The notes below the pieces were generated by a model. It had not been told where the DNA came from, made no database searches, and saw nothing but the letters and a program-made list of their open reading frames with translations. A stretch of DNA of 34,621 nucleotides from an uncultured Mycoplasmatota bacterium. Its GTDB lineage: Bacteria; Bacillota_I; Bacilli_A; RF39; UBA660. The position numbers were made by a program, and so were the translations under genes. The DNA is taken from assembly GCA_948329525.1 (NCBI GenBank), contig CAOJBM010000012.1:1-34621 (forward strand). Direction: 5' to 3'. Below, piece by piece: positions 1 through 34,621 of this stretch (positions are counted from its first letter, which is position 1; each line of letters begins with the position of its first letter).

Positions 1-5
1 TTCAT
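1..5 (-). CDS. Start of a gene running off the left edge
   Basis: Only the first codons are visible: an ATG on the minus strand (complement of 3-5). It is preceded at the usual distance by a strong Shine-Dalgarno sequence (GGAGGA, complement of 12-17). The product cannot be named. The AT-rich 110 bases upstream separate it from the terminator of the HipA-like gene, so it probably has its own promoter, though I see no convincing -35/-10 pair. Confidence 0.45.
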
Positions 6-117
6 TATTTTTCCTCCTTCACCCTTATACTTACACTATGAAAGGCGAAATTCCTCTTTTTTTCGTAAAATTTCTTTAATTTTTCACTAAATTTCAACAA
101 TAATTAGATTATTGCAA

Positions 118-144
118 ACAAAAAAACCATTTTTTTATATGGTT
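118..144 (-). terminator. Rho-independent terminator of the HipA-like gene
   Basis: On the minus strand a 6-bp stem AACCAT / ATGGTT with an 8-base loop is followed by a run of T. It starts 9 bases after the TAA of the HipA-like gene. The stem is short and AT-rich, so strength is uncertain. Confidence 0.5.
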
Positions 145-152
145 ATTAACTT

Positions 153-983
153 TTATATAATCTTTCTTAATTCTACTCTTTTTTTACTTTTTACTCTTTC
201 AGCAACACAGATGATCATTCTTCTGTTAATTTCAAAAAGCCTTAAATATTCTTCTTTATTAAACATTGATAACTCCACATTTTTTTCGCTTTCAACTTTT
301 TCAAATACTTTTAAAATATTATCTTTTTCAATAATCCATAACTTACTCAATAAATAATCTGTATATTTAGAATCATTCTCTAAAAGAAAGCTTTCCAAAA
401 AGTTTATATTACTTTTAAAGCTATCTTTATTAATTCCTAAGCCATACCTACCTATTGTAATAGTAACTTTATCGAGCATAAATTCATTATCATAAAGAGG
501 TGCAAAATGAATTTCCCTACTTATTTTATTTACTACAATGGCTAAATTCTTATAATTTCGATCACTATTGCCTATTAAAGCATCAAATAAAAAAATTTCT
601 TTTAATTCTTCCATAAGAATTTTATAGTCATTAGGAAATTTATTCATTAATAAAGATTCTATACTTTCAAAATCGTTAAAAAAATGATAAGAATTATTAG
701 TTAAATCTTTTAAAGTGAACATATCTTCTAAATAGGGATTATAAACTGACTTACTTAGAATATAAGTACTTGTTTTATATATACCTATACAAGTTTCAGC
801 AACGCTTATTCCATAATCTTTAGCTATCATTTCGACAATCATTTCGTTAAAAAGGCAGTTATCTGTTGATAACTTACAAAAAACGCATTCGTCATTATAG
901 ATAAAACTTCTAGGAATAAATCCTAACCTATTCATTTTTTTTAAAAGAACATAACCATTATTATCTTTCTTTAATTTTTTCAT
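153..983 (-). CDS. HipA-like protein kinase homologue
   Basis: A 276-residue protein with the C-terminal lobe signature of HipA/CtkA-type Ser/Thr kinases. There is a D-R-N-x-x-K-N catalytic segment at residues 141-146 (DALIGNSDRNYKN region; Asp141 as base, Asn146 as metal ligand) and a second metal-binding Asp in PLYDNE at 162-167. The N-terminal lobe has a Lys in FCKLS (about 37) and the NEMIVEMIAK helix that resembles the HipA NE-x-x-x-x-x-A segment. The ATG at 983 is chosen over the longer frame because AGGATT precedes it and the longer frame would overlap tmcAL. No HipB-type antitoxin gene is beside it: its neighbour, tmcAL, is divergent. It may be an orphan kinase or the lone partner of an antitoxin encoded elsewhere. 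Family assignment is by motif; the substrate is unknown. Confidence 0.6.
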   Translation of the reverse strand: MKKLKKDNNGYVLLKKMNRLGFIPRSFIYNDECVFCKLSTDNCLFNEMIVEMIAKDYGISVAETCIGIYKTSTYILSKSVYNPYLEDMFTLKDLTNNSYHFFNDFESIESLLMNKFPNDYKILMEELKEIFLFDALIGNSDRNYKNLAIVVNKISREIHFAPLYDNEFMLDKVTITIGRYGLGINKDSFKSNINFLESFLLENDSKYTDYLLSKLWIIEKDNILKVFEKVESEKNVELSMFNKEEYLRLFEINRRMIICVAERVKSKKRVELRKII

Positions 984-1001
984 TATATCAATCCTAATCT
1001 G

Positions 1002-1010
1002 TGTTACAAT
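1002..1010 (+). promoter_or_regulatory. Extended -10 promoter of tmcAL
   Basis: TGTTACAAT gives a TGn-extended -10 (TACAAT at 1005-1010), 21 bases before the tmcAL ATG, with SD AGAGGTG at 1018-1024 between them. No good -35 is visible. It lies just upstream of the divergent HipA-like start. Confidence 0.45.
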
Positions 1011-1031
1011 ACGTGTAAGAGGTGAAGCCTT

Positions 1032-2138
1032 ATGAAAGCCATAGGTATTATAGCAGAATATAACCCTTTTCACAACGGGCATTTAAAGCATCTAAAAGAA
1101 ATTAAAAAATTAGAAAAAGATTCACTAATTATCTTAGTATTAAATGGTTACTTTTTACAAAGAGGAGAAATAAGTTTACTAACAAAAGAAGATAAAACTA
1201 AGATAGCTTTAGATAATGGCATTGATTTAGTAGTTGAACTACCTTTTATTTACGGCACACAAAGTGCTGATATCTTTGCTCTAAATGCTATTAAAATATT
1301 AGACTCCCTAAATACAGATGAAATTATCTTTGGTAGTGAATCTAACAATATTGAGTTGTTAGATAAAATAGCAAGTATCGAATTATATGATGAAGACTAT
1401 CAAATACTCTTAAAAAAATATTTAAATAATGGGGATAACTATCCTACTGCATTGGCAAAAGCTCTAAATATTAAAGAAGATTTTAATCACCCCAATGATT
1501 TATTAGGGATATCTTATATTAAAGCAATTAAGATGATTAATTCTAGAATTATTCCAAAGTCGATTAAAAGAACTAATGACTATCATGATATAGAAAGTAA
1601 TGAAGAAATAGTAAGTGCCTCAAATATTCGAGAAAAAATTAAAAACAAAAAAGATATTAGAAAATATTTACCTACATCTGTTATTCCTTTTCTTAAAACT
1701 CCTAAAAGTTATTTCGAGTTACTTAAATATAAAATATTAACGGACAAAGATTTAAGTATTTATTTAACCGTTGATGAAGGTATTGAAAATCGACTAAAAA
1801 AAGCAATCTTGGAAAGTGATTCATTAGAAGAATTAATAGAAAAAGTAAAAACTAAAAGATATACTTACAACAAAATTAATCGGATGTTTATTCATATTTT
1901 AATTGGTCTTACGAAAGAAGATAATTTTAAGACAGAACTATCTTATATCAAAGTTTTAGGCTTTAATGATAAAGGACAAAAGTATTTAAATAAAGTTAAA
2001 AAAGATTCAAAAATACCAATTACAGTTAATAGAGAATCATTAATTTATGAATATGAGATGAAAGCATCGTTAATCTATGACTTGTTAACTAAAAATACGG
2101 CAGATTTTGAAATAAAAAATAAACCTATTAAAAAATAA
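1032..2138 (+). CDS. tmcAL: tRNA(Met) cytidine acetate ligase TmcAL
   Basis: A 368-residue nucleotidyltransferase-superfamily protein. In Bacilli, TmcAL (formerly YlbM) uses acetate and ATP to make N4-acetylcytidine at the wobble position of elongator tRNA-Met. The N-terminus GIIAEYNPFHNGHL (residues 5-18) is the family hallmark and holds the H-x-G-H adenylylation motif (His14, His17). The second nucleotide-binding motif appears as SASNIREKI around residues 197-205. The protein is somewhat shorter than the roughly 400-415 residues typical of Bacillus, mainly at the C-terminus. The start is clear from the SD AGAGGTG. No terminator follows; the next gene begins 38 bases downstream with its own promoter, so some read-through is likely. 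Confidence 0.93.
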   Translation: MKAIGIIAEYNPFHNGHLKHLKEIKKLEKDSLIILVLNGYFLQRGEISLLTKEDKTKIALDNGIDLVVELPFIYGTQSADIFALNAIKILDSLNTDEIIFGSESNNIELLDKIASIELYDEDYQILLKKYLNNGDNYPTALAKALNIKEDFNHPNDLLGISYIKAIKMINSRIIPKSIKRTNDYHDIESNEEIVSASNIREKIKNKKDIRKYLPTSVIPFLKTPKSYFELLKYKILTDKDLSIYLTVDEGIENRLKKAILESDSLEELIEKVKTKRYTYNKINRMFIHILIGLTKEDNFKTELSYIKVLGFNDKGQKYLNKVKKDSKIPITVNRESLIYEYEMKASLIYDLLTKNTADFEIKNKPIKK

Positions 2139-2154
2139 TGGAATATGCTAGAAT
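2125..2154 (+). promoter_or_regulatory. Promoter of the 2177 gene, over the tmcAL stop
   Basis: TGCTAGAAT is a TGn-extended -10 (TAGAAT at 2149-2154). CTATTA at 2125-2130 sits 18 bases upstream as a weak -35. The element spans the tmcAL stop codon. Gene 3508 has the same layout. Confidence 0.45.
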
Positions 2155-2176
2155 AAATTCAAATGGAGGTTTTGAA

Positions 2177-3478
2177 ATGTATACAAAAAGAGATTTAATT
2201 GGAAAAATTCAAAAAATTTATAAGCAAAATAATTTTGAAAGAGATATTTTAACTAATTTAGCTAATTTATTTAGAATTCCTATTGATATATCAAGATTAA
2301 CTGATTATCAAATAGGAAAAATTGATATGGACGAATTATCATTAGAAGTATTAGACAGAAAAAAAGAAACTTCAACTATAGCAACTTATAGTCCTTATAG
2401 TGAAGTACTAGGGTTTGCTTCTCCTGATAATGAAAATCTATTAAATTTTATTAAAGTAACATCTACTAGTCCTTTATATAAAAGAGAAAGTATTTATAAA
2501 ACTAATGAGGAAACACCTATTTTAGAAAGAATAACAATTCGCAATAATGAGTATGGTTTAATCTTCGAAAGAACAAAACCTAATGTCATTAGAGTTTATA
2601 GTCGTCAAGATGGTTCTAAATTTTTAATTAAATATTTTAAAGAAGTTAAAGAAGAAAATAATAAAAGAAATTATGAATTATTATCATCTATATATAAAAC
2701 AAACTTTTTAGAAAAAAAATATATCAATTTCTTTCAACGTTTATTAATACATGACACTCCAGAAACTTTAAATAAAAACAGACCAGACCAATTTTATTTT
2801 GATATAAATGATAATATAATTGTTGGTTCTAGATGTAGACATGAGGGTTATATTATTGATGGAGCTTGTTTTGAAAATATTGATAACCATAGTTTATGTG
2901 AAGCTTTATATACTCCTTTAGATAAAATAAAAGATTATTCTAATTTTGATACAGATTCTGTTAGTTTCGCCGTTTTATATGCTGGATATAGTTATCCCGA
3001 TAGAAATACAAATACTACTTATTACCATGATTTAGAAATAACTAAAACAATGGATAAATTACAAGGAAAATATAGTGTTTTTACTCCAGGAAAAATTAAT
3101 TGTATTCTTAATGATAATTTTGAAATATTAAATTTTGGAAATAATCCTTTAGAAGAAGTAGATACTATAATAAAAACCCTTTATAATAAGTATACTGAAG
3201 ATATTTTTATTCAATTTATCATAAGTGAATTAGAAAGATTTAAAGAAAAATTAGAATTAAAAAATGGTCTTGTTCAAGAAGTGATTAATCCGTTATCTAA
3301 AGAAGTGCTAATAAATAAGACATTTGATGAAATACAAGATTTAGTCAGTACAAATAAAGATGAGTATTTTAGATTAGTTAAAGAACAATATGATTCCATA
3401 ATTAACAATGATAAAAAAGAAAATATTGCCTATTTGGAGAAAAAAAATAAATCTATTACAACTAGCAAAATATGTTAG
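2177..3478 (+). CDS. Protein of unknown function (433 aa)
   Basis: I do not recognise this protein. The ATG at 2177 is chosen because GGAGGT lies 6 bases upstream; the ATG overlapping the tmcAL stop (2138) has no SD and would start before the promoter. The protein is soluble-looking, with no signal peptide or membrane segment. It has a helical N-terminus (about 1-60), a middle part rich in beta and aromatic residues (about 110-330, including RCRHEGYIIDGACFE with two Cys and one His), and a charged helical C-terminus. The coding sequence is very AT-rich with many runs of A. It is followed by gene 3508, whose -10 overlaps this gene's TAG stop. The pair may work together, but nothing visible gives a function. 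Confidence 0.75.
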   Translation: MYTKRDLIGKIQKIYKQNNFERDILTNLANLFRIPIDISRLTDYQIGKIDMDELSLEVLDRKKETSTIATYSPYSEVLGFASPDNENLLNFIKVTSTSPLYKRESIYKTNEETPILERITIRNNEYGLIFERTKPNVIRVYSRQDGSKFLIKYFKEVKEENNKRNYELLSSIYKTNFLEKKYINFFQRLLIHDTPETLNKNRPDQFYFDINDNIIVGSRCRHEGYIIDGACFENIDNHSLCEALYTPLDKIKDYSNFDTDSVSFAVLYAGYSYPDRNTNTTYYHDLEITKTMDKLQGKYSVFTPGKINCILNDNFEILNFGNNPLEEVDTIIKTLYNKYTEDIFIQFIISELERFKEKLELKNGLVQEVINPLSKEVLINKTFDEIQDLVSTNKDEYFRLVKEQYDSIINNDKKENIAYLEKKNKSITTSKIC

Positions 3479-3481
3479 AAT
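3453..3481 (+). promoter_or_regulatory. Promoter of the 3508 gene, same layout as 2125-2154
   Basis: TGTTAGAAT forms an extended -10 (TAGAAT at 3476-3481). CTATTA at 3453-3458 is 17 bases upstream. The TAG of the -10 is also the stop codon of the preceding gene. The following leader (AGAGGGAGATTTTGAAAA) closely matches the leader of gene 2177. Confidence 0.45.
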
Positions 3482-3507
3482 ATAAATACAGAGGGAGATT
3501 TTGAAAA

Positions 3508-4530
3508 ATGGATAAAAATAATAATGACGTAAAAAATATATATACTAATCATTTAATTGTTTTATGTGAAATTTTTGAGGACTATAAATCTTTTAATTAT
3601 GATTTAGAAAAACTTATTAAATCGAAGATTAATAAAAATTTAGTTAAAAAAGTTTTTGATTATATTAGAATGAAAAAACACTTTTTTAGTACTAAAAAAT
3701 ATGAGCTTTTTATCGCAAAGCACATAAATACTATTGAAGTAATGAAAAAATATGGATGTTTATATGATTTTACTATTTTAAGCTATAGTGTTAAAGGTGA
3801 AAGAAAAAATAACTTAGCAGAAGATTACTTTTTTGCATATTTAGAAGAACATCAAAAAGACATTGAAACAATAAAACAAGTTGCCTTAAAAATTAAAGAA
3901 CTTGGAATAGACAGAGTTACTTTTTGCGAAGATTTTGATTTTACTAATAAAATACATTCGTTAAATCCATTATGTGATAGTGAGGTTGCTTTTCTAAATG
4001 ATTTAGAAATTATTCCTGCTTATCTCAATCATTCTATTAAATATAAAACGAAATCTTCCCCATATCTTATATATTTACATCTAAATCGTTTTGGTGGTCC
4101 TAGATATGAAGTAAGTAAATATCAAAGAAAAATTAACTTAAATAGTTTAATATTTAATCCAGACTTATTACCTAATGAAATAACAGTAGAATCTACTATT
4201 GGAGTAATTAAAGGTCTAGCCGAAGAAGAACAAAAAGAAGTAAGTAAGGATATAAAAGATTCTGTTGATATAAGTATTGCTACCGATAATCTAAAAAAGC
4301 AATTTGAATCCTTAAAGAAAAGATATGATAATATAGATAAAGTTAAAGACAATCAAGAATTAAAAGATTTACTCTTAGGAATGCAAAATATCATTGCTAA
4401 ATTACAAGTCTTTGGAGCAAATTTTGAACAAGCAGTAATTGATACTTATCCAAGTTTAAATAAAGATATAATGAAAAAAGAAAAAACTCAAGAAGAAGAT
4501 AGAAGATATAATTCTATTGATTGGTGTTAA
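3508..4530 (+). CDS. Protein of unknown function (340 aa), coiled-coil C-terminus
   Basis: I do not recognise this protein. It begins 11 bases after a GGGAG SD and ends in a strong bidirectional terminator. It is predicted soluble and almost all-helical. Residues about 1-120 are Lys/Tyr/Phe-rich helices. A mid-part (about 150-200) carries FLNDLEIIPAYLNHSIKY and an YLHLNRFGG segment. Residues about 225-310 form a charged, heptad-like coiled coil (LKKQFESLKKRYDNIDKV). There is no signal peptide or membrane segment and no catalytic motif I can name. Its promoter and leader match those of the 2177 gene, so the two are likely expressed under the same conditions. Confidence 0.75.
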   Translation: MDKNNNDVKNIYTNHLIVLCEIFEDYKSFNYDLEKLIKSKINKNLVKKVFDYIRMKKHFFSTKKYELFIAKHINTIEVMKKYGCLYDFTILSYSVKGERKNNLAEDYFFAYLEEHQKDIETIKQVALKIKELGIDRVTFCEDFDFTNKIHSLNPLCDSEVAFLNDLEIIPAYLNHSIKYKTKSSPYLIYLHLNRFGGPRYEVSKYQRKINLNSLIFNPDLLPNEITVESTIGVIKGLAEEEQKEVSKDIKDSVDISIATDNLKKQFESLKKRYDNIDKVKDNQELKDLLLGMQNIIAKLQVFGANFEQAVIDTYPSLNKDIMKKEKTQEEDRRYNSIDWC

Positions 4531-4531
4531 C

Positions 4532-4558
4532 AAAAAAACCTCTTTCGAGGTTTATTTT
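4532..4558. terminator. Bidirectional terminator between gene 3508 and mutM
   Basis: Perfect 7-bp stem AAACCTC / GAGGTTT (4536-4542 with 4547-4553) and a TTTC loop. ATTTTT follows on the plus strand and a run of T on the minus strand. It overlaps the mutM stop codon (complement of 4552-4554). Confidence 0.85.
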
Positions 4559-5370
4559 TGACATTTAGAACAGAAATAAGTACTCCTTCCACCTACTTTG
4601 ACTCTTTCAATTATCGAATTACAAATAAAACATTTCTTTCCTTCGCGTTTATGAACTTTTAAATAATTTTGATTAGTTCCAACAACCCCCAAACTCGATG
4701 TATAACTTCGAATAGTAGTTCCACCGTTTTTAATTGCTTGTTCAATAATTTTTTTGGAACTATCGACAATATTTTGGCACTCATCTACAGTTATATCGAT
4801 GCCTTTTTTTAACGGATTTATCCTGGAAGCAAAGAGCACTTCATCAGCATAGATATTACCAAGCCCCGAAATAATTGTCTGGTCAAGTAATAATGTTTTC
4901 ATTGGTAGTTTACTTTTCTTAAAACTTTCATATAAATACTCTTTTGACAACTTCTCATCAATAGGTTCAATACCTTGTTTTTTTATGCCTTCATAACTAT
5001 CTAGTTCATCTTTTTTTAGCAAACACATTTTGCCAAACTTTCTTGTGTCATGATATCTTAAATCAGTACCATCAACAAAAGAAAATATAATATGTTCATG
5101 TTTTAAAAGTTCATCATTACTACTTTTTACAAAGTATTTTCCTTCCATTCGTAAGTGACTTGTTAAATAGTAATCTCCTAAATCAAAAATTAGCCATTTA
5201 CCTCTTCTTAATATATCTTTAAATTCTAGTCCTACTAATTTTTCTTTAAACTCTTTAGGATTACTTTCTAACATTTTCTCATAAAGAATATTAACGTTTT
5301 TTATTTTTTTGTTTAGAACCTGTTTTTTTAGTACTCTTCTTACTGTTTCTACTTCGGCTATTTCGGGCAT
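4552..5370 (-). CDS. mutM: Formamidopyrimidine-DNA glycosylase (Fpg/MutM)
   Basis: A 272-residue DNA repair enzyme that removes 8-oxoguanine and formamidopyrimidines and nicks the abasic site. The mature N-terminus is Pro2-Glu3 (MPEIAEVETVRR); Pro2 is the Schiff-base nucleophile. The conserved GLGNIYADE segment lies near residues 165-175. The C-terminal zinc finger has Cys247, Cys250, Cys267 and Cys270, with GGRSTYFC holding the DNA-phosphate-binding Arg. Full length for the family. It is the last gene of the polA - efflux-like - mutM operon, a grouping (polA with mutM) common in Firmicutes. The efflux-like frame overlaps its first 80 bases. The start is fixed by the obligate MPE terminus even though its SD (GAAG) is weak, which suggests translational coupling. 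Confidence 0.96.
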   Translation of the reverse strand: MPEIAEVETVRRVLKKQVLNKKIKNVNILYEKMLESNPKEFKEKLVGLEFKDILRRGKWLIFDLGDYYLTSHLRMEGKYFVKSSNDELLKHEHIIFSFVDGTDLRYHDTRKFGKMCLLKKDELDSYEGIKKQGIEPIDEKLSKEYLYESFKKSKLPMKTLLLDQTIISGLGNIYADEVLFASRINPLKKGIDITVDECQNIVDSSKKIIEQAIKNGGTTIRSYTSSLGVVGTNQNYLKVHKREGKKCFICNSIIERVKVGGRSTYFCSKCQK

Positions 5371-6187
5371 TTTTCTTCACTTCTTTCTTTACTCTTATTG
5401 GACTCTTATAAATACTTATAAGTTCAATATTTTTAAATTTTTTAAATATTTTACTAGCTATTTCCAAAATTCTAGAATATGCATCTACTAAAGTAATTTC
5501 TTTTTGCAAAGAAATATCTAAAGTAAGTTTATAACTATTGCCATAACTAGTTAAAAGACATTTATTAGTGCTTACGATAATCTTTTCCTTACTTAAAAGT
5601 TCTTTGATAGCTTTCTCATTAACTTCTTCTTTTTCTTTAAAATTAATAACGATAAATCTAATTCCTTTTATAATTAAATATATTGCTATTAAACACCCTG
5701 CAAAAACATCAGCATATTTTAAAATACTTAAATATTTATTAAACAAAGTTATAATAATTGATGTAACAACTAAAACAGGCATTACTAACATACTTATATA
5801 ATCACGTTCTATTAAAAGCATTTCTTTATTACTATTATTAAAATTAAGAGCATATTTATAAGCATTAACTAAATTCATTGTCAAATAACATAAAATAATA
5901 ATAACTATACTCCAAAACTTGGGAATTACAAGTGTTGTTGTAAAAATATTTAAAATTATTATAAAACCTAATAAAGTAGCAATAGCTCCAACTATAGTGT
6001 TATAAATACTATCTATCTTTTTACTCTTTTCTTTAGAATAATTAATACTAATATTTTTTAAACTACAAAATAAAGTAGACATAGCATCACTAAACAAAGC
6101 AACTGAATTTGTTAAAATTGCTCCTAAATATTTAATAGTCCCTAATAATAAATTAATCAATATATTATTAAACAATAATTTTTTCAT
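5291..6187 (-). CDS. Cation-diffusion-facilitator-like membrane protein, metal ligands not conserved
   Basis: A 298-residue protein with about six membrane segments in residues 1-185 and a CDF-type cytoplasmic domain at about 195-268 (YKLTLDISLQKEITLVDAYS, then a helix and ISIYKSP). ALFSDAMSTL in segment 2 and YADVFAGCLIAIYLIIKG near segment 5/6 align with the CDF pattern. The usual paired Asp/His zinc ligands are incomplete: one Asp remains in each segment, and the partner positions are not Asp/His. It may not be a classical Zn exporter. The final 25-30 residues are a Lys/Arg/Ser tail read from the mutM start region in another frame (80-base overlap). The SD is AGGTGA, overlapping the polA stop TAG, which makes it the second gene of the polA operon. 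Confidence 0.75.
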   Translation of the reverse strand: MKKLLFNNILINLLLGTIKYLGAILTNSVALFSDAMSTLFCSLKNISINYSKEKSKKIDSIYNTIVGAIATLLGFIIILNIFTTTLVIPKFWSIVIIILCYLTMNLVNAYKYALNFNNSNKEMLLIERDYISMLVMPVLVVTSIIITLFNKYLSILKYADVFAGCLIAIYLIIKGIRFIVINFKEKEEVNEKAIKELLSKEKIIVSTNKCLLTSYGNSYKLTLDISLQKEITLVDAYSRILEIASKIFKKFKNIELISIYKSPIRVKKEVKKNARNSRSRNSKKSTKKTGSKQKNKKR

Positions 6188-6194
6188 AAATCAC

Positions 6195-8759
6195 CTACTT
6201 TGTTTCATACCAATCAGTTCCATAATCAGAACTTACAATAATTGGGACATCTAATTCTATAGCATTTTCCATTTCTTCTTTTACAATCTTTTCAACAAGG
6301 CATTTTTCCTCTTCTTTAACATCAAAAATGAGTTCATCGTGGACTTGTAAAAGCATCTTACTCTTAATACCTTGATTCTTAAATTCTTGATAAATATTAA
6401 CCATTGCTTTTTTTATTATATCAGCACTTGTTCCTTGTATTGGCGTATTAAGAGCTATTCGCTCTCCTCCTTGTCTTATCATATAATTCTTATTGAATAA
6501 TTCAGGTATTGCTCTTTTTCGATTAAATAAAGTCCTAACAAAACCTTTTTGATAAGCTTCTTCTTTAATATTATCCATATAGTCTTTAACACCAGGATAT
6601 AGTTCATAGTATTTATTTATAAACTTAGTTGCTTCACTAGGACTTATATCTAAATTTTCTCCTAAACCAAAGCCAGATATACCATAAACAATCCCAAATA
6701 TGACAGCTTTTGCTGTACGACGTTCATATTTAGTAACTTCACTTATATCTTTATCGTGAATATCAGCTGCTACTTTTGAGTGAATATCAAGGCCATTTAT
6801 AAAAGCATCTTGTAATTCTTTAGAGCCACTTATATGAGCAAGGATACGAAGTTCGATTTGCGAGTAATCAGCACTATATAATAAATCATTACATGGTAAG
6901 AAAGCTTTTCTAATTTTTCTACCTTCTTCATCTCTTGCAGGAATATTTTGCATATTTGGTTCAATACTAGAAAGTCTTCCTGTTCTTGTTAAATTCTGTT
7001 TATAAATCGTATGAATTTTACCATCACTTTCAATAAACGTACTTAGTCCTTCTAAATAAGTACTATTCATTTTAGTTAAATTACGATATTCTAATATTTT
7101 CTCAATAATTGGATGAACTCCAACAAGTTTTTGAAGTATTTTAACATCAGTTTTATACCCACGACTATTTCTTTTTCCATGAGGTAGTGCTAATCTATCA
7201 AATAATACTTCTCCTAATTGTAGCGGACTACTAATATTAAATTTACAACCAGCAAGCTCATATATTTCTTTAGTTAAAAGGTTAATCTTTTCTAAAATAT
7301 CTTGATGTTTTGTTTCTAAAATCTCTTTATCACACTTAATTCCTGTAAACTCCATATCAGCAAGAACTGTTATTAAAGGCATCTCAATTTCTTTAAATAA
7401 TTCTTCCATCTTTTCTTTTTCTAGTTCTTCCATAAATCTTTCTTTTGTATCATAAATATAGCGGGATTTTAAACAAACATCAATAGCTGTAAAACCTTGT
7501 TTCAGTGAGTTATCATAGAAAGGAACACCAACACCATTTTGATTCATAAGATAAGCTATATCATCTTTAACATTATATTCAAGTAAGTAAGCAGCAATCA
7601 TTAAATCAAAATTCACTTGTTCTAGCTCTAACCCCATTTTTTTTAATAAATACCATTCTTTTTTATAATCAAAAGTTGAAATATTTTTGTCTTTTAAAAG
7701 AGGAATTACAAAAGGTATTAAATTTTTTTCAATGAAATAATTTTTATCGCCACTAGATAGTGCCATACCAAAAATAGAAGCATTATGATAATTAGGATTA
7801 TTACACTCAATATAAAAAGCAACATCTCTATCCAAAACTATCTCACTAACATTGTTAATTTTTTTAAATTCAATACTGGCTTTTTTAGCTTTTGTTTTTC
7901 CTTTTTCCATGTTTTTTAAGAAAGAATAAAACTCTAATTCGTTATAAATATCTATTAATTCTTCTTTTGAACCCATATATTTCAACTCTTCTAAGCTAAT
8001 ATTAAGAGGTACTTCATTATATATAGTTGCTAATTCATAGCTTATATAAGCATTTTCTTTGTCTATAATTAATTTTTCTTGTAATTTTCCTTTTATTTCA
8101 TCAATATGTTCATAAATATTATTAATTGTTCCATATTGCTGTAATAAATTTAGAGCTGTTTTATCTCCTACCCCTTTAACTCCTGGAATATTGTCTGATG
8201 CATCTCCTGCTAAAGCTTTATAATCGATAATACTTATGGGATCAATACCCCAATCTTCTTTAAAAGTTTTCGTGTTATAACGAATATACCCTTTTTGTTT
8301 TAATAGTTTAACATCAACTTGTTCATTAATTAGTTGCAGTAAATCTTTATCGCTACTTACTATTGTTGCTTCAAAGTCTAAATGGTCATAAGCCATTTTA
8401 GCTAAAGTTCCAATAATATCATCTGCCTCATATGGTTCTAGTTCTAAATACTTAATACCCATAGCATCAAGAATTTTTCTTGAAATAGGCATTTGTTTTA
8501 ATAATTCATCTGGTGTTTCACTTCTTCCCTCTTTATAACTTGCATATTTTTTCTTACGAAAATTAGTACCAACATCAAAAGCAACAGCTATATAAGAAGG
8601 TTTTTCTTCTTCAATAATCTTATTCATCATACTAACAAAGCCATATAAAGCATTAGTAGGAGTTCCTTTACTATTTTTCATTATATTACCATGATATGCT
8701 GTTGCATAATAGCTTCTAAACATTAAATTATTTCCATCTACTAAAATGATTTTATTCAT
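6195..8759 (-). CDS. polA: DNA polymerase I
   Basis: An 854-residue family-A polymerase for gap filling and Okazaki-fragment maturation. The N-terminal 5'-3' exonuclease domain (about 1-290) is intact (ILVDGNNLMFRSY; ALAGDASDNIPGVKGVG). The central 3'-5' exonuclease domain (about 300-460) looks inactive: the usual D-x-E motif reads FYIEC and the second motif FDYKKE lacks its Asp. This is typical of Bacillus-type Pol I. Polymerase motifs are intact: A with Asp631 (YSADYSQIELR), B (RRTAKAVIFGIVYG) and C with His807-Asp808 (LLQVHDELIFD). The ATG at 8759 is preferred over the in-frame GTG at 8768, which lies inside the SD AGGTGG. First gene of the operon with the efflux-like gene and mutM. Confidence 0.97.
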   Translation of the reverse strand: MNKIILVDGNNLMFRSYYATAYHGNIMKNSKGTPTNALYGFVSMMNKIIEEEKPSYIAVAFDVGTNFRKKKYASYKEGRSETPDELLKQMPISRKILDAMGIKYLELEPYEADDIIGTLAKMAYDHLDFEATIVSSDKDLLQLINEQVDVKLLKQKGYIRYNTKTFKEDWGIDPISIIDYKALAGDASDNIPGVKGVGDKTALNLLQQYGTINNIYEHIDEIKGKLQEKLIIDKENAYISYELATIYNEVPLNISLEELKYMGSKEELIDIYNELEFYSFLKNMEKGKTKAKKASIEFKKINNVSEIVLDRDVAFYIECNNPNYHNASIFGMALSSGDKNYFIEKNLIPFVIPLLKDKNISTFDYKKEWYLLKKMGLELEQVNFDLMIAAYLLEYNVKDDIAYLMNQNGVGVPFYDNSLKQGFTAIDVCLKSRYIYDTKERFMEELEKEKMEELFKEIEMPLITVLADMEFTGIKCDKEILETKHQDILEKINLLTKEIYELAGCKFNISSPLQLGEVLFDRLALPHGKRNSRGYKTDVKILQKLVGVHPIIEKILEYRNLTKMNSTYLEGLSTFIESDGKIHTIYKQNLTRTGRLSSIEPNMQNIPARDEEGRKIRKAFLPCNDLLYSADYSQIELRILAHISGSKELQDAFINGLDIHSKVAADIHDKDISEVTKYERRTAKAVIFGIVYGISGFGLGENLDISPSEATKFINKYYELYPGVKDYMDNIKEEAYQKGFVRTLFNRKRAIPELFNKNYMIRQGGERIALNTPIQGTSADIIKKAMVNIYQEFKNQGIKSKMLLQVHDELIFDVKEEEKCLVEKIVKEEMENAIELDVPIIVSSDYGTDWYETK

Positions 8760-8775
8760 TACTACCACCTATTTA

Positions 8776-8805
8776 ATTTTATCACAAACTCTATTTAAAG
8801 TCACA
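8776..8805 (-). promoter_or_regulatory. Probable polA operon promoter
   Basis: On the minus strand TGTGAC (complement of 8800-8805), 18 bases, TAAAAT (complement of 8776-8781), ending 17 bases before the polA ATG. The -35 matches the consensus only in part. Confidence 0.4.
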
Positions 8806-8881
8806 TAAATACCACTAACTTTTCCAAAGAAAAAAATGGAGACTTTTCTTTTTAATACTAATTTCTTAAAACTCTTTAGAA

Positions 8882-8917
8882 GTAAAAAAGACAAAGTTTA
8901 TTGTTCTTCTTTGTCTT
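8882..8917 (-). terminator. ssb terminator, stem within the 3' end of the coding region
   Basis: Perfect 9-bp stem on the minus strand, AAGACAAAG / CTTTGTCTT (complement of 8909-8917 and 8888-8896), with a 12-base loop and a following T run. The left arm lies in the last ssb codons. Confidence 0.8.
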
Positions 8918-9239
8918 CTCTTTTACTACTTAAAAAAGTAACTTTTTCAGCAACTACTTCAAGTTTTTGGTGAGTTTTATTTTCTTTATCTTCATAACTT
9001 CTTACTTGTAATCTGCCTTTAACTCCAACAACATCACCTTTATGGCAATACTCATTAGTATTAGCAGCTATTGCATCCCAAAGAACACAATTAATAAAAT
9101 CTGTCTCATAAAGCCCACTAGAATTTTTAAAAGTTCTTTGAACAGCAAGAGTTATTGTGGAAACTTTTTTTCCACTTTCGGTAGTAATGACTTCTGGATC
9201 TTTTGTTAATCTACCGACTAAAACGACTTGATTTAACAT
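8898..9239 (-). CDS. ssb: Single-stranded DNA-binding protein, short form
   Basis: A 113-residue OB-fold protein that coats single-stranded DNA. Signature N-terminus MLNQVVLVGRLTKDPEV, then FINCVLWDAIAANT and the GDVVGVKGRLQVRSYEDK strand pair. The ATG at 9239 follows GGGAGG at 6 bases; the longer frame upstream lies over the promoter. The protein lacks the long Gly/Gln-rich linker and the acidic DDD-x-PF tip of SsbA; it ends in EDKEEQ. Its length matches the B. subtilis SsbB (YwpH) type. It is not in the rpsF-ssb-rpsR arrangement of the main ssb, so it could be a second SSB, but that cannot be settled from this window. Monocistronic, with its own promoter and terminator. Confidence 0.93.
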   Translation of the reverse strand: MLNQVVLVGRLTKDPEVITTESGKKVSTITLAVQRTFKNSSGLYETDFINCVLWDAIAANTNEYCHKGDVVGVKGRLQVRSYEDKENKTHQKLEVVAEKVTFLSSKREDKEEQ

Positions 9240-9261
9240 GCATAACCTCCCTTCGAAAAAG

Positions 9262-9290
9262 ACTATAACAAAAGAAATTAAATTTAACAA
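9262..9290 (-). promoter_or_regulatory. ssb promoter, near-consensus sigma-A
   Basis: TTGTTA (complement of 9285-9290), 17-base spacer, TATAGT (complement of 9262-9267), 22 bases before the ssb ATG. Confidence 0.7.
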
Positions 9291-9369
9291 ATCACGATTT
9301 TGGGATTATTTAAGTTTTAAAATAGCAATTTTTAAGAAACTGTATAACTAATTTTTGAAATATTGCCCC

Positions 9370-9407
9370 AAAAAAAATACAAAAATCCAATTATTGTAGT
9401 TTTTGCA
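9370..9407 (-). terminator. sufB terminator
   Basis: On the minus strand TGCAAAAA / TTTTTGTA (one G-U pair, 14-base loop) is followed by eight T. It lies 7 bases after the sufB stop. Confidence 0.65.
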
Positions 9408-9413
9408 TTTTTT

Positions 9414-10709
9414 TTAATTTTTTAACAATTTATTAAGTTCTACTGCATATTCCATAGGTAATTCCTTTTTAAAGTCATTAATAAAGCCCATTATAAGTTC
9501 TTCTTTAGCAGCATTTTCACTTAATCCTTTGCTTTGTAAATAGAATAACTTTTCAGCACTTATTTTAGAAATACTTGCCTCATGTTCTAATTTAGACGAT
9601 GAGTTCCCAACAATATTTTTAGGGATAGTATCACTTTTCGAATATTCATCTAAAATAATTGTATCACATTTAATACTTGCGACACTATTTAAAGCACTTT
9701 TAGTAATTTTAGTTGTACCTCGATAATTAGCTACTCCTCCATTACTAGCAATTGATTTAGATAGAATATTACTTTTGGTATTCTTTCCTAAATGTATCAT
9801 CTTAGCTCCAGCATCAAGGATTTGGCCTTCTTTTGCATAAGCAATAGAAATAGAGTTACCCATAGAACCATCACCCTTTAAAATACAAGAAGGATACTTC
9901 ATTGTGACTTTACTCCCAATATTGCCATCTATCCATTCCATTAAGCCGTTATCTAATACTTCTGCTCTTTTGGTAACTAAGTTCATAACATCTTTACTCC
10001 AATTTTGAATTGTAGAATAACGACACTTTGCATTTTCTTTAACGTAAATTTCCACCACTCCAGCATGAAGTGATGTCGTAGAATAACTTTTTGCTGTACA
10101 CCCTTCAATATAAGAAAGCTCTGAGTTTTCCGAAACAACAATAATTGTTCTTTCAAATTGTCCTAAAGATTCGGAATCAATTCTAAAATAACTTTGTAAT
10201 GGTCGATCAACCTTGACATTAGGTGGAATATAAATAAAAGATCCACCACTCCATAAAGCCGTATTTAAAGCTGTATATTTATTTTCATTATATTTAACTA
10301 AGTTGTTAAAATATTCTTTAAAAAGTATAGGATATTTCTTTAAGGCGTCATCAGTCGAAGTAAAGATAATATCAGAACCTAAACTTTGATTATGATAAAA
10401 GACTTCACTTTCGATTTGATTTGTCACCCCACCTAAGTATTTTTTCTCAGCATCAATTACTCCTAATTTTTTAAAAGTATCTTTAACAGAACAAGATACA
10501 TTATTCCAATCATCAGTAAGTTTAGTTCCTTTTTCTTTTTTATAGTAATTAATATTATCAAAATCAATCTCTATTTTAGGACCAAAATCAGGTTCAGGAA
10601 GTTTTTTAAATTCTTCATAAGCTTTTAGTCTTATATCAAGCATCCAAGATGGTTCTTCTTTACTCTTTGATAAATTAATGATAAATTGTTCATCTAGTTT
10701 TTTCTTCAT
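9414..10709 (-). CDS. sufB: Fe-S cluster assembly scaffold SufB
   Basis: A 431-residue member of the SufB/SufD family, SufB subtype. It builds Fe-S clusters in a SufBCD complex with the ATPase SufC. SufB hallmarks are SYIEGCTAKSYSTTSLHAGV, TIQNWSKDVMNLVTKRA, DGNIGSKVTMKYPS and the C-terminal GLSENAAKEELIMGFI ... LPMEYAVELNKLL. The conserved Cys348 (IKCDTIILDE) and the Glu375-His376 pair (LEHEAS), needed for cluster assembly, are present. It is about 35 residues shorter than typical SufB, mainly at the N-terminus. In most Firmicutes it is the last gene of sufCDSUB; here it stands alone, flanked by an intrinsic terminator and a divergent unrelated gene. SufC, SufS and SufU must be encoded elsewhere. 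Confidence 0.96.
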   Translation of the reverse strand: MKKKLDEQFIINLSKSKEEPSWMLDIRLKAYEEFKKLPEPDFGPKIEIDFDNINYYKKEKGTKLTDDWNNVSCSVKDTFKKLGVIDAEKKYLGGVTNQIESEVFYHNQSLGSDIIFTSTDDALKKYPILFKEYFNNLVKYNENKYTALNTALWSGGSFIYIPPNVKVDRPLQSYFRIDSESLGQFERTIIVVSENSELSYIEGCTAKSYSTTSLHAGVVEIYVKENAKCRYSTIQNWSKDVMNLVTKRAEVLDNGLMEWIDGNIGSKVTMKYPSCILKGDGSMGNSISIAYAKEGQILDAGAKMIHLGKNTKSNILSKSIASNGGVANYRGTTKITKSALNSVASIKCDTIILDEYSKSDTIPKNIVGNSSSKLEHEASISKISAEKLFYLQSKGLSENAAKEELIMGFINDFKKELPMEYAVELNKLLKN

Positions 10710-10725
10710 TTTAAATCACAATATA

Positions 10726-10731
10726 ATTATA
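10726..10731 (-). promoter_or_regulatory. -10 element of sufB
   Basis: A consensus TATAAT (complement of 10726-10731), 16 bases before the sufB ATG. The -35 is poor; the promoter partly abuts the divergent promoter at 10748-10776. Confidence 0.45.
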
Positions 10732-10747
10732 CACCATTATTTTCTAT

Positions 10748-10776
10748 TTGAAAATATCTTGCGTTTTTGATATGAT
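10748..10776 (+). promoter_or_regulatory. Promoter of the tail-anchored protein gene
   Basis: TTGAAA (10748-10753), 17-base spacer, TATGAT (10771-10776). The near-consensus promoter shows that translation starts downstream at 10802, although the frame is open further upstream. Confidence 0.7.
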
Positions 10777-10801
10777 TATTTATAAGAATAGGAGTATGCT
10801 T

Positions 10802-11479
10802 ATGAGTTATTTAAATGATGCAATTATTAAGCAAATATTAGAATCTAATCCTAACTTTAATTCTATAACTTATCAAGATAATACTTTAGAGTTGGAAGGG
10901 CAAATAATCGATTTAAATAATTTTAGTTTAGTCGAAATATTTGGTTCTTATAGTGAACTAAAAGAAGATTGTCAAAAAGAAACAATGACTGCCCAAGATT
11001 TATTTGAAATAATAAAACTTAATGTAACAATAAAAAGTATTAATATTCCTAATGAAAATAATAACCTCTTGAGCATTTTTGATTATCAAAGAATTTTAGA
11101 AAGTGAAGAGCTATCACAAATAGATGAAGACGCATTAAATATTTTTTATGATTTTATCGAAGAATTATATCGCTATCGCTCCTATCTTTGTGAAGATAGT
11201 TTAAGTTATTTAAAAGAATACGAAAACTATATCTTAGATTTAATGTTGAGGGATAATTTAAACTTTAAAGAAGAAGATGCTATATCAAAATATGAAACAC
11301 TAGCTAATACTAAAAATAGAAGTGAAGAAATAAATATAGAACATATAAATAAATTAGAGCTTTTAGAAAGAAGAGCAAAAAGAGCTGGATATGCTAATTC
11401 CCTGCTCATTGTCGAAATAGTAATTCTTGCAACATTTACTTTAAGTTCATTTATCTTTCTATGGCTTTTTAACAAGTAA
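10802..11479 (+). CDS. Unknown protein with C-terminal membrane anchor (226 aa)
   Basis: I do not recognise a family. The start at 10802 has GGAG 7 bases upstream; ATG 10796 is too close to the SD. Residues 1-200 are acidic, soluble and mostly helical, beginning with a possible small alpha/beta segment (NFNSITYQDNTLELEGQIIDL). A basic stretch (LLERRAKRAG) is followed by one hydrophobic helix (about residues 200-223) and ends LFNK. This is the layout of a tail-anchored protein with its main domain in the cytoplasm. Monocistronic with its own promoter and a bidirectional terminator shared with spoVS. Confidence 0.75.
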   Translation: MSYLNDAIIKQILESNPNFNSITYQDNTLELEGQIIDLNNFSLVEIFGSYSELKEDCQKETMTAQDLFEIIKLNVTIKSINIPNENNNLLSIFDYQRILESEELSQIDEDALNIFYDFIEELYRYRSYLCEDSLSYLKEYENYILDLMLRDNLNFKEEDAISKYETLANTKNRSEEINIEHINKLELLERRAKRAGYANSLLIVEIVILATFTLSSFIFLWLFNK

Positions 11480-11507
11480 AAAAGGTTCATTAACGAGCCT
11501 TTATTTT
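11477..11507. terminator. Bidirectional terminator between the 10802 gene and spoVS
   Basis: AAAGGTTC / GAGCCTTT stem (11481-11488 with 11495-11502, one G-U pair), 6-base loop. ATTTTG follows on plus and six T on minus. It overlaps the spoVS stop codon. Confidence 0.75.
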
Positions 11508-11761
11508 GTTTCAATAAGTAATTTGATAGCTGTTTTTTGTTCACCTTGAATTTCTATATCATTAAAAGAAGGTATAACAACCAAATTAACACCAGATGGA
11601 GCGATAAATCCACGACAGATAATTACAGCTTTAATTGCTTGATTAAGTGCCCCTGCACCAACTGCTTGAAGTTCCACTTCCTTTGACTCTCTTATTACAT
11701 TAGCTAAAGCTCCAGCTACTTTACTCGGATTTGAGCTAGATGATACTTTAAGTATTTCCAT
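11501..11761 (-). CDS. spoVS: Stage V sporulation protein S homologue
   Basis: An 86-residue Alba-like protein, the same length as B. subtilis SpoVS and very similar to my memory of it: MEILKVSSSSNPSKVAGAL, VGAGALNQAIKAVIICRG and the C-terminal QGEQKTAIKLLIE. In Bacillus it is needed for spore cortex/coat maturation, but homologues also occur in species that do not sporulate. Its presence alone does not prove sporulation. The ATG at 11761 is chosen over the in-frame GTG at 11770, which lies in the SD (AAGGGTG). Divergent from map, with a 12-base dyad (TTAGTCTACTAA, 11808-11819) in the intergenic region. Confidence 0.95.
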   Translation of the reverse strand: MEILKVSSSSNPSKVAGALANVIRESKEVELQAVGAGALNQAIKAVIICRGFIAPSGVNLVVIPSFNDIEIQGEQKTAIKLLIETK

Positions 11762-11820
11762 ATTTAACACCCTTTCTTATAATAAAATATATGTTAAATT
11801 AAAAATGTTAGTCTACTAAT

Positions 11821-11849
11821 TTGCTATTTTTTTTCTTTAAGAGTATAAT
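11821..11849 (+). promoter_or_regulatory. map promoter
   Basis: TTGCTA (11821-11826), 17-base spacer, TATAAT (11844-11849), 18 bases before the map ATG. Confidence 0.7.
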
Positions 11850-11867
11850 TCTATTTGGTGAAATTAT

Positions 11868-12617
11868 ATGATTACAATTAAAACAGAGGAAGAAATAGAA
11901 AAGTTAAGAATAGCAGGAAGTGTTGTTGGTAAGACTCATAAATATTTAATACCTTATTTAAAACCTGGTATTACAACTAAAGAAATTAATAAATTAGCCG
12001 AAGAGTTTATTGAGAGTCAAAATTGTACTCCTTCTTTTAAAGGATTATATGGCTTTCCAGGTGCTATTTGTATTTCTATTAATGATGAGGTCGTTCATGG
12101 AATCCCAGGAAGAAGAAAATTAAAAGATGGTGATATTATCAAACTCGATATAGGAGCTTGTTATGAAGGTTATCATGGGGACTCTGCATGGAGCTATATT
12201 GTTGGTGAAAAAAATCCAAAAGATGAGAAATTACTTTTACATACAGAAGAAGCTTTAATGGCAGGGCTTAGTGCTATTCATGATGGTTGTTACGTTGGTG
12301 ATATTGGACACGCTGTAGCAAAAGTTGCTCATAAATATAATTTAGGTGTAGTCAAAGAGTTAGTTGGACACGGAGTTGGTTCAAAAGTTCACGAGGAACC
12401 TGATGTTCCAAACTACGGAAAAATTGGTAAAGGTCCAGTTTTAAAAAAAGGTATGGTTATCGCTGTTGAACCAATGTTAAACCAAGGTACTGCTAAAGTT
12501 GTTATGCTTGATGATGATTGGACAATTGTAACAGAAGATGAAAAAAACAGTGCTCATTTTGAGCACACGGTTTTAGTTACCGAAGATGGTTATGAAATTT
12601 TAACTAAAAGAGATTAG
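11868..12617 (+). CDS. map: Methionine aminopeptidase, type Ia
   Basis: A 249-residue dimetal peptidase that removes the initiator Met from new proteins. All ligands are visible: Asp94 (KLDIGACYEG), Asp105 (YHGDSAWSY), His168 (LVGHGVGSKVHEEP), Glu201 (VAVEP-type, IAVEPML) and Glu232 (AHFEHTVLV). His77 (VVHGIPG) and His175 are the substrate-side histidines. There is no N-terminal zinc-binding extension. The SD GGTGA sits 7 bases before the ATG. Map usually lies in the secY-adk-map-infA cluster; here it is monocistronic with its own promoter and terminator, so the organism may have a second copy. Confidence 0.97.
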   Translation: MITIKTEEEIEKLRIAGSVVGKTHKYLIPYLKPGITTKEINKLAEEFIESQNCTPSFKGLYGFPGAICISINDEVVHGIPGRRKLKDGDIIKLDIGACYEGYHGDSAWSYIVGEKNPKDEKLLLHTEEALMAGLSAIHDGCYVGDIGHAVAKVAHKYNLGVVKELVGHGVGSKVHEEPDVPNYGKIGKGPVLKKGMVIAVEPMLNQGTAKVVMLDDDWTIVTEDEKNSAHFEHTVLVTEDGYEILTKRD

Positions 12618-12641
12618 TGAAAGTGTTACTAATCTTTATTT
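12611..12641 (+). terminator. map terminator
   Basis: Perfect 8-bp stem AGATTAGT / ACTAATCT (12611-12618 with 12628-12635), 9-base loop, then TTATTTTTT. The left arm includes the map stop codon. Confidence 0.85.
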
Positions 12642-12642
12642 T

Positions 12643-13120
12643 TTACACTAATTCATGTTCTCTTACTGCAATTTTTTCATCAGAACAATATTCTATGACA
12701 AATTTATTTTCTTTCTTACAAATTAAAATTCCTATTGTATTATTATTACTTATCTCTTTTATATTTTTATCTATATAATTTATATACTTTTGTACTTAAG
12801 AAAAATACTCTGCTTTAAATTCAATTACTTTTAATTCAACTACGACATAAGCATTATATTTTATATTAAATAAAAGCAAATCTATATAATTATTTCGATT
12901 ACCAATTTTTATTTTATATTCATTTTTAATAAAACTAAAGCCACTACCCAATTCATAAAAATGAAGGTATGTCTTCTAATATTAATTGCTGTAGTACTTT
13001 TTCACTAATAACTTCTATACTATTTTTATTCTTAATTATTATAGGGTTAGGTATTAAATCTTTAACATTAGTTTCTTCTTTGTTAATTAATTTATTTTTT
13101 ATTTCATTGTAATAATTCAT
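12643..13120 (-). pseudogene. Decayed YhcG/DUF1016-type PD-(D/E)XK nuclease gene
   Basis: This fills the 600-base gap after map. A good SD (AAGGAG) and ATG at 13120 start MNYYNEIKNK, like the N-terminus of the DUF1016 family. The frame then passes directly into the inter-domain part (VKDLIPNPIIIKNK), so most of the N-terminal domain is deleted. At the T5 run (12957-12961) the frame shifts. The next frame reads ELGSGFSFIKNEYKI, YIDLLLFNIKYNAYVVVELK (the D ... E-x-K nuclease core) and NTIGILICKKENKF up to the stop at 12643. An in-frame TAA (complement of 12796-12798) interrupts the C-terminal domain. Three separate lesions make it non-functional. Such genes are usually accessory, so it is probably the relic of a horizontally acquired gene. 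Confidence 0.8.
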
Positions 13121-13228
13121 TAATTAACAACTCCTTCTACTTATATTATTATAGGTAAAAGTCCAATTTTCTCTTTTTTATGAAATTTCTTTAAAAAATT
13201 AATTATTATAAAAATAGATAGGAATCTT

Positions 13229-14095
13229 TTATCTTTCCCATCTCGTATAAGAACCACAGGGTAGCACTAATTTACCATCTTTAAGAGGTATACCTAATTC
13301 ACTAGATGAAATACTTCCTTTAAACTTCTTGCCTACTGTAAGCGATAATATTGTTTCAATAATTGTTGTGGAAAGTCCTGTTGTATAAGAATTGATTAGA
13401 AATAATAAAGGTTCTTCACTTAATAGTTCACTACATAAACTAACTAAATCATATAAATCTTTTTCTAAGGACCACACTTCCCCGTTTTTGCCTCTTCCAA
13501 AAGATGGTGGGTCCATTAAAATAATATCGTATTTATGTCCCCTACGAATTTCTCTTTTAACAAATTTTTTAACATCATCAACTAAATATCTAATTTTAGC
13601 GTCTTTAAGGCCCGAAGAAACAGCATTTTCTTTCGCCCATTCGACCATTCCACTTGATGAATCGACATGAACGACACTTGCTCCTTCTTTGGCTGCTGCT
13701 ATTGTTGCAGCTCCAGTATACGCAAAAAGATTTAAGACACTAACTTCTTTCTTAGATTCTCTAATTATTTTTCGAATATAGTTCCAATTATAAGCTTGCT
13801 CTGGAAAAAGACCAGTATGCTTAAAACCCATTAATTTAATATTAAAAGTTAAATCATGATAGCTAACTGTCCAACGAGTAGGAATATTTTTATTTTTAAT
13901 CTTCCAAACTCCTCCACCTGTGTTGCTTCGCTCATAGATTGCATCTAAATTATTCCATAGTTGCTCATTTTGTTTCTCATCCCAGATAATTTGTGGGTCA
14001 GGTCTTAAAAGTTTAATTCCATTCCAACTTTCAAGTTTCATTTTACTACTCATATCTAAAAGTTCATAATCCAAAAAGTCATCTACATACTTCAT
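13229..14095 (-). CDS. SAM-dependent methyltransferase, RlmI-like (COG1092 type)
   Basis: A 288-residue Rossmann-fold methyltransferase. Motif I is VLNLFAYTGAAT (residues 120-131), the acidic ribose-binding end of beta-2 is VVHVDSSSGM (141-150), and motif IV is DPPSFGRG (195-202). The N-terminal LLRPDPQIIW segment is typical of this group, which is related to the 23S rRNA m5C1962 enzyme RlmI but lacks the PUA domain. The target is therefore probably RNA, but I cannot tell which. Last gene of a three-gene operon; its SD AGGTGA is fused to the TAG stop of the preceding gene. Confidence 0.85.
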   Translation of the reverse strand: MKYVDDFLDYELLDMSSKMKLESWNGIKLLRPDPQIIWDEKQNEQLWNNLDAIYERSNTGGGVWKIKNKNIPTRWTVSYHDLTFNIKLMGFKHTGLFPEQAYNWNYIRKIIRESKKEVSVLNLFAYTGAATIAAAKEGASVVHVDSSSGMVEWAKENAVSSGLKDAKIRYLVDDVKKFVKREIRRGHKYDIILMDPPSFGRGKNGEVWSLEKDLYDLVSLCSELLSEEPLLFLINSYTTGLSTTIIETILSLTVGKKFKGSISSSELGIPLKDGKLVLPCGSYTRWER

Positions 14096-14103
14096 AATGT
14101 CAC

Positions 14104-14634
14104 CTACTTTTCTTTTTGCAATAAATAGTTTACAATCGGATCAGTTAATTCTAACACACCATGAATAAAAAAGAAATATCCTAAGACAATGACTCTGACA
14201 TATTCTTCATAATATAAATTAATGCTTGTTAAAAATCCAACTATCATAAATAAAGCGAGAGTTGCTATTCTAAGTTTCCACATTTTGTTATTTCGGTCAT
14301 CATAGTAATCGCTTTTTTTAAGTTTTATAACTGACATTACTGTAACCCATAACATTAAAAGCATTGCTAGATTTACTGGTTTTTCTAAAATATCTAAGAA
14401 AAAACTAGCTATAACCACTATTACACTTATTAATGATGTAAATAATCCTTCATAATCTTTACTACTTCTTATTAAAATAAACTGAAGAAAATTAAGAATA
14501 GCATACAAAATCATAACCGTGATGAATATAACTTCAAGATTAACGACTTTAAAAATAGGAAGAATTAAAAGACTACAACCAATAATAATTAAAAATACTG
14601 CAATACTTAAATCAACTTTTTGTTTATATTTCAT
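14104..14634 (-). CDS. DUF308/HdeD-like integral membrane protein
   Basis: A 176-residue protein with about six hydrophobic helices: roughly residues 9-29, 33-55, 63-82, 88-103, 124-138 and 146-166. Only short loops and a charged linker (KLKKSDYYDDRNNKMWKL) connect them. The spacing of paired helices suggests the DUF308 fold; the function of the family is not defined. It is the middle gene of an operon, 8 bases after the HAD gene and 8 bases before the methyltransferase. Both junctions use a stop codon embedded in the next SD (TAGGTGA). Confidence 0.65.
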   Translation of the reverse strand: MKYKQKVDLSIAVFLIIIGCSLLILPIFKVVNLEVIFITVMILYAILNFLQFILIRSSKDYEGLFTSLISVIVVIASFFLDILEKPVNLAMLLMLWVTVMSVIKLKKSDYYDDRNNKMWKLRIATLALFMIVGFLTSINLYYEEYVRVIVLGYFFFIHGVLELTDPIVNYLLQKEK

Positions 14635-14642
14635 TTTATCAC

Positions 14643-15440
14643 CTACAATAAACTATCAATAAATGTTGCAACACCATCTTCATCATTAGTGCCAGTCACT
14701 TCGTTTGCAACAACTTTTAAAGCATCAATGGCATTTCCCATTGCCACACAATAACCAGTTAATTCACACATGGCTATATCGTTATACGAGTCACCGATAG
14801 AAATAGAATTTTCTGAAGAAATATTTAAATATTCTAGTAACTCGTTAATTCCTTTAGCTTTCGAAACATCATCATAATTATAATCAAAATAATAATCTTT
14901 AGCTGGCTTTTTATTTTTATCATTTAAATCAGCACTACTATTATTTAATTTTAAATTGGGATATTTATCTTTAAAAAGATGAGGAATTACTAACATTTTA
15001 TTATAGCTCATACTAGTTAGAACTATTTGATTAACATCTTCTCCAACTTCGTCTATATTTTCAATATATTCCCTGTTATCACTTTCTTTAATCGTTTGAT
15101 AATCTTCTTTAACGGTGTTAATTAACATATTAATATTGCTTTGTTTACAATATGCAAAAATTTCTTCAACTACATGACGATTAATAGGATAATTATAAAT
15201 TATTTCCCCAGTTTTTAAATTAGTTGCTTCTGCTCCATTAGAAGAAATAACATAATCACTTGTTCCTACTTCTTTGGCAACTCTTGTCGCATATTTTCTA
15301 CTTCTTCCTGTACAAAGAACTACTTTCACATTTTTTTCTATCAAATCATGGATTTTCTTTTTTACTTCCTTTGTGACTTTGCCAAAAGAATTTCTTAATG
15401 TTCCATCAATGTCAATAAAAACAATTTTATACTTATTCAT
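14643..15440 (-). CDS. Cof-type HAD-IIB sugar-phosphate phosphatase family protein
   Basis: A 265-residue phosphatase of the Cof/HAD-IIB group. Motif I is DIDGT (residues 10-14; Asp10 nucleophile, Asp12 acid/base), motif II is VVLCTGRS, the cap follows SSNGAEA, motif III Lys is in SKAKGINELL, and motif IV is ISIGDSYNDIAM. Members dephosphorylate sugar phosphates, flavin or pyridoxal precursors; the substrate cannot be read from sequence. First gene of the HAD - DUF308 - methyltransferase operon, with a clear promoter. Confidence 0.92.
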   Translation of the reverse strand: MNKYKIVFIDIDGTLRNSFGKVTKEVKKKIHDLIEKNVKVVLCTGRSRKYATRVAKEVGTSDYVISSNGAEATNLKTGEIIYNYPINRHVVEEIFAYCKQSNINMLINTVKEDYQTIKESDNREYIENIDEVGEDVNQIVLTSMSYNKMLVIPHLFKDKYPNLKLNNSSADLNDKNKKPAKDYYFDYNYDDVSKAKGINELLEYLNISSENSISIGDSYNDIAMCELTGYCVAMGNAIDALKVVANEVTGTNDEDGVATFIDSLL

Positions 15441-15463
15441 GTCATAACCTACTTTACATTATT

Positions 15464-15493
15464 ATTATAACCATTTTGTCATATATATGTAAA
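15464..15493 (-). promoter_or_regulatory. Promoter of the HAD operon
   Basis: TTTACA (complement of 15488-15493), 18-base spacer, TATAAT (complement of 15464-15469), 23 bases before the HAD ATG. Confidence 0.65.
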
Positions 15494-15517
15494 TAAAAAG
15501 TATAACAGTAGTGTAAA

Positions 15518-15539
15518 CAAAAAGACTAGTAACCTAGCC
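15518..15539 (-). terminator. Terminator of the ABC exporter operon
   Basis: On the minus strand GGCTAG / CTAGTC with a 4-base loop and TTTTTG directly after, beginning at the base after the TAG stop of the 15540 gene. Confidence 0.75.
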
Positions 15540-17666
15540 CTATTTTTGAAATTGCGAATTATAAAGTTCGGCATAGAATCCTTTTTCTTTCATTAACTCA
15601 TCATGTTTTCCTTGTTCAATTATATTTCCATCACTCATAACTAAGATTAAATCAGCATTTTTTATTGTTGACAAACGATGAGCTATAATAAATGATGTTT
15701 TTCCATGTGTTAATTTATCCATAGCTTTTTGAACTAATTCCTCTGTTCTTGTATCAACATTAGAAGTTGCTTCATCTAAGATTAAGAAAGGGGCGTCTTC
15801 AATCATTCCACGAGCAATTGTAATTAACTGCTTTTGCCCACTACTAATGGAATCATTATCATTTATTAAAGCATTAATACCATTTGGAAGTGTCTTAACA
15901 AAATGTTCTACTCCCACAGTTTCACAAGCTTGCCATATATCTTCTTCGGTTACATCATCTTTATTAAATTTAATGTTTTCAGAAACTGTTCCATCAAATA
16001 ACCATGTATCTTGTAAAACCATTACAAATAAATCATGGATATTTTCCCGAGTTAATTCGTTAATGGAAACACCATCAATTAAAATATCGCCCCCATTAAT
16101 TTCATAAAACTTCATTAATAAGTTAACCATCGTTGTTTTACCTGCTCCAGTTGGACCAACAATCGCAATCTTTTCTCCTGCTTTAATTTTAGCACTAAAG
16201 TTTTTAATAATAGTTTTATCTTCATTATAACCAAATTTAACGTTTTTAAACTCAATATTTCCTTTAACTTCATTTTTATCTAAGTATTTAGTAAAAGATT
16301 TTTCATTACTCATTTCTTTTTCATCTAAAAATTCAAATACTCTTTCGGATGCGGCAGCACAAGATTGTAATCCTGTCATTGATTGAGCAATTTGAGATAA
16401 AGGGCTTGTAAACATTCTAACATAAATCATAAATGCTACGATAACTCCAAAAGATATAATATTATTCATTGTTAAAAGTGCCCCTACTATACAAATGGCA
16501 ACATAACCAAAATTACCTACAAAACCCATAATTGGTTGCATAAGACCTGATAAAAATTGACTTTTACGATTACAATCATATAATTTTTTATTTAACTCAT
16601 CAAATTCTTCGGAAGCTTTTTTACTCCCATTATAAACCTTGACAATACTATGACCATCATATATTTCTTCAATATGAGCATTTAAATTTCCTAATTCTAC
16701 TTGCTTTTGATTAAAATATTTTTGAGATTTTGATAGAATTAAAGACATTAAAGAAAAACCTATTATCGTTGCTACAATAGCTGTTATTGCCATTATAGAG
16801 TTTGTTATAAACATCATAAATAGTGAACCTAGAAATAAAGTGACACTACTAACTAAAGATGATAAACTTTGATTTAAGTTCATTGCAACTGAATCAACAT
16901 CATTAGTTACTCTTGAGAGTATATCTCCCATTTCATGACTATCAAAGTATTTAAGTGGTAAAACATTTATCTTATTACTAATTCTTGTTCTTAAATTTCG
17001 AGCAAAATTATTTGATGCTGTACATAATAAATATCCTTCCAAATACTCGAATACTGCTCCTAAAACATTGATTATAATTAAGAAGATAACAATATCTTTA
17101 ATTAAAGAAGTATTAATTCTTGGTTTAACTAAATTATAAATATTTTTAGGTAAAGCATCAAATGTCTTTAAAAGAGCTTGTTCATCTTCCTTATTAACAT
17201 TACTTAGTAAATCTAATAACTCTTTTTGGTCTTTACTAGTTAAAGTGACATCATCTAAAACAAATTCATCTAATAGTTCTAATAATATATGCTCATCTAA
17301 AGACATAATATCATCTTTATTTTCACTAGTTAAAGCAATACTAAAGATTTGTTTTTCTTCTAAAGTAAAATTATCACTATTCATAATAATATTATAATTA
17401 GCACTTAATTTATTTTGGTCACTAAAATTACTTTCAACATTTTTTATAATAACTTCTAGTTTTTCCACATCAGGTCTTATCCCATCTGTAATAGTATCCG
17501 TTATTAAAGAAAGTTTATTAGGTGTTATTAAAGCAAGAATAGAACCTACTATAGCAAGAATAAGAGAAGAAAATAATAGTACATGCCATTTTTTCATTTC
17601 TTTAAAAAGTCTTTTAACTGCTCCTTTAAAGTCTTTAGATTTTTCATTTCTTCGTGGTCTAGGCAT
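15540..17666 (-). CDS. Heterodimeric ABC exporter, catalytic-site subunit with external insertion
   Basis: A 708-residue half-transporter (type IV exporter fold). An inserted region of about 125 residues (60-187; acidic, helical, predicted outside the cell) lies between membrane helices 1 (28-50) and 2 (189-212), much as in BmrD/YheH-type subunits. The nucleotide-binding domain has Walker A GPTGAGKT (504-511), Q-loop VLQDTW, Walker B with the catalytic Glu632 (LILDEATS) and H-loop His663. Its signature reads ISSGQ, not LSGGQ. It thus supplies the full catalytic Walker B/H-loop, while its altered signature faces the degenerate site of its partner. ATG 17666 is chosen for its AGGAGG SD; it overlaps the partner's stop by 8 bases. 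Likely a multidrug or lipid/peptide exporter. Confidence 0.93.
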   Translation of the reverse strand: MPRPRRNEKSKDFKGAVKRLFKEMKKWHVLLFSSLILAIVGSILALITPNKLSLITDTITDGIRPDVEKLEVIIKNVESNFSDQNKLSANYNIIMNSDNFTLEEKQIFSIALTSENKDDIMSLDEHILLELLDEFVLDDVTLTSKDQKELLDLLSNVNKEDEQALLKTFDALPKNIYNLVKPRINTSLIKDIVIFLIIINVLGAVFEYLEGYLLCTASNNFARNLRTRISNKINVLPLKYFDSHEMGDILSRVTNDVDSVAMNLNQSLSSLVSSVTLFLGSLFMMFITNSIMAITAIVATIIGFSLMSLILSKSQKYFNQKQVELGNLNAHIEEIYDGHSIVKVYNGSKKASEEFDELNKKLYDCNRKSQFLSGLMQPIMGFVGNFGYVAICIVGALLTMNNIISFGVIVAFMIYVRMFTSPLSQIAQSMTGLQSCAAASERVFEFLDEKEMSNEKSFTKYLDKNEVKGNIEFKNVKFGYNEDKTIIKNFSAKIKAGEKIAIVGPTGAGKTTMVNLLMKFYEINGGDILIDGVSINELTRENIHDLFVMVLQDTWLFDGTVSENIKFNKDDVTEEDIWQACETVGVEHFVKTLPNGINALINDNDSISSGQKQLITIARGMIEDAPFLILDEATSNVDTRTEELVQKAMDKLTHGKTSFIIAHRLSTIKNADLILVMSDGNIIEQGKHDELMKEKGFYAELYNSQFQK

Positions 17667-19410
17667 TATTAAGTTCCTCCTCTCCAAGTTGTGATAAAGC
17701 TATTTCTTTATAAACTTTACATTTTTTAAGTAGCTCTTTATGTGTTCCAATACCAACACATTTACCTTTATCTAAAACAATTATTTTATCCGCATTCATA
17801 ATTGTTCCAATTCGCTGAGCGACAATTAAACTTGTGGCATCTTTGGTATATTCTTTTAAATTCCTTCTTAAAGTGGCATCAGTTTTAAAATCAAGTGCTG
17901 AAAACGAATCATCAAAGATATATATTTCAGGGTCTTTAGCAATAGCTCTTGCAATATTTAATCTTTGTTTTTGTCCTCCAGAGACATTAGTTCCACCTCT
18001 TGCGATTAAAGAATCATATTTTTTATCCATCTTTGTTACAAAATCAGTACCTTCTGCTACATCTATAGCTTTTTTTACTTGTTCTAAACTAATTTCTTTA
18101 TTTCCATATGAAACATTTTCATAAACTGTTTTAGAAAACATAAAAGCTTTTTGCGAAACGTATCCTAATTTATCATTCAAAGTTTCTATTTTGTAATCTT
18201 TGACATTAACACCATCAATTAAGATTTCGCCATCTGTTACATCATAAAATCTTGGCACCAGATTTATTAATGTTGATTTACCGCTACCCGTTGAACCGAT
18301 AAAAGCTACTGTTTCTCCTTTATTAACTTTAAAAGTTATATCTTTTAATATATATTCATCGGCATCAGGGTATTTGAAAGATACATCCTTAAATTCAATT
18401 GTTCCTCTCTCTTTAGTTTGACCATCAAAAGTACCATCTTTTATAGAAGATTCTTCATCTAACACTTCATTAATTCTTTTAGCAGATATTTGGGTTCTTG
18501 GCCACATCATAAAAATCATTGCTAGCATTAAGAAAGACATTATTACTTGCATACCATAACTAGTAAAAACAACCATATTACTAAATAATGTAATTTTTTC
18601 ACTCATTAAAGCATTTTCAATCAAAATAGTACCTATAATATAAATACCAATCGTTAATCCATGCATTACTAAATTCATCATTGGTCCTAGAACAGAAAAA
18701 CATCTTTGATTAAATAGTTGTGTATTAGTTAACTCATTATTAACATTCTCAAATCTACTCTCTTGAAATTTTTCAGCATTAAAAGCTCGTATTACTCTAA
18801 TACCAGTTAAGTTTTCTTTAGTTACACCATTAACTTTATCAATTAACTTTTGAACTAGTTCAAATCTTGGCAATACTATAGCCATTAAAATGCCAACTGT
18901 TAATAAAAGAGCTATAACACAACCAAATACTAAAATACTCCATTCAAAATTCTTATTTAGAATTTTAGAAACAGCCCATATAGCCATTATTGGAGCTTTA
19001 ATCAAAGCTTGTAAGCCCATAGAAATAAACATTTCAATTGTTGTAACATCATTAGTTGTCCTAGTAATTAAACTACTTGTTTTAAAGTTCTTAATTTCTG
19101 CTGTACTAAAACTATCTACTTTTTCAAAAATCTTTTTTCTAATAATCATCGAAAAAGATGAAGATAGCTTAGTAGCAACATAACCAACTATAATAGCAGT
19201 TAGTAAACTACCAAAGGCACAAAGAAGCATAAAACCTCCTTGTTGTAGAATTTCACTCATTTTACTTCCTTCGCTTTGGACAAGAACTGTTATTTCACTC
19301 ATATAATCAGGTAACTTAAGTTCAAGCCATACTTGAAATAATATGAAAGCAAAACAAATAAGAATTGCTATAATATCTTTTTTTGTAAAATTTTTAAATA
19401 ACTTAGTCAT
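17659..19410 (-). CDS. Heterodimeric ABC exporter, degenerate-site subunit
   Basis: A 583-residue half-transporter with six membrane helices (about 12-310) and an ATPase domain. Walker A is GSTGSGKST (372-380) and the signature is canonical VSGGQ (476-480). The Walker B end reads FDDSFSALD, with Asp501 in place of the catalytic Glu, and the H-loop reads VAQR, with Gln532 in place of His. These two changes are the marks of the non-hydrolysing site in TM287/288- and BmrCD-like heterodimers. It is translated first (SD AGGAGG) and overlaps the larger partner gene. Expression starts from a strong promoter next to a large dyad (19447-19505). Confidence 0.94.
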   Translation of the reverse strand: MTKLFKNFTKKDIIAILICFAFILFQVWLELKLPDYMSEITVLVQSEGSKMSEILQQGGFMLLCAFGSLLTAIIVGYVATKLSSSFSMIIRKKIFEKVDSFSTAEIKNFKTSSLITRTTNDVTTIEMFISMGLQALIKAPIMAIWAVSKILNKNFEWSILVFGCVIALLLTVGILMAIVLPRFELVQKLIDKVNGVTKENLTGIRVIRAFNAEKFQESRFENVNNELTNTQLFNQRCFSVLGPMMNLVMHGLTIGIYIIGTILIENALMSEKITLFSNMVVFTSYGMQVIMSFLMLAMIFMMWPRTQISAKRINEVLDEESSIKDGTFDGQTKERGTIEFKDVSFKYPDADEYILKDITFKVNKGETVAFIGSTGSGKSTLINLVPRFYDVTDGEILIDGVNVKDYKIETLNDKLGYVSQKAFMFSKTVYENVSYGNKEISLEQVKKAIDVAEGTDFVTKMDKKYDSLIARGGTNVSGGQKQRLNIARAIAKDPEIYIFDDSFSALDFKTDATLRRNLKEYTKDATSLIVAQRIGTIMNADKIIVLDKGKCVGIGTHKELLKKCKVYKEIALSQLGEEELNNA

Positions 19411-19446
19411 TTGTACCTCCTCATTATTTTATTCTTAAACTGATAA

Positions 19447-19475
19447 AATGAGATGACTTATTAAGCCATCTCATT
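19447..19475 (-). promoter_or_regulatory. 29-base dyad at the transcription start of the ABC exporter operon
   Basis: Arms of 13 bases (19447-19459 and 19463-19475) with a 3-base centre; 12 pairs match. The one mismatch on the plus strand (A-C) is a G-U pair in minus-strand RNA. The minus strand continues TTTTATC. It begins 2 bases after the -10, so it would be the very 5' end of the mRNA. It can be a repressor operator, a 5' stabilising hairpin or an attenuator/terminator for transcripts entering from upstream. Confidence 0.65.
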
Positions 19476-19476
19476 A

Positions 19477-19505
19477 ATTATAGCTAAAATACTATTATTA
19501 TTCAA
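19477..19505 (-). promoter_or_regulatory. ABC exporter promoter
   Basis: TTGAAT (complement of 19500-19505), 17-base spacer, TATAAT (complement of 19477-19482). Near-consensus sigma-A promoter, 67 bases from the first ATG. Confidence 0.65.
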
Positions 19506-19534
19506 CCTATCTATGATGAAAGTTTTGTGAAAAT

Positions 19535-20150
19535 TTATTTTAAGCTATATGGGGAAGAACTTGTTCACGATCCACAGGATATTTCACAAGATGAACCAAA
19601 AGTTACTAAAGGACGAATAAACGCACCAACGTCCAAAGATGAAGCACACGAGGCAAATAGTGCAGTCTCATTCAACCTAACTCTACCATAGTAGGTAGAC
19701 AAAGCACCGCTAAAATTCACTTCGGTTCTCAAACTTGAAGAAATCATAGAAAAACTTTTCTCTGCCCCTGTACACTGGTATGTATAAAGTGCAGTTATCC
19801 CACCATTGGTAGAACTATTAGGAATCAACAAATACCTTAAATCTTTCCAATTCACGCCACCAGAAAGGAAATATCTCGTGTTTTCACCATCGGGACTAAC
19901 AATTTCCATAGTTCCTATCGCACTATTTATAAGTTGTTCATCTATAGAACTATAAGTTTGTGATGGACAATTTTTGGTATTATAATTTGTACAATTTTCA
20001 TTTTGTGTATCATATCCTGTATGTCTTGAATTAACTATATATTTGGAATTTGTATATTGGCTAGCAATACTATTTAACGTATTAACTAAATTTATACCCA
20101 GTCTTTCCACTAAAATAATAGTCTCATTAGAAATAAACGTGCCAATTTCC
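19535..20150 (-). pseudogene. C-terminal fragment of a surface protein, paralogue of the 21000-22223 gene
   Basis: From about 20146 down, the frame reads like the second domain of the 21000-22223 protein. NLVNTLNSIASQYTNSKYIV matches NLVGTLNAIASQYGNTSYV, and GAFIRPLVTF matches IKIRPILTL. The N-terminal anchor and the whole first domain are missing; the frame is instead continuous with the tail of an Rpn-family gene (20150-20400). A TGA at 19565-19567 ends the frame, but the following codons (TSSSPYSLK, stop at 19535) give the C-terminus expected in this family, so the TGA is probably a GGA to TGA nonsense change. Eight Cys remain. I see no start of its own; the ATG at 20161 lies in the Rpn part. 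Confidence 0.7.
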
Positions 20151-20400
20151 ATCTCCTTCATTAGTCTATCTAACTTACTTACATCTTTTTCTATTAAGCC
20201 ATAGATATATTTTTCTACTTCATCTAAGCCTTCAATACCTAGATTATAGCATTTTTTAGTAAATTGGGAATATAGATATTAATAATCATGATAGCATCTG
20301 TTAGGACTATTCCTTCTTCATCTTTGATGTAATTTATATAATAAGTTTCATCTTTTCCAAGAAAAGTAAAATTATTGAAATTAATTAAGATACTTTGAAT
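20150..20400 (-). pseudogene. C-terminal half of a broken Rpn-family PD-(D/E)XK nuclease gene
   Basis: The minus strand reads SILINFNNFTFLGKDETYY, then INYIKDEEGIVLTDAIMIIN and IYIPNLLK, the middle-to-late part of Rpn/PDDEXK transposase-like nucleases. At an A6 run (complement of 20252-20257) the frame shifts by one base and continues CYNLGIEGLDEVEKYIYGLI EKDVSKLDRLMKEM, the helical tail of the same family. The tail then runs without a stop into the surface-protein fragment. The N-terminal half is not upstream on this strand; it lies on the plus strand from 20399. Confidence 0.65.
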
Positions 20401-20866
20401 GAAAATGACCAAAAATGATGTATTTCCTTCTTTAAAAGAAAGAAGAAATGAGATTACTACTTTATATTCCCTACCTCCTAGAAGTGATAATATTTGGATC
20501 CTTAAACCACGTAATCAAATTGATAAAATATCCATTGTTAGTGATAATATGTTTCACACAATATTTAATCACCCTAAAGGTAAAAAATATATTGCTTATT
20601 TAATATCTTTATTTTTAAAAATTGATAATGATACTTTATTAAAACATATGAAAATAATAAGTAATGATGTTTTAAAAAATAAAGTTAGTAATGTTTCCCA
20701 AAGATGTGACCTTGTTTGTGAAATAAATGAAACTATTATTACAGTAAAAATGAACAATAATTCTAGTATCGAAGTATTACATCGTAATAACAGGCAATTT
20801 AGTGCAATGGTCAAAAAAAGTAAAAATTATGATAAATATCGTCACCTCAATTTTATTTCAAATTAA
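20399..20866 (+). pseudogene. N-terminal half of the Rpn-family nuclease gene, inverted
   Basis: A 155-codon open frame. MFHTIFNHPKGKKYIAYLIS followed by RCDLVCEINETIITVKMNNN matches the N-terminal PD-(D/E)XK core of Rpn-like proteins (recombination-promoting nuclease, transposase_31-like). The active-site Asp is present (CDLV), but the E-x-N/Q motif reads K-M-N, so the core is probably dead. The frame stops at SKNYDKYRHLNFISN, exactly where the opposite-strand fragment 20150-20400 takes over (INFNNF). There is no SD before the ATG. Inverting about 20394-20862 would rejoin both halves on the minus strand. Near-matching inverted 13-mers (20394-20406 and 20850-20862) flank the segment. Confidence 0.65.
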
Positions 20867-20910
20867 AAGAGTAAGTCATTTACCTTTTCAACTTTATGTT
20901 AATCTTCTAT

Positions 20911-20940
20911 TTCTTCTTTTTTTCATAAAATTTCTTTTAA
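20911..20940. repeat. Short intergenic element, also at 49-80 and (weaker) 13165-13194
   Basis: The 22 bases at 20916-20937 differ in one base from 56-77 (C-T7-C-A/G-T-A4-TTTCTTT). A less exact copy lies at 13165-13194, sharing AAATTTCTTT. All three are intergenic. Low complexity makes this uncertain. Confidence 0.3.
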
Positions 20941-20957
20941 AAAGGGAATTTTGCATG

Positions 20958-20984
20958 AAAAAAAGCCATTTCCACAATGACCTT
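20958..20984 (-). terminator. Terminator of the surface-protein gene
   Basis: On the minus strand AAG(G)TCATT pairs with AATGGCTT (one bulge, one G-U) and is followed by seven T, 16 bases after the stop of the 21000 gene. Confidence 0.6.
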
Positions 20985-20999
20985 AATCTTTAAATTCAA

Positions 21000-22223
21000 C
21001 TATTCGAAAGTATACGCCGTAGCCGAACTAGCTCCATCACCACTAGCAATTTTTAAATTTGATTTTAAAGTAAGTATTGGTCTAATTTTTATAGCATTAC
21101 TATAAGAAGCACCATCGCCTGTAATTTGTTCATCACTTACTACACCTGTAGCATTAATAAAGCGTCCATTTTGAGTATTTTCGTTTGTATTACGAGAAGC
21201 AATCCAATAAGCATCTGCTACACCATTCGAATCATTTCCTATTAAACTTCCTAAAGCGGTACTTACTAAATTAACATCTGTTTCATACCCTGTATCAGCC
21301 AAACAAGCATCTATACTTTCGCATACTTCTGTCTGATTACTAAATCCCATAGATCTTGTGCTACTTACATAAGAAGTATTTCCATATTGTGAAGCTATAG
21401 CGTTTAAAGTCCCTACTAAATTTAAGTAACCTGTTTCTCCTTTAAAATATATTTCATTAGTTGAGACATTTTCTGAGATTACATCTACTGTTCCATTATC
21501 ATTTTTCTTTATTACTCGCCATAAATTTAATTCACTTGGATTGATTGTTTGATCAGTATCATTACCTGTTACACTACTAGCTACTGTGTAACTTGTACTT
21601 GTTGGTGTCATACTTATATAATCTCCAACTTTTAAAGTACTTATCGTCTTTGTAGTAGCCAACTCTGAATTAATAACTATTTTTGATTCAAACCTTTTAT
21701 TTTGTTCAGTACTTGGAGCATCTTTATCTATCCATAATCTTAAATTATAAGTTTTACTTTCTCCTTTAGCAAGTACGCCACTAGTCAAAATTCTTGATTC
21801 TACAGAATCAGGAAAATACTTATCTGTAGTAGTATATGAAGAATATAGTTTATAATTATCTTCTAAAGCTACTTTAATACTACTATTTGAAAGTGTTGAA
21901 GCTGCTAAAGATTCTAAATTTACAGTATATGATGTTTTATAATCACAAATATTTTCTATTGTAAATGTAAAAGGTAGCGTTTGCATTCCATCATCATCTG
22001 ATAATGGATAAGACTCAGGTAAATCAATGGCATTTTTACCACTAAGACTTATATCAAAGCATTTAGTTGCTATGACATTTGGATTTTCTTGCGTTTTAGT
22101 TTTTTGCCAAAAGGCATAACTTACTCCTACTACAAGCATTATTCCTACAGTACAAATAATTGATAATATTAGCGTTTTTTTCTTTTTTTGCAATTGTTCT
22201 TCATTTATATGTTCTTCATTCAT
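21000..22223 (-). CDS. Membrane-anchored or secreted surface protein, TasA/CalY-like N-terminus
   Basis: A 407-residue protein. A Lys-rich cytoplasmic start (QKKKK, 12-16) and one hydrophobic segment (17-38) are followed by VSYAFWQKT and a beta-rich, Thr/Ser-rich body. The segment ending SYAFW and the beta strands after it (residues about 50-190, one Cys pair near 55 and 92) recall TasA/camelysin-type proteins exported with a SipW-like peptidase. That link is by style, not a firm match. A second domain (about 225-400) starts GDYISMTPTSTSYTV, includes LWRVIKKNDNGTVDVISENV and GTLNAIASQYGNTSYVSS, and ends IRPILTLKS ... SATAYTFE. A decayed paralogue of this domain lies at 19535-20150. SD AGGGAGG and a promoter with perfect -35 and -10. 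Probably displayed on the cell surface. Confidence 0.75.
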   Translation of the reverse strand: MNEEHINEEQLQKKKKTLILSIICTVGIMLVVGVSYAFWQKTKTQENPNVIATKCFDISLSGKNAIDLPESYPLSDDDGMQTLPFTFTIENICDYKTSYTVNLESLAASTLSNSSIKVALEDNYKLYSSYTTTDKYFPDSVESRILTSGVLAKGESKTYNLRLWIDKDAPSTEQNKRFESKIVINSELATTKTISTLKVGDYISMTPTSTSYTVASSVTGNDTDQTINPSELNLWRVIKKNDNGTVDVISENVSTNEIYFKGETGYLNLVGTLNAIASQYGNTSYVSSTRSMGFSNQTEVCESIDACLADTGYETDVNLVSTALGSLIGNDSNGVADAYWIASRNTNENTQNGRFINATGVVSDEQITGDGASYSNAIKIRPILTLKSNLKIASGDGASSATAYTFE

Positions 22224-22252
22224 ATTTAAATTCCTCCCTAGATTATATAAAG

Positions 22253-22282
22253 ATTATACCTTTTTAATAGTGTCCATGTCAA
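22253..22282 (-). promoter_or_regulatory. Strong promoter of the surface-protein gene
   Basis: Perfect TTGACA (complement of 22277-22282), 18-base spacer, perfect TATAAT (complement of 22253-22258). A second TATAAT lies at 22242-22247. It sits 30 bases upstream of the ATG. Confidence 0.75.
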
Positions 22283-22292
22283 TAAAGAAAAT

Positions 22293-24797
22293 CTAATATT
22301 TTTTTCGTGCTTCTAATACAAGTGTTAAAATAAATAGGGAAATGCCAAATAAAGAAACTATACTACCGATATTTTTTAGTGGTGAAGTATAAACAAATCT
22401 TATATCATGCTCTCCTTTTTCTATTTTAAATCCCATAAAAGTATTATTGACTTTTTCTATTTTTACTTCTTTTCCATCAACAAAAGCTTTAAATCCTATA
22501 TCATAAGGAATAGAAATTGTAAAATAACCATCTTCTAGAACATTAATATTCCCTTTTATTTCATCATCTATCATCTTACTAATATTAAATTCACTTACAT
22601 CATTTCTTAGATTCTCTATATAACTATAATCAAGACTATAAACTTCAATATCTTTAATCTTATAAGTTCCTTCTTTAAAACTTATCGTAAGTTTTTCTAA
22701 ATTTTTATCAGCAATTACATAATCAAAAACATAATTTTGATTATGATATTTCCACTCTTTACAAGTTAATTTATTTTTATTGCCATTAATAGTTATATAT
22801 ATATCTCCTTCACTACAAGTTGGATTATTAGCCATTTTAAAGCGTATAAACAAAATTTTATTTTTGTTTTCAGAATCTAATTTATAAGTCATCCTAGCTT
22901 TTTGATAGGCGGTTACTGTATATATATCATTATCTTTAGAAGTTTCTAAATTTTCTTTTTCTAACTTTTTTAAATTATAATCAATTTTCTTAATATTAGA
23001 AACAAAATCTGTCTTAGTATCTCTTTTTATAACTATATTATTAAGTAAATACTCCACATTATACGGATAAGGTATTTTTAAAAACTCTTCTTCCCCCATG
23101 ATCTTAGAACTAGCATAACCTATTGGTAAAACATTTTCATTTTGATATAAACAAATATTATTAATTTTATCTACATAGTTATATCCTTGTAATTCTTTAC
23201 AATTTTTATTAATCAAATATTTCTGTCCATGAAAGATATTAAATAAAATATTATTATTACTTGAAGTAATAACTCTATTCCTACTAATGACATTATTATT
23301 CATTACATCGTAATAAAATTTATTATAACCTTTATGGTAAATAGATGAATACAAAGTACTAGAATAATATTTTAAATTATTATAAATTTTATTATCTGTC
23401 GTATTTCCCAACCCATCATTAATTCGATAGTAAGAAGAATCTAAATCAGTTATATAATCTACTACTTCTTTAATATTAGTAGTTTCTTCTAAAGCACTTT
23501 TTTTTGTTACTAATTCATCATATTTAGATATACTTGTACTAGCTGTAAAAGAAATCACACACAAAAATACAACCATAAAAATATCTTTCTTAAATTTTTT
23601 GTATAATAATAGACTTCCTACTACAACTAAAACATCTACAAAATATAATATTTTTTGATAACCACTAAAATCAGCAAATAAAGAAATTAAAATAAAAATG
23701 ATTAAAGTCCTTTTATAATTAAAATTACCATTAAATAAGTTTTTGAACAATATAGCAATTGCGATAATACACAATGGTAAAAAAGGGATTAGTACTTTAG
23801 CATCAATATACATTGTTCCATTTAAAATGTAGTTTATAAAAGGAAAGAATAAAGTAAGAGAAAGAATTATCCCTAAAAATAATTGTTCTTTATTTTTTTT
23901 ATTAAATAAATTAATAATTGCTAAAATTACAAGACTTGTTAAACCTATACCATAGGAATCATAAACAAAATAACTAACATGAATACCTGGCATAAATAGA
24001 CTTTTTAAAGTAATTGAGTTAAAAGTTTCTCCTCGTCCATTTAAAATAGCGTAAAATGTTGGTATTAATACAATTCCTGCCATTAAAATACCAATCAAGA
24101 TTGGTAAAATAAAAATTATCCCATCTTTCAAAAACTTTTTCAATGTAATTGTTTTATTTACACATAAATAGCGATATATGCCATAAATCACTAAAGAAAT
24201 AATCCCACAAATACTATAATAATAACTAGTCATTGCAAGAAAGAAAACAGAAATAGCAAGAAGAGTACTTTTTTGTTTAATAAGTTTTCTATCTACACCA
24301 TAAAATCCCATTATTAAAAAAGGCATATAATTTATAAACATGATGTGACGATGAGAATGAAAAGTTAGTGAAGTTGTAAAAAGAAACAAAAAAGCAACTA
24401 GAAAACTTATTCGAGGTAAAAAACCATGTTTTTTGATAAAAAAATAAACTAGTATAGCACTTATTAAAACAGAAGTTATTGTGGAAATTATTATATAATT
24501 AGTCATATTAATAAAAGGTAATAAATATGAAATTAAAACTATTGGACTTAAAAATCCATAATAAGAAAAATTATAAATATTTTGACCACTTCCAATATGA
24601 AAAGCAAAGGAAGGAAATAAATCCTTGGTTTTATAGAATAGAGAGCGAAAATATTCTGGAAAAGCAATGTGTTGAGAATACCAATCAACTGTGGAACCAT
24701 AGTAATACTTATAATTAACAATTATAAGAAAAAAGATAAAAAAAGATATTATCAAAATACTAATATAAAGCAAATCTTTTTTATTAAATTTATTCAC
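22293..24797 (-). CDS. YfhO-family envelope glycosyltransferase (GT-C type)
   Basis: An 834-residue polytopic protein with about 12-13 membrane helices in residues 1-420, a large extracytoplasmic region, and a final helix near 805-825. SFAFHIGSGQNIYNFSYYG and the C-terminal FKAFVDGKEVKIEKVNNTF with FKIEKGEHDIRFVYTSP are typical of YfhO proteins. In Bacillus and relatives, these transfer a sugar from undecaprenyl phosphate to lipoteichoic acid or other wall polymers outside the cell. The first codon is GTG (24797), overlapping the stop of the PIG-L gene by 8 bases; no good SD is present, so translation is probably coupled. The upper range of membrane segments is estimated by eye. A CsbB-type lipid-sugar synthase is not in this window. 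Confidence 0.85.
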   Translation of the reverse strand: MNKFNKKDLLYISILIISFFIFFLIIVNYKYYYGSTVDWYSQHIAFPEYFRSLFYKTKDLFPSFAFHIGSGQNIYNFSYYGFLSPIVLISYLLPFINMTNYIIISTITSVLISAILVYFFIKKHGFLPRISFLVAFLFLFTTSLTFHSHRHIMFINYMPFLIMGFYGVDRKLIKQKSTLLAISVFFLAMTSYYYSICGIISLVIYGIYRYLCVNKTITLKKFLKDGIIFILPILIGILMAGIVLIPTFYAILNGRGETFNSITLKSLFMPGIHVSYFVYDSYGIGLTSLVILAIINLFNKKNKEQLFLGIILSLTLFFPFINYILNGTMYIDAKVLIPFLPLCIIAIAILFKNLFNGNFNYKRTLIIFILISLFADFSGYQKILYFVDVLVVVGSLLLYKKFKKDIFMVVFLCVISFTASTSISKYDELVTKKSALEETTNIKEVVDYITDLDSSYYRINDGLGNTTDNKIYNNLKYYSSTLYSSIYHKGYNKFYYDVMNNNVISRNRVITSSNNNILFNIFHGQKYLINKNCKELQGYNYVDKINNICLYQNENVLPIGYASSKIMGEEEFLKIPYPYNVEYLLNNIVIKRDTKTDFVSNIKKIDYNLKKLEKENLETSKDNDIYTVTAYQKARMTYKLDSENKNKILFIRFKMANNPTCSEGDIYITINGNKNKLTCKEWKYHNQNYVFDYVIADKNLEKLTISFKEGTYKIKDIEVYSLDYSYIENLRNDVSEFNISKMIDDEIKGNINVLEDGYFTISIPYDIGFKAFVDGKEVKIEKVNNTFMGFKIEKGEHDIRFVYTSPLKNIGSIVSLFGISLFILTLVLEARKKY

Positions 24798-25494
24798 TAT
24801 ACATCATCTGCCAATCATTATAAGATACAAAATCTTCATGTTCAAACATATGGTCAAAAGCTGTCATTATAAAGCTTTGTGTTTTATATAATTTTAAAAT
24901 TTCAATTTTTTTATCAAGATTTGTTTCTTCAATTTTAGGAATTTTCTCAATAACACTACCTATTTTCTTTTTTGAATAATATACACCAAAATAAACTAAT
25001 TTATCTTTATTATCATAATTATTTGTAACAAGTTCGCTAGTCATTTTATGATGAATATGCCCATATTCACCAAAAGGATTATGAGTAACGATACTATCCC
25101 AATCTTTTAAAGCAATAATATTTTTCAAATCTTTAGTTATTCCATCTTTTGAAGAATTCCAGTTGTCTCGTTCACCATTTGTCTTATCAGGATAACCTAA
25201 CATTATTAAACCATCATTAGTTTCTTTTAAAACTTTTTTTATTTCCTTAACTCTTGCTTCATCCACACCACATGTAATACATACAACTAAATAATTTTCA
25301 TCTATTAAATGAGACCCTCCCCAAAGCATTTCATCATCTGGGTGAGCTACAATCATTAATTTATCATAGTTTGAAACATCAAAATTTGTAAAATCATGAG
25401 TTATTTCTTCATTTTTACCACTATTTAAGATAAATATCCCTACTAAAATTGTAAGTAAAATTGTAAAAATTATAATTACTTTTTTTCTTGACAT
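24790..25494 (-). CDS. Membrane-anchored PIG-L/LmbE-family deacetylase
   Basis: A 234-residue protein. An N-terminal hydrophobic anchor (6-24) puts the catalytic domain outside the cell. The zinc motif AHPDDE (50-55) and the second motif HNPFGEYGHIHH (138-149) are both intact. The family hydrolyses N-acetyl groups from GlcNAc-type sugars. It is co-transcribed and coupled with the YfhO-family gene, so the likely substrate is an N-acetylated sugar on a wall or membrane glycan. This is an inference from context. SD AAGGAG at the right distance; consensus promoter upstream. Confidence 0.9.
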   Translation of the reverse strand: MSRKKVIIIFTILLTILVGIFILNSGKNEEITHDFTNFDVSNYDKLMIVAHPDDEMLWGGSHLIDENYLVVCITCGVDEARVKEIKKVLKETNDGLIMLGYPDKTNGERDNWNSSKDGITKDLKNIIALKDWDSIVTHNPFGEYGHIHHKMTSELVTNNYDNKDKLVYFGVYYSKKKIGSVIEKIPKIEETNLDKKIEILKLYKTQSFIMTAFDHMFEHEDFVSYNDWQMMYSE

Positions 25495-25528
25495 AACTAT
25501 CTCCTTGTCGTTTAATTAATCCATTGCA

Positions 25529-25557
25529 ATAGTACTTCATTTTAAGAGTTTTGTCAA
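25529..25557 (-). promoter_or_regulatory. Promoter of the PIG-L - YfhO operon
   Basis: Perfect TTGACA (complement of 25552-25557), 17-base spacer, TACTAT (complement of 25529-25534), 35 bases before the ATG. The -10 lies in one arm of a 12-base inverted repeat whose partner is at 25710-25721. Confidence 0.7.
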
Positions 25558-25681
25558 TTGTATAAGTTTTGAGTTTCGTTTTTTTACAATAATTTTGGGG
25601 TGCCAATTTATAAATTATAATTAACTTATGAAAATATATCAAAATTTAAGAATATATTATAATTTTTTCCATGCTTAAACT

Positions 25682-25705
25682 GAACATCATTAAAATGTTC
25701 TTTTT
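25682..25705 (+). terminator. Terminator-like hairpin beside the transposase remnant
   Basis: GAACAT / ATGTTC stem with a 7-base loop, then TTTTT on the plus strand. No plus-strand gene ends before it, so it may be an IS-end structure or a relic. Confidence 0.4.
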
Positions 25706-25730
25706 AATTTACTATTGCAATCATTCTTTT

Positions 25731-26127
25731 TTATAAGTTAAATCCCAATTGCTTTTTATCTCGATGTTCTATTTCTTGCCATTTTTTTATTCCCTCATAT
25801 GCATATCTTAATATTTCTTTAATTCCACTATCCATCATTCCTAAGTAGATAATTGTTTTTCTTTTATAGACTTTGCCCTTTCTAATATTAATTTTTATCT
25901 AACTTTTCTACATTAATGCTTAAATGTACCATTACTAATGTTAACATTAAATTTAAGTTATTCATACTTTCTAATGTTCTTAATAAAGAATTTTCCCATT
26001 TATATTCTTTTTTTGCCTTAAAATATTCTTCTATTCTCCACCTTAAAAAGTACAATCTTACTAAATGCTCAGCACTTTCCTTATCTTTCACCTTTAAATT
26101 GGTTAGTAACATCATAGGTATTCCATC
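25731..26127 (-). mobile_element. C-terminal remnant of an IS4-type transposase gene
   Basis: The minus strand reads LSEDGIPMMLLTNLKVKDKE and YFLRWRIEEYFKAKKEY. The latter is the Y-x2-R-W-x-I-E ... K (YREK) block around the last catalytic Glu of IS4-family DDE transposases. At the A5 run (complement of 25892-25896) a one-base insertion breaks the frame; the next frame continues IRKGKVYKRKTIIYLGMMD and GIKEILRYAYEGIKKWQEIE to the TAA at 25731. The N-terminal two thirds, with the first two catalytic Asp residues, is absent. The remnant abuts an opposite-strand IS1595 remnant. Confidence 0.75.
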
Positions 26128-26147
26128 TTCACTTAATTAATGGATTT

Positions 26148-26756
26148 ATGTCAAAGATAAGAAAAAATATAAGATTAAAAGGAACAAGGTTAAAAAATAT
26201 GCCTAGAGCATCAAAACATCGTTGTTCTAAAGGCGGTTCAAAAAGAGGAATAAGTGATCATCAAGTATGTATAGCATCAGCAATCGATAGATATGATAAT
26301 TGTTTTTTAGTAATTGTAGTAACAGGACAAATTACATCAAGTGAAGTAGAAGCAGTCTTTAAAGATAAAGTAGAAAAAGTTTCTAAATTTATTACTGATT
26401 GTAAATCTTCATATAAAAAATTTGCCAAAGATAATCATATAAAATTAGAACAATCAAGAACTTATACTAATGCAAATGGATATAGTTTAGGAAATATAAA
26501 TTCATTACATTCAGAATGGTCAACTTTTTTAAGTATCTTTAAAGGAGTATCAACAAAACATTTACAACATTATTTAGATTGGTTTAGTTTTCAAAAATTA
26601 ATAAATTATATAGTAGAAATATTAAAGCAACCTATGACCATTATGAAAAATACTACCATAAGATATAGTAATATTAAATATTGTAATGTTTATGACAATT
26701 CATCAGGAATCGATTTTTCTCTTGTTTGTGATGATTATAATTTTCATCCTCTATAA
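26148..26756 (+). mobile_element. 5'-truncated IS1595-family (ISXO2-like) transposase
   Basis: A 202-codon frame. KNMPRASKHRCSKGGSKRG then ISDHQVCIASAIDRYDN matches the domain of IS1595/ISXO2-like transposases just after the first catalytic Asp. ITDCKSSYKKFAKDNHIKLE carries the second Asp, and VSTKHLQHYLDWFSFQKLI is the C-terminal signature. The zinc-ribbon/N-terminal part and the first Asp are missing, so it is non-functional. The frame is otherwise intact. Terminal repeats were not identified on either side. Confidence 0.75.
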
Positions 26757-26844
26757 TCTAGGACAGAGCGTTGTTTTTTTATTTTTACTATAAAAGCTAC
26801 CTGCATCTGGTGGTATATATAAAATTATTGTATCAAGATTGTAT

Positions 26845-27534
26845 CTATAATGATGAATACGGAACTATGGAAATTGAAATAAAATCATTAATGTTCTCTA
26901 TTTTGATTTCAATTTTTTTAATTTTAGAAACTACAGAATTACTTTCATAAACCCAATCTTCACTATTTTGATTTAAGTAATTGAGATAATCTTCTAATAT
27001 CCCTTTTTTTATTACAATATATTCCTTAGGTATTTTTAATGCAATAATCTTATTAGTTATATTCTCTACTTCAAAAGACATAAAAGCCACTTTAAAATCA
27101 TCATTAGAAAGAAATAACCTTTTTTTAGAATAGTTTAAATTTTTTCCATGAAATTCATTCGTTCTTGTAATTACTCGTTTATTCATTGCTAAAAACTCAA
27201 AAAAATCACTTTTTATGAGTCCAATAACTTCTAATTCTTTTAATTTTACTAAACTTTCATTAATATAACGCTTACCTTCTATTTCTATTTCAGGAACAGA
27301 ATACTCATATTCGTCAGTTGTATCTACATTATATTTATTATTGTTATATCTTGCATATATCGTGTTTATAATAGCATTATAATAACTTTTATTACCTTTA
27401 TCCACCATACTTAAAGAGATGTTATTAAGATAATGCACATTCTTATCTTCTAAGAGATAAAGAGCTATAGTTGGAGCGAATACTGCAATTAAAAAACATA
27501 ATACACATAAAATTAATAAATAATTATTTTTCAT
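26845..27534 (-). CDS. Small membrane-anchored protein, last gene of the sensor/ABC operon
   Basis: A 229-residue protein of no family known to me. One hydrophobic segment (about 6-26) is followed by an external domain with mixed helix and strand (VPEIEIEGKRYINESLVKL; a Lys/Glu-rich strand near the end, KIKKIEIKIENINDF). No Cys is present in the external part. The start overlaps the 3' end of the kinase gene by 11 bases and has a perfect SD, GGAGGTGA, inside the kinase coding region. Its position suggests an accessory to signal sensing or a partner of the transporter, but that is inference. No terminator is visible before the IS1595 remnant. Confidence 0.75.
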   Translation of the reverse strand: MKNNYLLILCVLCFLIAVFAPTIALYLLEDKNVHYLNNISLSMVDKGNKSYYNAIINTIYARYNNNKYNVDTTDEYEYSVPEIEIEGKRYINESLVKLKELEVIGLIKSDFFEFLAMNKRVITRTNEFHGKNLNYSKKRLFLSNDDFKVAFMSFEVENITNKIIALKIPKEYIVIKKGILEDYLNYLNQNSEDWVYESNSVVSKIKKIEIKIENINDFISISIVPYSSL

Positions 27535-28912
27535 GGATATTGGTCACCTCCAAATCAAAACTCACCTTTGTTCCTTTATTTAATTCACTCTTAAAATTTA
27601 ATTTAGTATGATGTAGTGTTAGAATTTTTGATACGATTCCTAGTCCTAAACCATAACTTCCAGTTCTTTTACTTCTTGATCTGTCAATCATATAAAAATC
27701 TTCTGTAATTCTATCTATTTCTTCTTTCTTTATTCCAATACCATTATCAATAATTGTAATTTTATATTTATCTTTAAAAGACTTACCAATAATTTTAATA
27801 TTCTTCTCTTTATCACTTGCTTTATAGCCATTTTCTATTAGATTCATAATACAAGTGGTTAATAGTTCTTTATCTCCTAAAATAGTTTCTTCCTTTATAT
27901 CTAAACTTAAATGAAGATCTTGAAATCTTTTAATTGCTATTTCTTTTATTTCCTTAAAAAATTCTTTAGTATTTATATCACTAAGAATAACTTTATCTTC
28001 ACTTAAAGAAGCTAAGTCTAATAATTTATGAGAAAGTATTTCTAACCTTTTTGTTTCACTATAAATATAATCAAGAGCTTTTTCTTTATCCTTTTTGCTA
28101 TACTTATCTTTCTTTAATACTTTTGTGTATCCCATAATTGAAGTCATTGGTGTTTTTAATTCATGAGTAAAATTAGAAATAAAATCTTCTCTTTGCTTTA
28201 CCGATAACTCAAGTTCTTTTTGCCTATTCTTGATAGATTTAATCATGGATACAAAAGACTTTGATAACTCTCCTATTTCATCATTACCTTTTATATCAAT
28301 TTTAATATCTAAGTTACCATTTGCTACTAATTTTGTTGTCTCATTTAATTTCTTTATTGGTTTCGTTAAAAGTCTTGCAAATATTGTTGTTAAACATCCA
28401 CATATTACAATTAAACTAGCATCTATAATATAAAATTTTAATAAATTCTGATTTCTTACTTCAAAAATACCAGAAATATCATAAACACTTATAATTTCAA
28501 TATTTTCTTTATTGATAGATATTGTTGATTTTAAAATACTATATTTTTTGGAATCATAAGACTTAATGCAAGTTGTTTCACATTCTTTATAATTTAATTC
28601 AAAAGGAACATTATTCCATATACTATCATCATTTAAGACTATGGATAGCTTTCTTGAGTTGCCTAAATAGGAGGTTAATGTATAAAGATAGTTTTTAAGT
28701 TCTTCTAAATTTATACCTCTATCACTAAGTAAATTATCATTTATATTCGATTCAATACTATATTTTTCTAAATTGTGTTCATCATAATTAGTCTTCATCT
28801 GTAACTCATAAGAATTTTTAAAATTTTCATGAATTAAGATAATTCCTGATAACGAAAACATAACAACAACAATTAACATTGTTCCAATAACAACTTTAAA
28901 CGAGAATTTCAT
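27524..28912 (-). CDS. Sensor histidine kinase
   Basis: A 462-residue membrane kinase. Membrane helix 1 (about 7-29), an external domain of about 130 residues with Cys111 and Cys115, and helix 2 (158-181) are followed by a HAMP linker (about 180-235). The HisKA phosphoacceptor is His250 in FISNFTHELKTPMTSI. The ATPase domain has N-box NLIENGYKA, G1 DNGIGIKKE and G2 GLGLGIVSKI. The ATG at 28912 has AGGTG upstream, overlapping the regulator's stop region; the longer frame would start inside the regulator gene. It forms a pair with the OmpR-type regulator just upstream. The stimulus is unknown; the CX3C in the sensor domain may be redox- or metal-related. Confidence 0.94.
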   Translation of the reverse strand: MKFSFKVVIGTMLIVVVMFSLSGIILIHENFKNSYELQMKTNYDEHNLEKYSIESNINDNLLSDRGINLEELKNYLYTLTSYLGNSRKLSIVLNDDSIWNNVPFELNYKECETTCIKSYDSKKYSILKSTISINKENIEIISVYDISGIFEVRNQNLLKFYIIDASLIVICGCLTTIFARLLTKPIKKLNETTKLVANGNLDIKIDIKGNDEIGELSKSFVSMIKSIKNRQKELELSVKQREDFISNFTHELKTPMTSIMGYTKVLKKDKYSKKDKEKALDYIYSETKRLEILSHKLLDLASLSEDKVILSDINTKEFFKEIKEIAIKRFQDLHLSLDIKEETILGDKELLTTCIMNLIENGYKASDKEKNIKIIGKSFKDKYKITIIDNGIGIKKEEIDRITEDFYMIDRSRSKRTGSYGLGLGIVSKILTLHHTKLNFKSELNKGTKVSFDLEVTNIHEK

Positions 28913-28913
28913 A

Positions 28914-29555
28914 TTACACCTCAAAAAGATAACCAACTTTTGGTAAAGTTTTTATAACATTCTCAAGACCTAGTTTTTTACGAAGCCTTGCTAAATGCAA
29001 ATCAACTGTTCTAGTATCTTCCATCACACACTCCCAAACACTTGCTAAAATTTGTTCTCTTGTAAGTATATTACCAGCGTTAGTGGTTAAATAGATAAGT
29101 AAATCATATTCTTTTGGTGTTAAAGGCACCTTCAAACCTTCTTTTTGTACTTCATGAGTCTTTGTATTGATTTTGATATTTGGTAAACTGATAGTGCCTT
29201 TAAACCTTCTTAGAAGGGAATTCACACGAGCGATAAGTTCTTCCATTTCAAAAGGTTTTACAATATAGTCATCTGCTCCCATATTAAGTCCTTTTACTCT
29301 ATCCTTTAATTCACCTTTAGCAGTAATAAATATAACAGGAATTTGTTCATTCTTAGCATATTCTAAAAGTTCATATCCATTAAATTTAGGTAACATTATA
29401 TCAAGTAAGATTAAATCATAATGATTTTTCTCTATTAGATCTGCTCCTACCTCGCCATCAAGAGCATAATCTACTTTATAACCACTCGCTTTTAAACCCA
29501 TAGAAATTAAATCAACTATTGGTTGTTCATCTTCAACAATTAATATTTTACTCAA
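28914..29555 (-). CDS. OmpR/PhoB-family response regulator, TTG start
   Basis: A 213-residue regulator. The receiver domain has the acidic pair in VEDEQ (8-10), the phospho-acceptor Asp52 (LILLDIMLP) and Lys in DYIVKPFE. The winged-helix domain ends TVDLHLARLRKKLGLENVIK, TLPKVGYLFEV. The start is TTG (complement of 29553-29555), 9 bases after GGAG in the end of the permease gene; no ATG fits. This start may keep its level low. It lies between the permease and the kinase in one operon. Direct repeats at the operon promoter (34032-34047) are its likely binding site. Confidence 0.94.
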   Translation of the reverse strand: MSKILIVEDEQPIVDLISMGLKASGYKVDYALDGEVGADLIEKNHYDLILLDIMLPKFNGYELLEYAKNEQIPVIFITAKGELKDRVKGLNMGADDYIVKPFEMEELIARVNSLLRRFKGTISLPNIKINTKTHEVQKEGLKVPLTPKEYDLLIYLTTNAGNILTREQILASVWECVMEDTRTVDLHLARLRKKLGLENVIKTLPKVGYLFEV

Positions 29556-29561
29556 TTATTA

Positions 29562-31925
29562 TCACTCCAATTTCTTAACAATACTATTATACAAGAAAAT
29601 GCTTATAATTACTATGCTAGGAACAAAGAAACAAGCCAGAATATTGCTTCCAATTATGGATAAATTCATAAGTGGGAATACACTACTCTTTGCAATTTTT
29701 AAAGCACTAATAATAATAGGTATTAATAATACAAAAATAGATGTTATAAAAGCGAATACCATATTTTTTAATTTTAGAGAAATATATAGAACAATAAGAA
29801 TAAGTAAAATATAGGAAATATATCTAACTACATAAAACATAATTAAATAGGAAAGAATTGAAATACCTGCTGGCAAACTATTAAATACCCCTAAACTTAT
29901 AATAGAATCACCTAGGTTTGCTAAACCATGCATTTTAAATGTTCCTAATATTTCTGGAATAATACTTATTATATAAATAACTGTACAAGCAAGTATTGAT
30001 GTGATTACTTTATTTCTAGCTGTTTTTTTACGACCATTCTTTGTAGTATTCAAAATCTGAATGAATCCTGTTCTATACTCCATAATAAATAGATTCGTAA
30101 GAACAATTATCGTAATTATGATTAAATATATATCGTTTTCGTTAATGTTCCTATTTACTCTAAATAATTTATTATAGCCTGTATCATAAACGAAGGATGC
30201 TTTAGGATTTTTTTTGATATATTCATATTTTTCTTCTATTCTATTAAATATATCTCTTGTTGCTAATATATCTTCATAAGGCCCTTTTAGAATCATACCT
30301 TCTATATTAGTAATTTCACCTTTTTCTATTCTTTCATTAATAAGTGCTAAACTAACTTCTGCCTTATCATACTCTTCTATTGTATTTTTTATCAAAGTTT
30401 CTTTTTCTGGTGTGAGATCGCCACTTAGAATATCCATATAATTTTTATAAAACATTTCATTATAGGACAGATTATAATTTTGATTTTTAAAATTAAATAC
30501 CATAAATATAGTGAAAAGAATGATGATGAACAAGCCTCTATTAACAAATAGTAATTTATAAGTTTCAAAAGAGAATATACTTTTAAATCTTATATTCTTT
30601 AGTATTTTGAATTTTTTTATTTTTTCCCATATTACATTTTCTCTTATCGTAATATTCATATTCTTTAAATACTTAATAAAAGATAATATTATAAATAGAA
30701 TAATTGTTATAATCTGTAGAATAAGTAATGTGCTAGTCTTTGATACTAATATATTATAAAGCCTTAAATTGTTATATATTCTAAATATCTCATTTGTATT
30801 AAGAAGACTAACTAGATTAAATGATTTTAAAAGATTAATACTAGATGTTGGATCGATGCTTTGAAAGATTATAAAATTAACTATAATTATGATAAAGAAG
30901 ACAAAAATATTCTCTACTGTATTGTTAAATTTAACAGAAAGATAAAACATAATCATGGAAAGAAGAAATACAAAAATCACCTTTGCTCCAAACAAAATAA
31001 ATAAGTATTCTAAAATATTTATTTTAAGAGTAGAAAGCATAAGTAATGGTACACTTTGTATTGTAGCGAATATATTTCCACACCCTAATGTAGATAAATA
31101 ATATATGTAATTTGTTCCGTAAAATAAAGAGCAAATTAAGAAAACTCCTATAAATAATGTCATTATTTTTGCCATTAGTGTTTTTCCATTACCATTTTTC
31201 GTACTTTTTATAATTGTAAATAGATTCTTGTCCTTTTCTTCTGTAACTAATATAGTTGAAATAATAAATATCAGAATCAGTACAAAAAAATCTGTTAAAG
31301 TAGTATTAGATATTTTCTTTATGCCTTCTCCTATTTCATAGTTTGTTTTAACACTTTGCATATTTTTATAAGTATCTGCTGTTTTGGTGATACTTTTTAA
31401 GGATACTTCATCTTTAGTCTTAAAAATAGAAACACTTTGCTGAGTTTCAGCTTCTTCTAATATATCTTTTAAAGAGCCTTGATAATTAGATACTTTATCA
31501 TAATCATTTTTAATACTCTCTAAAAAAGACCATTCTGTATCACCATTACCTGTATATTTCCATGTTGGATTTTTAGATTCTTCATAATATTTATTATAAA
31601 GTTCTTTGTTTTCTTCACGCAAAGAATCAGCATAATCTCTTATTGCTTGATTTTCACTTTTGGCATTACTTTGGATATTGTAAATAATATTAATTGCCTT
31701 TGCTCTTTCATAAAGTTCATTAATATATTTGCCTTTTTCCTCATGAGTTTTACCCAACAGATCAGTTTCTAATATTTTATATGCTTCATAAGGAATTTTA
31801 TTTTTACTCTCACTATAGTTTTGATAATTTAAGAATAATAGATTTAAAACCCATAATATTAAAAAGGCTACAATAAAGAGTTTGTTGGTTATAATTTTTA
31901 ATATTTCAAACTTGCTTAGTTTCAT
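29562..31925 (-). CDS. ABC-2-type permease, duplicated architecture (787 aa)
   Basis: A large membrane protein. It has an N-terminal helix (about 13-30), a charged external domain (about 35-205), and five or six helices (about 208-420). Then follows a second unit: a helix at about 463-478, a second external domain (about 485-600) and six helices to the C-terminus. The two halves look like a fusion or duplication of ABC-2/NatB-like permeases, so one chain could provide the full membrane pore. It overlaps the ATPase gene by ATGA (31922-31925), a sign of strict coupling, and ends TGA-TAA. With the ATPase it forms an exporter or a transporter-linked sensor. No substrate can be read. Confidence 0.85.
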   Translation of the reverse strand: MKLSKFEILKIITNKLFIVAFLILWVLNLLFLNYQNYSESKNKIPYEAYKILETDLLGKTHEEKGKYINELYERAKAINIIYNIQSNAKSENQAIRDYADSLREENKELYNKYYEESKNPTWKYTGNGDTEWSFLESIKNDYDKVSNYQGSLKDILEEAETQQSVSIFKTKDEVSLKSITKTADTYKNMQSVKTNYEIGEGIKKISNTTLTDFFVLILIFIISTILVTEEKDKNLFTIIKSTKNGNGKTLMAKIMTLFIGVFLICSLFYGTNYIYYLSTLGCGNIFATIQSVPLLMLSTLKINILEYLFILFGAKVIFVFLLSMIMFYLSVKFNNTVENIFVFFIIIIVNFIIFQSIDPTSSINLLKSFNLVSLLNTNEIFRIYNNLRLYNILVSKTSTLLILQIITIILFIILSFIKYLKNMNITIRENVIWEKIKKFKILKNIRFKSIFSFETYKLLFVNRGLFIIILFTIFMVFNFKNQNYNLSYNEMFYKNYMDILSGDLTPEKETLIKNTIEEYDKAEVSLALINERIEKGEITNIEGMILKGPYEDILATRDIFNRIEEKYEYIKKNPKASFVYDTGYNKLFRVNRNINENDIYLIIITIIVLTNLFIMEYRTGFIQILNTTKNGRKKTARNKVITSILACTVIYIISIIPEILGTFKMHGLANLGDSIISLGVFNSLPAGISILSYLIMFYVVRYISYILLILIVLYISLKLKNMVFAFITSIFVLLIPIIISALKIAKSSVFPLMNLSIIGSNILACFFVPSIVIISIFLYNSIVKKLE

Positions 31926-32647
31926 ACCTTATCCTCACTAGCGAATATACTCATATAAACATCTTCTAAATTACCATTTGGAGCATACTGTTCTATCAAT
32001 TTATCTGCTTTAGTTTCTTTAAGTAATACACCATCTTTCAAGACTAAAATATTTTTAGCCATGTTCTCAATATCTGGTACAATATGAGTTGCTACTATTA
32101 TAATTTTATCTTTAGATAGAGCGGAAAGCATTTTCTTAACTCGAACTCTTTCTTTTGGATCAAGCCCTGCTGTTGGTTCATCAAATATAATTAATTTAGG
32201 ATTTCCAATAATAGCACTTGCAATTAAAAGTCTCTGTTTCATTCCTCCTGAATAAGTGCCTATCTTCTTATTGATATTATCTGTTAGATTCACAGCTTCA
32301 GTAACTCTTTTAATTTCATCTTTCACCAAATTTTTAGGAATATCTTTTAAGACAGCAATATAATTTAAAAACATATATCCAGTAAAGCCATTATAAAGAC
32401 CTTGCCCCTGTGGCATATAACCTAAAATACTACGATAATCATTTCCTAATTTGGTTATTTCTTTGCCATCCCATAAAATACTACCTGAATTGGCTTTTAA
32501 ATTAGTTGTAATGATATTCATAAGTGTTGACTTCCCAGCCCCATTTGGTCCCAAAAGTCCATATACACCATTTGATAGTTTACAACTTATATTTTTTAAA
32601 ACTTTTTTACTACCATAACTTTTGCATAAATCTTTAATTTCTAACAT
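31922..32647 (-). CDS. ABC transporter ATP-binding protein
   Basis: A 241-residue ATPase. Walker A is GPNGAGKST (33-41), the Q-loop is YMPQGQGLYNGFTGYMF, the signature is YSGGMKQRL, Walker B is LIIFDEPTAGLDP and the switch is VATHI. It is of the CcmA/NatA-like type that pairs with ABC-2 permeases. The ATG at 32647 is preferred (SD AGGTG fused to the TAG stop of the preceding gene); two start codons further upstream overlap the SD. It works with the downstream 787-residue permease. Confidence 0.95.
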   Translation of the reverse strand: MLEIKDLCKSYGSKKVLKNISCKLSNGVYGLLGPNGAGKSTLMNIITTNLKANSGSILWDGKEITKLGNDYRSILGYMPQGQGLYNGFTGYMFLNYIAVLKDIPKNLVKDEIKRVTEAVNLTDNINKKIGTYSGGMKQRLLIASAIIGNPKLIIFDEPTAGLDPKERVRVKKMLSALSKDKIIIVATHIVPDIENMAKNILVLKDGVLLKETKADKLIEQYAPNGNLEDVYMSIFASEDKV

Positions 32648-32656
32648 AAGCATCAC

Positions 32657-33979
32657 CTACTTTGCATTTGTCATTTTTATATAATTTGCTTTTGATGTCC
32701 AATAATCTGTCTTTTTAATTAAAGCATAATTAGTTCCTATAATATCTTGTTGTTTAGTACCTGCCCAAGTAGTATAAAAATCCCCAAAAATACTCTCTGT
32801 TTTTACAAAGTAATAATCATCATTACTAGCTAAAATTTCTACTAAACATTCATTCTTATCTTTTAAAGAAAATTCTTTCATTTCTTTATTTTTTAAATCA
32901 ACGTAATAAGAAGCACCTATATGAGCATCTCTATCTTTATAAGCATAAACTAATACTTTATCATCTATGATAGTTCCTAATTGCATATTACTTTGCGGAA
33001 GTTCTTTAATTACTTCTTTTTTCTTTGTAGCAAAATCAAAATATTCTAAATTTTTACTTTTTTCACCGATAAAATATATACCATTTTTATAAAATTGCAT
33101 ATCTTCAATATTTTTGAATACTTCTTCAAATAAAACTTCTTCTTTTTTTGTGCTGGCATCATATAATTTTATTTTCATCTTTGAATTATAAAGATTATCT
33201 CTAAAAGCATTTGTATTATCTCCAAAACTATTAGGATCTTTAATATAATCTATTTCCTCTATTACAAGTTTATCATTATAAGTTCCAATTAAAGATGCAT
33301 GTAAGCCACTTGTTAATTCTTCGTATTTTCCTGTACTTAAATTAACAGAAACAAGTTTTCTCTCTGTTACAGTAGTAGTGAAAGCATGTCCGCTACCTTC
33401 CTCTACTTTGCTTTTTTCTAAATAACCATATAATATGTTACCATTTAGTACAAAAGGCATAGATAGTTTTGTTCCATTTGGAGAGTCAAATAATTTTTCT
33501 TTTTCTGTTCCATCTAAATTCATTTTATAAATTGTAGATGGCGAACCTGTAGTATCAGTTACTACTCCATCTGCTGTAATACTAATTGATTCACCACTAG
33601 CCGATGAATTAAGAAAATACAAAGCATCATTATAGTAGAATAATTCATTAGCCTCTGTAAAATCTGAATATGAAGAACAAGACTCACTATCATGTTTACA
33701 ATTTGGTTTGTTACATAAATATACTTCTTTTTTAGTATCATAATCAAAATACATGATATTTTCTCTTGCATCATTATCTTTTATATAAAAATAACCATTT
33801 TTATAGTCAGATGGCAAAACATCACTAATATACTTCATTTCTCCTTTACTATCCCCACCATTTCCATTATTAACAAATGGAATATTCATCTCCTTCAACT
33901 TTTCTCTAGGCATAAAAATAAGTCCTAAAATGGCAATAATCCCCACTACTCCTAAAATCGTTAAAACATTCTTTTTCAT
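32657..33979 (-). CDS. Membrane-anchored extracytoplasmic protein with CX4CXHX4C motif, propeller-like
   Basis: A 440-residue protein. It has an N-terminal hydrophobic anchor (4-23), a Gly/Asn linker, then a large external domain of repeated beta-rich units (GYFYIKDND, IYKMNLDGTEKEKLF, LVSVNLSTGKYEEL, LYDASTKKEEVLF, YYVDLKNKEMKEF). This repeat style resembles DUF5050/YncE-type beta-propellers. A CX4CXHX4C cluster (Cys89, Cys94, His96, Cys101) may bind metal or a redox group; I recall similar motifs in secreted Firmicutes proteins of this style. First gene of the six-gene operon, SD AGGAGGAG. A role as a ligand-binding partner of the ABC transporter or of the kinase is suggested by position only. 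Confidence 0.8.
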   Translation of the reverse strand: MKKNVLTILGVVGIIAILGLIFMPREKLKEMNIPFVNNGNGGDSKGEMKYISDVLPSDYKNGYFYIKDNDARENIMYFDYDTKKEVYLCNKPNCKHDSESCSSYSDFTEANELFYYNDALYFLNSSASGESISITADGVVTDTTGSPSTIYKMNLDGTEKEKLFDSPNGTKLSMPFVLNGNILYGYLEKSKVEEGSGHAFTTTVTERKLVSVNLSTGKYEELTSGLHASLIGTYNDKLVIEEIDYIKDPNSFGDNTNAFRDNLYNSKMKIKLYDASTKKEEVLFEEVFKNIEDMQFYKNGIYFIGEKSKNLEYFDFATKKKEVIKELPQSNMQLGTIIDDKVLVYAYKDRDAHIGASYYVDLKNKEMKEFSLKDKNECLVEILASNDDYYFVKTESIFGDFYTTWAGTKQQDIIGTNYALIKKTDYWTSKANYIKMTNAK

Positions 33980-34015
33980 AAATCTCCTCCTAATCTCATG
34001 TTTTTAACAATTAGA

Positions 34016-34047
34016 AGTATATAAAATTTTTGTATCTAAAAAGTATC
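34016..34047 (-). promoter_or_regulatory. Operon promoter with GTATC/GATAC direct repeats
   Basis: TATACT (complement of 34016-34021) is the likely -10. The -35 position (complement of 34039-34044) reads ACTTTT and is poor. Two direct repeats, GTATC at 34032-34036 and 34043-34047 on the plus strand, lie 11 bases apart and cover the -35. This is the usual layout for OmpR/PhoB-type activators, and the operon encodes one. Confidence 0.5.
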
Positions 34048-34078
34048 AAAAAAAGCAAACTTTCAAAAATTTGCTTTT
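34048..34078 (-). terminator. Terminator upstream of the six-gene operon
   Basis: On the minus strand AAAAGCAAA / TTTGCTTTT (perfect 9-bp stem, 34051-34059 with 34070-34078) and further T. It stops transcripts of the XRE-type genes before the operon promoter. Confidence 0.8.
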
Positions 34079-34079
34079 A

Positions 34080-34161
34080 ACTTCCATTTTTTCTTAATCT
34101 TATAAGTTCTTTTTTCTTTTCACAATTCAGCAATAAATTTTCCTATTTTTTCTTGATTCAT
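34080..34161 (-). pseudogene. Fragment of an XRE-family regulator gene
   Basis: SD AGAAGGGA and ATG (complement of 34159-34161) start MNQEKIGKFIAEL, the classic first helix of XRE-type regulators. A TGA follows at once (complement of 34120-34122), and the next codons (KEKRTYKIKKKW) diverge from the helix-turn-helix. The rest of the gene is gone. No other gene is seen in 33980-34251. Confidence 0.5.
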
Positions 34162-34251
34162 AATTATCCCTTCTTTCAAGAATAATAATATATCATTTAA
34201 TCATTAACTTACACCTACAATTAGTAGAGTTAGTTAAATTGTAATTTTTTA

Positions 34252-34590
34252 TTATGATTTATTCTTCCATATTTTTTCTTTTATAAAAATTCTTAATTCA
34301 AATCCTAACATAAATAGTGTAGCAAGTAGAAAACCAATCATTAGAATTTTATGTGAAAAATGGAAATATCCAATATAAATAATAATTGCAATAAGATATA
34401 TGACTATTAATATATGCCACTTCTTTGAAGCACTATCTAATATAATTTTATTTTTTAATTTTTTATCGTACTTAATTAAATCATCTAAACTAATTCCAAA
34501 TACTTCACTTATTATTATTAAATTTTGTATATCAGGATAACCTCTATTACTTTCCCATTTTGCAATATCTACACTTAATACTGCCTTCAT
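34252..34590 (-). CDS. XRE-type protein with partial helix-turn-helix and two membrane helices
   Basis: A 112-residue protein. Residues 1-40 match the second half of an XRE helix-turn-helix (DIAKWESNRGYPDIQNLIII, then FGISLDDLIKYD). The first two helices, including the usual turn region, are missing: an in-frame stop lies just upstream. Residues about 58-75 and 82-101 are membrane helices. Full-length relatives are membrane-tethered regulators with one XRE domain. A perfect SD (AAGGAG) precedes the ATG, so a truncated product may still be made, but DNA binding is doubtful. The fragment at 34080-34161 looks like the missing kind of N-terminus, yet lies downstream, as if from a second gene copy or a rearrangement. 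Confidence 0.6.
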   Translation of the reverse strand: MKAVLSVDIAKWESNRGYPDIQNLIIISEVFGISLDDLIKYDKKLKNKIILDSASKKWHILIVIYLIAIIIYIGYFHFSHKILMIGFLLATLFMLGFELRIFIKEKIWKNKS

Positions 34591-34621
34591 TACTTACTCC
34601 TTTCTGAATTTAAGTCTTCTG

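Follow-up and report, generated by a model that had tools for sequence, protein, structure and literature searches.

Two head-to-head pieces of one Rpn gene

The window (the whole stretch of DNA that was analysed, 34,621 nucleotides) is contig C12 of G000, a 1.79 Mb draft assembly of 121 contigs. It contains two head-to-head pieces: a plus-strand open reading frame (ORF) at 20399-20866 (P0001, 155 aa) and a minus-strand piece running downward from about 20400. Pfam and NCBIfam scans of each window piece alone matched no model, and the family identity was therefore taken from intact relatives in G000. There, 12 places were recovered by a protein search, including intact genes on contigs C5 (334-codon frame) and C54 (377-codon frame). 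Three intact paralogs (P0002, P0003 and P0004) exceed the cut-off of TIGR01784 (Rpn family recombination-promoting nuclease / putative transposase). P0002 matches this model at 5.4e-18 and is also above the cut-off for PF12784 (5.3e-10).

Residues 3-149 of P0001 aligned with residues 1-151 of P0002 at 59% amino acid identity, and the minus-strand piece aligned with residues 149-200 at 77%. This means that the pieces are adjoining parts of one gene. A preliminary description of the locus had proposed just that, one Rpn gene in two opposite-strand halves, and had suggested an alignment with Rpn proteins; both halves fit the same P0002, and an unflipped DNA copy on contig C11 agrees. Taken together, the pieces match intact Rpn / PDDEXK_2 members (TIGR01784, PF12784) along their whole length, so that the locus belongs to the family as a pseudogene.

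The extent of the two halves had to be revised. The plus-strand ORF does hold the N-terminal nuclease core, but its end at 20866 is not that of the gene: the tail after His149 is leader sequence read in a false frame. Likewise, the minus-strand fragment, placed earlier at 20150-20400, is indeed the C-terminal half, but it is frameshifted after residue 200 and its Rpn homology reaches 20143. The features are listed in Table 1.

Table 1. Features of the Rpn locus and its left neighbour (window coordinates).
Feature	Position	Strand	Basis or remark
Segment in inverted orientation: start codon and N-terminal PD-(D/E)XK nuclease half	20399..20844	+	98.4% DNA identity to C14, 96.6-100% to C11, 59% aa identity to P0002 1-151
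C-terminal half of the pseudogene, in its original place, truncated at 20143	20143..20398	-	98.8% DNA identity to L015 1638-1893; 77% aa identity to P0002 149-200
Rpn 5' leader, in its original place; in C11 and C14 it stands ahead of the ATG	20845..20923	-	84-85% to the C11/C14 leaders, 9-bp indel included
Tail of the plus-strand ORF (LNFISN stop), leader sequence read in a false frame	20845..20866	+	outside the flipped block
Left 13-mer, across the junction made by the inversion	20394..20406	.	5 bp of C-half and 8 bp of flipped block
Right 13-mer, within the leader	20850..20862	.	5 bp outside the breakpoint
Repeated surface-type gene, remnant (pilin-like by inspection)	19565..20142	-	fused in frame to the Rpn stump 20143-20161

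Like the Rpn genes described previously (PMC5350276, PMC10327210), the Rpn copies in G000 are multicopy, scattered and C-terminally variable. Unlike intact members of the family (TIGR01784, PF12784), the window copy is inverted inside, frameshifted, truncated and changed in its catalytic motif.

Sister copies are not inverted

A DNA search of G000 recovered a sister copy on C11 (locus L015) whose N- and C-halves are 96.6-100% identical at the DNA level. On C11, the leader (20923-20845, reversed), the N-half (20399-20844) and the C-half (20398-20143, reversed) follow one another on one strand with no gap, the leader lying just upstream of the ATG. Window positions 20399-20844 match L015 1323-1640 on the plus strand, the N-half on C11 having a 127-bp internal deletion, while, from the opposite window strand, positions 20398-20143 match L015 1638-1893 (98.8%). 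The N-half on C14 (98.4%) is preceded by the leader and followed by the opening bases of the C-half, and is thus unflipped. In the copies on C5, C26 and C54 of G000 the N-half is also followed by the C-half on one strand. The same holds for the copies on contigs C3, C5 and C9 of the congener G001, a metagenome-assembled genome named uncultured Erysipelotrichaceae bacterium.

Since all the other copies that span the junction read N-half then C-half on one strand, the C12 arrangement is the derived state. The alignments indicate that a 446-bp block (20399-20844) flipped inside one Rpn gene, with the C-half and the leader staying in place. The earlier proposal of a flip of about 460 bases within the gene therefore stands as regards the inversion, but the right end lies at 20844 and not around 20862-20866.

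Among 58 genomes of the family, whose hits were read by eye, no second Rpn locus with adjoining opposite-strand pieces was seen, and none of the contigs in G000 holds the C12 locus unflipped. At the orthologous locus, the G001 contig stops inside the surface-gene repeat, short of the Rpn position. The inversion call comes from one draft assembly.

The gene is broken irrespective of the flip

The window copy carries several lesions besides the inversion. In the minus-strand piece, a run of seven A is shortened to six near 20246-20251, which causes a frameshift with a stop after residue 200; the six-A run is common to C12 and C11, while the other copies compared have seven. A 12-bp deletion (4 codons) at 'HRN....NRQF' is also found in the C11 and C14 sequences. 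The Glu of the catalytic motif is replaced by Lys (TVKMNNN versus IEMNNN in the paralogs), so that the conserved acidic residue is missing; both C14 and C11 retain 'GGAAATG' at this position. Finally, the Rpn homology ends at 20143, where it runs into the remnant of the neighbouring repeated gene. With the inverted block, the frameshift and the truncation, there is no full-length reading frame, and the gene is dead irrespective of the flip. Given the frameshift, the 12-bp deletion, the Glu-to-Lys change and the truncation, flipping the block back would not yield a working gene.

The lesions common to C12 and C11 suggest a common ancestor that was itself already defective, but these lesions could also have been passed from copy to copy by exchange.

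Exchange and decay among Rpn copies

Over its first 200 bases, the N-half shows no difference between C11, C12 and C14 (0/201 substitutions). The C12 leader, in turn, differs from that of C11 by 4 substitutions in about 80 positions and by a 9-bp indel (Fisher p = 0.006 against 0/201 in the N-half). This is suggestive, but not proof, of the flipped block having continued to exchange sequence with other copies after the flip, which would be possible within the block only. Such exchange may have blurred the history of the locus.

In G001, positions 1090-1814 of locus L070 (C5) and 695-1419 of L071 (C3) are 99.4% identical over 725 bp and have the same internal deletion. These two copies occupy places orthologous to those of the G000 copies on C26 and C5, which have diverged. 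The comparison points directly to ectopic gene conversion between broken Rpn copies in this congener.

In locus L018 (C57 of G000) and at L015 1523 (C11), internal deletions were observed whose joints share short homology or none. They imply that the Rpn family has decayed by illegitimate joins more than once. Pieces of Rpn genes, mostly the C-terminal tail, were also found at contig ends (C14, C26, C33, C67 and C101 of G000, and several contigs of G042). Such contig-end tails are seen in many drafts of the family, as if the tail were repeated in many near-identical copies on which assemblies break.

Junctions and the inverted 13-mers

In the C11 copy, the leader/N-half junction reads 'ATCGAGGCGATGAAAATG' and the N-half/C-half junction 'AAATATCGTCAAAGTATC'. 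They can be split as ATCGAGG-CG-ATGAAAATG and AAATATCG-TCA-AAGTATC, respectively. The C12 junctions are ATTGAGG/TGACGATATTT and CATTTTCAT/TCAAAGTATC (slashes mark the joins). Relative to C11, C12 has lost CG (2 bp) and has TCA on both sides (3 bp duplicated), so that the junctions are not conservative. In inverted orientation, the ancestral breakpoints have only CGAT/ATCG in common (about 4 bp). Inverted repeats are absent from the breakpoints; between the two ancestral breakpoint regions no exact inverted match exceeds 7 bp, and the 7-bp match lies away from the breakpoints themselves.

The 2-bp loss, the 3-bp duplication and the sharing of only about 4 bp favour end-joining or template switching over a site-specific recombinase. 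We infer that an illegitimate event of this kind fits the junctions better, the basis being one junction pair compared with a sister copy and not with the direct ancestor; the loss of CG could predate the flip. The literature searched for inversions by template switching in bacterial pseudogenes offered nothing specific.

A pair of inverted 13-mers (20394-20406 and 20850-20862) had been pointed out near the ends of the block. Their match in 11 of 13 positions was confirmed, but they do not qualify as switch sites: the left one straddles the junction made by the inversion, the right one lies outside the block, and when the same geometry was placed at random 300 times, 15 placements (about 5%) gave at least one pair of equal quality. 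As the left 13-mer is composed of C-half and flipped-block sequence, it was absent before the flip and cannot have mediated it.

A probable one-time inversion in a dead gene

The reading that we favour, with a probability of roughly 0.88, is that the locus is a dead gene of the multicopy Rpn family (PDDEXK_2 / TIGR01784) that once lay on the minus strand and underwent a one-time 446-bp inversion by illegitimate repair. The block would have had its two ends directly ahead of the ATG and at codon 151. A single flip, by end-joining of two breaks or by template switching, would have left the plus-strand ORF with its old ATG but without its leader. The locus is most likely functionless now. This is in line with one of the two options offered in the preliminary description, a one-time event in a dying gene, which the paralog alignments support. 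The event would be ordinary pseudogene decay, a one-off scar and not a working switch. It does not differ in any essential way from the small rearrangements generally known from bacterial pseudogenes: a single-copy inversion with small junction indels, beside other lesions and deletions.

It is improbable that two Rpn pseudogenes came to lie head to head by chance, or that a reversed N-terminal fragment was inserted from another copy. G000 does hold many broken Rpn copies, and the N-half and the leader diverge differently from the sister copies. Yet the two pieces complement each other exactly (residues 1-151, and 152 onward), a single sister copy matches both of them and the leader is still in place; an insertion would moreover need a precise loss of the original N-half.

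Another conceivable source of the rearrangements is the family itself. In E. coli, overproduction of Rpn raises RecA-independent recombination, and the RpnA protein acts in vitro as a DNA endonuclease (PMC5350276). The Rpn nucleases of G000 might cut and rearrange Rpn copies, the inversion, deletions and homogenisation being traces of RecA-independent recombination acting on their own family; we give this idea little chance.

The other option of the preliminary description, the remains of an invertible switch, did not hold up. Intragenic invertons occur in gut bacteria, and a short intragenic segment is inverted here as well, with 11/13-matching 13-mers near both ends. A reversible inverton would have a recombinase flip the N-half in and out of frame with the C-half, and the genome does contain 14 serine and 7 tyrosine recombinase matches. 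These all lie elsewhere in G000, however, and none is on C12. One of the 13-mers is a product of the flip, the junctions are non-conservative, the breakpoints lack inverted repeats and the gene is intact in neither orientation, which makes a switch very improbable. Workflows for finding invertons in gut communities start from flanking inverted repeats, a feature that this locus lacks, and tally the reads for each orientation (PMC11892184).

An assembly artefact, that is, a contig misjoined between repeated Rpn copies, might be suspected in a draft of 121 contigs in which C14 ends about 10 bases from its own N/C junction, but it is highly unlikely: a misjoin needs a common k-mer and the breakpoint regions share no inverted match above 7 bp, two reciprocal junctions would both have to be false, and the leader has variants of its own (the 9-bp indel), so that it is not the C11 or C14 copy.

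The inversion presents a clean case of a small inversion without inverted repeats. It is also a caution that opposite-strand ORFs resembling a gene pair or an invertible switch can be one broken gene. The E. coli Rpn genes are toxin-antitoxin genes in phage defence, without signs of autonomous transposition (PMC10327210). The family is known for promoting RecA-independent recombination and for its toxicity to the host, and broken copies are plausibly tolerated or favoured in it.

Neighbouring sequence

The surface-type gene remnant at 19565-20142 shares 38% amino acid identity over 63 residues with a 407-aa ORF at 21000-22223. The Rpn locus lies between this ORF and an ABC transporter gene at 17659-19410. 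In the congener G001, such a surface-type gene occupies the same position next to that ABC transporter gene (92% DNA identity), and more than 15 related places were noted in that genome. On C12, an ISXO2-like (DDE_Tnp_IS1595) transposase gene is present at 26148-26756, not adjoining the inversion. The ORF at 19565-20161 is a chimera: the Rpn stump supplies the start codon and the initial residues, and the surface-type gene remnant the rest.
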